DNA of 64,000 nucleotides, taken from NCBI RefSeq assembly GCF_013626205.1, contig NZ_QHJE01000001.1, positions 1,426,001 through 1,490,000 of the forward strand. Reading direction: 5' to 3'. The notes below the pieces were generated by a model. The model did not search any database. It was not told where the DNA came from and was given only the letters and a program-made list of their open reading frames with translations. Source of the DNA: Hyphomicrobium methylovorum. Lineage in GTDB: Bacteria > Pseudomonadota > Alphaproteobacteria > Rhizobiales > Hyphomicrobiaceae. Below, piece by piece: positions 1-64,000 of this stretch (position 1 is the first letter of the stretch; the number at the start of each line of letters is the position of its first letter). Made by a program: the position numbers and the translations under genes.

Positions 1-234
1 ACGGCGGTTGCGTTCTCGGCGCCGCAGGATTTGCTGGCGTCAGCTTCAGAAGACGGGCTCGTGCGACTGAGGAGCCTGAAACGTCCGCGCACAGTCATCA
101 AGCTGCCCGGTACCAATGTTGGCGCGGAATCCATCGCATTCACCAATGACGGACACACTCTCTTAACGGGTGGACGCGACGGTGTTCTCCGCTTCTGGAC
201 GCTGCCCGACGCGCTGGTCGCGCAAAGCAATTGA
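1..234 (+). CDS. WD40-repeat protein, C-terminal end (partial)
   Basis: The reading frame is open from the first base, so the gene starts outside the window and only about 77 C-terminal residues are visible. They form two WD40-like blades: one around LASASEDGLVRLRSL and one around LLTGGRDGVLRFWTLP, each with the pattern of a GH-type turn followed by a short strand ending in W/L-x-L. WD40 propellers are protein interaction scaffolds; no specific function can be read from this fragment. It lies about 100 bp upstream of cydA on the same strand, with no visible terminator between them, but nothing ties it to the oxidase. The TTG at 31 is only an internal codon. Confidence 0.75.
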   Translation, partial: TAVAFSAPQDLLASASEDGLVRLRSLKRPRTVIKLPGTNVGAESIAFTNDGHTLLTGGRDGVLRFWTLPDALVAQSN

Positions 235-331
235 TGGCAATGTCACAGCGGTGCTGTGTAGCCTCGACGTCAATTCACTGTAGCTGCATGATGCCCTGGT
301 AAAAATTGGAGCCGCCTAAAGGGGTTCGCAA

Positions 332-1741
332 ATGGACGTCGATGCTGTCCTGTTGGCTCGGATACAGTTCGCCTTTACCATTACGTTTCACATTATTTTT
401 CCCAGCCTATCGATCGGGCTCGCGGCATTCATCGCCACGCTGCTCGTTCGCTGGCGAATGAATGGTCAAGAACACCTGCGGCGTCTTGCGCGGTTCTGGA
501 CGAAAATCTTTGCCGTCTCTTTCGCGATGGGCGTCGTGTCGGGGATCGTGCTGTCCTATCAGATCGGCACCAACTGGGCGAATTTCTCGGTCGTAGCCGG
601 TAACATCGTCGGCCCGCTGATGGGCTATGAAGTGCTGACCGCGTTCTTTCTCGAAGCGACATTCCTCGGCATCATGCTTTTTGGCTGGGATCGCGTCTCG
701 CCAAACCTGCACGTTGCTTCGGCCGTTCTCGTAGCGGTTGGAACGTCGATGTCGGCATTCTGGATTCTATCCGCGAACAGCTGGATGCAGACCCCGGCCG
801 GATTCGAAATGCGGGACGGCATCGCTGTGCCGATCGACTGGTTCAAAGTCATCTTCAATCCCAGTTTCCCCTATCGCTTCGCGCATATGTTCACGGCCGC
901 TTACCTGACGACCTCGCTTGTCGTGCTGGCTGTTGGCGCGCGCTATATCGTTGCCGGCCGCTTTCTCGAAGAAGCCAAGACGATGATCCGCATGGGCCTT
1001 GGCATGGTTGCGATCCTCGCACCGCTGCAGCTCGTCATCGGCGACGCGCACGGCCTCAACACCGCTGAGCATCAGCCGGTGAAGGTTGCGGCGATGGAAG
1101 CCCATTGGGATGGCAGCAAGCCTGCCGATCTCATTCTATTTGCCTGGCCGGACGCCAAGGCGGAGAAGAACCATTTCGAGATTTCCATTCCGCGTCTCGC
1201 AAGCGTCATCATCAAGCATGACCCGGATGGACTTTTCAAAGGCCTGAAGGATTTTCCGGCTGATGAACGGCCGCCGCTTCTACCCGTCTTCTTTGCGTTC
1301 CGGGTGATGGTCGGCATCGGACTTTTGATGATCGGCATCGGCGTCGTTGGCGCGTTCCTTTGGTGGCGCAAACGCCTGTTCGAATCAACGTGGTTCTTGA
1401 AACCCGTTGCGTACGCTTGGCCGCTTGGGTTCATCGCCATTGTTGCGGGCTGGTGGGTTACGGAGACGGGACGGCAACCGTATCTCGTCTATGGCATCCT
1501 GCGAACAGCAGACGCCGTTTCGCCGGTGGCATTCGGCGCGGTGCTGACGACACTCATTCTGTTCGTACTGATTTACACGAGCGTCTTTTCGATGGGCATC
1601 TTGTACATCAACAAGCTGATCGCGAAGGGGCCTCAGGGCGCGGCTGTCTCACCGCATGCAGATGGCAATGAATCTGCTGGAGCGCGGCCGCTTTCGGTGG
1701 CGCGAGAAGCAACGCGCAGCGCTCTTGAATCGAAGGAGTAG
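332..1741 (+). CDS. cydA: Cytochrome bd ubiquinol oxidase subunit I (CIO type)
   Basis: This is the quinol-oxidising subunit of the cytochrome bd terminal oxidase in the inner membrane. At 469 residues it is shorter than E. coli CydA. Haem ligands can be placed by eye: His20 in the first helix (FHIIFPS), His185 (RFAHMF) and Met326 in FRVMVG, with Glu100 and Glu108 in the conserved helix (YEVLTAFFLE). The spacing between His185 and Met326 is short, which fits the short Q-loop of the cyanide-insensitive (CioA-like) branch. GRQPYLVYG near residue 383 is the family signature. An AAAGGGG ribosome binding site (317-323) precedes the ATG. cydB follows after 5 bp, so the two form one operon. Such oxidases support respiration at low oxygen or under respiratory poisons; the short Q-loop assignment is by inspection. 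Confidence 0.96.
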   Translation: MDVDAVLLARIQFAFTITFHIIFPSLSIGLAAFIATLLVRWRMNGQEHLRRLARFWTKIFAVSFAMGVVSGIVLSYQIGTNWANFSVVAGNIVGPLMGYEVLTAFFLEATFLGIMLFGWDRVSPNLHVASAVLVAVGTSMSAFWILSANSWMQTPAGFEMRDGIAVPIDWFKVIFNPSFPYRFAHMFTAAYLTTSLVVLAVGARYIVAGRFLEEAKTMIRMGLGMVAILAPLQLVIGDAHGLNTAEHQPVKVAAMEAHWDGSKPADLILFAWPDAKAEKNHFEISIPRLASVIIKHDPDGLFKGLKDFPADERPPLLPVFFAFRVMVGIGLLMIGIGVVGAFLWWRKRLFESTWFLKPVAYAWPLGFIAIVAGWWVTETGRQPYLVYGILRTADAVSPVAFGAVLTTLILFVLIYTSVFSMGILYINKLIAKGPQGAAVSPHADGNESAGARPLSVAREATRSALESKE

Positions 1742-1746
1742 GGCGA

Positions 1747-2766
1747 ATGGATGACTCACTCGCATATGCCCTGCCATTGATCTGGGCTGCCGTTCTCGCA
1801 ACCGCCGTGACGCTCTACGTCGTTCTCGACGGGTTCGGATTGGGCCTCGGCATCCTCTTTCATGCGGAGCCGAGAGAAGACCGTCGTGACGTGATGATGA
1901 ACACCATCGCGCCCTTCTGGGACGGCAATCAGACGTGGCTCGTCATGGGTGGCGGCGGGCTTATGGCTGCGTTCCCGAAGGCCTACGGCGTCATCATGTC
2001 GGGGCTCTACATTCCGATCATCATCATGCTGCTGGCGTTGGTTTTTCGCGGCGTGGCGTTCGAATTCCGCTGGGTCTCCAAACCGAAGCACCAGTTTTGG
2101 GATCTCGCATTTTCGTGGGGCGCTCTGGTCGCAACGTTTACTCAGGGCGTCGTGCTTGGCGGATTGCTGCAGGGTCTCGCGGTCGAGGGCAATCACTACG
2201 CTGGCGGGACGTTCGACTGGCTCACGCCGTTCTCGCTGTTCTGCGGCGCAGCCCTTGTCGCTGGCTACGGCCTGCTTGGCACCACTTGGCTCATCTATAA
2301 AACCGACGGCGATCTGCAGGACTGGGCGCGCAACACTGCGAAGGTTGCGCTGCTTTTGCTGGTCGCTGCGACGGTCGTCGTCAGTCTCTGGACGCCGTTC
2401 TCTGTTCCGCGCATCGCTGAGCGCTGGTTCGAATGGCCGAACATTCTTCTGTTTGCGCCCGTTCCGCTGCTCACGGCCTACGCCGCGTGGCGCTGCTGGA
2501 ACGGGATCGAAAATATCGGGAACGACGGCGAGGCCTTCGTTTCCGCCGTTGGGATTTTTCTGCTGGGCTTCGTCGGCCTGTTGATTTCCAATGTGCCCTA
2601 TCTCGTTCCCAACTCGATGACCGTCTGGGAAGCCGCGGCGGCGCCTTCGTCTCAGCTTTTCCTGCTCGTTGGAACGCTGGTGCTGCTGCCGATCATTCTC
2701 GGCTACACGGTCTTCGTGTACTGGACGTTCCGCGGCAAAGTCCGCGAGAGCGAAGGGTATCACTGA
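1747..2766 (+). CDS. cydB: Cytochrome bd ubiquinol oxidase subunit II
   Basis: This 339-residue polytopic membrane protein pairs with CydA to form the bd oxidase. It begins with the typical CydB helix ending in LYVVLDGFGLGLGILF and contains the conserved NTIAPFWDGNQTWLV stretch, which is diagnostic of the family. Several further hydrophobic helices run to the end. It starts 5 bp after the cydA stop (GGCG before the ATG), so translation is probably coupled. No CydX-like or DUF2474-like small protein could be found in the 108 bp that follow, which is notable because many CIO-type operons carry one. Confidence 0.96.
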   Translation: MDDSLAYALPLIWAAVLATAVTLYVVLDGFGLGLGILFHAEPREDRRDVMMNTIAPFWDGNQTWLVMGGGGLMAAFPKAYGVIMSGLYIPIIIMLLALVFRGVAFEFRWVSKPKHQFWDLAFSWGALVATFTQGVVLGGLLQGLAVEGNHYAGGTFDWLTPFSLFCGAALVAGYGLLGTTWLIYKTDGDLQDWARNTAKVALLLLVAATVVVSLWTPFSVPRIAERWFEWPNILLFAPVPLLTAYAAWRCWNGIENIGNDGEAFVSAVGIFLLGFVGLLISNVPYLVPNSMTVWEAAAAPSSQLFLLVGTLVLLPIILGYTVFVYWTFRGKVRESEGYH

Positions 2767-2874
2767 CGCGCGCTCGCATTTCTGGGGATTAGCGCCATTG
2801 CGGGCGGAGCGCCTGTGTTACGACAAAGCTCCGCCATCATTCCTTCCAAAGGTTCGCTGGCGAATCGCGGGGAG

Positions 2875-4080
2875 ATGACATTGTTCGGCTGGCGCAGGCG
2901 CAGCGAAGGCTTCGAATGGCGTGAATACGTGCGGACCACGGTGCTTGTGCGCCGTGCCGACCGTCAACGCCGGATCGAGGATGCGCGCGCGGCGGCCGTC
3001 GACAAGGTCAAACATGCGGCCGATGCTGGAGCGGAAGCGGGGCGCGCCGGCGTTTCGTTTGCTGGATCACACATTTCCCGGTTTTTTGCCTTCCTCGGCA
3101 ACGTGCTGCTCGATCTCGCAGTCGCAATTTTCTACGTTTCAGGGCGCTGGTTCAAATTCATCGGCTCGGTGATCGCGGACGCATTCGGCGCTGTGTTCGC
3201 GCCGTTGACGCGCTTCCTGCGTGCCAAGGGCGAAGCGGCGGCGTCAAAATTGAAGGGCGTGGGACTGAAGACGCCGCAGTGGTCAGCGCGCATGCCCGCG
3301 ATGCCTTCGATGCCCGACTTTGCGCGCCGTATCCCCTTCAATCCGCAGTATGTGGTTCTGGGGTTGGCCGCGCTCGGCCTGATTTATTTCGGCGGACCAA
3401 TCCTGCGCAGCGCCGATGGACTGAACCTCGCGGATATGTCCAGCGGTGTAAGCACCGGTTCCGTGACGGTCGCGACGGAGATTTCCGGCTCGAGCTTCGC
3501 CGTCAACGGCGAGGTGCTGCGGGTCGACGGTGCGCTGGTGCGCCTCGAAGGAATTGAAGCGCCTGAGACGGGGCAGCCCTGCTACCGCGCGAACGGCAAG
3601 AAATGGGACTGCGCCAGAGCCGCGCGGATGGGCCTTTCTCGGCTCGTGCGACGCAAGGCCGTGACCTGCACGCCGTCCGGTCAGGATGCTGATGGCCGCG
3701 TTCTGGCACGATGCACCATCGGCGGCGATACCGATGTCGCGACCGAGGCCGTGCGTCACGGGTATGTGTTTGCAGTGGGATCGTTCTTCAATTCGTTGAG
3801 CGCCGAAGAGAAAGAAGCGCGCGTCGCCAAGGCGGGAATTTGGCAAGGCAACGTGCAGCGTCCGCAGGAGTGGCGCGATCAGGCGTGGGAAGACGCCAAG
3901 CAGGCAGCGCCGGATGGCTGTCCGATCAAAGGCTTTGTGCGGTCTTCGACGAAGATTTACGCGCTCCCCTGGGCACCTGAATACAACCGCGCGAGGGTTC
4001 GGACGGATCGGGGCGAACGCTGGTTCTGCAGCGAAGACGAGGCCAAGGCGGCTGGCTTCACGTCCTCAAGCCGTTCCTAG
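2875..4080 (+). CDS. Membrane-anchored thermonuclease-like (SNase-fold) protein
   Basis: The N-terminal 150 residues hold a basic start (FGWRRRSEGFEW), a hydrophobic segment (FFAFLGNVLLDLAVAIFYV) and a second one (YVVLGLAALGLIYFGG). These place the C-terminal part on one side of the membrane. From about residue 200 an SNase (TNase) domain runs: VRLEGIEAPE keeps the Arg and Glu of the staphylococcal nuclease active site, and DADGRVLARC supplies the second Arg. The usual DGDT calcium-binding turn is not recognisable. A C-terminal module starting CPIKGFV resembles the small domain often attached to bacterial thermonucleases. Start choice: GGGGAG (2869-2874) directly abuts the ATG at 2875 but lies an ideal 6 bp before a TTG at 2881, so the TTG may be the real start; a GTG at 2815 is less likely. 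Nuclease activity is inferred. Confidence 0.8.
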   Translation: MTLFGWRRRSEGFEWREYVRTTVLVRRADRQRRIEDARAAAVDKVKHAADAGAEAGRAGVSFAGSHISRFFAFLGNVLLDLAVAIFYVSGRWFKFIGSVIADAFGAVFAPLTRFLRAKGEAAASKLKGVGLKTPQWSARMPAMPSMPDFARRIPFNPQYVVLGLAALGLIYFGGPILRSADGLNLADMSSGVSTGSVTVATEISGSSFAVNGEVLRVDGALVRLEGIEAPETGQPCYRANGKKWDCARAARMGLSRLVRRKAVTCTPSGQDADGRVLARCTIGGDTDVATEAVRHGYVFAVGSFFNSLSAEEKEARVAKAGIWQGNVQRPQEWRDQAWEDAKQAAPDGCPIKGFVRSSTKIYALPWAPEYNRARVRTDRGERWFCSEDEAKAAGFTSSSRS

Positions 4081-4107
4081 ACCTGCGCCTTCTCCGGGAA
4101 TGCGGGC

Positions 4108-4198
4108 AAAAAAAAAGCCCACGATCGGGGGAGACCATGGGCCGACTGGAGGATGTTGGCGCCTCATTGGGGGAATGGGGACAGCGCAAACGCTCCAT
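4108..4198 (-). ncRNA. Candidate trans-acting small RNA with C-rich loops and intrinsic terminator
   Basis: On the minus strand a promoter-like pair TTGTTC (4226-4231) and TATATT (4204-4209), 16 bp apart, is followed by a region with no ORF. It ends in a 7-bp hairpin (GCCCATG/CGTGGGC) and nine T residues (4116-4108), a textbook intrinsic terminator. The predicted transcript is about 91 nt. It shows a short AGCG/CGCU hairpin, a CAUU/AAUG hairpin with a CCCCC loop, a single-stranded CCUCC, and CUCCCCC in the terminator loop. Exposed C-rich anti-Shine-Dalgarno motifs are a hallmark of several alphaproteobacterial trans-acting sRNA families. It could instead be the 3' UTR of the gene at 4332-5162, processed or primary. 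The RNA family is not identified. Confidence 0.6.
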
Positions 4199-4203
4199 CA
4201 CGC

Positions 4204-4231
4204 AATATATCGATAGATTGCGGCAGAACAA
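4204..4231 (-). promoter_or_regulatory. Putative sigma-70 promoter of the candidate sRNA
   Basis: The minus strand reads TTGTTC, a 16-bp spacer, then TATATT, with a purine about 6 bp downstream at 4198. A second -35-like TTGACA lies further upstream near 4262 but has no good -10 partner at 17 bp. The call rests on consensus matching and on the terminator that ends the unit. Confidence 0.45.
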
Positions 4232-4331
4232 GATCGCGCCGATTCTGATTCGACGTTTTTTGTCAATCTGTGACGGTTTTACTGTTTGATCGACATACAA
4301 GCCACACCGCCATAAGGCGCTGAGATATCTC

Positions 4332-5162
4332 TTATTTGTGCCATTGCACGACGAACGGAGTGATCTGAACCTCCGAAGAGCCGCTGGCTTTTGCGTATCC
4401 GACATCGGAAACGACGCCGCTAAAGCCCCGCCGCTCTTCGTTCCAAAGAACGAGATCGCCGCGTTGCGCCAGCATCTGACCGTCGGCCCACAGGCGGACG
4501 AGCCCATTATTTTTCCCGGCTGAGTTGAGGATGACTTCCTCCTCAATCCTCACCCAGCGGTCGCGCGGCCAAGTGTTTTTGGATTCGGACCAGCTTGCGC
4601 CTTCGCTCGTGCGGACCTCGACGCCGACGGCGCCGAGACCAAGCCAGGTGGGACGGACAATGAAGCTGTCACCCGGTAATGCGCCGTCCAGATCCGACGG
4701 GGTCAATGCCGTGTAAATGCCGGGTAACCGGCCCGCGTGCTCGAAATCGAAATCCTGCGAGAGCCGCGCGCGATAGGACAGACAGACCGATTTTGCCTCG
4801 GTGAGTTCCGGCGTTTGCCAAAGGAAGCCTGCGCCGTTGCGTCCTGGATTGTTCTCATCGTCAACCGGCTCAAGCACGATCTTCAAGCTGGCATCCTGCC
4901 CCTTGCCGTCGACGCCAACGACGACCGCATTTTCCAGCAATCCCCATTCCCGCGATCCGACGCGCGCCTGAATCTCCATCGGGGTCAGGATTTGACCGCG
5001 TTCATTGTCCAGGGCGAATTGCTTGCCTGCGGGGTAGCGTCCGCTGCACGGCTCAACGTGCTCGTGGCTGAAGAAGCCAGAGCCGATATACCCGACAACC
5101 ATCAGAAGCACGGCAACCCCGGAGGCATTGAAAAGCATGCTCCCGGTCGAATTGTAACGCAT
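4332..5162 (-). CDS. Membrane-anchored protein with a polysaccharide lyase 14-like domain
   Basis: The 276-residue product has a single hydrophobic segment at residues 14-31 (uncleaved anchor or signal peptide). The soluble domain is rich in beta-strand patterns. Blocks such as LPGIYTA, FIVRPTWLG, VGVEVRT and the stretch around NTWPRDRWVRIEEEVILN followed by GLVRLWADGQ match the jelly-roll of PL14 alginate/glucuronan lyase-like proteins as I remember them. Catalytic residues cannot be assigned with confidence, so it may bind rather than cleave polysaccharide. It stands alone, divergent from the gene at 5529, and its transcript would run toward the candidate sRNA. The ATG is the first in frame; GAGG lies about 12 bp upstream. 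Confidence 0.65.
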   Translation of the reverse strand: MRYNSTGSMLFNASGVAVLLMVVGYIGSGFFSHEHVEPCSGRYPAGKQFALDNERGQILTPMEIQARVGSREWGLLENAVVVGVDGKGQDASLKIVLEPVDDENNPGRNGAGFLWQTPELTEAKSVCLSYRARLSQDFDFEHAGRLPGIYTALTPSDLDGALPGDSFIVRPTWLGLGAVGVEVRTSEGASWSESKNTWPRDRWVRIEEEVILNSAGKNNGLVRLWADGQMLAQRGDLVLWNEERRGFSGVVSDVGYAKASGSSEVQITPFVVQWHK

Positions 5163-5528
5163 GGGCTATCGCAATCCTCGGAACGACCGCGCCGGGTGGC
5201 GCGCCGACCCCCTTCGTAAGCTGCATACTACCTGCAACATCGTTTAGGCATCGTTTCCGATCCGGGATCGGGCAGGGCTCTGCGCCAATTGAGCCCGTGG
5301 CGCTAAGCGAAGCCTGCTGAACAATTTTTCCGGATTGTCGTCCGCGGCTCTTGCGATGCCCGGATTTCCGGGCCGGTGGCCTGCGTTTGTGTTGCAGATT
5401 CACACCATGATTTTATCCGAACGCTCCGCGTCCTGTGGAATCAGCTTCTCCCCGCTCCCTTTTGTGCGCATGCCCGCTAAAATGCGGCCGTCTTGGGGCA
5501 CGGGCGTTAGTAACCAGAGGGGTATGTT
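5163..5528. other. Divergent intergenic region, 366 bp
   Basis: This stretch separates two divergent genes and should hold both promoters. I see a short palindrome CCGATCCGGGATCGG near 5257-5271 and a perfect 6-bp hairpin GCCCGG-ATTT-CCGGGC at about 5358-5373, neither followed by a T-tract. No convincing -35/-10 pair and no small ORF with a ribosome binding site were found. Confidence 0.5.
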
Positions 5529-6836
5529 ATGTTTCGAGGACTGGTACTGGGCCTCTGTGCCGTAATGGCCATGAGCTTGATGTCCAGCGCTGAGGCGCGG
5601 CACCGCAAATGGCATCGGCACCATCACCACCATCATCAGACCTATGGCGACCAGTTGATCGTCATTGCTGAAACGGACGTGGATCTCGGACTCGAGCGCT
5701 ACACGATCGACGTTCGGCAGGCGAAGGGCGCCTACAAAGGCATCCGCGTCAGAAACGCGATGGGCAAGCTCTTCGATCTTCAGCGCGTACAGATCGTCTA
5801 TAGCGATGGTTCCGTGCACGACGAAGACCGGCAGATCGATATGTATCGCGGCGAGCGCAGCCGACCGATCAATCCGACCTACGAAAGCCGGTTCATCGAT
5901 CAGATCAACATCACGCAGGAACCAGGCTATGGCCGTGGCCGCTTGCAGATCATCGGTATTCAGGATCGCGAAGGCCGGCGTATGGACCGCTCGGATCGCG
6001 ACGTTGCGTCGTCAGAGCCGGATCGGCCGTCGCGTCGGCGCCCTGAGAGAACGGAATCCAGCGATCTTACTGTAAGGCCGACGGTTCCGGTTGCCACGAA
6101 GGCGACGCCGGGACAGGCGACCGCTGGCGGCGATGTTCTGTTCGGTGCGCAGAATGTCGGCTTCCTGACGGACCGCGACGTGATCCGCGTCGGCAACGAA
6201 GTGGGCAAGTTTGCGAAGATCCGCTTGCGCGTTCTCGATAACGACATCCACATCACCGAAATGAAGGTCGTCTATAACAACGGCGAAAGCGATACGCTCG
6301 CCGTCAATGCCGACATTCCGAAGAACTCGCGCACGAACTGGATCGATCTCCGTGGGGATCGCTTCATCAAGGAAATCCAGCTCGTCTACCGGTCGCGTCC
6401 GAATTTCAACGGGCAGGCCCGGATCGAAGTCTTCGGCCGTTATGCGCCGAACTGGTTGGGTTCGAGCGGCGAAGGTCGCAAGTATAACCAGGGCTGGCTG
6501 CTGCTCGGCGCCCAGACCGCAGGCTTTGTGGGCTTCGACAAGGACATCATTCCTGTCGCGAGCAACCAGGGTGGATTCAGGCGTCTCCGCGTCACGGTTC
6601 GCGACCGCGCAATCACCTTGAACGAAGTCAAGATCATCTATGCCGATGGCACCGATGAGACGGTTCCCGTGCGGACGAAGGTCGATGCAGGCGGCAGCTA
6701 TGGTCCGATCGATCTGAAAGGCCGCAGGCGGCAGGCGATCGATCATATCGAAGCTCGGTACCGCTCACGCTTCTTCGATTCCTCGGCTCGAGGCAAAGGG
6801 GCGGCAATCGTCGAAATTTGGGGGCAGCACGAGTGA
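5529..6836 (+). CDS. Exported protein with three DUF2541-like repeats and a His-rich N-terminus
   Basis: A signal peptide (about residues 1-24, ending SSAEA) is followed by a histidine cluster with six consecutive His. The rest holds three related modules, at about residues 38-140, 198-310 and 322-435. Each has a strand near DVIRV or DIIPV, a core like KIRLRVLDNDIHITEMKVVY, a conserved 'Y-x-D/N-G' turn, and ends in R(L/I)xI(I/F)G or VEIWG. The pattern resembles DUF2541-type beta domains. Modules 2 and 3 both begin (L)LFGAQ/LLGAQ. Modules 1 and 2 are joined by a charged low-complexity linker. An AGAGGGG ribosome binding site (5516-5522) supports the start. Function is unknown; the His run may bind metal. 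Confidence 0.8.
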   Translation: MFRGLVLGLCAVMAMSLMSSAEARHRKWHRHHHHHHQTYGDQLIVIAETDVDLGLERYTIDVRQAKGAYKGIRVRNAMGKLFDLQRVQIVYSDGSVHDEDRQIDMYRGERSRPINPTYESRFIDQINITQEPGYGRGRLQIIGIQDREGRRMDRSDRDVASSEPDRPSRRRPERTESSDLTVRPTVPVATKATPGQATAGGDVLFGAQNVGFLTDRDVIRVGNEVGKFAKIRLRVLDNDIHITEMKVVYNNGESDTLAVNADIPKNSRTNWIDLRGDRFIKEIQLVYRSRPNFNGQARIEVFGRYAPNWLGSSGEGRKYNQGWLLLGAQTAGFVGFDKDIIPVASNQGGFRRLRVTVRDRAITLNEVKIIYADGTDETVPVRTKVDAGGSYGPIDLKGRRRQAIDHIEARYRSRFFDSSARGKGAAIVEIWGQHE

Positions 6837-6873
6837 GGCCATCCATACAATCGACATAAACAGGACCATTGAA

Positions 6874-6899
6874 GGGGCCGGCAGTGCCGGCTCCTTTTT
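6874..6899 (+). terminator. Intrinsic terminator after the triple-repeat gene
   Basis: A 9-bp GC-rich stem (GGGGCCGGC / GCCGGCTCC, one G-T pair) with an AGT loop is followed directly by TTTTT. It lies 38 bp after the stop at 6836 and in the right orientation. Confidence 0.85.
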
Positions 6900-6979
6900 C
6901 ATGCCGACAAGAGGTGCACGTGTTCCTGTCGCACGTGCCGGTTTTCTACAGAAACCCATGCTGCGTACGTATATTCTGA

Positions 6980-7040
6980 TATCGATGCCATATCGGACAA
7001 CTGGGCAAATATGCTAGCCGACACCAGTTCGGCATCGATA
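6980..7040. promoter_or_regulatory. Long interrupted inverted repeat upstream of the desaturase gene
   Basis: Perfect 10-bp arms TATCGATGCC (6980-6989) and GGCATCGATA (7031-7040) enclose a second inverted pair AACTGG (6999-7004) and CCAGTT (7024-7029). The structure ends 10 bp before the GGGGAG ribosome binding site of the desaturase. It may fold in the 5' UTR or serve as an operator; there is no T-tract, so it is not a terminator. Confidence 0.5.
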
Positions 7041-7063
7041 ATATGCTCTAGGGGAGTGACGCC

Positions 7064-8170
7064 TTGAACCTCAGTCTCAAACAGCCGCTGCAAGCGGACG
7101 GTCGCGTAGATTTACGCGCGCGCGAAGCGCTGTTGGCGACGGGCATTGCGCCTGAAGCGATGCCGGAAACGCAGAAGCAGCGTGTGCGCCGTCTGGCAGC
7201 GCACTGCCAGAAATATCGCGGCGCTATTCCCCGTCTTGCAGTGCAGCAACTCCTGTCGACGCTCGTTCCACTCGTGCTGGTGGTTGGCGGCATGTTTGCG
7301 ACCGTCGAGCACGCATACTGGGCGACATTGCTGCTGGCGCTGCCCGCTGCGGGACTGCTCGTCCGCGCATTCATCATTCAGCACGACTGCGGACACGGAT
7401 CTTTCTTCAATTCGCGAAAGCTCAACGATTTCGTCGGCCGCTGCATGAGCGTGCTGACGATGGCGCCGTATGGCGTTTGGCGTCGCGAGCATGCGCATCA
7501 TCATGCGAGTTCAGGCAACCTCGATCGTCGCGGTGCAGGCGACATCGATACGGCCACGGTTCGCGAATACATGCAGTTCTCGAAGCTCGAGAAGCTGCGC
7601 TACAAACTTTACCGCAACCCGCTCTTTCTATTTGGCTTTGGCGTTCCGGTTTATTTCGTCATCCTGCAGCGCACCCCGTGGATGCACGCTCTTTCGGCGC
7701 GTGAAACATGGCGCAGCGTCCTTGGGTTGAATATCGGACTGGCCGTCTTTTACGCGCCGCTCGTCTACTTTTTCGGATTGAGCAACGTGCTTTGGGTTGG
7801 TCTGCCGGTTCTGCACATTGCGTCAGCGGCTGGCGGCTGGCTGTTCTTTATTCAGCATCAGTTCGAAGAGACTACGTGGGATCAGGCCGATGGCTGGGAT
7901 TTCCAAGTCGCGGCGTTGCTCGGTTCTTCCTATTACAAGCTGCCCAACATCCTGAACTGGTTCACCGGCAACATCGGCTTGCACCACATCCATCATCTCA
8001 ACAGCATGATCCCGAATTACCGGCTGCATGCGTGCCTAAACGCCAGCCCGGAACTCAAGGCGATCAACCGAATGACGCTGATGGACAGCATCAAATGTGC
8101 GCGACTGAAACTTTGGGATGAAGACTCCCGCAGGCTTATCGGGTTTGATGAGCTCCCCACGCGAGCGTGA
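7064..8170 (+). CDS. Fatty acid desaturase family protein
   Basis: This is a 368-residue integral membrane di-iron desaturase or hydroxylase. The three histidine boxes are clear: HDCGH at 107-111, HAHHH at 143-147 and HHIHH near 307-311. Hydrophobic pairs precede and separate them (around 58-80, 85-103, 185-205 and 215-250), as in acyl-lipid desaturases. The substrate, probably a membrane-lipid acyl chain, is inferred. The start is a TTG at 7064: GGGGAG (7051-7056) sits 7 bp upstream and the nearby ATG and GTG codons run into stops. It stands alone between a terminator and the serine-cycle block. The inverted repeat at 6980-7040 may control it. Confidence 0.9.
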   Translation: MNLSLKQPLQADGRVDLRAREALLATGIAPEAMPETQKQRVRRLAAHCQKYRGAIPRLAVQQLLSTLVPLVLVVGGMFATVEHAYWATLLLALPAAGLLVRAFIIQHDCGHGSFFNSRKLNDFVGRCMSVLTMAPYGVWRREHAHHHASSGNLDRRGAGDIDTATVREYMQFSKLEKLRYKLYRNPLFLFGFGVPVYFVILQRTPWMHALSARETWRSVLGLNIGLAVFYAPLVYFFGLSNVLWVGLPVLHIASAAGGWLFFIQHQFEETTWDQADGWDFQVAALLGSSYYKLPNILNWFTGNIGLHHIHHLNSMIPNYRLHACLNASPELKAINRMTLMDSIKCARLKLWDEDSRRLIGFDELPTRA

Positions 8171-8387
8171 CGCCAGCGGAATAATTCCAACGATCAGGGC
8201 TTCGGGCATACTCACCGACGCCCGCGTTTTCTCAAAATTACAGCAGTGGGTGTCGATGTATGCTCGCGCATATCGTGCTTTCGCGAGCGCCTTGCGCTCA
8301 GTCATCTTCATGACCTGCGAAGTGCGCGCGCCGACAGACGCGTGAGTTCTCACGTGTCCCAAATCTAAATCTGAAAAGCGAATGCGT

Positions 8388-8413
8388 TGCGGGAACCGAA
8401 TCCGGTTCCGCGC
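8388..8413 (-). terminator. Hairpin downstream of ppc, probable terminator
   Basis: A GC-rich hairpin (GCGGAACCG / CGGTTCCCGC on the minus strand, loop GATT) lies 10 bp beyond the ppc stop. The T-rich stretch follows only after about 10 bp, so efficiency is uncertain. A further small palindrome CGTGAG-TT-CTCACG is at 8341-8354. The rest of 8171-8422 holds no gene that I can support. Confidence 0.5.
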
Positions 8414-8422
8414 AGCGCGTGA

Positions 8423-11287
8423 TCAACCGAACGCGCCGAAGTGGTGCGAGATGCCGGTGCCGATCTCGCGTACGAACTCGTACGTGGTTTCCATCGGCGT
8501 CAGAATTTCGGTTTCGAGGCGGCCATAGTCGTTGATGCCCCGCGGACGATAGCTCGCCGTTTCATCGAACCCGCCTTCGACATCTTCTCCAAGCGTCTTG
8601 CCCGAATGCGGGAAGGCCTTGCGCAACACCGCAAGCACTTCGGGAACCTCGAGCGCGAGCGCCATATCGAGCACTTGCGTATGCGAGAGGCCGTCCTGCG
8701 GTGTGAAGCGCGGAAGTTGGGCTGCGAGGATGAAGATGCGCATGATCAGCGCAAGACGGATCGCCTGCAGAAGATCGAGCTCCAGCCGGTTCTCGTCCGG
8801 CGTTACGCCATCGTCGATATTCTGATCGCTGAGAATGGCGTGCAAATCGATGGCGTCGAGCCGCAGAAGATGCACGAGTTCCGCGATGTCTTCCTGCCGC
8901 TCGTCCGGCAACAGGTGCGTTGCCAGGGTGCGGAACGGCGTGTTCAGCGATTGCTCGCGTCCCCAAGATGCGCGCGCCGCCCATAGTCCGGCGTCGAAGA
9001 CCTTCGAGTTCGCCGCCATCGCGTTGAGGCTCGAAATGGTCTTCGCGTGGCCGATCATCGCGAGCAGCGACTGCAGTCGCGGCGAGGACCTGGCGAGGTG
9101 ATTGAAGTGGTCGAACTCGCTGCCAACCGCGACGCCCAGTCCCGCCACCACGTTTACGGTGTAGCCAAACTGCTGAAGGATCGCGTTGTTCGGAATCGCG
9201 CGCATGCGTGCCGGGTTGCCGCGATCGGACGAGTGCTCGCCTTGACGCTTCACCGGCCGCGATCCCGTCTTGAAGAGGAGGTTCGGGCCGAATGCGCCGA
9301 GCACAGCGCGATAGCCGTCGTGCGCAAACAAGCGTTGCTGGAACGCGCGCAGCCGCAGGAAGAAGTCGAGGCTGAAGTTCTGCTCGGCATAGAACGGATC
9401 GTTCGGCGGCGGCGGAATTTCACCGTCGATCACCACGGACGCCAGCGCACGCGTGGTGAGCGCGCGGTTGCCGAAATACATGTAGCCATCGCCGCCCTGG
9501 AAGCTCGTTTCATGCTTCACGGGGATCTTGGCGTCGGCAAACCGGCGGCGCGATTCATCCGTCATCAAATAATGCAGGCGGTCATGCAGATCGCCGGGGT
9601 GCGCGCCGCGACCCATCGATTCGCCATGCGTCGAGAAGATGAGCGTCTCGACACCGCTGGCGAGCTTCGACTTGGCAACGAGCGCAGCGAGGCCGTGGTA
9701 ATAGCGTTCGATCGCGAGCGTTGCCGGGATCTGGCCGATGAAGCGGCCAGCGTCAGAAAAGCCGGTTTGAATGCTCAGGCGCTTACGGTTCTGAACGTAT
9801 TCGCGATACGTCTCTTCCTCGAGCAGGCGCTCCATGATGCGCGCGCCGTTTTCGAGACCCGACGGCGTTTCGAAGAGAGGCGAGATGTCGGTGATGTGGT
9901 CGACGCCGAAGAGCTTCGCGAAGAACACCGCGATCAGGATCGTTGCTGGCGATTCAGCTTCGGCGATCAGGAAGCGGATCGGCGTTTCTTTGTCGACATG
10001 CTTCTGGATCTGCGCCGTCAGTGCGAACTGGCGAATAGCGGTCGCGGTTTCGAGATCGAGTGTCGCGAAGTTGACCGTCTCTTGCGGGCAGTTCTTGATC
10101 ATGTCGACGATGCGGGCAAGCGACTGCCGCTCCGTCAGGTCGCGCGTCCACGGCTCGTGAACATACGCACGGAACGCGTTGTTCAACTGCAGCGCGTTGA
10201 TCCGCAGGTGAATGTGCGACGTGCCGAGGCCGGTGGCTTCGACAAGGCCAGAGAGCGCGGCGATCGCGCGCTTCACCTGCGGTGCCGATACGGTGTCGAT
10301 CAGCTGTTCGAACAGGTGCTGCAACGGCTCGACCGACAGCAGATTATAGCCGTCGGACTTTGTGATGATGTTGGCTGCCTTCGCGAGGTAGTCGTGGTCT
10401 CCCTCGAACGTTTCGAGAGCTTTGAGCTGTTCATCGACAGCCGCGATTGCGAGATCAAGCTTGCCGACGATCTGGCGCGCGACGCGCTGCGCGTCATCCG
10501 CGTCTTCGAGCTTGTGCTTCAAGACGACGAAGCGCTCACGCACGTCGGCGAGCGCCGCGCGCTTTTCAAGAAGCCGGACATGGAACGAGAACGTCCATGA
10601 AATATCGTTGCGGCCATCGAGGTCATAACCGACCCACGATGCCATCGTCGCCAGCTTGGGCCGCAGCTTGAATGCCGCTTCGCCGAATTTTTGCGATGCG
10701 ACGCTGAAGAATGCGTGCAGCAATTCCTCGTAAGCATTGCGCAGGTTGCGGATCGCATCCTGAACGCACTTGTGCTCGTGTTGCAGCGTCAGCGTTTCTT
10801 CTGGACGATGCGGAATGCCGATTGTGATGTCCTTGGTCGACGGATCGGAAACTGCGATCTCGACCATGCGGCGGTAGAGAGCGTCCGAAAGGCCGAACGT
10901 GGGATGCGCCGTCATAACGATGCCGGTGCGTGCGCGCGACCAGCGCGCAGCAAACGCCTCGATGGAGCCAGAGGCTTCGTTGGCGGTCTTTTCGACGTAA
11001 GCCGTGAAATCTTTCAGCGTTGTCGCTTGGTCGACGTAGCCGACTTTCTCGCGCAGACGCCGTGCACGGCGAACGCACGCCCGGTCCATCAGCCGCCCGG
11101 CGAGATCCTGGATCCCTTCAAACGAAACTTCGCTCGACTCAAGGCGGCGCGACAGATCGAAAGCGACGTTGAGAATTGGGTTGAGCGACGGATTGTCTGG
11201 GATCTGCGTCCGCAGCCGCTTTAGGTCCTCGATCAGTTCGGCCTCGTCGAGAACGGGTCCGTGATCTTTCGGCGTCGTTTCCTGCAT
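8423..11287 (-). CDS. ppc: Phosphoenolpyruvate carboxylase (divergent, serine-cycle type)
   Basis: The 954-residue protein should convert PEP and bicarbonate to oxaloacetate, the CO2-fixing step of the serine cycle. The N-terminal catalytic motif reads MTAHPTFG (His128) where most PEP carboxylases have LTAHPTE. The GYSDS-type motif appears as TGFSDAGR near residue 507. The glycine-rich loop usually written FHGRGG..GRGG is FSTHGESMGRGAHPGD near residue 550. The C-terminus (ISHHFGAFG) lacks the usual NTG ending. Overall length and order of blocks still fit the family. It is the last gene of sgaA-mcl-mtkA-mtkB-ppc, 93 bp after mtkB, a gap that contains a strong hairpin. Function is inferred from family and operon together. 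Confidence 0.9.
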   Translation of the reverse strand: MQETTPKDHGPVLDEAELIEDLKRLRTQIPDNPSLNPILNVAFDLSRRLESSEVSFEGIQDLAGRLMDRACVRRARRLREKVGYVDQATTLKDFTAYVEKTANEASGSIEAFAARWSRARTGIVMTAHPTFGLSDALYRRMVEIAVSDPSTKDITIGIPHRPEETLTLQHEHKCVQDAIRNLRNAYEELLHAFFSVASQKFGEAAFKLRPKLATMASWVGYDLDGRNDISWTFSFHVRLLEKRAALADVRERFVVLKHKLEDADDAQRVARQIVGKLDLAIAAVDEQLKALETFEGDHDYLAKAANIITKSDGYNLLSVEPLQHLFEQLIDTVSAPQVKRAIAALSGLVEATGLGTSHIHLRINALQLNNAFRAYVHEPWTRDLTERQSLARIVDMIKNCPQETVNFATLDLETATAIRQFALTAQIQKHVDKETPIRFLIAEAESPATILIAVFFAKLFGVDHITDISPLFETPSGLENGARIMERLLEEETYREYVQNRKRLSIQTGFSDAGRFIGQIPATLAIERYYHGLAALVAKSKLASGVETLIFSTHGESMGRGAHPGDLHDRLHYLMTDESRRRFADAKIPVKHETSFQGGDGYMYFGNRALTTRALASVVIDGEIPPPPNDPFYAEQNFSLDFFLRLRAFQQRLFAHDGYRAVLGAFGPNLLFKTGSRPVKRQGEHSSDRGNPARMRAIPNNAILQQFGYTVNVVAGLGVAVGSEFDHFNHLARSSPRLQSLLAMIGHAKTISSLNAMAANSKVFDAGLWAARASWGREQSLNTPFRTLATHLLPDERQEDIAELVHLLRLDAIDLHAILSDQNIDDGVTPDENRLELDLLQAIRLALIMRIFILAAQLPRFTPQDGLSHTQVLDMALALEVPEVLAVLRKAFPHSGKTLGEDVEGGFDETASYRPRGINDYGRLETEILTPMETTYEFVREIGTGISHHFGAFG

Positions 11288-11345
11288 GCTTCTGCCTCCG
11301 CGTCCTGGAAGGACTGCGTTAAAGCGTAAATTATAACTCGAGTTG

Positions 11346-11377
11346 AAGCCGGAGCGCGAACGCTCCGGCTTATTTTT
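11346..11377. terminator. Strong hairpin in the mtkB-ppc gap
   Basis: An 11-bp perfect stem AAGCCGGAGCG / CGCTCCGGCTT with a CGAA loop lies between mtkB and ppc. The T-rich run (TTATTTTT) is on the plus-strand side, so for minus-strand transcription it is an imperfect terminator or a 3'-end stabiliser. On the minus strand a perfect TATAAT (around 11328-11333) lies just downstream of it, a possible extra -10 for ppc, but without a clear -35. Confidence 0.5.
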
Positions 11378-11380
11378 CGC

Positions 11381-12280
11381 TTACGCGACTTTCTTACGCT
11401 GGTTGAGAACCTGCGCGACCGTCGAACCCATCTCCGACGGCGTCGCGGCGATCGTCACGTTGCAGCCTTTCAGGATCTCGACCTTCTCAGCCGCCGATTC
11501 ACCGAATGCCGAAACGATAGCGCCCGCGTGACCCATACGGCGACCCTTCGGTGCCGAAAGGCCTGCGATGTAGGCGATGACCGGCTTCTTCATGTGCTCT
11601 TTCGCGAAGAGACCGGCTTCCGCTTCCTGCGGTCCGCCGATTTCACCGATCATGAGCACGGCATCGGTCTCGGGATCACTCTCGAACGCTTCGAGAATGT
11701 CACGATGCGACGAACCGTTGATCGGATCACCGCCGATACCGACCGAGGTCGAAACGCCGATGCCCAGCGCCTTGAGCTGCGCTGCGGCTTCATAGCCCAG
11801 CGTGCCCGAGCGTCCGACGATGCCCACGCGACCCGGAAGGAAGATGTGTCCCGGCATAATGCCGAGCATCGCCTTACCGGGCGAGATTGTGCCGGCGCAG
11901 TTCGGGCCGGTGAGAACCATGCGGCTCTCTTTCTTGTAGCGGCGCATGTAGCGCTTCACGCGGATCATATCCTGAGCAGGAATGCCGTCCGTGATGCAGA
12001 CGCAGTATTTGATGCCAGCGTCTGCTGCTTCCATGATCGCGTCCGCAGCGAACGGCGGCGGAACGAATACGATCGAGGCTTCGGCGCCGGTTTCATCGGC
12101 CGCGCCCTTCACGGTGTTGAACACCGGACGGCCGAGGTGCGAGGTACCGCCTTTGCCGGGCGTAACACCGCCGACAACATTGGAGCCGTAGTCGATCATT
12201 TCTTGAGCGTGAAAGGTGCCGATACGTCCGGTGAAGCCCTGGATCAGGATCGGCGTCTTTTCATTGATGAAGATAGCCAT
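11381..12280 (-). CDS. mtkB: Malate-CoA ligase (malate thiokinase) alpha subunit
   Basis: With MtkA this 299-residue subunit makes malyl-CoA from malate, CoA and ATP. It is a member of the succinyl-CoA synthetase alpha family. The CoA-binding Rossmann start reads ILIQGFTGRIGTFHAQ, GPNCAGTISPGKA marks the central part, and the phospho-histidine is in GRRMGHAGAIVSAF near residue 250. Sequence alone would also allow SucD; the position between mtkA and ppc and next to mcl and sgaA favours MtkB. It starts 17 bp after the mtkA stop, with GGAG in the gap. Confidence 0.93.
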   Translation of the reverse strand: MAIFINEKTPILIQGFTGRIGTFHAQEMIDYGSNVVGGVTPGKGGTSHLGRPVFNTVKGAADETGAEASIVFVPPPFAADAIMEAADAGIKYCVCITDGIPAQDMIRVKRYMRRYKKESRMVLTGPNCAGTISPGKAMLGIMPGHIFLPGRVGIVGRSGTLGYEAAAQLKALGIGVSTSVGIGGDPINGSSHRDILEAFESDPETDAVLMIGEIGGPQEAEAGLFAKEHMKKPVIAYIAGLSAPKGRRMGHAGAIVSAFGESAAEKVEILKGCNVTIAATPSEMGSTVAQVLNQRKKVA

Positions 12281-12297
12281 TGTGCGTTTCTCCGGGC

Positions 12298-13461
12298 TTA
12301 CGCTTTTTTCGCAGCGTCGACGGCCTGCTTGGCCGCGTCAGCGAGAGTATCTGCACTGATGACGGTCAAGCCGCTGTTGTCGATGATCTTGCGGCCTTCT
12401 TCGACGTTCGTACCTGCGAGGCGAACGACGATCGGCATCTTGATCTCGAGTTCCTTCACGGCATCGACAACGCCCTTGGCAACCCAGTCGCAACGGTTGA
12501 TACCGGCGAAGACGTTCACGAGGATCGCCTTGACGTTCTTGTCGCGAAGAACAGCCTTGAACGACTTGGTGACGCGTTCCGGAGACGCTCCGCCGCCAAT
12601 GTCGAGAAAGTTCGCCGGCTCACCGCCTGCGAGCTTGATCATGTCGAGCGTCGCCATGGCGAGACCTGCGCCGTTGACGATGCAGCCGATGTCGCCATCG
12701 AGACCGACGTAGGAGAGGCCACGATCCGACGCGTAGGTTTCGCGCGGGTCTTCCTGGCTCTTGTCACGCAGCTCTGCGATGTGCGGACGGCGGAACAGCG
12801 CGTTGTCATCGAACGACATCTTGGCGTCGAGCGCGAGAACTTGCTTTTCCTTGGTGATGACGAGCGGGTTGACCTCAACCATGGTCGCGTCGAGATCGCG
12901 GAATGCGCGGTAGCATCCCATGATCGCCGGAACGAGCTTGTTGACGATCTCCGGATCGACGCCGAGACCAAACGCGAGTTCACGCGCCTGGAACTGCTGC
13001 ATGCCGACGGCCGGATCAACGCTCACGCGGATGATCGTGTCGGGCTGGCTCGCAGAGATTTCCTCGATGTCCATGCCGCCTGCAGCGGATGCAACGACGA
13101 CGATACGCTCGGAGGCGCGATCCATCACGAAGCCGAGATAAATCTCGCGATCGATGTTGGTCGCTTCTTCGATGTAAAGACGCGAGACGAGTTTGCCTGC
13201 CGGGCCGGTCTGATGCGTGACCAGCTTGCGGCCGAGCATGAACTCAGCCGCGTCTTCGATCTCTTTCTCGTTCTTGCAGACTTTGACGCCGCCGGCTTTG
13301 CCGCGCGCGCCAGAGTGAATCTGCGCCTTGACGACGACGGTGCCGCCAAGCTCGCTTGCACGATAGGTTGCCTGCTCCGGGCTGTAAGCAAGCCCGCCGC
13401 GCGCGATCGGCACGCCGAACTTCGCGAGAAGCTCTTTGGCCTGATACTCGTGAACGTCCAT
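12298..13461 (-). CDS. mtkA: Malate-CoA ligase (malate thiokinase) beta subunit
   Basis: This 387-residue subunit belongs to the succinyl-CoA synthetase beta family. The ATP-grasp start ([18 protein letters not shown]) and the [15 protein letters not shown] nucleotide-binding stretch are plain, and the C-terminal ligase half contains [12 protein letters not shown] and [13 protein letters not shown]. It works with MtkB to activate malate in the serine cycle. A sucC assignment is excluded mainly by context. It lies 48 bp after mcl with GAGGAGGG-like ribosome binding sequence just upstream of the ATG on the minus strand. Confidence 0.93.
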
Positions 13462-13509
13462 CTCTTGGACCCTCCTCAGGGAAATTTATGCGTTGTCTAT
13501 TCGACTCGA

Positions 13510-14475
13510 TTATTTCTTCTGAGCTGCGTGAGCGGCCTCGGCCTTCTTGATCTGCTCGGCAGTCGAGAGCAGGTTGCGCGCCATCTTTTCAGATGCGGCG
13601 TCGATCATCTTGCCGTCAAGCGACGCTGCGCCCTTACCTTGAGCTTCAGCTTCCTTCAGTGCAACGAGGATGCGTTCAGCGCGTTCGACTTCCTTCGCCG
13701 TCGGCGAATAGATTTCGTTGGCGAGTTCGATCTGCGACGGATGGATGGCCCACTTGCCTTCCATGCCGAGAGCAGCGCCACGGCGAGCGGCGGCCTTGTA
13801 GCCTTCCGGATCGTCGATGCCACCGAACGGGCCGTCGATCGGACGAAGGCCGAATGCGCGGCAGGCAACGGTCATGCGCGACAGCGGGAAGTGCCACTGG
13901 TCACCCGGGTAATCAGGGTTCAAGCCGCCGATGACGACGGTGCGTGCCTTGTTGAAGGCTGAGTAGTCAGCGACGCCGAAGTGCATGGACTCGAGGCGGC
14001 TGCTTGCCGACGCGATGGCTTCGACGTTTGCCATGCCGAGCGGCGTTTCGATGAGGGCTTCGGTGCCGATCTGGTGCGGAAGGCCCTTCGCGACTTCGAT
14101 CTGGCTCACTATGCATTCGACCGTGTAGACGTCAGCCGGAACGCCGACCTTGGGAATGAGGATCGTGTCGAGCTTGGAGCCAGCCTGCTCCACGATGTCG
14201 ACGACGTCGCGGTACATGTAGTGCGTGTCGAGGCCGTTGATGCGAACCGAGACGCTCTTGCCCGCGCCCTTCCAGTCGAGATCGTTCAGCGCCTGAATGA
14301 TGTTCTTGCGAGCCTGTTCTTTCTCGGGCGGCGCGACGGCGTCTTCGCAATCGAGAAACACATAGTCGGCTGCGCTCTTGAGTGCGCGATCGATCATGCT
14401 CGGGTTGGAGCCCGGCACTGCGAGATACGAGCGCTGCAGGCGCTGCTTGCGGGTCGGGTAAAGCGTGTAGCTCAT
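13510..14475 (-). CDS. mcl: L-malyl-CoA / beta-methylmalyl-CoA lyase
   Basis: The 321-residue protein is a CitE/HpcH-HpaI-type lyase that splits malyl-CoA into acetyl-CoA and glyoxylate. Family blocks are RSYLAVPGSNPSMIDRA, DYVFLDCEDAVAP (metal-binding acidic pair), SVRINGLDT, ALIETPLGMANVE and the C-terminal GKWAIHPSQIELAN. It stands between sgaA, which consumes the glyoxylate, and the malate thiokinase genes, which supply malyl-CoA. A hairpin precedes it at 14571-14596, so its expression may be uncoupled from sgaA. Confidence 0.95.
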   Translation of the reverse strand: MSYTLYPTRKQRLQRSYLAVPGSNPSMIDRALKSAADYVFLDCEDAVAPPEKEQARKNIIQALNDLDWKGAGKSVSVRINGLDTHYMYRDVVDIVEQAGSKLDTILIPKVGVPADVYTVECIVSQIEVAKGLPHQIGTEALIETPLGMANVEAIASASSRLESMHFGVADYSAFNKARTVVIGGLNPDYPGDQWHFPLSRMTVACRAFGLRPIDGPFGGIDDPEGYKAAARRGAALGMEGKWAIHPSQIELANEIYSPTAKEVERAERILVALKEAEAQGKGAASLDGKMIDAASEKMARNLLSTAEQIKKAEAAHAAQKK

Positions 14476-14570
14476 TGGGGGATCGCCTTCCTAGGATTGT
14501 TAGCGGATGTTTTTTTGAAGTTGGGATGGCGCGGCGAGACGGTCGCGTTCGCCGCGCGCAATCGCAGAAA

Positions 14571-14596
14571 ATGCCCGGCCATTTGCGGCCGGGCAT
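14571..14596 (-). terminator. Intercistronic hairpin between sgaA and mcl
   Basis: A perfect 10-bp stem ATGCCCGGCC / GGCCGGGCAT with a 6-nt loop, followed on the minus strand by TTTCTG. It lies 7 bp past the sgaA stop. The short T-tract suggests partial termination or mRNA end protection rather than a complete stop, since the downstream genes are part of the same pathway. Confidence 0.65.
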
Positions 14597-14603
14597 TTAT
14601 TCG

Positions 14604-15821
14604 TTAGGCAGCTTTTGCCTGCTTCGGCGTCAGGGCCGTTGCGGACTTGGTTGCGGTCTTGCTGAAATATTCCGCAGCCGCGCCGGTGCCGGAGCCGAGC
14701 TTGAGGTTGACGCCGTTATCCTTGAGCGCCATTTCGGCTGCGAACAGGGCGCCGCCGATCATGACTTCATCGAGCATGCCGAGATGGCCGATGCGGAAGA
14801 CTTTGCCGGCGACCTTGTTGAGGCCGAGACCGAACGACGTGTTGTAGCGATAGTACGCCGTCTTGGTGATGGCGTTGCTGTCAATGCCTTCCGGAACCAG
14901 AATGGCGGAAACCGTGTCCGAGTACCACTTCGGTTCCTTCGCGCAGAGCTTCAGGCCCCATGCGTCGACGGCAGCGCGAACGCCCGAAGCGAGACGCGTG
15001 TGGCGTGCGAAGACGTTGTCGAGACCTTCAGCGAACAGAAGATCAAGCGACGTACGGAGACCACGGAGCAACTGGGTTGCAGGCGTGTAGGGGAAGAAGC
15101 CCTGATCGTTCGTCTTGATCATGTCTTCGAACGAGAAGAAGCAACGGTTCATGCGGCCGTTCTTCGACTTGTTGATGTCGAGTGCCTTCTGGCTGACTGC
15201 GAGGATGCCGAGGCCCGTCGGGAGCATGAAGCCCTTCTGCGAACCGGAAACGCAGCAGTCCACGCCCCATTCGCCCATACGCATGTCGAGCGAACCGACC
15301 GAGGAAACGCCGTCGACCATCAAGAGGGCCGGGTGCTTCGCAGCGTCGAGTGCCTTACGGACGCCAGCAACGTCGCTGGAAACGCCGGTTGCCGTTTCGT
15401 TATGCGTAACGAAGACAGCTTTGATTTCGTGGTTCTTATCCTTGGCGAGGATGTCGGCGTACTTTTCGACCGGAACGCCCGTGCCCCACTCTTCGTCGCA
15501 AACCTCAACCTTGAGGCCAAGACGCTCACACATATCGACCCAGAGGAGCGAGAACTGACCGAAGCGGCTCATCAGAACCTTGTCGCCCGTGGCGAGCGTG
15601 TTCTCGACAGCCGATTCCCAAGCGCCCGTTCCCGACGACGGGAAGATGAATACGCGGCCGTCCTTCATTTTGAAGGCCTTCTTCAGGTCTTCAAACAGCG
15701 GCAGCGTGAATTTCGGAAATTCCGGCGAGCGCATGTCTTCCATCGGAATGTTCATGGCCATGCGGACTGCGTCGGGAATGTTGGTCGGGCCGGGAATAAA
15801 GAGGTGAGGCGTGACGGTCAT
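14604..15821 (-). CDS. sgaA: Serine-glyoxylate aminotransferase
   Basis: This 405-residue PLP enzyme (class V aminotransferase) transfers the amino group of serine to glyoxylate, giving hydroxypyruvate and glycine, the entry reaction of the serine cycle. The N-terminus LFIPGPTNIPDAVR and the middle VDGVSSVGSLDMRMGEWGVD are typical; the PLP lysine is in CVSGSQKGFMLPTGLG near residue 195. It is the first gene of the operon. The ATG at 15821 has GGAG (15833-15830) 8 bp upstream. The 5' leader carries a long hairpin (15851-15892). Confidence 0.96.
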   Translation of the reverse strand: MTVTPHLFIPGPTNIPDAVRMAMNIPMEDMRSPEFPKFTLPLFEDLKKAFKMKDGRVFIFPSSGTGAWESAVENTLATGDKVLMSRFGQFSLLWVDMCERLGLKVEVCDEEWGTGVPVEKYADILAKDKNHEIKAVFVTHNETATGVSSDVAGVRKALDAAKHPALLMVDGVSSVGSLDMRMGEWGVDCCVSGSQKGFMLPTGLGILAVSQKALDINKSKNGRMNRCFFSFEDMIKTNDQGFFPYTPATQLLRGLRTSLDLLFAEGLDNVFARHTRLASGVRAAVDAWGLKLCAKEPKWYSDTVSAILVPEGIDSNAITKTAYYRYNTSFGLGLNKVAGKVFRIGHLGMLDEVMIGGALFAAEMALKDNGVNLKLGSGTGAAAEYFSKTATKSATALTPKQAKAA

Positions 15822-15850
15822 GAGCGTTTCTCCGCGCTGCGTTGAGCCAA

Positions 15851-15931
15851 GCCGAACGACCCCTGTAAGGATACAGGGGTAGAACGTTCGGCATGCTTTG
15901 CTGATCCTTCCGCCCGTCGCATTCGCGGGCG
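15851..15931 (-). promoter_or_regulatory. Structured 5' leader of the serine-cycle operon
   Basis: Two hairpins lie upstream of the sgaA ribosome binding site. The nearer one is long: GCCGAACG pairs with CGTTCGGC (15851-15858 with 15885-15892) and ACCCCTGTA with TACAGGGGT (15859-15867 with 15872-15880), with one 4-nt bulge and a 4-nt loop. The second, 15911-15931, is CGCCCG/CGGGCG. On the transcript the linker between them reads AAGGAT (15909-15904), which is complementary to AUCCUU at the loop of the long hairpin (15872-15867), so a pseudoknot is possible. No poly-U follows, so it is not an intrinsic terminator. The family is unknown and no ligand can be named. Confidence 0.6.
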
Positions 15932-16061
15932 TTGGTCTTTAACTAGCAGCCTGACCATGAAGGTGCGAACGAAAAACGATCAACACCCGGTTGGGCGAGT
16001 TTCGGCTACCCACCCAAAGGTCCAAGGAATCTACAACGCTTGCAAATATGCGGTGCTGTTC

Positions 16062-16697
16062 TCAGCGATGTTCGTTACGGTTAATGGAAACATGAAGCGC
16101 AACGGCCATCGCGCGGTTTGAAACACCGAGTTTATCGTAGAGATTTTTTAGATGGTATTTCACCGTATTGCGGGAGATGCCGGTGCGCGCTGCGATTTGC
16201 AGGTTGGTCCAGCCGTTCGCAAGTGCAGCAAGCAATTCCCGCTCGCGCGCGGTCAGGCTTTCGAGCGGATCGTGGTTCAAAAGATCGATGTCGACGTAAG
16301 GTAGCGACAAGCGGCCGCGCGCTACGGACACGACGGCTTCAAGCAGAACTTGCGGCTCTTCCGTCTTCGCAACGAAGCCCCATGCGCCGCTTTTGATCGC
16401 CGTACGGAGAACTTCGCTCGATCGCTCGCCCGTGTAGATGATGATGCGGGTGCGCCATTTCTCTTTACGGACGCGCGTGAGGACATCCCCACCCGTCATA
16501 TCCGGCAGAGACCAGCCGACGATGACGATTTCGACGGGCTTGGTTTGAAGGGCGGCGAGAAGATCTTCTCCGGACGCGTAGATGCCGGAGACGCTGAAGC
16601 GGCCGTCGCGCACCAACAGCGTTTCCAACCCGGTACGCACGACCGGGTTTTGATCGACGATCGAGACCTCAATCTTGGATGCCATCGGCGCAACCAT
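16062..16697 (-). CDS. Atypical LuxR/NarL-type response regulator (pseudo-receiver)
   Basis: The 211-residue protein has a receiver-like domain (about 8-125) and a C-terminal LuxR helix-turn-helix (about 150-205: LTARERELLAAL, then SRNTVKYHLKNLYDKLG). The receiver lacks key residues: the acidic pair is Asp15-Gln16 and the phospho-acceptor position is Gly61 in VIVGWSLPDMTG, although Thr89 and Lys111 are kept. It therefore cannot be phosphorylated in the usual way. No sensor kinase gene is nearby. It is upstream of and co-oriented with the serine-cycle operon, which it might control; that is inference. The start could also be the ATG at 16685; neither has a clear ribosome binding site. Confidence 0.88.
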   Translation of the reverse strand: MVAPMASKIEVSIVDQNPVVRTGLETLLVRDGRFSVSGIYASGEDLLAALQTKPVEIVIVGWSLPDMTGGDVLTRVRKEKWRTRIIIYTGERSSEVLRTAIKSGAWGFVAKTEEPQVLLEAVVSVARGRLSLPYVDIDLLNHDPLESLTARERELLAALANGWTNLQIAARTGISRNTVKYHLKNLYDKLGVSNRAMAVALHVSINRNEHR

Positions 16698-16750
16698 CTA
16701 AAAACATACGCAGGCCAACGCCGGCTTCGGTACCGGGATTGTTCGCCAAG

Positions 16751-16783
16751 TGGCGACCCCGGCAGGACAAACTGCGAACCTCT
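16751..16783 (-). repeat. Partial copy of the tRNA-Arg 3' end
   Basis: The 17 bp TGGCGACCCCGGCAGGA at 16751-16767 repeat exactly the 3' end of the tRNA-Arg gene including CCA (16830-16846). Weaker similarity to the T-arm continues to about 16783. The copy lies 63 bp beyond the tRNA gene. It looks like the footprint of an integration/excision event or a decayed second tRNA. Confidence 0.6.
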
Positions 16784-16829
16784 ATGTCATTGGTACAGAT
16801 AATAAAATTTTAAGGCAAGGACGGACTAA

Positions 16830-16907
<78 letters not shown>

Positions 16908-17277
16908 AGCCCAAGCCTTGCGGCCGTATGTTCGGCGCACTCAAATCACGGAATGCGACGCCTCCGATGCTATGCGGTCCGCCGATGGCGAGGTCAAGAT
17001 CTGCCACGCCGCGCGACAGCCTTGCGCTAACACCTTACGAGCGGTGCGCATTTTCAGCTCCTCTACTTGTAATTGAGAAAATTCGAGATCGCGAGTTATA
17101 CTCATTCTGACCGCGAACGCGCGAGTGGAATTGAGAAATTCTAGCGGGCCTCGCGAGGGCCGTTCGCGGTCGTCCTCTCAGTTTTCTCTTCCAAACACCG
17201 TCTGGTTTTCGTGTTGCCGAACTTGAGCAACGCGCAAGCCGCTTGGCGATGTCCGTAGGTTATGCTCATTATCGCTT
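16908..17277. other. 370-bp gene-free stretch with direct and inverted repeats
   Basis: Besides the tRNA promoter it holds a direct repeat AATTGAGAAA at 17071-17080 and 17129-17138, each followed by ATTC or TTCTAG and a CGCGAG. An 11-bp inverted repeat GACCGCGAACG (17109-17119) and CGTTCGCGGTC (17161-17171) encloses a 10-bp palindrome CCTCGCGAGG (17149-17158). No ORF with a ribosome binding site was found. Confidence 0.6.
16969..16997 (-). promoter_or_regulatory. Putative promoter of tRNA-Arg
   Basis: On the minus strand TTGACC (16997-16992) and CATAGC (16974-16969) are separated by 17 bp, giving a leader of about 55 nt before the tRNA. The -35 is good and the -10 moderate. Confidence 0.4.
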
Positions 17278-18273
17278 ATGGGCGCGTGGGGGCGAGCGTT
17301 GTGCGTTGCTGCCGGATTGCTGAGCTTTGGTTCGGCTCCGATACCCTCTGCTGCCAGCGCCGAGCCACTTCCCACATGCACGCTTGAGCCCGGCCCGGTC
17401 GCCACGGTGAGCCGCGTTCTCGACGCGGAGACACTGGTGCTCGACACCGGGAAGGCAGTCCGCTTGATCGGCGCGCTGGCTCCACGCGCACGCGATGCGG
17501 GCGCCGAACGCGATGCCTGGCCACCCGAGACGGCGGCTGTTGCGTTCCTTTCAGATCTCGTGCTCGGAAAGAAAGTGCGGCTGGCATTCGGCGGACGTTC
17601 TACCGATCGCTATGGCCGCTATCTGGCGCAGGTTTTCGTTGAGGATCGTGGGCTGCGCGATTGGGTTCAAGGCAACATGCTCGCTGCGGGGCATGCTCGT
17701 GCCTATGGCCTGCCGGAGAGCTTTGCCTGCGCGCGCGAACTCATGGCGCACGAAGCTGAAGCGCGCGAGAAGCGCCGCGGCCTCTGGGGCAACGGCGTCT
17801 ACCGCACAATGAGTGCCGAGCATCCCGGGCCGTTAATGGCGCAGCGCGAACGCTATGTGCTGGTTCGCGGTGACGTTCAAACGGTTGGCGTGACGAAGAG
17901 CGCGACGTACCTGAATTTTGGCGCCGACCGTCGCACTGACTTTACCGTGCGCATTGGCAAGCGAGTGCTTGCGGCCCATCCCGACCTTGCCTCGAAACTT
18001 CAGGCGCAGGAGGGAAGAACAGTCATCATTCGTGGTTGGATTGAGCGCCGCAACGGTCCGCAGATCGATGTCTCCGATCCATCTCAGATCGAAATGCTCG
18101 ACGAAGACGATACGCCCGGCGTGGCGCATGCGCCGGTGCCTGGAGCGGCGAAGCCTGCGAACGTCATCTCGGAAGAGACGTTCGAACCTGAGCCAGACGA
18201 CGCAACGGACCGGCAGAACGAATTACGCCCGGCTCCGCTAGAGTCTGCGGAGCCGGGCGCTGTAAACTTATAG
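17278..18273 (+). CDS. Secreted thermonuclease-fold protein lacking the catalytic Glu
   Basis: The 331-residue product begins with a signal peptide (about 1-28, ending ASA). An SNase-like domain follows: VSRVLDAETLVL, VRLIGALAPR and DRYGRYLAQVF. The two active-site arginines (VRL; YGR) are kept, but the GIDAPE motif has become GALAPR, so the catalytic Glu is Arg here and the calcium Asp is Leu. A second beta domain around residues 195-275 (YLNFG, DFTVRI, IIRGWIERRNGP, SQIEML) looks like an OB fold. Nuclease activity is doubtful; nucleic-acid binding is more likely. The gene stands alone. A 13-bp hairpin near its stop separates it from carD. Confidence 0.85.
   Translation: MGAWGRALCVAAGLLSFGSAPIPSAASAEPLPTCTLEPGPVATVSRVLDAETLVLDTGKAVRLIGALAPRARDAGAERDAWPPETAAVAFLSDLVLGKKVRLAFGGRSTDRYGRYLAQVFVEDRGLRDWVQGNMLAAGHARAYGLPESFACARELMAHEAEAREKRRGLWGNGVYRTMSAEHPGPLMAQRERYVLVRGDVQTVGVTKSATYLNFGADRRTDFTVRIGKRVLAAHPDLASKLQAQEGRTVIIRGWIERRNGPQIDVSDPSQIEMLDEDDTPGVAHAPVPGAAKPANVISEETFEPEPDDATDRQNELRPAPLESAEPGAVNL
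18226..18259. terminator. Hairpin at the convergent end of the nuclease-like gene and carD
   Basis: A 13-bp perfect stem CGCCCGGCTCCGC / GCGGAGCCGGGCG with an 8-nt loop overlaps the last codons of the plus-strand gene. It lies 34 bp past the carD stop on the minus strand. No poly-T flanks it, so termination would be weak or factor-assisted. Confidence 0.5.
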
Positions 18274-18292
18274 TCTCTCGACGCGCGAGACG

Positions 18293-19300
18293 TTAGGCGG
18301 CCGCTTCACCAACGGAAGTCGCAGTCGCTTCGTTCTCAGCCAGACGACGTCCCTTTGCGCTCTTGGACAGGATGTCCGTGATGCGCTGAACCGCACCGCG
18401 TTCGTCGAGCTTTTCGACAGCGGCGAGTTCGCGGGCCATGCGATCCAGAGCATCTTCGTAGAGCTGGCGCTCAGAGTAAGACTGCTCAGGCTGTGCTTCC
18501 GAACGATAGAGGTCACGTACCACTTCGGCGATCGAGATCAGATCTCCGGAGTTGATCTTCGCGACGTACTCCTGTGCGCGGCGGCTCCACATCGTCCGCT
18601 TGACGCGGGCGCGGCCCTTCAGCGTCTCCATCGCCTTTTTGACGAGTGCTTCGTCCGCGAGCTTACGCATGCCGACGCTGGCGAGCTTGCCGGTCGGGAC
18701 GCGCAGCGTGAGCTTTTCCTTGTCGAACGTGATGACAAAGAGCTCGAGCGACATGCCCGCGATTTCCTGCTCCTCGATGCCAACAATGCGGCCGACGCCG
18801 TGAGCGGGGTAAACAACGAACTCGTTCGCTTTGAAGCCGTGCCGCTGGCTCACCGGCTTCTTCTGAACAGCAAGCAACTGCTTCGCGGCTGCAGCCTTTT
18901 CAGCGATCGCCTTCGGCGTCACCGGCTGAGCAGGCTGGGGTCCAGCGAGGGGCGACGACACTTTCTGCCCGGCTGGCTTGTGTGCGCCAGCAGGCATAGC
19001 CCGCTGCTGAATGCCTGCTTTCGCGGCAACAGCTGCAAGTGCTGGCTTTTTCGCCAGAATGGCTTCCGTGGTCTTTGTTGCGGGCTTGACCGCAACGGGC
19101 TTCTTTACAGCCGTCGCCTTGGCGGCTGCGGCAGGAGCAGCCGTCTTCGCTTTCGCGACCGGCGCCTTCGATGCTTCAGCCTTCACGGGTTGTTTCACGG
19201 TTTTCTGCGCACTGGCGGTCACCTTCAAGGGAGCAGCCCTCCGAACAGCCGGTTTTGCTGCGGACTTGGGGCTGACCGGAGCTTTTTTCTTCTGCGCCAT
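18293..19300 (-). CDS. carD: CarD-family transcription regulator with a histone-H1-like N-terminal tail
   Basis: CarD/CdnL proteins bind the RNA polymerase beta subunit and stabilise open promoter complexes, notably at rRNA promoters. The CarD domain begins near residue 155 (GFKANEFVVYPAHGVGRI) and contains the conserved basic-W motif KRTMWSRRAQEY that contacts DNA next to the -10 element. The first 150 residues are almost entirely Lys, Ala, Pro, Val, Thr and Gln in H1-like AAK/PAK patterns. Total length is 335 residues, about twice that of a minimal CarD. I start at the ATG at 19300 (MAQKKK), with GAGTGAG upstream; an in-frame start at 19411 would add 37 unlikely residues. fdxA lies upstream on the same strand, 463 bp away. 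Confidence 0.93.
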   Translation of the reverse strand: MAQKKKAPVSPKSAAKPAVRRAAPLKVTASAQKTVKQPVKAEASKAPVAKAKTAAPAAAAKATAVKKPVAVKPATKTTEAILAKKPALAAVAAKAGIQQRAMPAGAHKPAGQKVSSPLAGPQPAQPVTPKAIAEKAAAAKQLLAVQKKPVSQRHGFKANEFVVYPAHGVGRIVGIEEQEIAGMSLELFVITFDKEKLTLRVPTGKLASVGMRKLADEALVKKAMETLKGRARVKRTMWSRRAQEYVAKINSGDLISIAEVVRDLYRSEAQPEQSYSERQLYEDALDRMARELAAVEKLDERGAVQRITDILSKSAKGRRLAENEATATSVGEAAA

Positions 19301-19763
19301 ATTTGTTTTCTCACTCTCGCATACTGGGCTCGCCGTAGAATCGGCTCTGCCTTCAGGCCGCCATTCGCGGCGGGAGTTTCTGTCTCTGGCCAAACCGTCA
19401 GCCGACGACACGCACGCGACGAACCCAACCCCGTCACCTAGACGGCCGGTTCCCCGCGTGATCAGTCGTGGCCTAGCTTTGCAAACTCCGTCCGATCCTG
19501 ATTAGACTGCGTAACGCCCCATAATGTTCTTTCGGCTGCCCACAATTCATGGGCGGCCTGCTTTTGTTCGCAGCCGTTTCGGATTTGTGCAGACTTTTTG
19601 CCATCCAGAACACCCTAGCACAAAGGCGCCGAGAATTGAAGGGCGACATCCTGAAACAATCTGGCCGCTCTTAAGGCACGCGCCAAAACAGGACGAAAAC
19701 GGGCCCAGCTCAATATCTCTGACGACGAGCTTTCCGAGTGATCTCAGCGAGATAGAAGAAAAC
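19301..19763. other. 463-bp intergenic region between fdxA and carD
   Basis: It should contain the carD promoter, but no convincing -35/-10 pair was found on the minus strand. A 9-bp hairpin GGCTGCCCA / TGGGCGGCC at 19534-19558, followed on the plus strand by TGCTTTTG, is the only clear structure and may end fdxA transcription. Open frames here overlap fdxA or lack ribosome binding sites and are not accepted. Confidence 0.5.
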
Positions 19764-20102
19764 TCAGTCCCCAGAACCTGGATTTGGAGAAAAATACTTC
19801 TCAAATTTATCCGGTTCGTTTTGGACGGCATCGGCGTCCGGGAGGGCCGGTTTCTTAACGGTGATGTTCGGCCACTGGTCAGCGTACTGGCGGTTCAGTT
19901 CGAGCCACTTGTCGAGATTGGGTTCCGTGTCGGGCTTAATGGCTTCGGCGGGACACTCCGGCTCGCACACGCCACAATCGATGCACTCGTCAGGGTGAAT
20001 GACGAGCATGTTCTCGCCTTCGTAAAAGCAGTCGACCGGGCATACCTCGACGCAATCAGTGTACTTGCACTTAATGCACTTATCGTTGACGACGTAAGTC
20101 AT
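19764..20102 (-). CDS. fdxA: 7Fe ferredoxin FdxA
   Basis: A 112-residue electron carrier with one [3Fe-4S] and one [4Fe-4S] cluster. The N-terminal cysteines are in [17 protein letters not shown] and the second set in [12 protein letters not shown], followed by the long C-terminal helix region typical of the Azotobacter FdI type. I start at the ATG at 20102 (MTYVV), the usual start of this family. It lies in the conserved order helicase, S4 protein, fdxA, carD. Confidence 0.96.
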
Positions 20103-20210
20103 GCTCTTTCCTGGGGCTAGTGATCGTCGGCCGCAGCTCTTGGCGCGCGCGTCAAGACGGTCGAACACCTTAGAGCACAGCCATTGGAGGCTTGCCTAGA
20201 CCAGATGGAG

Positions 20211-20648
20211 TCACAGGTCTGATCGGCGCTTGAACTTTTCAATCTCTCGGCGATCGCGTTTTGTGGGGCGGCCCGCGCCTTGCTCCCGGACGGCCGGATC
20301 AGCTGGCGGCATGGCGTCCTGTGTCTCGCTATCCTTCGGCTTGCGGTTGGCGATGCCTTCGCGCGGCTGAGGCGCCGTCAGGTCACGATACAGAAGCTGC
20401 GCCTCTCTCGCTGGGCCGCGCCGCACGCCAATCGCTACGATCTCAAAACTGCGGATGATGCGCCCGGCGACGAGTGTCAGGCCGTCGCCCGGTTTGACCA
20501 CGGTGCTCGGCTTGACGACCTTGACGCGATTGAGCCGAACCTTGCCGCGTTCGATCAATTCCTGCGCCAGGGTTCGCGATTTTACGATACGCGCGAACCA
20601 GAGCCATTGATCGATGCGCTGCGTCGAAGCAGCAGGCTCGGCCGGCAT
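20211..20648 (-). CDS. S4-domain RNA-binding protein (Hsp15-like)
   Basis: The 145-residue protein carries an S4 RNA-binding domain from about residue 10 (RIDQWLWFARIVKSR, then RGKVRLNRVKVVKPS and VKPGDGLTL). Members related to Hsp15/HslR bind free 50S subunits carrying nascent chains. The C-terminal 50 residues are charged and low in complexity. Its ATG overlaps the stop codon of the upstream helicase gene by one base (TGATG), so the two are translationally coupled. Confidence 0.9.
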   Translation of the reverse strand: MPAEPAASTQRIDQWLWFARIVKSRTLAQELIERGKVRLNRVKVVKPSTVVKPGDGLTLVAGRIIRSFEIVAIGVRRGPAREAQLLYRDLTAPQPREGIANRKPKDSETQDAMPPADPAVREQGAGRPTKRDRREIEKFKRRSDL

Positions 20649-23600
20649 CAGCTAGAGCCGGGCTCTTCGCCGCGCTTCTCCATTTGGGCCTTCAGCGCTG
20701 CGAGCGCCGCGAAAGGCGAAGACGCGTCGGCCGCTCCGGATTTCGGCGGCGCTGCGGAGATGACCGTTACCGGGCGGCGCTGCTCTTCACGGCGCGGGCC
20801 GCGGCCATGTCGGCCTTCGTTCTGACGGCCGCCACGTTGATCGTGCTCACGCCCGCCTTTTCCAGCGTCATCGCGGCGCGGACCGCGATCGGACGAGCGA
20901 CCTTCGAAGCGCTGACGCTGCTGGCCACGGCGGTCGTTGCGGCGTTCCGAACCCGTTTCGGCCGAAGGCTGCCCCGATGCGGTCTCCGAACCGTTGGCTG
21001 CGGCACCCGCCTGAGCCGCCTCCGGCGTTGCGGCCGGGGTTTGCGTCGAGCGATTGTCGCGAGAGCGGCCGCGGTGATGGCGTCCTTGACCTTCGCGACC
21101 CTCGCGACGGTTGTTCGATCCTTCGCGGCGGGCATGACGGCGCGGACGCCAGATTTCTTCAAATGCCTGCTCTTCGACCACAGGCGCAGTTTGCTCTGAG
21201 GACGGAGCAGCCGCAGCTTCAGTCGAGGATTCCGCGTCGTTGGTTTCGGAGACAGCGACGACCGTTGCCGGTTCATCGGCTGGTTCTGCTTGTGTTGTCG
21301 AGGTCTCTGCGGCTGGCGGTGTTTCGCCGTCTGTTGCAGACGGTTGCACCTCGGCGGGGGTAGCGGGAACTGCGGATTCAATCGGGCGCTTTTCGCTACG
21401 GAACCCAAGCGCCTTCAACACTTCACCGAGTTCGCCCGCGGAACAGCCCAGGATCGACATCATGTCGTCGGTCGTGCGGAAACCACCATCGCCGGTCGAG
21501 CCCTTCGGTGGCGCATCGGGGCGGTCAGGGGATGCGCGCCACGCGAGCAGCGGCCGGATCAGATCTGCCAGACGTTCGAGAATGTCGAGCCTGACGGCGC
21601 GCGGACCGCAGACGTGGAAACCGTGCGCGCGATAGAGTGCATCAGGCGTTGCGGGATCGGTCACAACCGAGGTGAGGCCAGGACGCGGAAGGTTCGGCGG
21701 GGCATCTTCCGGCTTGCCGTTCTTCAGCTGCCAGAGGGTTGCAGCGAGATCGGCAGGGGCCGGTTTCAACATGAGCGGGAAGAATATGTTGAACGCGCCG
21801 AAGCGCAAACCGTATTTGCGCAACTCCGCGCGCGCTGCCTGATCGAGGGCATTGATCTCGTTCGCGACCGTTTCGCGCTTCAGGGCGCCCAGGCTTTCCT
21901 TGAGCTGGAACGCGATCCCGCGCGCTAGGCCCTGAAGCTCTCCTGTCTTGCCCATATCGACAAGGGGCTTGAGCTTTTCCGCAATCTGATCGCTGACCCA
22001 GGTCTTGAGGCGCGCGAGGATTTTCTCGCGGTCGGCTTCGCTCATCGTATCGTCGACGAGCAGCGAGACACCCGGCTCAAGAGGATCATCGGCACGGTCG
22101 AGCTTCGCGATCTCTTCGTCACGCCACAGGATGATTCCATCGCGCGTCAGCTTGAACGCTTCGTTCTGAGCGGCTGCCACGCGGCGCGCACGCATGCCGA
22201 GTTCGCGCGTGACAACCTGCATGGCCGCCTGGCGCGTTGCGCGTTCGTGAACGCCATCAGCGCCAGCGTCCTGCGTGAAGCGGAAACCTTTCAGGCGTCC
22301 GACAAAATGATTTTCGACCGTGATCGAACCATCGTCGCCGATATCGGCCGTCAGTTCGTCCTTGTCGCGCATTCCTTTCATTAGGGCACTCGTGCGTCGG
22401 TCAACGAAACGCTGCGTGAGACATTCATGCAGCGCGTCGGAAAGGCTGTCTTCGATTGCGCGCGTACGCGCCTGCCAGTGTTGCGGATCAGCGAGCCAGT
22501 TCGGCCGGTTGGCAACGAACGTCCACGTGCGGATGTGCGCGATACGCGTGGCGAGCGTGTCGATGTCGCCATCGGTGCGATCAGCCAGCGAGACCTGATG
22601 GGCAAACCAGTCTTCCGGAAGACGGTGGTTCCCACTCGTCAGGTGACGATAAAGATTCGAGATGAGTTCGGCGTGGCTTTGGCCGGAAATCTTCCGATAG
22701 TCCGGAACCTGGCAAACATCCCAAAGCAGCGCGACGTTGTCGCGTGTCGAAGCGATGGCCGCGATTTCGGTGTCATTGCTCAGCGCTTCGAGCGCCGCCA
22801 TGTCGTCTGCCGTGCGTGCGCGTGTCAGGCGCTGCTCGCGCGGGAGCTGGCGCAGCGAGTCATGCAGAGCCGAGAGCGACGACATGTCGAGATCGCGATT
22901 GCGCCATTGCAGATTGCGCACGCTATCGAAGCTGTGCGTTTCAAGCCGTTCGACGGTATCGGCGTCGAGCGGTTCGGCGCTGCCGGTCACACCAAATGTG
23001 CCGTCATTCATGTAGCGGCCTGCACGGCCTGCGATCTGCGCAATTTCTCCAGGCGTCAGATTGCGATGGTTCTGCCCATCGAATTTCCGAAGCGCCGAGA
23101 AGGCGACGTGATCGAGATCGAGATTGAGTCCCATGCCAATCGCGTCAGTCGCGACGAGGAATTCAACGTCACCCGATTGATAGAGCGCGACCTGAGCGTT
23201 GCGTGTCCTGGGTGACAGCGCGCCAAGAACAACGGCCGCGCCACCACGCTGGCGACGGATCAACTCCGCGACGGCGTAAACTTCCTGTGCGGAAAACGCG
23301 ATGATCGCAGAACGCGCCGGCAAGCGCGTGATTTTCTTTTCGCCGCTATAGGTCAGTTTTGAAAGCCGCGGCCGCGCAATGAAGTTGGCGCCGGGAATGA
23401 GATCGCCAATAGCGTCGCGCATTGTCTGCGCGCCAAGGAGCAATGTTTCAGAGCGGCCGCGCGCGTGCAGCAGTCGGTCTGTGAAAACGTGGCCACGCTC
23501 GGGGTCGCCGCAAAGCTGGATCTCGTCGATCGCGAGAAAATCGACATCGATATCGCGCGGCATGGCTTCGACTGTCGAAACCCAATAGCGCGCGCGTTCC

Positions 23601-23821
23601 GGCTTGATTTTTTCTTCGCCCGTTATCAGCGCAACGTTCTCAACACCGACGCGGGCTTTGATCTTGTCGTAGACTTCGCGCGCTAGCAGCCGAAGCGGCA
23701 GCCCAATCATGCCACTGGAATGACCTAACATGCGCTCGATGGCGAGATGCGTCTTACCAGTATTCGTCGGTCCAAGCACCGCGGTGACGTTTCGGATGCG
23801 GGCTTCGAGATCACTTACCAT
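20648..23821 (-). CDS. SUV3-like superfamily 2 RNA helicase
   Basis: The 1057-residue protein begins with a helicase core: Walker A GPTNTGKTH at about 17-25, the DEIQ box in AIDEIQLCGDPERGHVF near 116, and the motif VI region ITPGEIAQIAGRAGRY-like block (LTPGEIAQIAGRAGRY) near 275. These match the mitochondrial degradosome helicase SUV3 and its alphaproteobacterial homologues. The last 280 residues are low-complexity: Ala/Glu/Thr-rich, then Arg/Gly/Asp-rich with repeated RRDD/GGR/RGPR patterns, which suits RNA binding. The role is probably RNA unwinding in decay or ribosome assembly. It heads the run to the S4 gene. Confidence 0.92.
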   Translation of the reverse strand: MVSDLEARIRNVTAVLGPTNTGKTHLAIERMLGHSSGMIGLPLRLLAREVYDKIKARVGVENVALITGEEKIKPERARYWVSTVEAMPRDIDVDFLAIDEIQLCGDPERGHVFTDRLLHARGRSETLLLGAQTMRDAIGDLIPGANFIARPRLSKLTYSGEKKITRLPARSAIIAFSAQEVYAVAELIRRQRGGAAVVLGALSPRTRNAQVALYQSGDVEFLVATDAIGMGLNLDLDHVAFSALRKFDGQNHRNLTPGEIAQIAGRAGRYMNDGTFGVTGSAEPLDADTVERLETHSFDSVRNLQWRNRDLDMSSLSALHDSLRQLPREQRLTRARTADDMAALEALSNDTEIAAIASTRDNVALLWDVCQVPDYRKISGQSHAELISNLYRHLTSGNHRLPEDWFAHQVSLADRTDGDIDTLATRIAHIRTWTFVANRPNWLADPQHWQARTRAIEDSLSDALHECLTQRFVDRRTSALMKGMRDKDELTADIGDDGSITVENHFVGRLKGFRFTQDAGADGVHERATRQAAMQVVTRELGMRARRVAAAQNEAFKLTRDGIILWRDEEIAKLDRADDPLEPGVSLLVDDTMSEADREKILARLKTWVSDQIAEKLKPLVDMGKTGELQGLARGIAFQLKESLGALKRETVANEINALDQAARAELRKYGLRFGAFNIFFPLMLKPAPADLAATLWQLKNGKPEDAPPNLPRPGLTSVVTDPATPDALYRAHGFHVCGPRAVRLDILERLADLIRPLLAWRASPDRPDAPPKGSTGDGGFRTTDDMMSILGCSAGELGEVLKALGFRSEKRPIESAVPATPAEVQPSATDGETPPAAETSTTQAEPADEPATVVAVSETNDAESSTEAAAAPSSEQTAPVVEEQAFEEIWRPRRHARREGSNNRREGREGQGRHHRGRSRDNRSTQTPAATPEAAQAGAAANGSETASGQPSAETGSERRNDRRGQQRQRFEGRSSDRGPRRDDAGKGGREHDQRGGRQNEGRHGRGPRREEQRRPVTVISAAPPKSGAADASSPFAALAALKAQMEKRGEEPGSS

Positions 23822-23925
23822 TTGGGCACTTTGACTCCGGATGAGACCCTGGCATTGCAGAGCGGAGCCCTGAGATCAAGGGGCTAAGTGTGCCATGAAC
23901 CGCCAATGCGGCGGCGTGCGCGGTT

Positions 23926-24780
23926 TTACTGTCTCAGCGCGATCTGAGCATTGCCTGCGGATGTAATGCGGATCTCCTCGGCAGTCATGACGGCAGGACC
24001 GATGGTCGAGGGAACGGTGATCCGGTAGGGGACATAGATGCCAGCGCTCGGAATGGCGCGCAGAGCAATCTCAATATGATCGTAATCGATCCACGGATTA
24101 ACGAAATCCTTGGGTTTGTGGCCGGCGATTGGAAGATATTTCACGCGGCATACCACAAGTTCACGCGGCTGCCCGGACGCCTGCTTTTCTTTGATGGCTT
24201 CGCGCCCCTTCAATGAGAGACGCAGATCGAAACGGGCCTTGCCGTCGAATATTGGAATCGTTCGATTGCAGGCGTCTGCGCCCGATGCGTTCGAAATGGC
24301 GAGCGTTGCGGAAACCGGATCGAAGACGCGAAGCAGGTTTTCCGGCTTCACTTTGACCGTTTCGGGAGCTGGCGGCTTGTTCGGCACCAGGGCGATCGTT
24401 TTCACGCCCTTGTCGCTGAACCCCATTTTTACTGAGGCGGTCTTCGACTTCGTCTGGTAGCGCATTTCGTATTTGGCGGGCTGCGGCCCGGCACTCGACA
24501 CCGAGCCAGTGCTCGAAAACGTGCCGCTCCACTTGAACGCGCCAAAGAGAGCAGAAATCTTGGTGTTGCCGACGGCGGTATACGTGCTTCCGGTTGTGGT
24601 CGACTTGAAATCGTAGGCGCCGACTTCAAAGCCATTAAACGACAGCTTGTAGCGCCCCTTCACTTCGCTCGGCCAAGCGGCTTCTGTCGCCGAAGCCGGA
24701 GCTGCGGCAAAGGCTGCCAGGGCGACGAAAACGCCGAATAGGACGCCGCGAACCGGCGCTTCGGCTGTGCACGTTCCCAT
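23926..24780 (-). CDS. DUF3108-domain exported protein
   Basis: A 284-residue protein with a signal peptide (hydrophobic 13-30, cleavage near ASA/TEA). The mature part fits DUF3108: beta-rich, with KGRYKLSFNGFEVGAYDFKS near the start, Y-E-M-R-Y and a central PENLLRVFDPVSA block. Function is unknown; the domain is thought to be periplasmic and lipocalin-like. It is divergent from rpmB and follows the helicase gene's start by about 100 bp on the same strand. Confidence 0.85.
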   Translation of the reverse strand: MGTCTAEAPVRGVLFGVFVALAAFAAAPASATEAAWPSEVKGRYKLSFNGFEVGAYDFKSTTTGSTYTAVGNTKISALFGAFKWSGTFSSTGSVSSAGPQPAKYEMRYQTKSKTASVKMGFSDKGVKTIALVPNKPPAPETVKVKPENLLRVFDPVSATLAISNASGADACNRTIPIFDGKARFDLRLSLKGREAIKEKQASGQPRELVVCRVKYLPIAGHKPKDFVNPWIDYDHIEIALRAIPSAGIYVPYRITVPSTIGPAVMTAEEIRITSAGNAQIALRQ

Positions 24781-25089
24781 ACCTAACGTCCCCGGATTTC
24801 TGAAACCCCGACTGCAAGCCCTTGCGTTAGGCGGACTTTGCGACGATTCTTGGACTTTCAGGGGCCGCCGAATGGCCTATCCGGCCGTCCGGAGCGGGGG
24901 TCGTTTTCACTGCGGCCTGGGCCATTTGGGTGAAATCGGCGGCTTGACGGCTATCCCGCCCCTCAATTATACACCGCTCCTGAGCGATCCCCGTGAGCGA
25001 GCCTTGCGGGGCGCATTCTTTATTTTTCTGCCTTAGCAGATATTCGACAGGCCGCTCCCCGGTAACGGGCTGCGCCGCAGGAGACCGTT
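24781..25089. other. 309-bp divergent region upstream of rpmB
   Basis: It contains the rpmB promoter (24944-24972) and a leader of about 110 nt. The leader includes a possible hairpin CCCCG/CGGGG (about 24990-25017) followed by a T-rich stretch TTTATTTTTCT, which could act as an attenuator. No small gene was found. Confidence 0.5.
24944..24972 (+). promoter_or_regulatory. Sigma-70 promoter of rpmB
   Basis: TTGACG (24944-24949), a 17-bp spacer and TTATAC (24967-24972) give a near-consensus promoter, as expected for a ribosomal protein gene. Transcription should start near 24979. Confidence 0.7.
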
Positions 25090-25386
25090 ATGACCAGGCG
25101 TTGTGAACTGACCGGCACTCTTCCGCTGTCAGGTCAAAACAGGAGCCACGCAGAGAACAAGTCGAAGCGCAAGTTTCGTCCGAACCTCTGCAAAGTCACG
25201 CTGATCAGCGATGTGCTGAACCGGAAAGTGCGCTTGCGCATCACGGCTCGCGCGCTGAAGTCCGTTGAGCACCGCGGTGGCCTCGATGCCTTCCTGATCA
25301 AGGCAGACAACGACGAGCTGTCGGCGGATTGCCTCAAGCTGAAGCGCGAAATTCAGAAAGTGCAGGCCGCCAAGGCCGCCGCTTAA
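25090..25386 (+). CDS. rpmB: 50S ribosomal protein L28
   Basis: A 98-residue L28 in its normal alphaproteobacterial length. The start TRRCELTG and the middle [15 protein letters not shown] are the family signature, followed by [19 protein letters not shown]. It has AGGAGA just upstream of the ATG. It is monocistronic, with its own strong promoter and a perfect terminator after the stop. Confidence 0.98.
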
Positions 25387-25415
25387 ACCGCGCACGCGAT
25401 CGATACCTGATTTCA

Positions 25416-25448
25416 GCCCGGCCGGGATTTTCCTATGGCCGGGCTTTT
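25416..25448. terminator. Terminator of rpmB
   Basis: An 8-bp stem GCCCGGCC / GGCCGGGC with a 13-nt loop is followed by TTTT on the plus strand. It overlaps the 3' end of the convergent phytase-like gene and may serve both. Confidence 0.75.
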
Positions 25449-26530
25449 GCGTGCCCGGCTTCATTCACCGTGAACTGCAACAGCAGCGTGCGCTGAATCA
25501 GATGACTGAAGTTGTCGTCTGAGATCATCGTGACCAGCACCTCGCCGGTTTTGAGGCGCGTTACCGCGAGGCCTTCCATATTGTCGATCTGGCTCTTGAG
25601 GTCGGCTTCAAGCAGAATCTCGCCTTGCATCGTCCGCCCTGGCGTGACGTCGCCCGCCGGAATGCGCCGCAACCGCATCTTGACGCCCTCGGTCCAGCGG
25701 AATCTGCGCTCCAACACGAAGAGCGTCCCGTCGTCCAGGCTCGACACGTCGGTAACGTCGAAGTCACCGATGTTCTTGAGGTACAGCTTCTGTGGGCCTT
25801 TCTTGGTCCACAGCCAGCCCGTGTGATTGCGCGACGCATCATAAAGGCGCTCTGAGAACGCGATCGGCGCGCCTTTGTAGGGTCCGCCCTTCAGCACCGT
25901 TAGCGCTTCGATACCCTGGTTTGAACGCATCTTTCGTGCGCTCGCAGGGAGTGGAAGGCCGCCGCCACGAGAAATGACGCCTGCGGACGATCCGGAATAG
26001 CGCGTGATCCTGTGACGACGCTCGAACCCGATGAGGATCGTGCCATTCGCGATCGTACCGCTTTCGAGCGCAACCGCCTCGGAGTCGCTATCGCGCTTCC
26101 GGCCCGACAGATCGCCGTCTGGCGTTTGCAACGGTCCCAGGCGCGCATCCGTAATCGCGCTCGGGCTCGTGCCGTCGTACACAATTCTCCCGCTCAACCA
26201 TGTTCCGACATCTGAGATCGCGAACAGCGACTTGGCCTCATCGTCCAGCAATAAGGCGGACCATCCGCCGAAGTCCGGCGACGGCGAACTGAGAACGAGA
26301 CCGCCGCGAAACGTCACCTTGCCGAGATCATTCGTGTTCGCGGCGTCGTCGAAGCGCGCGAAATTGCGAATGGGGGATGCGTCGATCCTGATCGGCGCGC
26401 CGGATTTCTCAGTGGCGGCGTGCGTACCAGAATCGGCAAGAACGCCCGCCGGAATGGCCAACTGGGTCAACGCCGCAAGTACCGCCGCCGCAACAACAGC
26501 CGTGCTCGGTCTTGATCGCCAATACTTCAA
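25433..26530 (-). CDS. Exported phytase-like esterase family protein
   Basis: The mature part fits the 'esterase-like activity of phytase' beta-propeller family: LLDDEAKSLFAISDVGTW, DSEAVALESG, FERRHRITRY, NQGIEALTVL, DGTLFVLERRF and NMEGLAVTR are the recurring blade motifs. I choose the TTG at 26530 as start: GAGG lies 5 bp upstream, it follows the cobT stop by 7 bp, and it yields a clean signal peptide (MKYWRSRP then a hydrophobic core ending VLA). An ATG at 26614 would overlap cobT by 77 bp and give a long N-terminal extension. Substrate is unknown. Cotranscription with cobST looks likely. Confidence 0.8.
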   Translation of the reverse strand: MKYWRSRPSTAVVAAAVLAALTQLAIPAGVLADSGTHAATEKSGAPIRIDASPIRNFARFDDAANTNDLGKVTFRGGLVLSSPSPDFGGWSALLLDDEAKSLFAISDVGTWLSGRIVYDGTSPSAITDARLGPLQTPDGDLSGRKRDSDSEAVALESGTIANGTILIGFERRHRITRYSGSSAGVISRGGGLPLPASARKMRSNQGIEALTVLKGGPYKGAPIAFSERLYDASRNHTGWLWTKKGPQKLYLKNIGDFDVTDVSSLDDGTLFVLERRFRWTEGVKMRLRRIPAGDVTPGRTMQGEILLEADLKSQIDNMEGLAVTRLKTGEVLVTMISDDNFSHLIQRTLLLQFTVNEAGHAKARP

Positions 26531-26537
26531 GAGGGCC

Positions 26538-28487
26538 TCAGTGAAGCGAAGAGCGGCGACGCGTCCGCGAGCCAGGGCGGAGTTCGGGACCGCCGGTTTC
26601 TTCAAACAGTTCAACGAGCTTTTCCGTCATTGCCCCAGCGAGTTCGGACGCATCCGTAATCGTGACTGCGCGACGGTAATAACGCGTCACGTCGTGGCCG
26701 ATGCCGATCGCGATCAGTTCGACGGGCGAATAATTTTCAATCTCGTGAATCACCTGCCGAAGGTGCTGCTCGAGATAGTTGCCGGTGTTGACCGAAAGCG
26801 TCGAGTCATCGACGGGCGCGCCGTCCGAAATCATCATCAAGATGCGACGCTGTTCCGGCCGCACAACCAAACGCGAGTGCGCCCAAGCCAGCGCCTCTCC
26901 GTCGATGTTTTCTTTCAGCAGGCCTTCACGCATCATCAGCGCGAGTGCATTTTTCGAGCGGCGCCAAGGTGCGTCGGCGCGCTTATAGATGATGTGGCGA
27001 AGATCGTTCAGGCGACCGGGAGAAGGCGGCTTTCCTTCTTCCAGCCACTCTTCGCGCGCCTGACCGCCCTTCCAGGCCTTGGTCGTGAAGCCAAGAATCT
27101 CAACCTTCACACCGCACCGTTCGAGCGTCCGCGCGAGAATGTCGGCGCAGCACGCGGCGACCATGATCGGGCGGCCGCGCATCGAACCGGAATTGTCGAG
27201 CAGCAGCGTCACCACCGTATTACGAAAATCCGTGTCGCGCTCTTTCTTGTAGGTGAGCGCGCCGGTGGGATCGACGATCACGCGCGTTAGACGCGCGGCA
27301 TCGAGCGTGCCTTCTTCCAGATCGAAATCCCAGCCGCGATTTTGTTGCGCCAGCAAGCGGCGTTGCAGTTTGTTGGCGAGCTTTGCAACGGCAGCCGAAA
27401 GCGTTTTGAGCTCTTTGTCCAGGAAGGCGCGCAGGCGTTCGAGTTCTTCCGGCGAAGACAGCTCAGCAGCGCCGATCTCTTCGTCGTATGCGCGCGTGAA
27501 GACTTTGTAGCCGAACGCCTCGGGGTTATCCAAAACCGTCGTGTTTGGCCGCCACGGCGCAGGCACCTCTTCTTCGCTGAGTTCGCCGTCGTCCATGTCC
27601 TGCTGATCGGTGTCGCCCATCGAGTCGACATCGTCGGCCTCAGAGACATCTCCGTCGGACGTCTGGTCTTCGCTCTCCTGGTCCTGGCCGTCGGAACCTT
27701 CCTCCTCGGACTGCTCGCTGCCCTCCGGGCCATCCTCAGATGCGCCGTCTTCGGTCTCTTCTTCTTCCTGATTGGGCGCGGCCTGATCGTTCTGATCGAC
27801 CATTTCCAAGACCTTCAGGAGGTCACGGATCTGGCGGCCAAACAGTTCCTGATTTTCGGAAAGGTCTTCGATGCGCTTCAGCAGCTTGCCGCAGCGCGAT
27901 TCAATTTCCGGACGCCAGAGATCGACGAGCGCCTTCGTCGACTTCGGCGGCTCCAATCCGGTGATGCGCTCGCGAATTAGAAGCGCGAGGGCATCTTCAA
28001 GCGGCGCCTGCTCGCGGTCGCGCACCGTGCTGAAGCGACCGTGGCTGTATTGTTCTTCCAGGCGAGCGGTCAGATTGGCCGCCATACCGGGCATGCGTTT
28101 GGCGCCAAGCCCTTCGACGCGCGCACGTTCGGCCGCTTCGAAGACAGCGCGCGCCGGTCCAGGCGGCGGGCAAACACGGCGATGAATCTTAGCGTCGTGA
28201 CAGCCGATGCGAAGCGCCAGGCTGTCGGCCCAGCCGCGAGCCAGAGCGATATCCTTGGCGTTCGGCACACGCGGCGGCTCTGGAAGATAGACCGACTTGC
28301 CGCTGACATCACCTTGATGGCCAGGACCGAATTCGATCTCGACTTCACTGTCCCCGGCGATCGCGCGCACGGTTGGACCGAGCACGCGCTTCAGCGGCTC
28401 GGAAGGGGCTTCCCGGCGTTTCGTCGTAGGGCTCACGACCGGCCTCACTTCGCCCTTTTCGATCGGAGGCCAGCTGGATTTCGCCAC
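26538..28487 (-). CDS. cobT: Aerobic cobaltochelatase subunit CobT
   Basis: CobT forms with CobS the AAA+-like motor that, with CobN, inserts cobalt into hydrogenobyrinic acid a,c-diamide in aerobic B12 synthesis. The 649-residue protein has an N-terminal domain, a highly acidic stretch (about 225-305, rich in E, D, S) and a C-terminal von Willebrand A domain with the MIDAS motif [12 protein letters not shown] and later DGAPVDDST. cobS lies 6 bp upstream on the same strand. cobN is not in the window. Confidence 0.96.
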
Positions 28488-28493
28488 GCTGTC

Positions 28494-29525
28494 TCAGCTC
28501 AGAGCGACGTTTGCAGTGCTTTCGGACAACTCTTCTCCGAAACAGCGCTGATAGAATTCGGCGACAAGAGGTTTCTCGAGATCATCGCACTTGTTCAAGA
28601 ACGTTACGCGGAAGGCGAAGCCGATATCGTTGAAGATTTCCGCGTTCTCGGCCCACGTCATGACGGTACGCGGGCTCATCACCGTCGAGAGATCTCCGTT
28701 GATGAACGCCGAGCGCGTCAGATCCGCGACTCGCACCATGTGCGAGACGTCTTTCCGCTTGGCATCGGTCTTGGCGAAGGATTTCACTTTCGACAGCACG
28801 ATCTTGGCTTCGTCGTCATGCGGCAGATAGTTGAGCGTTGCTACGATCGACCAGCGGTCCATCTGGCCCTGGTTGATCTGCTGCGTGCCGTGATAGAGCC
28901 CGGAAGTATCGCCGAGGCCAATCGTGTTCGTCGTCGCGAACAGGCGGAACGCCTTATGCGGCCTGATCACCTTCGATTGGTCGAGCAGCGTCAATTTGCC
29001 GGAAACTTCGAGCACGCGCTGGATGACGAACATCACGTCGGGGCGACCGGCGTCGTACTCGTCGAAGACGAGCGCGGTGTTGCTTTGGAGCGCCCAGGGA
29101 AGGATGCCTTCCTTGAACTCCGTGACCTGATGACCGTCCTTCAGGACGATTGCGTCTTTGCCGACGAGATCGATGCGGCTGACGTGGCTATCGAGATTCA
29201 CGCGAACGCACGGCCAGTTTAGCCGCGCCGCGACCTGCTCAATGTGAGTCGACTTGCCGGTCCCGTGATAGCCTTGAATCATCACGCGGCGGTTGTGCTT
29301 GAAGCCGGCGAGGATCGCGAGCGTCACGTCGCGATTAAAAAGATAGTCGGGATCGAGATCAGGAACGTGCTCGTCCGCCTTGGAATAGGCAGGGACTTCG
29401 AGATCACTATCGATTCCGAAGACTTGCCGCACGGACAACTTCATGTCCGGCAGGGCAGCTGACGCGCCAGAGGCGCTTGGTGTCGTGCGCATGTAGTCTG
29501 GATCCCGCTCGATGCGGTAGGGCAA
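28494..29525 (-). CDS. cobS: Aerobic cobaltochelatase subunit CobS
   Basis: A 343-residue AAA+ ATPase, the partner of CobT. Walker A is [13 protein letters not shown], Walker B is in [14 protein letters not shown], and the sensor region [12 protein letters not shown] follows. The N-terminal block [19 protein letters not shown] is characteristic of CobS. It begins the cobS-cobT pair. Confidence 0.96.
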
Positions 29526-29586
29526 CCGCTATGTATGGGCTGGCAAAAAAGGGCTGGCCCGCCCGCTCGTAGCTTTACATTCTCGG

Positions 29587-30213
29587 CTATTGCGCCAAGC
29601 CTGCTTGCTTCAAGTAATTATAGGCTTGGAGGATTTCGCGCAACTTTTCCTCGGACCGGCTATCGCCGCCGTTCGCGTCCGGATGATGAATTTTCACCAG
29701 TTCCTTGAAGCGCGCCTTGATCTCTTCGGGCTTCGCGTTTTCGCCAAGATCAAGCACCTGTAGGGACTTCCGCTCCAGCGGCTTAAGCTGGCGGCGGAAT
29801 GTCGGCATCTCAGTGCGCGAAGAACGGGCACGGCGCGTCATTTTCGCCGAGCTGGCCGCAACGCGGGCAGCGGCTTCCTCGGTGCGGACATTGTCTCGCG
29901 TGCCGTGAGCCCAAGCGTTCGCGCCAGTTTGCCACGTCGGGCGGTGGCCGGTCAGCGCATCCTTGCGGAAGCGGTTGACCTCAGCGTCGCTCATACCGTC
30001 GAAATAATTATACTCGTGATTGTATTGGCGGACGTGATCCACGCAAAACTGGAAGTACTCGCCTTCGCGGCCACGGCCTTTCGGGGCCTTGTGGGACCCG
30101 GGCTTGTCACAGCCCTTCCACTGGCAGCCGGACGCACGCGTTTCCTTCTTGGCGCCTTGCGAACGCTTGGACGACACGCGGATGCTGTCGAAGTATTTTG
30201 AATCAAGTTTCAT
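29587..30213 (-). CDS. J-domain protein (DnaJ-like, C-terminal J domain)
   Basis: The 208-residue protein has its J domain at the C-terminus (about 150-208): LQVLDLGENAKPEEIKARF, then KIHHPDANGGD with the HPD motif that stimulates DnaK. The N-terminal part has CQWKGCDKPGSH and CVDHVRQYNHEYNYF, suggesting a small metal site. I start at the ATG at 30213 (MKLDSKYFD); an in-frame ATG at 30264 would add 17 residues. It is divergent from bolA and upstream of cobS, a conserved rhizobial order. Confidence 0.9.
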   Translation of the reverse strand: MKLDSKYFDSIRVSSKRSQGAKKETRASGCQWKGCDKPGSHKAPKGRGREGEYFQFCVDHVRQYNHEYNYFDGMSDAEVNRFRKDALTGHRPTWQTGANAWAHGTRDNVRTEEAAARVAASSAKMTRRARSSRTEMPTFRRQLKPLERKSLQVLDLGENAKPEEIKARFKELVKIHHPDANGGDSRSEEKLREILQAYNYLKQAGLAQ

Positions 30214-30375
30214 CGGCCGGACAGTATGCTGGTTTGCGGAGTGGGAAACAAGGGCGGCAATCAATCCGATTGATTTCTTCGGCTAGTGTGCAGGTGAGGG
30301 TTTAATGAGCGGTTTCCCGATGTTAAATCCGGCGGAACAGTGTCTCCAGAACTACGCGCAACAAAGAGCATTTTA

Positions 30376-30666
30376 ATGACGGTCACCGCACGCCTCCGAG
30401 AAAAACTTATCGTCGATCTTCGGCCAACGCGGCTTGATGTCATCAATGAATCGGAACTTCACGCCGGACACCGCAATTCGCCGGGTACAGGCAACAGTCA
30501 TTTCCGCATCCTGATCATTTCAGATGCGTTTACCGGAAAGAGCCGGCTCGAGCGGCATCGTCTCGTTAATGAAACTCTGAAAGACGAACTCAAGGGCGGC
30601 ATCCACGCGCTTGCGCTGACGACGCTTGCTCCGGGTGAACCCGTTCCCAAGGGCGCCGGGAGCTGA
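30376..30666 (+). CDS. bolA: BolA family protein
   Basis: A 96-residue BolA/YrbA-type protein, which with a monothiol glutaredoxin helps Fe-S cluster trafficking and iron sensing. Visible motifs are VINESELHAGH, HFRILIISDAFTGKSRLERHR and GGIHALALTT, the class II KH-like fold with the conserved His. The ATG at 30376 gives the normal length. It ends 16 bp from the convergent CorC-type gene. Confidence 0.94.
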   Translation: MTVTARLREKLIVDLRPTRLDVINESELHAGHRNSPGTGNSHFRILIISDAFTGKSRLERHRLVNETLKDELKGGIHALALTTLAPGEPVPKGAGS

Positions 30667-30682
30667 ACTCCGCGCGCGGGTT

Positions 30683-31978
30683 TCAGCCTTTCGATTCCAA
30701 CGCTGCCTCAGTCTCGGACTTGGGCAATGACTTGATGCGGATTGCCGTGATTTTGTTCCGGCTCTTGCGTAGAATCTCGAAGCGATAGCGGTGGAACGTG
30801 AACATCTGGCCGGGTTCTGGAATCGTCTGGGCTTCGTGAATCACCAGACCGGCAATTGTCGTGGCCTCTTCGTCGGGAAGATCCCATCCGAGATGGCGAT
30901 TGAGGTCACGGATCGCCACACCGCCATCGACGTTGACGGTGCCGTCTGACTGCATGCGGATGTGGCTATCGGGCGTGTCGTGCTCGTCGGTGATCTGGCC
31001 GACGATCTCCTCGAGAATGTCTTCCAGAGTGATGAGACCCTGCACCTCGCCGTATTCGTCGACGACGAGCGCCATCTGCGCTTTGTTCTTCAGAAACTGA
31101 TTGAGCTGATCGCGAAGGCTTGTCGTGTCCGGAACGAACCACGGCTGGCTCGCGGATTTCATGATGTCGAGGCCGTCGGGCTTCCAACCGGCGCTGGAGA
31201 GCGCGAGCAGAAGATCCTTGGTGTGGAGCACGCCGACGATGTTTTCCGACTCTTCCTTCCAGAGCGGAACGCGCGTGTATTGCGACTTCATCAACTGGTC
31301 GAGAATCTTGGCTGGCGGATCGTCCGCGTTGACCGTTTCCATCTTGGTGCGATGGACCATGATGTCCGCGACCTGGAGGTCGCCGAGGTCGAGCACGCCG
31401 CCGAGCATCTCGGCATCGCCCTTCGCGACCGTGCCCTCGCGCGCCTGAAGATCGATCGTGCCGCGAATTTCCTCGTGCGCCGCAAGGATATTCGCGGCGT
31501 CGTCGTCCTTGCTCGGCGTCAGCTTGAGGATGTTGCGAACGATAATTTCGATCGCCTTGGTGATCGGCGACAAAATGTAGATGAGACCGCGCATCGGCGG
31601 CGCCACCAGCAACGCGACACGATCCGCGTAGGCGAGCGCGTATGTCTTCGGCAAAACTGCTGCGAAGATGACGATCAGGATCGTGACCGCGACCGTCGCG
31701 TAGGCAACACCGACCTCGCCATAGAGTTGCACGGCCAAGTTCGACGCCAGCGCTGCCGCCAGCACATCGACGAGCGTGTTTCCGAGCAGCACGGTGCCGA
31801 TCATTTTTTCGGGTCGCGATAGCACCCGGTTCACGACACCGGCCGCGGCCTTTCCGTCTTCTTCAAGCGCGTGCATTCGTGCGCGCGAGGCGGCCGTCAG
31901 CGCGGTTTCACTGCCATTGAAGAAGGCAGACAGAACGATGAGCAGGATAACCGCAAAAATGCTAACGGCGATTGTCAT
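30683..31978 (-). CDS. CorC/HlyC-type membrane protein (CNNM/DUF21, CBS pair)
   Basis: The 431-residue protein has a four-helix DUF21 (CNNM) membrane domain starting AFFNGSETALTAASRARM, a CBS pair (about 205-335, with DIMVHRTKMETV and LVVDEYGEVQGLITLEDILEEIVG), and a C-terminal CorC_HlyC domain. Relatives handle Mg2+ (or Co2+) export; the old haemolysin label is historical. It lies 74 bp downstream of aroKB on the same strand. Confidence 0.92.
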   Translation of the reverse strand: MTIAVSIFAVILLIVLSAFFNGSETALTAASRARMHALEEDGKAAAGVVNRVLSRPEKMIGTVLLGNTLVDVLAAALASNLAVQLYGEVGVAYATVAVTILIVIFAAVLPKTYALAYADRVALLVAPPMRGLIYILSPITKAIEIIVRNILKLTPSKDDDAANILAAHEEIRGTIDLQAREGTVAKGDAEMLGGVLDLGDLQVADIMVHRTKMETVNADDPPAKILDQLMKSQYTRVPLWKEESENIVGVLHTKDLLLALSSAGWKPDGLDIMKSASQPWFVPDTTSLRDQLNQFLKNKAQMALVVDEYGEVQGLITLEDILEEIVGQITDEHDTPDSHIRMQSDGTVNVDGGVAIRDLNRHLGWDLPDEEATTIAGLVIHEAQTIPEPGQMFTFHRYRFEILRKSRNKITAIRIKSLPKSETEAALESKG

Positions 31979-32052
31979 GGCATTTTCATCGCTCGTCTTG
32001 GGAGATTGAACTCGTCGAGATTAACACGATGCATGCGGCTCGGCACGTTGCG

Positions 32053-33735
32053 TCAACGTGCAACTTCGCGTTCGAGGAATGTGTGCACTGCTTCGGGCTT
32101 GACGTCACTCGACACGAATGCCTGTCCAATCCCGCGCACGAGAATGAAAACCAGTTTTCCGGCGCGCACTTTCTTATCCTGGCCCATCAGACGCATGAGT
32201 TCATCTGCGTTGGCGCCGGACTGGGGAATGTCGCTTATCCGCGTCGGCAGGCCGACGGCCCTGAGATGAGATTCGACGCGCGCGGCTTGTCCGGCCGGGC
32301 AGAGCCCAAGGTCTTCGGAAAACCGGAACGCGAGGCTCATGCCGATCGAAACGCCTTCGCCGTGCAGCAACCGATCGGAGTAACCTGTCCATGCTTCGAG
32401 CGCGTGCCCGAACGTGTGGCCGAGGTTGAGCAAAGCCCGATCGCCGGTTTCGGTTTCATCGCGCGCGACAATGGCTGCCTTGGCCGCAACGCTCGTTTCA
32501 ATGGCCTTGGTTAGAGCCGGGCCATTGTTCCCGAAGACGCCTTGCCAATTCGCTTCAAGCCACGCGAAGAATTTTGCGTCACCAAGCAGGCCATACTTGG
32601 CAACCTCAGCGTATCCAGCGCGCATTTCGCGCGGCGGCAATGTCGTCAACACGGCCGTGTCGGCGATAACGAGATTCGGCTGATGGAAGACGCCGATCAG
32701 ATTTTTTCCTTGCGGCGTGTTGATGCCGGTCTTGCCGCCGACCGAACTGTCGACTTGAGCCAGCAGCGACGTCGGGATTTGGACAAAGCGAACTCCACGC
32801 CGCAGAATTCCTGCCGCAAAGCCCGCGAGATCGCCGATGACGCCGCCGCCGAACGGCAATACGACGTCGCCGCGCTCGAGCCCCATCTCCAGCAACCGTT
32901 CAGAAAGGCTCGCGAGGTCGCGGAAATTCTTTGTTCCTTCGCCCGGCTTCATGATGACGGAACCCGCGTGCAGGCCTTCCGCCTTCAGGCTTTCTTCCAG
33001 CGTCGCGAGGTGATGGCGGGCCACGTTCTCGTCTGTCACGACGCCGCACTTCACCGGGCCGAGCCGCGATTTGATGAGCGCCCCCGCGTCGCGCAACAAT
33101 CCGGCTGCAATCAAAACGTCATATGAGCGATTTGCGAGATCGACATGCACCGCGCGAGATGGGCTTGCGCTTTGCGTGACCGGCGCAGGAACGGCGAGCA
33201 GGGACAAAATCTCCGCGACGGCCAGATCGTGCGGCTCGTCGCGACTTTCAACGGTCATATCAGCCTCGGCATAGACAGGGTAGCGCGTCTCCATCAGGCG
33301 ACGCATCGTGGCTTCAGGATTGCCCTCGCGCAAGAGCGGACGCGTGTCGCGTTTGCTGACGCGGCGCATAAGCACGGGGAGTTCGGCACGGAGCCAGATG
33401 GAAATTCCGTTCTCACGGATGCTCTGGCGCGTCTCGGAGTGCATATAAGCCCCACCGCCGGTGGCAAGCACTTGGGGGCCGTTGGCTAGCAGGCGGGCGA
33501 TGACACGACGCTCACCATCGCGGAAATGCGCTTCGCCGTGATCAGAGAAGATTTCATTGATCGTCTTCGCGGCGGCGCGCTCGATTTCATCGTCGGCGTC
33601 TATAAATGGCAGTCCGAGCTTCACTGCGAGACGTTTGCCGACCGAAGACTTGCCGCAGCCCATCAGGCCGACGAGCACGATCGAACGGCGGCCAAGCCGT
33701 TTCTTGACGACGTCAATGGCCTCGGCTTCCGTCAT
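32053..33735 (-). CDS. aroKB: Fused shikimate kinase / 3-dehydroquinate synthase
   Basis: One 560-residue frame holds two shikimate-pathway enzymes. Residues 1-180 are shikimate kinase: P-loop GLMGCGKSSVGKRL, FIDADDEIE, FRDGERRV and LATGGGAY. A linker of about 15 residues (PAPVTQSAS) leads to 3-dehydroquinate synthase (about 195-560): GEGTKNF, LPFGGGVIGDLAGFAAGI, DSSVGGKTGIN, KNLIGVFHQP and NLGHTFGHALE with the zinc His. In many relatives the two are separate adjacent genes. No frameshift or stop interrupts the join. Confidence 0.95.
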   Translation of the reverse strand: MTEAEAIDVVKKRLGRRSIVLVGLMGCGKSSVGKRLAVKLGLPFIDADDEIERAAAKTINEIFSDHGEAHFRDGERRVIARLLANGPQVLATGGGAYMHSETRQSIRENGISIWLRAELPVLMRRVSKRDTRPLLREGNPEATMRRLMETRYPVYAEADMTVESRDEPHDLAVAEILSLLAVPAPVTQSASPSRAVHVDLANRSYDVLIAAGLLRDAGALIKSRLGPVKCGVVTDENVARHHLATLEESLKAEGLHAGSVIMKPGEGTKNFRDLASLSERLLEMGLERGDVVLPFGGGVIGDLAGFAAGILRRGVRFVQIPTSLLAQVDSSVGGKTGINTPQGKNLIGVFHQPNLVIADTAVLTTLPPREMRAGYAEVAKYGLLGDAKFFAWLEANWQGVFGNNGPALTKAIETSVAAKAAIVARDETETGDRALLNLGHTFGHALEAWTGYSDRLLHGEGVSIGMSLAFRFSEDLGLCPAGQAARVESHLRAVGLPTRISDIPQSGANADELMRLMGQDKKVRAGKLVFILVRGIGQAFVSSDVKPEAVHTFLEREVAR

Positions 33736-33982
33736 GGCAATCTGGAACCGCCGGACGCAGACATGCGCCCGTTGATGGCTGGCGGGAGGTTTCGCGATGG
33801 GCTCAACATTTGCGCGCCGTCATGCCACGAACGCGAGCCTGCCGCAAATCCGAAACCGGTGTCGCGACAACCAGCCAAGTGATGTTAAACGCGACCTCGC
33901 CCCATCTTAAGGTTATGTTCTAAGCCGAGTCATAATCGCGCCAACAACACTGCGCACGTAACGGGGGGAGGAAAGTTTAAGA

Positions 33983-34126
33983 ATGCCGAGCCTTTTCCGG
34001 CTTTTGTTCGTACTGTGCGCGATCGGGGGCACAATTCTCGGCGGGCTTTACGTTCTCGCGACGCGCTTCGAACCTGAACAGCAGACCATCAGCAAGCCCG
34101 TCTCGGGCGTTAAAATCCGGCGTTAG
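33983..34126 (+). CDS. Conserved small membrane protein, 47 residues
   Basis: The frame starts MPSLFRLLFVLCAIGGT, forms one membrane segment to about residue 25 ([11 protein letters not shown]), and ends with a short polar tail rich in Pro, Val and Arg. A very strong ribosome binding site (GGGGGGAGG, 33964-33972) lies about 10 bp upstream. It stops 5 bp before the next gene, so the two are probably cotranscribed. Similar tiny proteins with a 'VEPxPRE'-like turn occur upstream of xerD in other Hyphomicrobiales as I remember. Function is unknown. Confidence 0.75.
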   Translation: MPSLFRLLFVLCAIGGTILGGLYVLATRFEPEQQTISKPVSGVKIRR

Positions 34127-34131
34127 GACAC

Positions 34132-36099
34132 ATGGGCAGGGATCATTCCGTTCGGGGGATCGGAACGGCGACCGCGATCGCTCTTGCTGGCCTCGCGGCC
34201 GTCATGGCGACGTCGGGCGCATTCAGCATCGCCGCGCACGCGCAGATTAGCGGTGGAGGCGACGCTTACACGGCGCCCGAAGCCCCGGCCGCCCCACCAT
34301 CGCGAAAAAAGCGTACGCATGACGACGCCTATTCGCCGCCGCCAGAACAGCGGAGCTACTTCCCGCAAACAGCGCCGCCCGCTGGAGGACAACCCGATGG
34401 GCGCGGTGAGTCAAAAGGCTACCGTGGCGGCGACGCCAGAGGTGGAGACGCTTGGTCGCCTCCTGGCGACAGGCGCGGTGGCTCGAACGATCGTGGCCGG
34501 CAACGCGCACCTGCACCGTCGGACGTCTCGCGCGGCAATCTGCCGGTGGCTGTCGAGAAAGGTGACCTCGCGCCCGTGATGTCATCGGACGGATCCGGCT
34601 TGCCCTACGAACTTTGGCGCGGCCTCGACGTCGCGTCGATCGAGGCGCTGATCAGCACCATCGAAATCCCGCCGCGCTCGCCTGCGCTTCATCGCCTTTG
34701 GAAGAAGCTGGTGACATCGCAGTCCGGCGATTCCTCAAACCCGGACTTCACCGCTCTGCGACTCGAAGCGCTTTATCGCTCTGGGCTTGCGCGTGCCGCA
34801 GCTCAAGAAATTCAAAAGCAGGGCGGCGGCGCTGAGAGCCCACTGCTGCTGACGCTTGAAGCACGCAACGAGTTGGCGTCCGGGCGCAGCGACAAGGCGT
34901 GCGAACTCGTTGCCCGCTCCGCACACGTCAAAGGTGCGATCCCGTCGCGTCTCAAAGGCCAAACGATCATGATGGCGGGCTATTGCTCGGCCATACGCGA
35001 TGATGCCGCAAGCGCGGGTCTTGCTGCCGAGATGGCGCGAGAGGAAGGCGTCGAAACGTCGATCGGCCTTGAAGCGCTCGACGCATTGTCGATCAAGTCG
35101 AAGCCGAAGTTCACAAACGTCAAACAGATTTCGCTGCTGGACTATCGCATTGCCGAACGGGTTGGCGGGCTTTCGCACAAGCTCGTTTTGGAAAAGGGGG
35201 AGCCAGCGCTGCTCGTTGCGCTCGCGACCGATCCGACGACTCCCGTCGATCTCGGCTTTCCGGCAACGGAAGCGGCTGGGCGACTGAATGCATTGACGCC
35301 CGAGACGCTCGCAGCGATCTACCGTGCGAATGCTCAAGCTGTTCCGGCTGACGAGTTACTCGCTGGGCGCGGACCGGCGGGCGAAGGACGGCGCTCGGCA
35401 CTCTTCAAAGCGGCAGAGACCGAACGTTCACCGATGCGCAAAACGCGGCTCATTCGTGCGTTTCTTGATGATTGCAAGCATCCGGGTCTCGGCATGATCT
35501 GCGCGGAAATGATTGCGCCTGCAGCGGCCGATGTTCAACCGGCACCCGAGGCGAGCTGGTTCGCTGAAACCGCAATTGAAGTCGGATTGGCGTCGGGACG
35601 CTACGACTTGGCGCGCAACTGGATCAGTGTCGGCGGTGAGGGCGGTGGCAATCTCGAGCATTGGCGCGCGCTCCTGGCTATCGCAGATGCGACGCAGAGA
35701 GCTCGCGACGACGATCTCGCCGCGCTGGAAAGCGGCACCGTCGGAGGGCGCTTTTCTCCGGAAGCGCTTTACCGGCTGACAACTGTTCTTGAAGCACTCA
35801 ATTACGCCGTTCCGCTTCCGTTGTGGGAGGCCGCCAATAAGGCGCCGCAGCCGTCCACCGGCTATCTTCCAGAGACCGGCGTGCTGTCGCAACTGCAGGA
35901 CGCAGCGAAGAAGCAGGAGTTCGGGCGCACGGTTTTGCTGGTCATGAAAGCGCTCGGTCCCAATGGCGCTGCGGACGCAAACCTGATCGCGCTTGGCGAT
36001 AGCATTCGCGCGCTGAAGCAGGCGGGACTTGAAGATGGCGCGCGTAAGCTCGGCGTCGAAGCTCTGCTGGCCTCGTGGCCGCGCATGGCGACAAACTGA
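34132..36099 (+). CDS. Large exported protein with helical repeats, unknown function
   Basis: The 655-residue product has a signal peptide (about 1-38, ending AAHA), then a low-complexity segment rich in Gly, Pro, Arg and Asp to about residue 125. The rest (about 145-655) is mostly alpha-helical and Ala/Leu-rich, with patterns such as ALYRSGLARAAAQEIQ and ARNELASGRSDKACEL that resemble TPR or other solenoid repeats. Two Cys pairs (CELVARS, CSAIRDD) could form disulfides. It lies between the 47-residue gene and xerD, in one probable operon. Periplasmic location is inferred. Confidence 0.85.
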   Translation: MGRDHSVRGIGTATAIALAGLAAVMATSGAFSIAAHAQISGGGDAYTAPEAPAAPPSRKKRTHDDAYSPPPEQRSYFPQTAPPAGGQPDGRGESKGYRGGDARGGDAWSPPGDRRGGSNDRGRQRAPAPSDVSRGNLPVAVEKGDLAPVMSSDGSGLPYELWRGLDVASIEALISTIEIPPRSPALHRLWKKLVTSQSGDSSNPDFTALRLEALYRSGLARAAAQEIQKQGGGAESPLLLTLEARNELASGRSDKACELVARSAHVKGAIPSRLKGQTIMMAGYCSAIRDDAASAGLAAEMAREEGVETSIGLEALDALSIKSKPKFTNVKQISLLDYRIAERVGGLSHKLVLEKGEPALLVALATDPTTPVDLGFPATEAAGRLNALTPETLAAIYRANAQAVPADELLAGRGPAGEGRRSALFKAAETERSPMRKTRLIRAFLDDCKHPGLGMICAEMIAPAAADVQPAPEASWFAETAIEVGLASGRYDLARNWISVGGEGGGNLEHWRALLAIADATQRARDDDLAALESGTVGGRFSPEALYRLTTVLEALNYAVPLPLWEAANKAPQPSTGYLPETGVLSQLQDAAKKQEFGRTVLLVMKALGPNGAADANLIALGDSIRALKQAGLEDGARKLGVEALLASWPRMATN

Positions 36100-36111
36100 G
36101 GCGAGCGAACA

Positions 36112-37050
36112 ATGGCGGAGGGCGAGCATCGGCGCGGCGACCACCTCGCGGAATTTCTCGACATGCTCGCCGCCGAGCGTGGCGCTTCGGAAAATACCAT
36201 CGAGGCCTACACGCGCGACGTCGATGGGCTTATCGCGTTTCTATCCGAGCGCGGCTTGAGCGCGACAGCAGCCTCACCGAGCGACATTCAAGCGTATCTC
36301 TCTCTGCTTGCGGCTGATGGACAAGCGCCCTCCTCACGCGCACGGCGACTTTCATCCATCCGCCAGTATTATGCGTTTTTGCACGCTGAAGGCGTCGTCG
36401 CGATCGATCCCGCATCCGGGCTACAGGGTCCGAAAAAGCAACGCGCGTTGCCGAAAGTGCTCAGCATCGCGGAAGTCGATCGATTGCTGGACGCATCCGC
36501 ACGCCGATGCGAAGGGCTTTCGGGCAACGAGCTTTTCCGCGCGTTGCGCTTTCGATGCTTGCTTGAGCTGCTTTACGCAACTGGGATGCGGGTTTCGGAA
36601 CTTGTGGGTCTGCCCCGCTCGGTGCTTCGCGGCGACACGCGCGTGTTCGCAATCAAAGGCAAGGGCGGGCGCGAGCGGCTGGTTCCGCTCAATCCCACGG
36701 CACGCGCGGCCCTGGACCAATTCATTGCCGTTTCGGGCCGCTTCGATAATTCGGTTTGGCTGTTTCCATCGCGATCGGCGTCCGGCCACGTTACGCGCCA
36801 GGGCTTCGCGCAAGATCTTAAAGACGTCGCTTTGGAAGCGGGACTCGACCCTGAGCGCGTTTCACCGCATGTTCTCCGCCATGCCTTCGCGAGCCACTTG
36901 CTGGATCGTGGTGCGGATCTGAGAGCGGTGCAGCAATTGCTCGGACATGCTGACATTTCGACGACCGAGATTTATACGCATGTGCTGCAGGAGCGGCTAA
37001 AAGCGCTTGTCAACGCGCATCATCCGCTTGCAAAAAACAGAAATACATAA
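36112..37050 (+). CDS. xerD: Tyrosine recombinase XerD
   Basis: The 312-residue recombinase resolves chromosome dimers at dif with XerC. The N-terminal SAM-like domain has ENTIEAYTRDVDGLI. The catalytic residues are visible: Arg in ATGMRVSEL, Lys in KGKGGRERLVPL, His-x-x-Arg in HVLRHAFASHLL, His in LLGHADIS and the nucleophile Tyr in TTEIYTHV. It starts 12 bp after the preceding gene. Its neighbourhood is chromosomal housekeeping, so it is not a phage integrase. Confidence 0.95.
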   Translation: MAEGEHRRGDHLAEFLDMLAAERGASENTIEAYTRDVDGLIAFLSERGLSATAASPSDIQAYLSLLAADGQAPSSRARRLSSIRQYYAFLHAEGVVAIDPASGLQGPKKQRALPKVLSIAEVDRLLDASARRCEGLSGNELFRALRFRCLLELLYATGMRVSELVGLPRSVLRGDTRVFAIKGKGGRERLVPLNPTARAALDQFIAVSGRFDNSVWLFPSRSASGHVTRQGFAQDLKDVALEAGLDPERVSPHVLRHAFASHLLDRGADLRAVQQLLGHADISTTEIYTHVLQERLKALVNAHHPLAKNRNT

Positions 37051-37094
37051 AAAGCGCGCCTGTACATCCGGCCCCGAGCAGCGAGGAAGCCTAC

Positions 37095-37754
37095 ATGAGC
37101 GAATTTTACGGAGATATTCATCGCGCTTTGCAGATGGCTTTTGATACCCGCTCGATGGCTGACCGCCTCGAAGGCATGATCGTCAAACCGGAACTCGACG
37201 ACATCGCGAAAGGCTTCGTCGAAAGCCGCGATATGTTTTTCCTGTCGACGATTGATCATCGCGGCCGCCCGACGGTTTCCTACAAGGGTGGCGCGCCGGG
37301 TTTTGTTCGCGTTCCCGATGCCTCGACGCTGCTGTTTCCCAGTTATGACGGAAACGGCATGTACCTCTCGATGGGAAACATTTCAGGGAACCCGGAGATC
37401 GGGATTCTCTTTATCGATTTTGAGCGCCCGTTCCGCCTCCGCGTTCAGGGACGCGCGGAACTTATTGTCAGCGGGCCGGAAGTCTCGCTCTTCCAAGAAG
37501 CCGAGATGGTGGTGAAGGTCTCGATCCGTGAAGCATGGATGAACTGCCCCCGCTACGTGCATCCTCACAAAAAGCTCGAAACGTCTCGCTATGCTCCCGG
37601 TGTCGAAGAGACGACGCCATTCTGCGAGTGGAAGCGGATTGACTCGATGCAGGACGTGGTTCGGCCGTCGGAACGAAAGACGGTCGAAGAGATCGGCACG
37701 ACGACGATTGAAGACTGGATGGGTAAAGTCTTGACGGGCGACAAGGGCGTCTAG
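37095..37754 (+). CDS. Pyridoxamine 5'-phosphate oxidase-family flavin-binding protein
   Basis: The 219-residue protein has the split-barrel fold of the PNPOx-like family: FLSTIDHRGRPTVSYKGG, PSYDGNGMYLSMGNISGNPEIGILFIDF (in two blocks) and RVQGRAELI. The C-terminal part NCPRYVHPHKKLE fits the general flavin reductase-like branch rather than PdxH. The ligand (FMN, F420 or haem) cannot be told from the sequence. GAGGAAG lies 8 bp before the ATG. Confidence 0.88.
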   Translation: MSEFYGDIHRALQMAFDTRSMADRLEGMIVKPELDDIAKGFVESRDMFFLSTIDHRGRPTVSYKGGAPGFVRVPDASTLLFPSYDGNGMYLSMGNISGNPEIGILFIDFERPFRLRVQGRAELIVSGPEVSLFQEAEMVVKVSIREAWMNCPRYVHPHKKLETSRYAPGVEETTPFCEWKRIDSMQDVVRPSERKTVEEIGTTTIEDWMGKVLTGDKGV

Positions 37755-37776
37755 AGCATTCGCGGACAGGGACGCT

Positions 37777-39285
37777 GTGCAGACCGATCCGACGACATCC
37801 GCGGACATCGCATCGCGCGCCGGCAAACTTGGGCTCGGCGCGCACCCGCGTGGCTTGTCCACTCTCTATTTCACCGAATTGTGGGAGCGGTTTTCCTATT
37901 ACGGAATGCGCGCGCTCCTGGTGCTGTTCATGGTCGCGCCGATCGAAGCGGGCGGCATGGGCTTCGAGACGCCGACGGCCGGAAGCCTCTACGGCACCTA
38001 CACGATGGGCGTTTATCTGCTCGCCCTGCCCGGCGGCTTCATCGCTGATCGGCTCCTTGGTGCCAAGCAAAGCGTGTTGCTCGGCGGCGCCGCCATCGCG
38101 ACTGGACACTATGCGCTCGCCATCCCGTCACTTACGAGCTTCTTTATCGGCCTGGTGCTGATCGCGGTCGGAACGGGGCTGTTCAAGCCCAATATTTCAG
38201 CGCTGGTCGGCGCGCTTTATGAGCGCGATGACACGCGGCGCGATTCCGGGTTCGCGATGTTCTACATGGGTATCAACATTGGCGCGTTCATCGCGCCGAT
38301 CGTCACCGGCTTCTTAGCGCAAAGTTCCGTATTCAAGGGCTGGCTTGCGTCGGCGGGTTTTGATCCGTCCTTGAGCTGGCACTGGGGCTTTGGCGCGGCG
38401 GGCGTCGGCATGACGATTTCGATGCTGATCTTCGCGCGCAATATGCGCGGTCTAAATAACCCGGATCCGCTGCCCTCGGAGCCATCCACTCATCTTCTGC
38501 GCGATGGCGCCTTCATTCTCGCGGCGACGGTGGGGCTTCTGGCGCTGGTGATGCTCTCCGATCTCGCCGGCTTCAGGTGGCTGCGCTGGCTCTTCGTGGT
38601 TGTACCGACGATTGCGATTCTTTACGGAGCTTCTCGACCCGATCCCGATGCACGAAAGCTCGCCGCTATCGGGATTTATTTTCTGGCGGCAATCGCCTTC
38701 TGGGCAATCTTCGAGCAGGCCGGATCGACGCTCTCTCTCTTTGCCGATCAACTGACGCACAACGAGGTGATGGGCACGGCATTTCCCAGCGCGTGGTATC
38801 AATCGGCCAATCCGATTTTCGTTATCCTGTTGACGCCGATTGCGGCGCTGCTCTGGCTGAAGCTCGGCACGCGCCAGCCGAGTTCGCCGACGAAGTTTGG
38901 ACTCGGCCTTACGTTTCTCGCCGCCGGATTTCTGCTCATGGTTCCCGCCGCAAACCTGGCCGCTGAGGGTCGCGTCTCGCCCTTCTGGTTGATCGGACTC
39001 TATTTCCTGTTCACGGTCGGTGAGTTGATGCTGAGCCCCGTCGGCCTTTCGACGATGACGCGGATAGCGCCCGCGCGCATGACGGGCATGGTGCTGGGCA
39101 TCTGGTTCCTGGCAGCCGCTCTCGGCAACAAGCTGGCTGGCGACATCGGCGGGGCGTTCACAGCGACCGATCCCGATGCGCTGGCTCTGTCGTTCCTGGC
39201 GCAGGCCGCTCTGGTCGCCGTGGCAGCGGCGCTCATGTTTGGCCTTGCGCCGATCGTCCGGCGGCTCTCGGAGGGCCGGAGTTAA
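37777..39285 (+). CDS. POT/PTR2-family proton-coupled peptide transporter
   Basis: A 502-residue member of the major facilitator superfamily. The E-x-x-E-R-F-x-Y-Y signature appears as ELWERFSYYGMRA in helix 1, and GTGLFKPNISALVG is the second family motif. About 12-14 hydrophobic helices run to the end. It imports di- and tripeptides with protons. The start is a GTG with AGGGA about 6 bp upstream. It lies 22 bp after the PNPOx-like gene, so the two may form one transcript. Confidence 0.93.
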   Translation: MQTDPTTSADIASRAGKLGLGAHPRGLSTLYFTELWERFSYYGMRALLVLFMVAPIEAGGMGFETPTAGSLYGTYTMGVYLLALPGGFIADRLLGAKQSVLLGGAAIATGHYALAIPSLTSFFIGLVLIAVGTGLFKPNISALVGALYERDDTRRDSGFAMFYMGINIGAFIAPIVTGFLAQSSVFKGWLASAGFDPSLSWHWGFGAAGVGMTISMLIFARNMRGLNNPDPLPSEPSTHLLRDGAFILAATVGLLALVMLSDLAGFRWLRWLFVVVPTIAILYGASRPDPDARKLAAIGIYFLAAIAFWAIFEQAGSTLSLFADQLTHNEVMGTAFPSAWYQSANPIFVILLTPIAALLWLKLGTRQPSSPTKFGLGLTFLAAGFLLMVPAANLAAEGRVSPFWLIGLYFLFTVGELMLSPVGLSTMTRIAPARMTGMVLGIWFLAAALGNKLAGDIGGAFTATDPDALALSFLAQAALVAVAAALMFGLAPIVRRLSEGRS

Positions 39286-39432
39286 CTTCTGAAACGTACT
39301 TTCGCCGCGGCCGTTTAGGCCATGTTCAGACGCCGCCTTGACACTTGGCGACCGTCGAGGCGAATGTCGCGCGCCGGGTGCTTGAGTGCCCGGCCGCACG
39401 CTTCAGTTGTAGACTTCGAGAGGCCCTTGCCC

Positions 39433-40398
39433 GTGAACGCCACGACCGCCCTACGCACGTATCTCGACTTCGAAAAGCCGATCCTTGAACTCGAGAACAA
39501 GGTGGCGGAGCTGAAGGCGCTCGATACCGGCGGAAAGGGACCGCAGATCGCGGACGAGATCGCCAAGCTTGAACAGAAAGCGAAGGCTGCGCTGGTCGAC
39601 ACCTACGCGCGCTTGACGCCGTGGCAGAAAACGCTGGTCGCGCGCCATCCGGAGCGGCCGCACGCGCTCGATTTCATCGGCGGCCTCATTGAAGATTTCA
39701 CGCCTCTCGCGGGTGACCGATACTTTGCGGAAGACGAAGCGATCGTCGGCGGTCTCGGCAAGTTTCGCGGCCGCCCAGTGCTGGTGCTCGGCCACGAAAA
39801 AGGGTCCGACACGGAAAAGCGGATCAAGCACAATTTCGGCATGGCCCGTCCGGAGGGATACCGCAAAGCCGTGCGGCTGATGGAACTAGCCAACCGGTTC
39901 GGCCTTCCCATCGTGACGTTCGTGGATACGCCCGGCGCTTATCCGGGCATCGGCGCCGAGGAACGTGGACAGGCGGAAGCCATCGCGCGGTCGACCGAAT
40001 GCTGCCTCCGTCTCGGTGTGCCCATCGTCGCGGTGATCGTCGGCGAGGGTGGATCGGGTGGCGCCATCGCCATCGCGACCGCGAACCGCATCCTTATGCT
40101 CGAACATGCCATTTATTCGGTGATCTCGCCGGAAGGCGCAGCCTCAATCATTTGGCGCGACAGCAATAAAAAGGAAGAAGCCGCGACCAACATGAAGATT
40201 ACGGCCCAGGACCTCGATCAGCTCGGCGTCATCGACGCAATTGTGAAGGAGCCGACGGGTGGGGCGCATCGCGACCGCGAATCGGTGATTATCGCCACCG
40301 GTAACGCCATTGCGCGGATGCTGTCGGAGTTCGACGGCAAAACAGCGGATGAAATCCGCGCACAGCGGCACGAGCGCTTTTTGTCCATTGGACGATAA
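39433..40398 (+). CDS. accA: Acetyl-CoA carboxylase carboxyltransferase subunit alpha
   Basis: The 321-residue protein starts at a GTG ([17 protein letters not shown]) with GAGAGG about 9 bp upstream; a longer in-frame start at 39322 is unlikely. AccA with AccD transfers CO2 from biotin to acetyl-CoA, the first step of fatty acid synthesis. Typical blocks are [55 protein letters not shown] (in two parts) and [11 protein letters not shown]. accD is not in the window. Confidence 0.96.
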
Positions 40399-40561
40399 GC
40401 GCATCCGAAACGTCGTCTCGGGTCAGTCCCCGCAACGCCGCAATCGGATACCATACTTGAGTTGACTTGCCGCTGGTCCACTCGCAGTAGTCGTTTGAGT
40501 TTGTTCGCTTATGGTCCGCCGATTGGCGGCACGGGAAGTCCAAGCTCGGGGAAGTTACGAT

Positions 40562-41533
40562 TTGCTGACGCGCGTCTCGCAGACGTCAAGGGTACTGATC
40601 CGCCTTTTACTCGTCGCCACGGTTGCAGCGCTCGGGGCATGCTCCAGCGCGCCCACGATTCCGCCGGCGTCGGAAGTTCCGCTTTCGAAAGCCACGCTCG
40701 CGCTGCTCGCCAAGAAGGGCATGCAGCCGGGTTCGCCCGTGTTCGTTCGCGTCTTCAAAGAAGAATCCGAACTGGAAATCTGGAAGCAGCGGGACGACGG
40801 CCGCTTCTATCACTTCAAGACCTACCCGATCTGCAATTGGTCCGGTGAGACGGGGCCGAAACTGAAGTCTGGTGACCGGCAGGCGCCGGAAGGCTTCTAT
40901 TCGATCACGCCGACGCTGATGAACCCGAACTCGAAATACTACCTCTCGTTCAACATCGGTTATCCGAATGCCTACGACAAAGCATGGGGACGCACCGGCG
41001 ACTCCGTGATGGTTCATGGTGGATGCCGCTCGGCGGGCTGCTATGCGATGACCGACGCGTTGATGGAGGAAATTTACGGCCTCACGCGCGAGTCCCTGAA
41101 GGCGGGGCAGCAGAGCTTCCAACTGCAAGCGTTCCCGTTCCGAATGACAAACGCACGCATGGCGAAGGAAAAGACGAACAAATGGTTCGCCTACTGGAAG
41201 CCGTTGAAGCAAGGCTATGACTACTTCGAAAAATATCGCGTGCCGCCGAATGTTGCTGTTTGCGAGCGCCGCTACGTCGTCGACGTGCTGCCGCGCAGCC
41301 GGCCCGATCCCACCGGCATGTGCCCGGCTTTCGACAGACCACCTATAACGGCCTTCACGCCGCTGCCTGAGCCGAGCGAAGTGACCGTGGCCAGCGGCAA
41401 CAAGCTCAAAGGGATTGCCAATCCCGACGTTGAACCGACGATTGCCGAGATAAACGCCGCCAAGCAGCGACAGAGCACGCAGGCTATGTCCGGCATGTCG
41501 ATGGCTGTATCATCACCCGTCGCAAACAACTGA
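40562..41533 (+). CDS. YafK/DpaA-like L,D-transpeptidase-fold lipoprotein (paralogue 1)
   Basis: The catalytic region reads MVHGGCRSAGCYAMTD: the nucleophile Cys in S-x-G-C followed by Ala-Met, not Arg, which is the pattern of E. coli YafK (DpaA/LdtF) rather than classical YkuD transpeptidases. Upstream blocks LEIWKQRDDGRFYHFKTYPIC, GPKLKSGDRQAPEGFY and NIGYPNAYD (each shared with the two paralogues) support this. The start is chosen at TTG 40562 because GGGGAAG lies upstream and it yields a proper lipoprotein signal with lipobox LGAC. An ATG at 40511 has no ribosome binding site. DpaA-type enzymes cut lipoprotein-peptidoglycan links; the role here is inferred. Confidence 0.88.
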   Translation: MLTRVSQTSRVLIRLLLVATVAALGACSSAPTIPPASEVPLSKATLALLAKKGMQPGSPVFVRVFKEESELEIWKQRDDGRFYHFKTYPICNWSGETGPKLKSGDRQAPEGFYSITPTLMNPNSKYYLSFNIGYPNAYDKAWGRTGDSVMVHGGCRSAGCYAMTDALMEEIYGLTRESLKAGQQSFQLQAFPFRMTNARMAKEKTNKWFAYWKPLKQGYDYFEKYRVPPNVAVCERRYVVDVLPRSRPDPTGMCPAFDRPPITAFTPLPEPSEVTVASGNKLKGIANPDVEPTIAEINAAKQRQSTQAMSGMSMAVSSPVANN

Positions 41534-41549
41534 TGCGCGCCCGGAGCCC

Positions 41550-42488
41550 ATGTCTCAAGGCCCGACCAGCATACCTCCGCCAAACCGCAGGAAGCGCAGA
41601 CACCTTGGTCTGAAGCTTGGGCTTTTGGCGCTTGGCACAATCGCTTTCGGTGCCGCCGCGTTGGCGCTCGCGCCGCAGTGGCTGCCTCACGTTCCCGGCG
41701 GCAGCGATACACTGATCCGTTTCGAGCGCTCACATCGTCTTCTGCGCGCCGAACTTGGATTGCCGATGCCGGGTCAACCCGACCTCGATCAGTTGCCCCA
41801 GCGCCTCGCGCAGGATGGCTTGAAGGAAGGCGCACCGATCCTGGTACGCATCTTCAAGCGAGAATTCGAACTCGAGCTTTGGATGCAGCGAAACGGCGTG
41901 TTTCAAAAGTTCGCCGTCTATCCGATTTGCCGATGGTCAGGGCGCCTCGGACCGAAACTGCAGGAAGGCGACCGGCAGGCACCGGAAGGCTTCTACACCG
42001 TCGATGCGCTGGCGCTCAATCCCAACAGCCGGTGGTTCCGATCGTTCAATCTCGGCTATCCGAACGCGTTCGATCAGTCGCGCGCGAGGACCGGATCATT
42101 CATCATGGTCCACGGCGGCTGCGGATCGATCGGCTGCTTTGCGATGACGGACGCGCAGATGGCGGAAATCTGGAGGCTCGTCACGGCGGCTTTGTCGGGC
42201 GGGCAAAAGCGGTTCCAAGTTCAGGTCTATCCGTTCCGGATGTCTGACGCGATGATCGCGCGCTCCGAGCAAAAGGGCGATGCGCCGTTCTGGAAAGATC
42301 TCAAGATCGGCAACGATCTTTTCGAAGAGCGCGCGATACCGCCGAAAGTGACGGTTTGTGACGGCCGTTACGTCTTTGAAGCGGGCCAACCTGGCTCGTC
42401 CGGAGACGGCATAATTGAAACACGCTGCAACCGGACGGCGGCTGACGCTGCTGCCAAAGCACCTGCGCCTGCGCGCGCAACGCGTTGA
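41550..42488 (+). CDS. YafK/DpaA-like L,D-transpeptidase-fold protein (paralogue 2)
   Basis: A 312-residue paralogue of the previous gene, 16 bp downstream. An N-terminal membrane segment (LGLLALGTIAFGAAALAL) follows a basic start, giving an anchor or signal peptide without a lipobox. The catalytic block is MVHGGCGSIGCFAMTD, with the same S-x-G-C-x-A-M form. LELWMQRNGVFQKFAVYPICR and GPKLQEGDRQAPEGFY match the other two. The C-terminal tail after residue 270 is variable. Probably a periplasmic peptidoglycan-linked peptide amidase or transpeptidase. Confidence 0.9.
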   Translation: MSQGPTSIPPPNRRKRRHLGLKLGLLALGTIAFGAAALALAPQWLPHVPGGSDTLIRFERSHRLLRAELGLPMPGQPDLDQLPQRLAQDGLKEGAPILVRIFKREFELELWMQRNGVFQKFAVYPICRWSGRLGPKLQEGDRQAPEGFYTVDALALNPNSRWFRSFNLGYPNAFDQSRARTGSFIMVHGGCGSIGCFAMTDAQMAEIWRLVTAALSGGQKRFQVQVYPFRMSDAMIARSEQKGDAPFWKDLKIGNDLFEERAIPPKVTVCDGRYVFEAGQPGSSGDGIIETRCNRTAADAAAKAPAPARATR

Positions 42489-42618
42489 TCTTTCGCGCCT
42501 GCGCCGAGCTTCGATCCGGCGAGAAAAGCATCGTTGAAGCGCCCGTCGCCTGCGCATAAACTCACGCAATTGAAGCAATCCAGACGCGCCTTCCAACGAT
42601 TGACGTGGGAGACCTTGC

Positions 42619-43173
42619 ATGGCCGGAGCCCCGGACCGAGTCGCCGCTGTCATCGGCGCATCAAGCACACGCGTGCAGAGTCTATTTCTTGAAGTGGTCG
42701 ATACGTGGCTCGCCGAAGGCGTTCGTGTCGCCGGGCTGATTGAGGAACCCATCAGCGCCGTCGAGCAGGTCTGCAGTGCTGGTGCGCTGCGCGTCATCGG
42801 CACGGACGAACGGCACTCGATCTTCCTGGACGCGCCGCCCGCCGGAACGTCCTGCCACGTCGACGCGTCCGGCGCGGAAGCGGCGTCGGCAAGCGTTCTG
42901 CGCAAGATCGCAGCGGCGGACATCGTCGTCCTCAGCAAGTTCGGAAAGCTCGAAGCCGGTGGCGGCGGCATTCGGCCAGCATTTGAAACCGCGATGCGTC
43001 TCGGCATACCGATCCTGACCGCGGTTTCAGAGAAGCATCTCGACGCGTGGCGGGCTTTCGCCCCTGTCGCAGAAGATCTGGCGCCGAACTCGACGGCATT
43101 GTTCGATTGGTTCGCGGCGCTGCGTGCTCATAAGGCCGAGGCAGCAGTTCGTAGGCCAAACGCCCAGCTTTGA
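42619..43173 (+). CDS. DUF2478-domain protein
   Basis: The 184-residue protein fits DUF2478, a P-loop-like family of unknown role sometimes found near molybdenum or nitrogen genes. Characteristic parts are RVAGLIEEP, DIVVLSKFGKLEAGGGGIRPA (here across residues 96-116) and GIPILTAVSEKHLDAWRAFA. The N-terminal phosphate loop is weak (AVIGASSTRVQSL, without GK[ST]). GGGAG precedes the ATG. It sits between the second and third YafK-like genes, with no obvious link to peptidoglycan. Confidence 0.85.
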   Translation: MAGAPDRVAAVIGASSTRVQSLFLEVVDTWLAEGVRVAGLIEEPISAVEQVCSAGALRVIGTDERHSIFLDAPPAGTSCHVDASGAEAASASVLRKIAAADIVVLSKFGKLEAGGGGIRPAFETAMRLGIPILTAVSEKHLDAWRAFAPVAEDLAPNSTALFDWFAALRAHKAEAAVRRPNAQL

Positions 43174-43278
43174 TCCGAACAAGCGGTTCGACGTCCGCTC
43201 CAACAGGCGGCGAATCAGGCGTGGAAATACCCGACAAACGCCTCGCCGGCGGCCCAAATTTCGGGGAGTGTTGGCAAA

Positions 43279-44343
43279 ATGACACTTCGAAACGGTCCGG
43301 CCTCGGCAATAATAGGGGCTCGGCTCATTGGTATAATCCGGTCAAAGCGTTCCATGATGTTCCGCAGCTCATTTCAGCTGGCGATGTTCGCAGTGATGGC
43401 GCTTGCCTGGGCTGGAACCGATACTGCGCACGCTCTCACCATTGAACTCAAAGACGTCGCGGCTGATCGCGTAGAGCGGCAGCGAGCTGCGGCAGCGGGG
43501 GCACTGCCTCTGCCTGGCACGCCGAACGTCGCGATCTTGCAAGACCGGTTGCAGGAGAAGGGCGTTACGCTCTCGGACCCTATTCTCATCCGCATCTTCA
43601 AGGCCGAGTCAGAACTTGAGATATGGAAGCTCAAGAGCGGCAGATATGTTCTGTTCGCGACCTATCCGATTTGCCATTGGTCGGGCACGCTTGGGCCGAA
43701 GCTGACCGATGGCGACCGGCAAGCGCCGGAAGGTTTCTATACCATGACGCGCGCGCAGACGCGGCACGTCGGACGGTGGCCCAATTCGCTCAACATCGGC
43801 TATCCGAACATTCTCGATCAGTCGCAGGCGCGGACGGGTTCGGACATTCTCATCCACGGCGGATGCTCGTCGATTGGCTGCTTCGCCATGACGAATCCGG
43901 TCTCCGACGAAATTCACGATCTGACGACGGCTGCGGTCAATTCGGGTCAGCAGATCGTGCCGCTTCATATTCTTCCATTCCGCATGACAGAGCTGAACAT
44001 GGCGGCGCATGATGCGTCTCCATGGAAAGCGTTCTGGACCAATCTCAAGGAAGGATCCGATCTTTTCGAACGGACGTTGCGGCCTCCCGCCGTCACCGCG
44101 TGTGGCGGGCGTTATATCTTCCGCGAGACAATGGCGAACGAAGCGATGACGCCGCTAAATGCGTGTGCGCCGACGCTGGCAGAAATCCGCGATCAGGAAG
44201 ATTGGCTGCGGCAGGTTCCGGCACCGACGCCCGTTATGCCGAGGCTGACTGCGCGTGCTGCGCCCATTCCGCAGATCCAGTCCAGCAGCCTCGAACTCGA
44301 AAGCACACCGACGCCAACGTTCTCCTGGCCGCTTGTTCGCTAA
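43279..44343 (+). CDS. YafK/DpaA-like L,D-transpeptidase-fold protein (paralogue 3)
   Basis: A 354-residue paralogue with catalytic block LIHGGCSSIGCFAMTN and the shared LEIWKLKSGRYVLFATYPICH and GPKLTDGDRQAPEGFY stretches. A signal peptide (FQLAMFAVMALAWAGTDTAHA region) is clear. GGGGAG lies 10 bp before the ATG at 43279; a second start at 43354 (MMFRSS) would give a normal-length signal peptide and has a TATAAT 16 bp upstream, so it is a real alternative. The C-terminal 60 residues are Pro/Thr-rich. Same inferred role as the other two. Confidence 0.88.
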   Translation: MTLRNGPASAIIGARLIGIIRSKRSMMFRSSFQLAMFAVMALAWAGTDTAHALTIELKDVAADRVERQRAAAAGALPLPGTPNVAILQDRLQEKGVTLSDPILIRIFKAESELEIWKLKSGRYVLFATYPICHWSGTLGPKLTDGDRQAPEGFYTMTRAQTRHVGRWPNSLNIGYPNILDQSQARTGSDILIHGGCSSIGCFAMTNPVSDEIHDLTTAAVNSGQQIVPLHILPFRMTELNMAAHDASPWKAFWTNLKEGSDLFERTLRPPAVTACGGRYIFRETMANEAMTPLNACAPTLAEIRDQEDWLRQVPAPTPVMPRLTARAAPIPQIQSSSLELESTPTPTFSWPLVR

Positions 44344-44436
44344 GGATATTCGGTCGCTTAGCCCGCTACTTGTCACGGCCTCGAAGGCTCGCCACATAGG
44401 GCGCGGTCTACTTTATTCAATGAGGATCGTTCTCCT

Positions 44437-45036
44437 ATGGCTGAGAAGTCGATTGCCAAGCGCGTCGAGATTGCTCTTGAGAACCTGCTTTTCAGTTCTC
44501 GATGGCTGCTTGCCCCATTCTATTTCGGCCTCGCTTTGGCGCTGGTCATTTTGCTGATCAAATTTCTTGCAGAACTTGTGCATCTTGGAACCGGCGCGTT
44601 CACGTCAACCGAGTCCGACGTCATCCTGGGCTTGCTGACGCTCGTCGATCTGACGCTGACGGGCTCGCTGCTGATTATTGTGATCTTTTCCGGCTACGAG
44701 AACTTCGTATCGAAGATGGATCACTCCGAGCATGGCGACCGTCCTGAATGGATGGGCACGATCGATTTCGCTGCGCTGAAGCTGAAGATGCTCTCGTCGA
44801 TCGTTGCGATTTCCGCCGTGCAGTTGCTGCGGCAGTTCATGTCGCTTGGATCAGTGACACCTGAGCGCGAGAAGGAGCTGTTCTGGCTCGTCGTGATCCA
44901 CATCGTGTTTGTGGTGTCGAGCGTTCTGCTCGCACTATCAGATCGCATCGCGGGGCATCAGCCAGGCCACAACACGCCGCTGGCCGATGATACAGCATCC
45001 AACGCCAGCAATACGACGAAGAGCGGAACGCACTGA
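44437..45036 (+). CDS. YqhA-family (UPF0114) inner membrane protein
   Basis: The 199-residue protein has about four membrane helices. Motifs SRWLLAPFYFGLALALV, LTGSLLIIVIFSGYENF and ISAVQLLRQFMSL are those of the YqhA/UPF0114 family. Function is unknown. The product ends in a polar Asn/Thr-rich tail. It is convergent with secA and shares a bidirectional terminator. Confidence 0.92.
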   Translation: MAEKSIAKRVEIALENLLFSSRWLLAPFYFGLALALVILLIKFLAELVHLGTGAFTSTESDVILGLLTLVDLTLTGSLLIIVIFSGYENFVSKMDHSEHGDRPEWMGTIDFAALKLKMLSSIVAISAVQLLRQFMSLGSVTPEREKELFWLVVIHIVFVVSSVLLALSDRIAGHQPGHNTPLADDTASNASNTTKSGTH

Positions 45037-45097
45037 TCGTGCTGCGCTAGATCACCACCGGCCGAAGCATCCGATCTGGATGCGGCCGGGACAAAGA

Positions 45098-45134
45098 AAA
45101 ACGGCGGGACGATCAAAATCGCTCCCGCCGTTTT
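45098..45134. terminator. Bidirectional terminator between the YqhA-family gene and secA
   Basis: A 12-bp stem AAAACGGCGGGA / TCCCGCCGTTTT with a 13-nt loop has A-run and T-run on opposite sides, so it works for both converging genes. Confidence 0.85.
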
Positions 45135-45142
45135 AGTTTCAG

Positions 45143-48097
45143 TTAGTCCATTTTGCCGTGGCAATGCTTGTATTTCTTGCCCGATCCACACGGGCAAAGA
45201 GCATTGCGAGACACGCGACCCCACGTTGCCGGATCGCGCGGATCGAGATCACCTTCGCTGCGGCGGCTTTGAAGCGGCGCGCGCCGTTCCGGTTCCGGGC
45301 CTGCGTCGCGACGGGCTCTGGCACCAGCGATCGCGGCGCCAGCCATTGCCAGCTCGGGATCACGCTCGAACTCGTCGCGGCCGGTCGTCGGATCAAGATG
45401 GTGCGCCTGCATCGGCGGCAGATCGACGGGCTGGAGAGCCGGCTGGTCTTCCGGCGGCGCCATTTCGACATGCATCAACTGGCCGACGACGTTTTCGCGG
45501 AGACGTCCCAGCATGCCTTCAAACAGGATGAAGCCTTCCGACTTGTATTCGTTCAGCGGATCGCGCTGACCGTATGCGCGGAAGCCGATCACCTGACGCA
45601 GATGCTCAAGCGTTACGATGTGCTCGCGCCAGAGGTGATCCAGCGTCTGCAGCAGGACCATCTTTTCGATCTGGCGATAGAGCTCAGGTCCGAGTTCCTG
45701 GACCTTGGCGTCGACCTTGGCCTGCACCGCCTGGATGACGCGGTGCTTGATCTCTTCATCGGCAATGCCTTCCTCGGCTGCCCATTCGCTGATCGGCAGA
45801 TCGAGCGCGAAGATATCGCTCAGTGCTTCCTTGAGGGATTCGGTGTCCCACTGCTCTGCATATGCAGACGGCGGGATGAAGCGCGTGACCAGCTCTTCCA
45901 CCAACTGATCGCGCAGCTCGACAACCGTTTCCGAAACGTCTTCCTGCCCCATGATGTCCAGGCGCTGATCGAAGATGACCTTGCGCTGATCGTTCATCAC
46001 GTCGTCGTATTTCAGGATCTGCTTGCGGATATCGAAGTTGCGCTCTTCGACCTTTTTCTGAGCGGTCTCGAGCGACTTGTTCATCCACGGATGGGTGATC
46101 GCTTCGCCTTCCTTGAGGCCCAGCGTCTGCAGAACCTTCTCCATCCGCTTCGAGCCGAAGATCCGCATCAGATCGTCGTCGAGCGCGAGGAAGAACTTGG
46201 AGCGGCCGGGGTCACCCTGACGGCCTGAGCGGCCGCGAAGCTGGTTGTCGATGCGGCGGCTTTCGTGGCGTTCCGTCGCGAGAACGTACAGACCACCAGC
46301 TTCCAGAGCCTGGCGCTTTTTGGTCGACACGTCAGCGTTGAACTCAGCGCGCATCTTTTTGATCGCGTCTTCGTCCGGCGGCGTGCCTTTCTTTGTCTCT
46401 TCGGTAATCCAATCGCGCAGGCGGAACTCTGCGTTACCGCCAAGCTGAATGTCGGTACCGCGGCCAGCCATGTTGGTCGCGATCGTTACCGCGCCGAGGC
46501 CGCCGGCCTGCGCGACGATGCTGGCTTCCTGCTCGTGATAGCGTGCGTTCAGAACCTGATGCGGGATCGGGTCATGCTTACCCTTTGCCGCCTCCTGCAC
46601 GTACTTCTTCAGCAACCCTGACATGTCGATGAGGTGCTGGCGCAGTTCGTCATCTTTGCCCGGCTTGATCTCGTCGGCCTGCTTGTCGAGCGTCTTGGCG
46701 AGATCCAGGAAATACTTGGGGTCTTTGAGCAGCTCTGAAAGCTGCTCGGATTTCTCGATCGATGTGGTGCCGACGAGGACCGGCTGGCTGCGGCTCTTCG
46801 CGTCAGCGATGGACATCACGATCGCCGCCAGCTTTTCTTTCTGGCTGCGATAGATCTCGTCGTCTTCGTCGATGCGCCGAACTTCCAGGTTGGTCGGAAT
46901 GTCGACGACCTCAAGCCCGTAGATGTCGAGGAATTCGCTTGCTTCGGTGAGGGCCGTGCCCGTCATGCCAGCAAGTTTCTTGTACAGACGGAAGTAGTTC
47001 TGGAACGTGATCTGCGCGAGCGTCTGGTTCTCGGGCTGGACCTCAACGTGTTCCTTGGCTTCGAGCGCCTGATGCAGCCCTTCCGAATAGCGACGGCCCG
47101 GCATCATGCGGCCCGTGAACTCGTCAATGATGACGACCTGTCCGCCTTTGACGATGTAATCCTTATCGCGCTGGAACATCTTGTGCGCTTTCAGCGCCTG
47201 ATTGAGATGGTGCACGATCGTGACGTTGTCGATGTCGTAGAGCGAGCCGGTAAGAAGCCCGCGCTTCTCGAGCTCTTTCTCCATCTTTTCGTTGCCGACT
47301 TCCGACAGCGAGACTTGACGCTGCTTTTCGTCGAGTTCGAAATCTTCCGGCTCAAGAAGCTTCATCAGTTCATCGATGGACTGATAAAGTTCGGCGCGGT
47401 CGTCGAGCGGACCAGAAATGATGAGCGGTGTGCGCGCTTCGTCGATCAGGATCGAGTCAACTTCGTCGACGATGGCGTAGGTGTGCGGACGCTGGACCAT
47501 CTCTTCGAGATTGATCTTCATGTTGTCGCGCAGATAGTCGAACCCAAGCTCATTGTTCGTCGCGTAGGTGACGTCGGCGGCGTAGGCCTTCTTGCGGTCC
47601 TCGTCGCTCATGTCGTGAATGATGCAATCGACGGTCAGGCCGAGGAAGCGGTAGACCTGTCCCATCCAGTCGGAGTCGCGCTTGGCAAGATAGTCGTTAA
47701 CGGTGACGACGTGGACGCCTTTGCCCGCAAGCGCATTGAGATAAACGGGCAGCGTTGCAACGAGCGTTTTACCTTCGCCGGTTCGCATCTCGGCGATGTT
47801 GCCTTCGTGCAGAACCATGCCGCCGATCAGCTGAACGTCGAAGTGGCGCTGACCGAGTGAGCGCTTCGCCGCTTCGCGAACCGTGGCAAAAGCCGGAACG
47901 AGAAGGTCGTCGAGAGTTGCGCCTTCCGCCAGCCGTTTGCGAAATTCCTCTGTGCGCGCTCGGAGCTGATCGTCGGACAGCGCCTCGACCTCGCTTTCAA
48001 GCGCATTGATCTCAGCGACGCGACCGCGGAAACTTTTGACCTTGCGATCATTCGACGAGCCGAAAATCTTCGAAGCCAAACCACCGAACGAGAGCAT
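45143..48097 (-). CDS. secA: Protein translocase ATPase SecA
   Basis: The 984-residue motor drives post-translational export through SecYEG. Motifs are [20 protein letters not shown] (Walker A), [17 protein letters not shown] (Walker B), the preprotein cross-linking region, [14 protein letters not shown] and [20 protein letters not shown]. The C-terminus has the zinc-binding SEC-C motif [14 protein letters not shown]. The ATG at 48097 follows AGGA. A parvulin gene is divergent. Confidence 0.98.
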
Positions 48098-48446
48098 TTG
48101 GAAATCCGTCCTAAAATTTCGTCACCCGCGCGCGGCGCGTTCGGGCCTCAGGTTGCATTCACCGGGTTGCATCAGCGAAAAATGCGCGGCTAGGGTATAC
48201 CCGCCGCGCCTGCTTCAAGCCCTTCCCTCGGCGCGTCAAAGTGTCGAGACGGGCGCAAAGCCCATACGATCTGCGGCAGACATAAGAACTCGCCCCCCTG
48301 ACTGTCAATGTTGGTTGATAGGCTATGGAGTGCTGTGTTTGCGCTGATGTTCAAATATTAACTTGGATTTCAGAGCCAGGGCCGCTATCGAGGCCCGCTC
48401 GCCGATGACCGGCGTTTTGGACAATTTAATCTCGGAGCCCCCACCG
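48098..48446. other. 349-bp divergent region between secA and the parvulin gene
   Basis: It should hold both promoters. I see a tandem repeat GGTTGCAT at 48151-48158 and 48165-48172, 14 bp apart, which could be an operator or chance. No strong -35/-10 pair and no other gene was found. Confidence 0.4.
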
Positions 48447-49400
48447 ATGACGCGCATTCCGTTCGCCGCCCTCGCACTCCTATTCGGGGCTTCACTGCTG
48501 GGATCTCCGACGAGCCCTGCTTTTGCTGAAGATAAGGTCATCGCCACAATCGACGGCAAGCCGATTACCGAGGGTGATCTGGCGGTTGCCGAGAGCGAGA
48601 TCGGTGGCGACCTCGGCAGCATGCCCGGCGCGCAGAAGCGCACGTCTTTGCTGGAATTTCTGATCGATAACCAGCTCTTCGCGGAAGCGGCGGAAGCTGA
48701 GAAGCTCGAGCAGTCGCCGGAATTCGCCACGCGCCTCGCGTACCTGAAGCGCCGGGCGCTCCGGGAGATGTACTTCGAAAAGACGATCAAGTCGTCCGTG
48801 ACGGATGCGGATGCCCGCAAATCATATGACGAGCAAGTGAAGTTGATGCCGCCGGTCGAGGAAGTCTCGGCGCGGCATATTCTTGTCGAAACCGAAGATA
48901 AGGCCAAGGAACTCAAAGCCCAGATCGACAAGGGCGGCGACTTCGCGGAACTTGCAAAAGAAAACTCGAAAGATCCCGGCTCGAAGGACGACGGCGGAAA
49001 CCTCGGTTACTTCGGCCATGGGCAGATGGTGCCGCAGTTCGAGAGCATCGTCTTCAAAATGAAAAAGGGCGAAGTTTCGGAACCGCTCAAGACTCAGTTC
49101 GGCTGGCATCTGGTCAAACTCGAAGACCGTCGCACCAAAGAGCCGCCGGCGTTCGACGTCGTGAAGGATCGCATCATTCAGTCGATGCTGCTGCAGAAGG
49201 CGCAGAAGGCCGCCGTGGCGCTCCGCTCGAAGGCGAAGATTGAAATCGTCGACCCGGAGGTCAAGAAGGCCATCTCGGAACGCGAAGCGATGGTGCAGAA
49301 GCAGGCAGAAGAGAGCAAGAAGAAGGACGCGGCTCCCGCTGACGCTGCCAAGACGGACGCGCCGAAGGCCGATGCCCCCGCAGAGGCTCCGAAGCCTTAA
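48447..49400 (+). CDS. Exported parvulin-type peptidyl-prolyl isomerase
   Basis: The 317-residue protein has a signal peptide (MTRIPFAALALLFG, ending PAFAE), an N-terminal SurA/PrsA-like chaperone part with VIATIDGKPITEGDL, and a parvulin domain (about 145-240: SARHILVETEDKAKE, GGDFAELAKENSKDPGS, GGNLGYFGHGQMVPQFE). The tail is Lys/Ala/Asp-rich. It helps fold periplasmic and outer-membrane proteins. The start at 48447 has GGAG about 9 bp upstream; an earlier in-frame ATG at 48363 is unlikely. Confidence 0.93.
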   Translation: MTRIPFAALALLFGASLLGSPTSPAFAEDKVIATIDGKPITEGDLAVAESEIGGDLGSMPGAQKRTSLLEFLIDNQLFAEAAEAEKLEQSPEFATRLAYLKRRALREMYFEKTIKSSVTDADARKSYDEQVKLMPPVEEVSARHILVETEDKAKELKAQIDKGGDFAELAKENSKDPGSKDDGGNLGYFGHGQMVPQFESIVFKMKKGEVSEPLKTQFGWHLVKLEDRRTKEPPAFDVVKDRIIQSMLLQKAQKAAVALRSKAKIEIVDPEVKKAISEREAMVQKQAEESKKKDAAPADAAKTDAPKADAPAEAPKP

Positions 49401-49442
49401 GCTCTGCTTCAGTCAACCGAAGCAATTCCTCATCTCTATTGT

Positions 49443-49471
49443 ATCGGGCCGCTTGATTATGGCGGCCCGAT
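49443..49471 (+). terminator. Hairpin between the parvulin gene and argJ
   Basis: A perfect 10-bp stem ATCGGGCCGC / GCGGCCCGAT with a 9-nt loop, followed by CTGTTTC. The weak T-tract makes it a probable but not certain terminator. Confidence 0.6.
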
Positions 49472-49504
49472 CTGTTTCACGAAACCTCTGTCCCGGAGGT
49501 TCCC

Positions 49505-50752
49505 ATGGCCAAAGCTTCTCCCGTCTCGCCGTTTGCACCCGCATCTCTTGCACGGCTGCCCGCCATCGATGGCGTTGCCTTTGCAACGGCTGAAGCTGGA
49601 ATCCGATACAAAAAGCGCACCGATCTTCTGCTCGCGGTGATGGCCGAGGGCACGGCGGTGGCTGGCGTTCTCACGCAATCGAAAACCGCTTCCGCGCCGG
49701 TTCTCGCGTGCCGCAAACACCTGCGGAAAGGCGAAGCGCGCGCACTGGTCGTCAATTCCGGGAACGCCAACGCCTTCACTGGACAGAAGGGCCACGATGC
49801 GGTTGCCCTCACAGTCGAGTACGCCGTTGAAGCGACCGGAGCGAAACCGCACGAGGTGTTTGTGGCCTCGACGGGCGTCATCGGCGAGCCGCTGGACGCC
49901 ACGAAGTTTTCGCACCTGCTGACCAGTCTCGCTGAAAGCGCGGAGCCGGATGCGTTTGAAGACGCGGCGCGGGCAATCATGACGACGGACACCTATCCGA
50001 AGCTCGCCACGCGCCAAGCCTTCATCGGCGACACCGAGGTCACGATCAACGGCTTCTGCAAGGGTGCCGGCATGATTGCACCCGATATGGCGACGATGCT
50101 TTGTTTCATCTTCACGGATGCCGCAATTTCTGCAGAGGCCCTTCAGCATCTGATCTCCGAGCACGCGCAAACGACGTTTAACTGCATGACGATCGATGGC
50201 GATACGTCGACCAGTGACACTTGCCTTGCATTCGCAACCGGCCGGGCTGCCGAGCGCGGGCAGAAGCTCGTCTCGAAGGCAAAATCGAAAAAGCTCGCTG
50301 GATTTTCTGACGCCCTGCACGATTTGATGCGCGATCTTGCAATTCAAGTTGCCAAAGACGGCGAAGGTCTTTCGAAATTCGTTACCCTTACGGTCGAGGG
50401 CGCGAAGACCTGGGCGGCGGCGCGCAAAATCGCACTCGCATGTGCCAATTCTTCGATCCTCAAGGCCGCGATTGCTGGCGAAGACCCGAATTGGGGTCGC
50501 GTTGTCATGGCGGTCGGCAAATCTGGGGAAGCGGCGAACCGCGACAAGCTTTCGATCTGGTTCGGCCCGCATTGCGTGGCGCGCAATGGAGAACGCGCAG
50601 AAAGTTACGATGAAGAAACTGCGGCTCAGTATATGAAGAATGGTGAGATCGACATTCGAATCGATGTCGGCGTCGGCAAAGCGAGCGCAACAGTCTGGAC
50701 CTGTGATCTCACGCACGCGTATATCTCAATCAACGCAGATTATCGAAGCTGA
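49505..50752 (+). CDS. argJ: Glutamate N-acetyltransferase / amino-acid acetyltransferase
   Basis: The 415-residue protein recycles the acetyl group from N-acetylornithine to glutamate in arginine synthesis. The self-cleavage site that makes alpha and beta chains is visible as [14 protein letters not shown], with cleavage before the Thr. [13 protein letters not shown] and [16 protein letters not shown] are also typical. A strong GGAGG precedes the ATG. The gene order parvulin, argJ, mutT after secA is common in this group. Confidence 0.97.
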
Positions 50753-50765
50753 GTGCGCGAACCGT

Positions 50766-51422
50766 ATGGATAAAGCTTTTTGGGACGAACGCTGGCAACG
50801 GCGCGACATAGGCTTTCATCAGCCCCACATCCACGAGCAATTGCAGCGTTTTTGGCCTGATCTCGGCCTTCCGGTGGGGAGCTCGGTGTTCGTTCCACTG
50901 GCTGGAAAGAGCCGAGATATGGTGTGGCTCGCGGCGCAAGGGCATCGGATTGTCGGCATCGAATTGTCGGAAATCGCAATTCGGGAATTTTTCCTGGAGG
51001 GTGGCCAGCAGCCCGAGCAATCGTCTGATAGTCCGTTCGATATTTATTCGGTTGGTCCGTTCCGGCTTTATCGCGGCGATTTCTTCGATCTCACGGCGTC
51101 CGCGCTGCAAGACGTGCACGCAGTTTATGATCGTGCAGCCCTGATTGCGCTCCCCGCCGATAAGCGCCGCCAGTATGCAGATAAGCTCGCCGCCCTCATT
51201 CCGGTCGAAGCGAAAATTCTTCTGATCGGGCTCAGCTACCCCGAAAATGAGATGTCCGGGCCTCCGTTTTCGGTGCCGAAAGAGGAAGTGGAGCGGCTAT
51301 ACGGCAAGCTCTTTGACATCAGCGTGCTCAACGAGCGCGAGCGGCTTGAGTTCAGTCCGAGCCTTAAACGGCGCGGTGTCACCTCTCTGATCGAGACTGC
51401 GTACTTGCTGAAGCGCAAATGA
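50766..51422 (+). CDS. tpm: Thiopurine S-methyltransferase-family protein
   Basis: The 218-residue protein starts at MDKAFWDERWQRRDIGFHQ, the classic TPMT N-terminus. FVPLAGKSRDMVWLAAQGH is the SAM-binding loop, and VYDRAALIALPADKR closes the core. Members methylate thiopurines and, in bacteria, also tellurite or selenite. It is 13 bp after argJ and overlaps mutT (ATGA), so the three probably share a transcript. A longer in-frame start at 50640 overlaps argJ and is rejected. Confidence 0.93.
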   Translation: MDKAFWDERWQRRDIGFHQPHIHEQLQRFWPDLGLPVGSSVFVPLAGKSRDMVWLAAQGHRIVGIELSEIAIREFFLEGGQQPEQSSDSPFDIYSVGPFRLYRGDFFDLTASALQDVHAVYDRAALIALPADKRRQYADKLAALIPVEAKILLIGLSYPENEMSGPPFSVPKEEVERLYGKLFDISVLNERERLEFSPSLKRRGVTSLIETAYLLKRK

Positions 51423-51823
51423 AACCTCTCGTCCTTGTTGCGGCTGTCGCGCTGATCGATGACGACAAGCGCATCCTGCTCGCTCAGCGCCCGGCCGGAA
51501 AATCGATGGCGGGATTCTGGGAATTCCCTGGCGGAAAGATTGAAGCCGGCGAGACGCCGGAAGATGCGCTCTGCCGCGAAATCAAGGAAGAGCTTGGCAT
51601 AGAGCTGTGCCGCACTTGCCTCGCGCCGTTTAATTTCGCGAGTCACGAGTACGAAACGTTTCACCTGCTGATGCCGCTGTATCTCTGCAAAAACTGGGAC
51701 GGCGAGATCACGCCGCGCGAGGGGCAGGAGATCACCTGGGTCCGCGCGCTCGAGCTCTCGCGCTATCGGATGCCCCCCGCGGATGAACCGCTCATTCCTT
51801 GGCTTCGGGATCTTTTGAGCTAG
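51419..51823 (+). CDS. mutT: 8-oxo-dGTP diphosphatase (MutT, Nudix)
   Basis: A 134-residue Nudix hydrolase that removes 8-oxo-dGTP. The Nudix box is complete: GGKIEAGETPEDALCREIKE followed by ELGI. The start LVAAVALIDDDKRILLAQRP is typical of MutT. Its ATG overlaps the tpm stop by 4 bp. Its 3' end overlaps the convergent methyltransferase gene by 32 bp. Confidence 0.93.
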   Translation: MKPLVLVAAVALIDDDKRILLAQRPAGKSMAGFWEFPGGKIEAGETPEDALCREIKEELGIELCRTCLAPFNFASHEYETFHLLMPLYLCKNWDGEITPREGQEITWVRALELSRYRMPPADEPLIPWLRDLLS

Positions 51824-52697
51824 GTTTCAAGACATCCGCCAATCGCGTCGTTGCCGAACCTGGGGCGAGCGGCTTTTGCTGGCTTTCGTGCGGCACCCAA
51901 CCGGTCAATGTAATGATCTCGAACGTCGCGCGGACGCGGCCACCCGGAGCGGGGAACTTTTCGGCATAAATTTCGGCGGCGCGCAGAAGCAAAGACCGTG
52001 TGACCGGGCGGCGGCTCCGCTCGATCAGCATATTGCTCGCCGCCATCGCCTTCACATCTTGCATCAGGGCGAACGGCGACGCGTACGTTACGTCCACCAC
52101 ATCGCTGTCGGCCACGGGCAACGCAAACCCCGCACGCTGCAACAACGCACCCAAATCGCGAACATCTGCACACGGCGCCACTCGCGGAGACGCGCCACCC
52201 AGCACCTCTTCCTCGGCCAGCAGCCACGCTTCCCGAAGCTCCGTCAGCGTCGTTCCGCCGAGCAGCGCTGCCAGAAATAGGCCGTCCGGCCGCAAGGCGC
52301 GGTTGATCTGGACGAGCGCTCCAGGAAGATCATTCACGAGATGAAGCGCGAGCCCGGACACGACGAGATCAAGACTTTGCGGCGCGAAAGGCAAGGCTTC
52401 CTCGTCCGCCACGACCCTCTCGCCCACATCTCGGGCCGCCAAAGCAGACGAATATTCCACATCGATTATGCGGTGCAGATTTGGAAGGCGGCGCAACTCT
52501 CGCGAGAGCAATCCGTCATATGCACCGAGATTGACCGTGAGCGGAAAATCCCGGCGGATGATACCGAGCCGCTCGACAAAGTCTTCAGCGACGCGAGACA
52601 GTAGAAACTCGCATCCCGGTTTCGGTTCGCCGTTGGCGATGCGATCCCGCCGTTGGCGCAAAAGAGGTCGGTCGAAGATCTGTGGAGCGCCGGGCAT
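51792..52697 (-). CDS. SAM-dependent methyltransferase (BioC/NDUFAF5-like)
   Basis: The 301-residue protein has a class I methyltransferase core: VNLGAYDGLLSREL (a GxG-like loop with Ala), ADEEALPFAPQSLDLVVSGL, and RALRPDGLFLAALLGG. The N-terminal IFDRPLLRQRRDRIA is typical of the alphaproteobacterial relatives of mitochondrial NDUFAF5, which acts in complex I assembly; BioC is the other close relative. Context (away from the bio operon) favours the former. It is divergent from comF. Confidence 0.85.
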   Translation of the reverse strand: MPGAPQIFDRPLLRQRRDRIANGEPKPGCEFLLSRVAEDFVERLGIIRRDFPLTVNLGAYDGLLSRELRRLPNLHRIIDVEYSSALAARDVGERVVADEEALPFAPQSLDLVVSGLALHLVNDLPGALVQINRALRPDGLFLAALLGGTTLTELREAWLLAEEEVLGGASPRVAPCADVRDLGALLQRAGFALPVADSDVVDVTYASPFALMQDVKAMAASNMLIERSRRPVTRSLLLRAAEIYAEKFPAPGGRVRATFEIITLTGWVPHESQQKPLAPGSATTRLADVLKPSSKDPEAKE

Positions 52698-52754
52698 TTC
52701 TACTTTTCCAAATTCAGTCTCGCTGGCGATAGCCTGTTGCGATAGGCTTCCGCA

Positions 52755-53573
52755 ATGGAAACGACGTCGGGAAGCATGAGGCCGGTTTCGGAAATTGACG
52801 AAGAACCGACAGAGTCGGTCCGCAGAAACACTGCGTTTGCCAGCTTATCCGGCGCCGCCCGCAACCTCCTCGATATCGTCCTTCCTCCGGTATGCCTCGG
52901 ATGCGCGTCGAGAATCATGGCGCACAATGCCCTTTGCCCGAAATGCTGGCGCCAGATCGATTTCGTGCGCCCGCCGCTGTGCGACCGGCTGGGGCTGCCG
53001 ATGCCTTACGATACGGGCGGCGCGATGCTCTCCGCAGCCGCCGTTGCCGACCCGCCGGACTATGACCGGGCCCGCGCTGTTGCCCGCTTCGATGGCAAAA
53101 TGCGCGATCTCATTCACGCATTCAAATTTCACGACAATCACAACGCGCGCGGGCTGTTCGGCCGATGGCTGATGGACGCTGGGCGCGATCTCATCGCTGG
53201 CGCTGATGTCATCGTTCCCATTCCGCTTGCTCGATGGCGGCTGCTTTCGCGTCGGTTCAATCAGGCTCAAATTCTAGCGTCGGAGATTGGGCGCCGGTCG
53301 TCGAAACCTGTGAAACCTTTCGCTTTGCAACGATCCCGGTCGACCAAGCATCAGATCGGGCTGAGCAAAGCGAAACGCCTCAGAAATGTGGCGGGTGCAT
53401 TCCAGGTTTCTTCGAATGGCGTATCGGCGGTGGCGGGAAAGGCCGTACTGTTGATCGATGACGTTATTACGAGTGGCGCGACCGCTGGGGCCGCCGCCAA
53501 AGCCTTAAAACGCGCCGGAGCAAGCCGCGTTGATATCCTGGCGTTGGCAATTGTTTCCGATACGGCTCCGTAG
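52755..53573 (+). CDS. ComF-family phosphoribosyltransferase-like protein
   Basis: The 272-residue protein has a four-Cys zinc motif near residue 50 (CLGC and CPKC) and a PRTase domain with the PRPP loop VLLIDDVITSGATAGAAAK. GKMRDLIHAFKFHDN and RRFNQAQILASEI are the other ComF marks. ComF proteins are linked to DNA uptake in competent bacteria; in non-competent ones the role is unclear. The ATG start is supported by length. Confidence 0.92.
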   Translation: METTSGSMRPVSEIDEEPTESVRRNTAFASLSGAARNLLDIVLPPVCLGCASRIMAHNALCPKCWRQIDFVRPPLCDRLGLPMPYDTGGAMLSAAAVADPPDYDRARAVARFDGKMRDLIHAFKFHDNHNARGLFGRWLMDAGRDLIAGADVIVPIPLARWRLLSRRFNQAQILASEIGRRSSKPVKPFALQRSRSTKHQIGLSKAKRLRNVAGAFQVSSNGVSAVAGKAVLLIDDVITSGATAGAAAKALKRAGASRVDILALAIVSDTAP

Positions 53574-53698
53574 GCGCATCATTCCGCCCGATTGGCGCGG
53601 CACAGAGGCGCAAATCGAGCGATGCGTGTTTGCATGATTGCGCGAACAAGGTAGGCTTGGGGCTGGCATGAAAACGGGCGAATGGAGACGCCGCGACG

Positions 53699-53968
53699 AT
53701 GCACAAAGTGACGGTCTATACGGCAGGTAACTGCTGCTATTGCCATATGGCGAAGGACCTTTTGCGGCGTAAAGGCGCCGCGTTCGAGGAAGTCGATCTG
53801 ACAGGGCGCAGCGACCTGCGCGCCGACCTTCGGGTACGCGCTGGCGGGCGGCATACCGTTCCGCAAATCTGGATCGACGATCTCCACGTCGGCGGATGTG
53901 ACGACCTCCTGGATCTTGAGCGCTCCGGAAAACTCGACGACCTTCTTTCTCGAACCACATCGGCTTAA
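53699..53968 (+). CDS. grxC: Glutaredoxin 3 with CCYC active site
   Basis: An 89-residue glutaredoxin with HTVPQIWIDDLHVGGCDDL as the glutathione-binding half. The redox site reads GNCCYC instead of the usual CPYC, so the Pro is replaced by a second Cys. It should still reduce glutathione mixed disulfides. It is 3 bp before the nitrilase gene in a probable operon with it and the DUF1178 gene. Confidence 0.93.
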   Translation: MHKVTVYTAGNCCYCHMAKDLLRRKGAAFEEVDLTGRSDLRADLRVRAGGRHTVPQIWIDDLHVGGCDDLLDLERSGKLDDLLSRTTSA

Positions 53969-53971
53969 CCA

Positions 53972-54847
53972 ATGTCATTCGCATCGGGCTCAGGCTTTCG
54001 CGCAGCCCTCGTACAGATGTGCGCTGGCCGCGACGTATCTCGCAACGTCGCCGATGCCACCGCCCTGATCCGAGATGCGGCCTCGCAGAAGGCCGACTAT
54101 ATCCAGACGCCGGAATGCACAACGCTGATGGAGCTCGACGCGGATCGGCTGATGGCGGAAACGCACCCCGAAGCTGGCAACGCGGCTCTTGCGGCGTTCT
54201 CCGATACGGCGCGGGATCGCAAGGTCTGGCTGCACATTGGTTCGATCGCCGTCAAAGTTGGCGAGCGGCGGCTTACGAACCGGTCTTATCTGTTTGCGCC
54301 AAACGGCGAGATCGCAGCGCGCTACGATAAGATTCATATGTTCGACGTCGATCTCGGCAATGGCGAGATCTACAGCGAGAGCGTCAACTACCAAGCTGGA
54401 ACGAGCGCCGTTCTCGCGGGCTTGCCGTGGGGCATGCTCGGAATGACGATCTGTTACGATGTGCGTTTTCCGGCGCTGCATCGCGCGCTTGCGAAGGGCG
54501 GCGCGAAGTTCATCGCATCGCCGGCCGCCTTCACCCGTATCACCGGTCAAGCGCATTGGCATACGCTCCTCAGGTCGCGCGCAATCGAAACGGAAACGTT
54601 TGTTCTGGCTGCAGGGCAGACGGGACATCACGAGAACGGGCGCGAGACGTTCGGGCATAGCCTCATCATCTCTCCGTGGGGCGAGGTTTTGGCGGACGCC
54701 GGATCCGAGCCCGGAGTTGTGGTTGCCGATATCGACGTGACGCGCATCGACGATGTTCGCCGCCGCGTGCCGTCGCTGACGCACGACCGTTCGTTCGAGG
54801 TCGTGACGATTTCGACGACCCCACTTGAGGCCGCCCACGAACAATGA
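53972..54847 (+). CDS. Nitrilase-family amidohydrolase (Nit-type)
   Basis: The 291-residue protein has the Glu-Lys-Cys triad: Glu in TPECTTLM (near 48), Lys in ARYDKIHMFDVD (near 118) and Cys in MTICYDVRFP (near 157). It is like Nit1/Nit2, which act on deaminated glutathione or omega-amides. Being next to a glutaredoxin gene fits a glutathione-repair role, by inference. It overlaps the next gene by ATGA. Confidence 0.93.
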   Translation: MSFASGSGFRAALVQMCAGRDVSRNVADATALIRDAASQKADYIQTPECTTLMELDADRLMAETHPEAGNAALAAFSDTARDRKVWLHIGSIAVKVGERRLTNRSYLFAPNGEIAARYDKIHMFDVDLGNGEIYSESVNYQAGTSAVLAGLPWGMLGMTICYDVRFPALHRALAKGGAKFIASPAAFTRITGQAHWHTLLRSRAIETETFVLAAGQTGHHENGRETFGHSLIISPWGEVLADAGSEPGVVVADIDVTRIDDVRRRVPSLTHDRSFEVVTISTTPLEAAHEQ

Positions 54848-55281
54848 TCCGTTATCGCCTCGGCTGCTCCAGCGGCCACGAATTTGAAAGCTGGTTTCGA
54901 TCAAGCGCAGACTATGACGTTCAGGCCAAAACGGGTGACGTTGCCTGTCCGTTGTGCGGGTCTACGACAATCGAGAAGCTGCCGATGGCGCCGGCCGTCG
55001 TATCGAGCCGTCGCGCTGCATCGGTAAAGCCGCAAGCCGAACACGCTGAAACCAATCACAATCCGTCTGAGCTGGCCGCTCTGCGCGCCGCCCGAAAGAC
55101 CGTGATTGAGAATTCCGAGGACGTGGGAACGCGCTTCGCAGAGGAGGCGCGAAAGATCCATTTCGGCGAAACCGAAGAGCGCAGTATTCGCGGCAATTCG
55201 ACTTTCGAAGAAGCTCGAGCCCTCTTTAACGACGGCATTCCGTTCGGTGTATTGCCCCGCCTGCCCGAAGACCTGGACTGA
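54844..55281 (+). CDS. DUF1178-family protein
   Basis: A 145-residue protein starting MIRYRLGCSSGHEFESWFRS with a zinc-type CPLCGS near residue 37, the DUF1178 signature. The C-terminus EARALFNDGIPFGVLPRLPED is also conserved. Function is unknown. It is translationally coupled to the nitrilase gene, which is the usual order in alphaproteobacteria. Confidence 0.93.
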   Translation: MIRYRLGCSSGHEFESWFRSSADYDVQAKTGDVACPLCGSTTIEKLPMAPAVVSSRRAASVKPQAEHAETNHNPSELAALRAARKTVIENSEDVGTRFAEEARKIHFGETEERSIRGNSTFEEARALFNDGIPFGVLPRLPEDLD

Positions 55282-55343
55282 GCGCCGAGGCATGTCTTAC
55301 CGCGCGCGGTTCATATGCGCGTCGCTTTCGTTTTCTATTCAGG

Positions 55344-57344
55344 ATGCTCCAACGCTGCGCTAAGTCGGAGTTCGAAGCGGTGACGAACGGTAGTATTTCG
55401 CAGGCATTCGAAGCGTCCGAGGACGAGGGGTCGAATCCTGCTCCCACGGCGACGCTCGGCGAGATTATCGCACAGCGGCTGTCGCGACGAGATCTTGGGC
55501 GAGGGGTGCTCGCCGTTCTCGCGGTCGACGGCCTTCTGCCGCGTCTTGCGCCGTCTCGCGCCGAGGCCGCGAATGATGCTCCGGCGTTTTCGTTCGACGA
55601 ACTCGCAGCGGGTTTCGATGAGACGCATCATGTTGCGCAAGGCTATGACGCCGACGTGCTCATTCGCTGGGGCGACCCGCTCGTCGCCCATGCGCCGGAG
55701 TTCGATCCGTCTGCACAATCTGCCGATCGCCAAGGCCGTCAGTTTGGTTACAACAACGACTTCCTTGGGTACATCCCGATCGACGGCCGATCCGATCACG
55801 GCCTCCTCGTCGTCAATCACGAATACACCTGCACAGAACTGATGTTTCCGGGGTTCGGCGATGTCGAGCGTTCGGCGCGAGCGGCCCACGCGACAGAGGA
55901 CCAGGTCGCGATTGAAATGATGGCGCACGGTGGCTCCGTTCTCGAAGTCAAACGCGAGAATGGAAAGTGGCACGTCGTCAGCGACAGCAATTATGCCCGG
56001 CGCATTACGGCTGAGACCGAAATGCGTATTTCGGGACCGGCCGCCCGACATTTGAAGATGCGCACGGGAGCCGATTCATCAGGCACGCGCGTCAAAGGCA
56101 TGCTCAACAACTGCGCTGGAGCCGTTACGCCGTGGGGAACGTGGCTGACGTGCGAGGAGAACATCAACGGGTATTTCATGAACATCGACGCCGCGGCGAC
56201 CCACCCCGATGCCACGGCTCTCAAGCGCTATGGCATTCCGGCGATGTTTTATTCCTGGGGCCGATTCCACGATCGCTTTGACCTCGGCAAAGAGCCGAAC
56301 GAATGTCATCGCTTCGGATGGGTTGTCGAGATTGATCCGTTCGATCCCGCATCGACGCCGGTTAAGCGGACGGCGCTCGGCCGTTTCAAACACGAGGGCG
56401 CGGGCAACATCGTCAACAAGGATGGCCGGTTCGTTATCTATCAGGGTGACGATCAGCGCTTCGACTACGTCTACAAATTCGTGACGACCGCACGTGTGGA
56501 TACGTCCGACCGCGCAGCTAATCGCGATATTCTGGACGATGGTACGCTTTACGTGGCGCGCTTCGATGCCGATGGGACAGGGGTTTGGCTTCCACTCGTT
56601 CAGGGCCAGGGGCCGCTAACACCCGAAAACGGATTTCACACCCAAGGCGATGTCGTGATCTTCGCGCGCCTTGCTGCGGACCTGCTCGGCGCCACGAAAA
56701 TGGATCGGCCCGAAGACATCGAAGCCAATCCGAAAACGAATTCCGTCTTCGTCATGCTGACAAACAATTCCAAGCGCACGCCTGAGCAAACGGACGCCGC
56801 AAATCCTCGTGCTCCCAATGCGTATGGCCACATCATCGAGATCAAGCCGGACGCCGATGATCACTCGGCAGCGGCATTCCGCTGGAACATTCTGGTCCGC
56901 TGCGGCGATCCTGCGATCGCCGACGTTGGCGCAACTTTCAATGCGCTGACGACGAAGGATGGTTGGTTCGCCAATCCGGACAACTGCGTGGTGGACGCGC
57001 TCGGGCGGCTCTGGATTGCCACCGACGGGAACTCCGAAGCGACGACCGGGCGGAACGACGGAATCTTCGCGCTCGAAACTGAGGGTTCACGGCGGGGAAC
57101 CTCCAAGCTCTTCTTCCGCGTGCCTACGGGCGCGGAAATGTGTGGGCCGTATTTCACGCCTGATCTCGAAACGTTCTTCGTTGCCGTTCAGCACCCCGGC
57201 GAAGGCGACTACGACGACCCGAATGCTCCCGCCTCGACGTTCGAAGCCCCGTTGACGCGCTGGCCGGACTTCAAAGACGACATGCCCCCTCGCCCCTCCG
57301 TCATCGCGATTACGCGCAAGGGCGGAGGCAAGATCGCGGTTTGA
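55344..57344 (+). CDS. PhoX-type phosphatase (DUF839), Tat-exported
   Basis: The 666-residue protein has a twin-arginine start (SRRDLGRGVLAVLAVDG, near residues 46-62) and the DUF839/PhoX domain: YNNDFLGYIP, VVNHEYTCTELMFPG, NCAGAVTPWGTWLTCEEN, YGWVVEIDP-like block (RFGWVVEIDPFDP) and CVDALGRLWIATDGN-like C-terminal part. PhoX enzymes are calcium/iron alkaline phosphatases active in phosphate shortage. The start could also be a GTG at 55380 with GGAG upstream. No Pho box was seen. Confidence 0.88.
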   Translation: MLQRCAKSEFEAVTNGSISQAFEASEDEGSNPAPTATLGEIIAQRLSRRDLGRGVLAVLAVDGLLPRLAPSRAEAANDAPAFSFDELAAGFDETHHVAQGYDADVLIRWGDPLVAHAPEFDPSAQSADRQGRQFGYNNDFLGYIPIDGRSDHGLLVVNHEYTCTELMFPGFGDVERSARAAHATEDQVAIEMMAHGGSVLEVKRENGKWHVVSDSNYARRITAETEMRISGPAARHLKMRTGADSSGTRVKGMLNNCAGAVTPWGTWLTCEENINGYFMNIDAAATHPDATALKRYGIPAMFYSWGRFHDRFDLGKEPNECHRFGWVVEIDPFDPASTPVKRTALGRFKHEGAGNIVNKDGRFVIYQGDDQRFDYVYKFVTTARVDTSDRAANRDILDDGTLYVARFDADGTGVWLPLVQGQGPLTPENGFHTQGDVVIFARLAADLLGATKMDRPEDIEANPKTNSVFVMLTNNSKRTPEQTDAANPRAPNAYGHIIEIKPDADDHSAAAFRWNILVRCGDPAIADVGATFNALTTKDGWFANPDNCVVDALGRLWIATDGNSEATTGRNDGIFALETEGSRRGTSKLFFRVPTGAEMCGPYFTPDLETFFVAVQHPGEGDYDDPNAPASTFEAPLTRWPDFKDDMPPRPSVIAITRKGGGKIAV

Positions 57345-57403
57345 CGGGTCCCTTTCCGCCTTCTTCACCATAGTCTGCCGCCCAGTCTCTCCGGAGAGGC
57401 ATT

Positions 57404-58570
57404 TTGACGGTTGCGGGGGTGGGCGGAAGCGGTGCAAACATCGACTCCTGGTCGGAGCTTTTGCTCCCAGCGGAGATCACCCGGAAGATGACATCGACGG
57501 TTACCCGATTTGACTCGGCCGCGCGTTCCGCATCGCGCGCCTCTTCTGCTCTTCGCCATGACTGGACCCGGACGGACGCGCTGGCGCTCTACGATCTGCC
57601 GTTCATGGACCTGCTGTACCGGGCGCAGACTGTGCACCGGTCTGCCTTCGATCCCAACAAAGTTCAAAAGAGCCGTCTGCTATCGATCAAGACGGGCGGC
57701 TGCGCCGAAGATTGCGGCTACTGCAGCCAATCAGCCCACCACAAGACCGGTCTCAAAGCCTCGAAGCTGATGGAAGTTGAGCGCGTGCTGGCCGAAGCGC
57801 GGAAGGCGAAGGCCGAGGGCTCATCGCGCTATTGCATGGGTGCCGCCTGGCGGAGCCCCAAAGCGCGCGACATGGACGTCATCGTAGCCATGGTCGAGGG
57901 CGTGAAGGCGCTCGGCATGGAAACGTGCATGACGCTCGGCATGCTTTCAGACGAGGATATCGTCAAACTGCGCGATGCCGGACTCGATTACTACAATCAC
58001 AACATCGATACGTCGGAAGCCTATTACGAGAAGATCATCACGACGCGCACCTTCGCCGAACGCCTCGATACGCTGGCGCGCGTGCGTGAAGCGGGCATGA
58101 AGGTCTGCTCGGGAGGCATCGTCGGCATGGGCGAAACGCGCGAAGACCGCGCCGACATGCTGGTTACGCTCGCCAACCTCGAAGAGCATCCTGAGAGCGT
58201 GCCGATCAACATGCTCGTCGCTATTCCCGGTACGCCGCTTGAGGGCGCCGATCGCATCGACCCCATCGATTTCGTGCGCACGATTGCTGTCGCCCGCATC
58301 ATGATGCCGAAGTCGTTCGTGCGGCTTTCTGCCGGGCGTACCGAGATGAGCGACGAAATGCAGGCGATGTGCTTCTTCGCTGGCGCCAATTCGATCTTCG
58401 CAGGTGACACGCTGCTGACGGCGGACAATCCTGGCGAAGACAAAGACAGCCGCCTTTTCGCGAAACTTGGCATTTCCGCGCTTGAGCTTGATCGGAGCGA
58501 AGAGAGCGACGGCTCATTTGAAAATGGAACCGGCGTTTGCGCCGGCCTCAAGGATGTCCGACAGTCATGA
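57404..58570 (+). CDS. bioB: Biotin synthase
   Basis: BioB is a radical-SAM enzyme that inserts sulfur into dethiobiotin. The cluster cysteines are in [16 protein letters not shown], and [13 protein letters not shown] and [18 protein letters not shown] follow. GGAGAGG (57393-57399) lies 4 bp before the TTG at 57404, so I keep this start (388 residues); an ATG at 57488 would give a 360-residue protein nearer the usual length but lacks a good ribosome binding site. First gene of bioBFDAZ. No BioR box was recognised in the 60 bp upstream. Confidence 0.95.
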
Positions 58571-59687
58571 ACGCGCACTTGAGGCGCTGGCGCGCCGAGG
58601 CCGGCTCCGCTCTCTAGCTGCGCCGCAGGGCGCTGACTTTACCTCCAACGACTATCTCGGCTTTGCGCAGTCCGCGAAAATGGGCGAGGCCGTAAAGCAA
58701 GCGCTTGCGCGTGGCGTTCCCGTTGGGGCGGGAGGATCGCGTCTTCTGCGCGGCAATCACGCGGAGCACGAAGCGCTAGAGCGCGAGGCTGCCGATTTCT
58801 TCGGCGCAGAGAGCGCGCTCTTTTTCGGCGGCGGCTTCATCGCCAACACTGCACTGCTCGCAACGCTTCCCGCACGTGGCGATCTTATCGTTTACGACGA
58901 ACTCATTCATGCAAGCGCGCATGAGGGCATTCGCCTTTCCAAAGCGGACGCCGTGAGCGCTCGACACAACGATGCCGAAAGCATCGCGGCCGCAATCGAT
59001 ATGTGGCGCGCTGCAGGGCATTCGGGTCGACCATGGATCGTGATCGAAAGCCTGTACAGCATGGACGGCGACCAAGCGCCGATCGATGCGATTTTTGACA
59101 TGGCGCAGAAGCATGACGCCATCCTGATCGTCGATGAAGCGCATGCGACGGGTGTGTTCGGACCCGACGGACGCGGGCTCGCGGCCCACCTTGAAGGCCG
59201 CGCCGACGTCATTTCCGTTCATACGTGCGGAAAGGCTCTCGGTGTGATGGGCGCTCTGGTTCTGGCGCCGCGCAGGATGCGCGATTTTCTCATCAATCGC
59301 GCCCGCTCGTTTATCTACGCAACGGCACCGTCGCCGCTCGTCGCCGCCGCCGTCCGCGCCTCGCTTCAACTTTGCCGAGACGAACCCGAGCGGCGCGATG
59401 ATCTTCATCGCCTCATCGCGTTTACCGGGCGGGAGCTTTCCAAGCACACCCAATATCGGCCGTCTGGCTCTCAGATTCAGCCTATCGTTGTCGGCTCAGA
59501 CGTTCGTGCGGTTGCGCTTGCGTCGGCGCTCCAAGCGCGGGGGTACGACATCCGAGCGATCCGCCCGCCGACCGTACCAGAGGGCACGGCGCGGCTTAGA
59601 CTAACGATTACGCTGAATGCGACTGAAAACATGATCTCCGCGCTCGTTCGCGACCTCGCTTGTGCGGATGCGGAGACGGCCGCATGA
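58554..59687 (+). CDS. bioF: 8-amino-7-oxononanoate synthase
   Basis: A 377-residue PLP enzyme joining pimeloyl-ACP and L-alanine. [27 protein letters not shown] and [16 protein letters not shown] are typical, and the PLP Lys is in [13 protein letters not shown]. The chosen ATG ([12 protein letters not shown]) overlaps the end of bioB by 17 bp; a longer in-frame start at 58467 lies deep inside bioB. It overlaps bioD by ATGA. Confidence 0.95.
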
Positions 59688-60331
59688 GCGTGCGCATCGT
59701 TGTTGCAGGAACAGACACCAACATTGGCAAAACGGTTTTCGCAGCGGCGCTGACGCAGGCGCTCGGCGCGAGCTACTGGAAACCGACACAATCCGGACTC
59801 GCCGGTGAAACAGATTCCGAAGTTGTCGCGCGGCTTTCAAAGGCTGGCCCGGAGCGCATTCTGCCCGAGGGCTACCGGCTGAACAGCCCCGCTTCGCCGC
59901 ATGTTTCGGCAGAGATCGACGGCCTCCAGATCGATCCGGACACGTTGCGGCCGCACGATCATCCGGCGCCACTGGTCATTGAACTGGCGGGCGGTCTCGC
60001 CGTGCCGCTAACGCGCGACCTGTTGCAGATCGATCTTCTATCGACGTGGGCTCTGCCCGTCGTGCTTTGCGCTTCGACGCGGCTTGGAACGATCAATCAT
60101 TCATTGCTGTCGATCGAAGCGCTAAAACGACGGTCCATCCCGATCATGGGGATTGCCTTCATCGGCGACGAAGCCCGCGACAGCGAGCAAACGATTGCTG
60201 CATTCGGCGGCGTGAAGCATCTGGGTCGCTTGCCGCAGATCGATCCGCTCGATGCACATTCGTTACGTGCCGCATTCAACGCGAACTTCAACGTGAGCGA
60301 TTTCGCGAGCGAAGGCGTGCCAAGATCATGA
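59684..60331 (+). CDS. bioD: Dethiobiotin synthetase
   Basis: A 215-residue ATP-dependent carboxylase forming the ureido ring of dethiobiotin. The P-loop is GTDTNIGKTVF and the substrate-binding KPTQSGLAGETDSE follows; the middle LVIELAGGLAVPL is the family's EGAGG-like block. ATGA overlaps on both sides (with bioF and bioA) show tight coupling. Confidence 0.94.
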   Translation: MSVRIVVAGTDTNIGKTVFAAALTQALGASYWKPTQSGLAGETDSEVVARLSKAGPERILPEGYRLNSPASPHVSAEIDGLQIDPDTLRPHDHPAPLVIELAGGLAVPLTRDLLQIDLLSTWALPVVLCASTRLGTINHSLLSIEALKRRSIPIMGIAFIGDEARDSEQTIAAFGGVKHLGRLPQIDPLDAHSLRAAFNANFNVSDFASEGVPRS

Positions 60332-61587
60332 CATCATCACCTGTCTGGCACCCTTTCACGCAACATGGCCTCGAACAGCAGTTTCCGGAAATCGTTCGCT
60401 CCGAAGGCGCTTGGCTTGAAACCCGTGATGGGCAGCGGATTTTCGACGGCATTTCGTCGTGGTGGGTCATCACCCATCGCCATCGTCACCCGAAAATCAT
60501 TGAAGCCATTCGCAATCAGGCCGAGCGGCTCGATCAGGTCATCTTCGCGGGACTGACGCATGAGCCCGCAGAAGCCACGGCGCGCGCGCTTCTCGACATG
60601 GTGCCTGCGGGGCTCGCGCATGTTTTCTTTTCCGATAGTGGTTCAACAGCTGTCGAAGTCGGATTGAAGATGGCGCTTGGATATTGGCGCAACATCGGCC
60701 AAAGCCGAACGCGCGTTCTGGCGCTTGAGCACGCCTATCATGGCGATACCGTTGGCACGATGTCGGCCGGCGCGCGCGGTGTATTCAACGCTCCCTATGA
60801 ACCCCTTCTCTTCGACGTGGGACGCATTCCTTTTCCGCTGGCTGGTCGACAGCAGGATACGTTCGACGCGCTCGAAGCAGAATGCCGAACCGGCGCCGTC
60901 GCCGCCTTCATCTGCGAGCCACTGGTTCTCGGTGCGGGCGGAATGCTGCTTTACGATGCCGCAACCCTGCAGGAGATGCAGCGGATTTGCGCGGCGTATG
61001 GCGTACTCTTCATCGCAGATGAAGTCATGACGGGCTTCGGCCGGACGGGCACCGCATTTGCCTGCGAACAAGCTGGTTTCACGCCTGACATTCTTTGTCT
61101 TGCGAAAGGTCTGACCGGCGGCTCAATACCGCTCGCTGTGACGCTGTGCACGTCCGCGATTTTTCAGGCGCACCTTTCCGAGGATCGCGCGCGCATGTTC
61201 TTTCATTCGAGTTCTTTTACAGCGAACCCGATTGCATGCGCGGCCGCGGTGGCAAACCTCACTATTTGGCGCGATGAGCCAGTGCTTGATCGCGTGAAGA
61301 AAATCGCAGAGGCACAGGAGCGCGGCCTCGCCGCGCTTGAGGCAACCGAGCGCTTCGAGAATCTTCGTCGTCTCGGAACCATCGCCGCTGCCGAAATCAA
61401 AGGCGGCGACAGCGGGTATCTCAACGACATTTCGCTACGTTTGCGCGCCGCGCTGCTGCGCCGGGGCGTTCTTCTCAGGCCGCTCGGAAATACGCTTTAT
61501 GTGATGCCGCCTTACTGCGCGACGGATGATGATCTCGACGCCGTCTACGCTCACATTGAAGACGCGATCGATGAGGTCGGACGATGA
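60328..61587 (+). CDS. bioA: Adenosylmethionine-8-amino-7-oxononanoate aminotransferase
   Basis: A 419-residue PLP aminotransferase that makes 7,8-diaminononanoate. WHPFTQH near the start, GISSWWVITHRHRHP, FFSDSGSTAVEVGLKMAL and the PLP lysine in CLAKGLTGGSIPLAVTL are clear. The ATG overlaps the bioD stop; an earlier in-frame start at 60046 lies inside bioD and is rejected. bioZ overlaps its end by ATGA. Confidence 0.96.
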   Translation: MTSSPVWHPFTQHGLEQQFPEIVRSEGAWLETRDGQRIFDGISSWWVITHRHRHPKIIEAIRNQAERLDQVIFAGLTHEPAEATARALLDMVPAGLAHVFFSDSGSTAVEVGLKMALGYWRNIGQSRTRVLALEHAYHGDTVGTMSAGARGVFNAPYEPLLFDVGRIPFPLAGRQQDTFDALEAECRTGAVAAFICEPLVLGAGGMLLYDAATLQEMQRICAAYGVLFIADEVMTGFGRTGTAFACEQAGFTPDILCLAKGLTGGSIPLAVTLCTSAIFQAHLSEDRARMFFHSSSFTANPIACAAAVANLTIWRDEPVLDRVKKIAEAQERGLAALEATERFENLRRLGTIAAAEIKGGDSGYLNDISLRLRAALLRRGVLLRPLGNTLYVMPPYCATDDDLDAVYAHIEDAIDEVGR

Positions 61588-62564
61588 GCGGCGTCGAAAT
61601 TATCGGGCTTGGGCATTTCGCGCCGAGCCGCGTTGTACCCAACAGCGAAATCGAAAACCGTCTGGGACTCCAATCTGGATGGATCAAGCGGCGAACAGGC
61701 ATCGAAGCGCGGCGCTATGCGGCGGACGACGAAGCCTTGTCCGATCTTGCCGTTGCCGCTGGCGACATGGCGTTGAAGCGTGCTGGCTTCCGCCGGGACG
61801 ACGTGGCGCTGCTGCTGCTCGCGACATCGACGCCGGATCATCTATTGCCGCCGAGCGCCCCGCTCGTCGCGCATCGGCTTAGACTCGCGTCAGCGGGCGG
61901 GATCGACATGGCGGGCGCGTGCGCGGGGTTTATCTACGCGCTGACGCTCGCCGATAGTTTCGTTCGCACGCATGGCCAAGCGGTACTTGTCATCGCAGCG
62001 AATATTCTGTCCCGACGTATCAATCCGGCAGAGCGTGCGAGCAGCGTTTTGTTTGCCGACGCGGCTGGCGCCGTTCTCCTCGCGCCCAGCGAGCGGGACG
62101 ACGCTGGTGTGATCGGCGCGCATCTTGCGGCCGCAGGTGCGCACTATGATCTGATAAAAATTCCAGGTGGAGGAAGCCGCAAACCGTTCGGCGCCGATTT
62201 CGATCCCGCCGAGGCGCTGATGGCCATGCCTGACGGCCAATCGGTCTATACGAAGGCCGTCGCAATGATGGCGACTGCGGCGACGACCGCGCTCGGCAAG
62301 GCGCGCGTTGACGTCTCAGACGTCAACCATTTTATTCCGCATCAGGCCAACGCACGTCTGATGGCGACTGTCGCGCATCAGATTGGCGTTCGGCCGGACG
62401 TGATGCGTTCGACCGTCGATCAATTCGGCAACAGCTCTGCTGCGACCATTCCTTTCACGATGTCGATGGCTGCCGAAAAAACTCCAAACGCGCGCGGCGA
62501 TATCATCCTTATGACCGCGGCGGGTGCAGGCCTCTCCGGCGGCGGCGCTGTTTTTCGCTCGTAG
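61584..62564 (+). CDS. bioZ: BioZ-type beta-ketoacyl-ACP synthase III
   Basis: A 326-residue FabH-fold enzyme. The catalytic Cys is in DMAGACAGFIYAL (near 112), His in HFIPHQANARLM and Asn in FGNSSAATIP. In bioBFDAZ operons of Agrobacterium and Mesorhizobium the BioZ enzyme joins a C5 acyl-CoA with malonyl-ACP to start the pimelate moiety. The operon position, with an ATGA overlap to bioA, supports BioZ over FabH. Confidence 0.9.
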   Translation: MSGVEIIGLGHFAPSRVVPNSEIENRLGLQSGWIKRRTGIEARRYAADDEALSDLAVAAGDMALKRAGFRRDDVALLLLATSTPDHLLPPSAPLVAHRLRLASAGGIDMAGACAGFIYALTLADSFVRTHGQAVLVIAANILSRRINPAERASSVLFADAAGAVLLAPSERDDAGVIGAHLAAAGAHYDLIKIPGGGSRKPFGADFDPAEALMAMPDGQSVYTKAVAMMATAATTALGKARVDVSDVNHFIPHQANARLMATVAHQIGVRPDVMRSTVDQFGNSSAATIPFTMSMAAEKTPNARGDIILMTAAGAGLSGGGAVFRS

Positions 62565-62609
62565 GCAAACCCTACGCGATCCGTCGCAAACGCATACATA
62601 ACTTTAATC

Positions 62610-62638
62610 TTGACTTGAGTAGTCTAGATTAGCTTAAT
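62610..62638 (+). promoter_or_regulatory. Putative promoter upstream of the haemin-uptake region
   Basis: TTGACT (62610-62615), a 17-bp spacer and CTTAAT (62633-62638) form a fair sigma-70 promoter, with transcription expected near 62645. An imperfect dyad TAATCT / AGATTA overlaps it (62605-62632), a possible operator for an iron regulator, but it does not match a Fur, Irr or RirA consensus that I could confirm. Confidence 0.45.
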
Positions 62639-62689
62639 GTCCTCGTGCCATTTGCGAGGCCTTGAACCTCGATACATTGGAGAGACACG

Positions 62690-62872
62690 ATGAAGCGTTC
62701 ACACCTTGAGGGTGAGCGAGCCGATGCGCGCGATTTGTCGAGCACCGCTTTGACTGCAACATTGTTTGCGGCTTCCGCAGGTATGATCTGGGACTTGGCA
62801 ACGGGCCATGCTTCCGCTTTCGATCGCATCCTTTCAAATCTTTCCGATAGCGAAACACCGAACTCACGTTGA
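62690..62872 (+). CDS. Small protein of unknown function, 60 residues
   Basis: The frame MKRSHLEGERADARDLSST continues through a short hydrophobic patch (LTATLFAASAGMIWDLA) and ends polar. GGAGAG lies 5 bp before the ATG and a promoter 50 bp upstream. A 9-bp hairpin GAACTCACG / CGTGAGTTC (62860-62882) spans its stop codon and may separate it from the next gene. No family is recognised. Confidence 0.65.
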   Translation: MKRSHLEGERADARDLSSTALTATLFAASAGMIWDLATGHASAFDRILSNLSDSETPNSR

Positions 62873-62950
62873 GCGTGAGTTCAAAGCGCAATTGCGCGCG
62901 CCTTGCGCATATTTCAATCAATCATCCCCATGCTGACGGAGAGTGACGAT

Positions 62951-63520
62951 ATGGGTGACAGCAAATCGAAAACGCCGAAATCGGATTGCTCAGGCGGAAA
63001 AGACGAACCCGTTTGCGCCGGACAAGCGCTCGGCTTTCCACTCCGCCGCACGCTTGGCTTCTCTCCTATTGAGAATGTCACGCTCGATGTTTTCCGGTGC
63101 GTTTGCGACGTCTACTCCTCCGGCTCGACCCAGCCGTGGGAAATCGCGATGAAGGCCGCTGAAGAGCATCTTGGCGATGTCGAAGGTCCAGTTCTTGTGG
63201 GCCACGTGACGGCGCTGCTGCGCGCGCTGAGGCGCGAACGGGCGCTTGGATTTTCCTATCTCAGCATCGGCTGCCATCATATCTCGCCGGACGAACTGGC
63301 CGTGACTGCCGTTCTGAAATCGGTCCATCTTAAAGATCAGGCCGCATTTGAACGCGGAATTGCTTTGATTCTCGATAACGGAAAGCGTTCCGAGAGAACA
63401 CGTTCCGCCGTGCGCGCGCTTGCCGCGCATCAGTCGCGTCATAGATTGCATTCCCCTGCGTCCATGCGCGGCGCGACAGACTTCGAGACCCAATCCGTTC
63501 AAGCTACGTATCTGCACTGA
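62951..63520 (+). CDS. Protein of unknown function upstream of hemP
   Basis: A 189-residue soluble protein with no recognised domain. The start at 62951 follows GGAGAGTG; an in-frame ATG at 62903 would add 16 residues. The N-terminus is polar with several Cys (CSGGKDEPVCAG), then PLRRTLGFSPIENVTLD, FRCVCDVYSS and a helical middle (VGHVTALLRALRRERALGF). A second Cys-His pair is in IGCHHISPDEL. The C-terminus is Arg/His-rich. Cys and His content would allow metal or haem binding, which fits the haemin neighbourhood but is unproven. Confidence 0.75.
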   Translation: MGDSKSKTPKSDCSGGKDEPVCAGQALGFPLRRTLGFSPIENVTLDVFRCVCDVYSSGSTQPWEIAMKAAEEHLGDVEGPVLVGHVTALLRALRRERALGFSYLSIGCHHISPDELAVTAVLKSVHLKDQAAFERGIALILDNGKRSERTRSAVRALAAHQSRHRLHSPASMRGATDFETQSVQATYLH

Positions 63521-63581
63521 GGCCCGTCACGGTTGTGGACCATAAAGTTCGACTACGCTTACGGACGTTGACGTAACTTCG

Positions 63582-63803
63582 ATGTCAAACAAGACCAATC
63601 CGAATTTGGCATCACCCGGCAGTGCAAGCGCGGAAGCTGATCCCAAAACCGCATCGCCGATAGGCACTTCTATTGGCGGCGCAAAACCGCGGTATCGCGT
63701 GACTGACCTCATGCAGGGGCAGCGCGAAATCATTCTTGATCATCGTGGACAAGAATATCACTTGCGCATTACCGCAACTGGCAAACTAATCCTAACCAAG
63801 TAA
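63582..63803 (+). CDS. hemP: Haemin uptake protein HemP
   Basis: The 73-residue protein ends in the HemP signature: VTDLMQGQREIILDHRGQEY then LRITATGKLILTK. HemP/HmuP proteins help activate haem-receptor gene expression in rhizobia and Burkholderia. It is followed 25 bp later by a haemin-binding protein gene. The ribosome binding site is weak; a TTGAC/GTCAA dyad overlaps the start codon. Confidence 0.92.
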   Translation: MSNKTNPNLASPGSASAEADPKTASPIGTSIGGAKPRYRVTDLMQGQREIILDHRGQEYHLRITATGKLILTK

Positions 63804-63828
63804 CGTTCTATCGAAGGGCTGAAATCGT

Positions 63829-64000
63829 ATGAACGGCGCGACACGACATATAGCGGCGGCGGCAATTACACTGGCGACCGCTTTTTCTTCGGCCTTATTT
63901 ATGCCTGCCCTGGCGGACGATGCGCAGCCGAAAGCGGCGCAGGATGCAAACCCTCGTATTCTTTCGCTCGGTGGCGACGTAACGGAAATTCTCTATGATC
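63829..64000 (+). CDS. Haemin ABC transporter substrate-binding protein (partial)
   Basis: The first 57 residues are visible before the window ends. A signal peptide (to about residue 34, ending ALA) is followed by PRILSLGGDVTEILYD, the usual first strand of HmuT/HutB-type periplasmic haemin-binding proteins. It follows hemP on the same strand, so haemin transport genes very probably continue beyond the window. Confidence 0.85.
   Translation, partial: MNGATRHIAAAAITLATAFSSALFMPALADDAQPKAAQDANPRILSLGGDVTEILYD

Follow-up and report, generated by a model that had tools for sequence, protein, structure and literature searches.

A predicted small RNA gene with conserved C-rich hairpin loops in Hyphomicrobium methylovorum and its family, Hyphomicrobiaceae

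Does the stretch between an SNase-domain protein gene and a PL14-like gene in Hyphomicrobium methylovorum, which belongs to a group of bacteria that bud and often use C1 compounds, encode a small RNA of its own, and if so, what would its C-rich loops act on? The locus lies in a window of 64,000 nucleotides (the whole stretch of DNA analysed; contig NZ_QHJE01000001.1, positions 1,426,001 to 1,490,000, forward strand). A preliminary description of this DNA had proposed a trans-acting small RNA with anti-Shine-Dalgarno loops, perhaps one that controls growth or C1 metabolism, and, as an alternative, the 3' UTR of the PL14-like gene. The following features were located, in window coordinates:

4108..4198, minus strand: predicted small RNA gene of about 91 nt, start at about 4196-4198 (match of covariance model R1, and fold)
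4226..4231, minus strand: candidate -35 element TTGTTC with a CTTG core (located in the window; CTTG compared over relatives)
4204..4209, minus strand: candidate -10 element TATATT (located in the window; relatives compared by eye only)
4241..4251, minus strand: two GAATC (GANTC) sites directly upstream of the promoter, candidate cell-cycle methylation sites
4147..4197, minus strand: hairpin 1 (P1; predicted fold, covariation in 30 sequences)
4164..4182, minus strand: C-rich loop 1, GUCCCCAUUCCCCCAAUGA (predicted fold; C-run of at least 4 in 65/70 members, a share partly built in by how members were picked)
4116..4143, minus strand: terminator hairpin of 11 bp with the loop UCCCCC at 4132-4127 (fold, covariation)
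4108..4116, minus strand: terminator U-run, nine T (sequence)
2815..4080, plus strand: SNase-domain protein gene, convergent neighbour and syntenic anchor (Pfam PF00565, E 1.5e-8)
4332..5162, minus strand: PL14-like gene, upstream neighbour (Pfam PF21294, E 2e-15)

The 91-nt RNA is predicted to fold into two hairpins at -33.2 kcal/mol (z = -3.27), and an equally good fold was obtained in 2 of 200 shuffles. In this fold, P1 consists of an outer stem (4197-4193/4151-4147) and an inner stem (4187-4183/4163-4159), and its 19-nt loop carries both CCCC and CCCCC. The second hairpin belongs to an intrinsic terminator spanning 4143-4108 (11-bp stem, UCCCCC loop and T-run), such that one of the two C-rich loops is itself part of the terminator. 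This is the sole terminator of such strength in the 64-kb window (≥ 10 stem pairs and ≥ 7 T), where 0.01 would be expected at the same thresholds based on 100 first-order Markov simulations. The preliminary description had already named an intrinsic terminator with nine T, which is found here with its U-run at 4108-4116. It had also listed CCCCC, CCUCC and CUCCCCC as exposed; the C-runs of loop 1 and the terminator loop are indeed open, but the predicted fold pairs four out of five bases in the window's CCUCC (4152-4148).

Plain blastn against 100 genomes (the host's own included) recovered the region from just two genomes besides the host's, each time adjoining the same SNase-domain gene. That convergent gene was used as an anchor in 22 genomes of the genus, and the stretch after its stop codon was read. 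The flanks of these loci diverge while the hairpins and loops persist (by eye). The SNase-side copy is missing in three genomes (G002, G013 and G005), whose loci (L021, L025 and L026) gave no R1 match at E ≤ 0.1; in these three genomes, the end of the PL14-like gene directly follows the SNase gene (by eye). Elsewhere in G002, another two-hairpin C-loop RNA was seen on the minus strand after a Crp/Fnr-like gene (L136, 1501-1596, by eye; R1 E 0.0015, R2 E 4.3e-5), which may be a moved copy or a separate RNA.

Covariance model R1, trained on 19 genus members, was run against 103 genomes from the family, Hyphomicrobiaceae. Matches at E ≤ 0.05 were found in 82/103 genomes and 24 of the 25 genera, with no match in 21/103 (12 of these among the 76 near-complete genomes). 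At E < 1e-5, matches remained in 68/103 genomes, a count that includes the 19 training members. A structural covariance search in relatives had been suggested in the preliminary description, which held that a lack of conserved loops and terminator would speak against it; the opposite was found, as the RNA adjoins the same SNase-domain gene in 19/22 genus genomes and was matched at E < 1e-5 in 49/81 family genomes outside the genus. The RNA gene is probably ancestral to the family. The host's own genome holds one strong copy, and the next match has an E value of 0.12. The five weaker matches (E 0.12 to 2.6) were read and folded, and none carries C-runs in two hairpin loops (by eye), which argues against paralogues in this genome; one of them (L065) has a CGUCCCCCGG terminator. 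Second or third R1 matches occur in 19 of the 82 matching family genomes, all at E 1e-5 or weaker.

For comparison, 70 members were aligned. Outside the genus, 52 genomes had a match at R1 E ≤ 2.7e-5, and 51 of them were included, all but G126, where the match lies at a contig end. Weaker matches were set aside, except for G026 and G002, which were reached via a search with a further model (R2, see below). The weakest of the 70 members (L106, L107 and L108; E about 1e-6) may not be orthologues. A pattern scan of genome contigs gave 23 loci, of which 18 pass R1 at E < 1e-13, including Hyphomicrobium facile DSM 1565; carriers also comprise other Hyphomicrobium and Hyphomicrobiaceae records, some titled only Proteobacteria or Pseudomonadota, and one MAG titled Pirellulales. 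By bit score, 17 of these 18 loci equal ones already counted (13 of them training members), so they contribute names more than additional evidence; the assignment of the family to Hyphomicrobiaceae rests on such names.

On the minus strand, TTGTTC and TATATT are separated by a spacer of 16 nt, and the promoter given in the preliminary description (TTGTTC-N16-TATATT) was accordingly located at 4231-4226 and 4209-4204. The R1 match at the window locus (G000:C1:1430110-1430196) has an E value of 3.0e-18, which is not independent because the window RNA is one of the 19 training members. The model places the start at 4196, consistent with the start near 4198 that had been proposed. Measured against the E. 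coli consensus, the window promoter is weak and is absent from a sigma-70 scan list; its support is comparative (a conserved CTTG). After exclusion of L059, for which the upstream DNA is too short, 55 of 69 members carry CTTG in the 23 nt beginning at -40 from the model start, whereas thirteen other upstream windows contain it in only 1 to 12 of 67 to 69 members each. Conservation therefore supports transcription from a putative sigma-70-type promoter of the RNA's own, ended by the predicted intrinsic terminator.

Directly upstream of this promoter, GANTC occurs in the window beginning at -60 in 12/19 genus members versus 2/35 other loci (35 of 51 such loci were compared), an enrichment sought only after the sequences had been viewed; other upstream windows of genus members have it in 0-5 of 18-19. 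The sites may serve CcrM/GcrA or another regulator. GANTC was seen upstream of the RNA at genus loci L005-L007 and L014-L016 as well, and 5/19 genus members share a CACA...TTGA word at about -79 to -76.

Two mechanical ORFs cross the RNA stretch (3914-4216 on the plus strand and 4058-4546 on the minus strand). No reading frame is kept across the 70 members, an ATG opening of at least 10 codons is present in only 12/70, and member lengths fall into all three classes modulo 3. A small protein is thus not supported. The transcript had been described as gene-free, which does not hold for the mechanical ORFs that overlap it but does hold in that no frame is conserved in relatives.

Covariation was assessed in two alignments whose rows are related, such that the shuffle controls overstate significance and the values below are not probabilities. 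In the alignment of 19 sequences, 98.4% of pair cells were standard and both-side changes were found in 4 pairs versus 1.5 in shuffles; these measures exceeded the shuffles, but further pair types did not (9 versus 9.6). A second alignment (A4, underlying model R2) comprised 30 sequences picked for spread. Paired cells here reached 94.4%, with pairing counts lowered by one row (L019) whose P1 is misaligned; shuffled controls reached 85.9% and slid controls 33.7-42.9%. Both-side changes were found in 12 pairs versus 6.6 in shuffles, and the covariation score was 0.337 versus 0.190. Compensatory changes fall in both helices, and RNAalifold recovered the same two helices from these sequences.

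Runs of at least 4 C are present in loop 1 in 65/70 members, in the terminator loop in 66/70 and in the linker in 0/70, although these shares are inflated and partly built in, as the members were picked by a model already holding C-runs. Loop 1 commonly reads UCCC...CCCC and the terminator loop CUCCCCC, with CUCC found in the latter in 38/70 members. Counted anywhere in the RNA, and subject to the same selection, UCCCCC is present in 70/70, CUCCC in 47/70 and CCUCC in 17/70, but CCUCC lies in loop 1 of only 2/70, in loop 2 of 1/70 and in the linker of 1/70. Given this rarity in the loops, the conserved word is a C-run and not the canonical anti-Shine-Dalgarno sequence.

The genes around the RNA bear on whether it is a gene in its own right or part of something else. 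The window neighbours were identified by Pfam as cydA, cydB, the SNase gene, the PL14-like gene and a DUF2541-type gene. Upstream of the RNA, a tblastn search with the window proteins in the 18 genus loci whose upstream DNA exceeds 1.3 kb (roughly 1.4 kb covered) found the PL14-like gene, on the same strand as the RNA, at the window locus and four others (5/18). At 13/18 loci, no PL14-like gene was found in this upstream DNA and a divergent DUF2541-type gene is there instead. Beyond the 19 genus loci, 53 others were compared, of which 34 have a convergent SNase gene and 18 a PL14-like gene upstream on the same strand; at 19/53, SNase was absent from the flanking DNA examined and the RNA was still present. 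The 5/18 and 18/53 loci with PL14 upstream are what a 3' UTR, or 3'-UTR-derived RNA, of the PL14-like gene would predict. At 13/18 genus loci, however, the upstream gene points away, so there is no PL14 mRNA to supply the RNA as a 3' UTR, and yet the RNA stays. The kept CTTG element and the 19/53 loci where SNase was not found also argue against this reading. The divergent upstream gene thus contradicts the alternative raised in the preliminary description, which was rejected. This alternative is already largely refuted for the family and we consider it highly improbable, while read-through from PL14 in this genome could add a second source of the RNA.

Alternatively, the stretch might act in cis, as a terminator or an antisense end-piece whose only role is to insulate or regulate the convergent SNase gene. 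Its convergence with SNase in 19/22 genus genomes and 34/53 other loci fits this idea, as does a GGGAG or GGGGAG before the SNase start in 15/17 genus members (by eye, L005-L024), which is complementary to the terminator loop. In addition, when the loops were compared with the SNase start region against shuffles in 17/19 genomes (two showed no N-terminal motif in the DNA examined and were dropped), loop 2 reached p ≤ 0.05 in 4/17 and loop 1 in 1/17. Against a cis role, the RNA is kept at the 19/53 loci without SNase in the flanking DNA examined, and an insulating terminator would have no need of the promoter and 5' hairpin, which are also conserved. We therefore regard a cis element as unlikely, and SNase as a target is a lead only. 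There is strong support for reading the stretch as a stand-alone small RNA gene whose C-rich loops and terminator are conserved: a promoter of its own, an intrinsic terminator, no coding and a conserved structure, features by which trans-acting small RNAs are recognized, were each found from sequence and conservation.

Several further observations concern the neighbourhood. At the 13/18 genus loci, the RNA and the DUF2541-type gene are both present but the PL14-like gene is missing in between. Cytochrome bd oxidase genes (cydA and cydB, by Pfam) occupy 332-2766 of the window upstream of the SNase gene, and a cydB homologue adjoins the SNase gene in 8/19 genus loci; in the others, it was not found in the flanking DNA examined. 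Based on ORFs read by eye for nine of the 19 SNase-less loci, the RNA follows a trypsin-like protease gene at four (L061, L089, L091 and L125).

We consider it reasonably probable that the RNA is a stand-alone, trans-acting noncoding RNA of about 80-91 nt whose C-rich loops pair with G-rich ribosome-binding regions and silence mRNAs. The two hairpins would present C-runs, with the loops as putative seeds. In trans, these seeds may pair with G-rich stretches within or close to the ribosome-binding sites of several mRNAs, and the pairing would block translation, as the anti-Shine-Dalgarno loops of NfeR1 and cuckoo RNAs do. When duplex energies were computed for the loops against the start regions of window genes (53, called heuristically), a dip appeared at -12 to -8, the Shine-Dalgarno position. 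This dip showed no specificity for loop 2, the only loop for which a shuffle control was run: shuffled loop 2 was at least as good at this position (-7.5 versus -7.0), and the non-conserved linker dips there too. The proposal of an anti-Shine-Dalgarno RNA in the preliminary description is hence borne out as regards an independent small RNA gene with conserved C-loops, but not by the pairing scan, which was no better than with shuffled loop 2. Base pairing with Shine-Dalgarno regions is plausible by analogy with known RNAs. Sponge RNAs of the CsrB kind also have equivalent repeated loops, a likeness to the C-loops here, and the RNA could similarly bind and sequester a protein with affinity for single-stranded C (e.g., Rho or a cold-shock protein) and not pair with mRNAs. 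That conservation concerns C-runs in repeated loops and not a longer seed, and that pairing specificity was found neither in the target scan nor in the SNase test, would suit such a sponge. Nevertheless, each RNA offers only two sites, and alphaproteobacterial RNAs with such loops pair with mRNAs, according to passages of PMC10746234 and PMC6234868; we think the sponge reading unlikely. A more specific form of the mRNA-pairing reading, which we put forward only tentatively, is that the RNA is the Hyphomicrobiaceae counterpart of cuckoo/NfeR1: an independently arisen hub that may use two redundant C-run loops against G-rich ribosome-binding sites transcriptome-wide, and that is possibly tied to the cell cycle via GANTC.

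The conserved sequence feature is real, and the RNA is of a known kind in what appears to be a new family. A search of Rfam 15 (4227 covariance models) with window positions 3400-4800 at E ≤ 5 gave no credible match; the sole hit was a chance match to mir-648 at 4579-4642, outside the RNA (20.9 bits versus a gathering score of 84). Loci of 11 relatives yielded none at E ≤ 1. The Rfam check advised in the preliminary description thus places neither the window stretch nor the relatives' loci in a credible family. No description of the RNA was found among the matches listed from the full-text literature, a body that leaves most subscription journals outside its coverage. This work therefore adds a family-wide, structurally conserved small RNA that is absent from Rfam 15, and as a syntenic gene with mostly a single strong copy, it lends itself to easy deletion and testing. 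If the loops act as we infer, then alphaproteobacterial RNAs with C-rich anti-Shine-Dalgarno hairpins use differing loop words, which raises the question of whether a plain C-run suffices for target choice.

Among known systems, EcpR1 (SmelC291) is likewise a stable Rhizobiales RNA made up of two stem-loops, the first of which pairs through a strongly conserved loop (passages of PMC4414408), and EcpR1-type RNAs have been reported from Hyphomicrobiaceae (parts of PMC3927594 and PMC4414408). The SL1 loop motif UCCGCCGCAUCU given in those passages of PMC4414408 is found in 0/70 members, however, and the EcpR1 locus is described there as divK-pleD/rpmG (the rpmG side also for Methylosinus, in part of PMC12403871), whereas here it is SNase/PL14; membership was rejected on both counts. 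Alpha-R8 RNAs (SisA-D of Caulobacter) share a C/U-rich anti-Shine-Dalgarno seed and a terminator, but their seed UUUCCUCCCU is single-stranded and outside a loop, as set out in a portion of PMC12559287, and its occurrence in 0/70 members led us to reject this family too. PmaR of Agrobacterium was compared by description only. Its accessible C-rich loop is needed for target regulation, and C-rich loops are present here as well, but it forms a single spoon-like stem and loop and is described from Agrobacterium and one Rhizobium strain only, within the text available from PMC6234868.

The closest likeness is with the cuckoo RNAs/alpha-r14 (NfeR1, SmelA075/SmelA099) and CcsR1-4 of Rhodobacter, which similarly line up consecutive hairpins with C-rich, anti-Shine-Dalgarno-like loops on variable stems (excerpts of PMC3927594 and PMC10746234). 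The CCUCCUCCC loops of NfeR1 silence ntrB, as reported in part of PMC10746234. According to the same excerpts, cuckoo RNAs carry CCUCCUCCC in each loop, compared with 0/70 members here. They mostly have three or four hairpins and several copies per genome (portions of PMC3927594), as opposed to the two hairpins and one strong copy in the host's own genome. Two hairpins are no bar to membership, since RS0680a of Rhodobacter is described as a cuckoo-like RNA with two stem-loops (PMC3927594, section 2.7). In the sections available from PMC10253847, the CcsR RNAs of Rhodobacter are located after a DUF1127 gene, but none was found in the host's own genome, with no PF06568 match at E ≤ 0.001 (of 14 control genomes, one was positive, E. 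coli). Membership was rejected given the absence of CCUCCUCCC and of a detected DUF1127 gene, and we consider it unlikely that the RNA is a divergent true member of this family (alpha-r14, CcsR/NfeR1).

In favour of membership, model R2 reached CCUCCUCCC-loop RNAs in two other families of the order. Of 397 genomes of the order, it matched 52 at E ≤ 1e-3, with 20 belonging to the family and 32 lying outside it (best outside match 2.0e-6). Ten loci were read from the 32 genomes outside, and 6/10 carry CCUCCUCCC (E 3.7e-6 to 7.4e-5) and resemble cuckoo RNAs. These matches are not claimed as homologues: they may stem from C-runs and a G+C-rich terminator, and they indicate a shared architecture and likeness, not descent. 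In another family of the order, a two-hairpin C-loop RNA was seen 4 nt after an aldehyde dehydrogenase-like ORF (L128 in G379, 1501-1583, by eye), which resembles a 3'-UTR RNA of similar design. In the cuckoo-like loci read outside the family, the terminator hairpin carries a C-rich loop too, as it does in the Hyphomicrobiaceae RNA.
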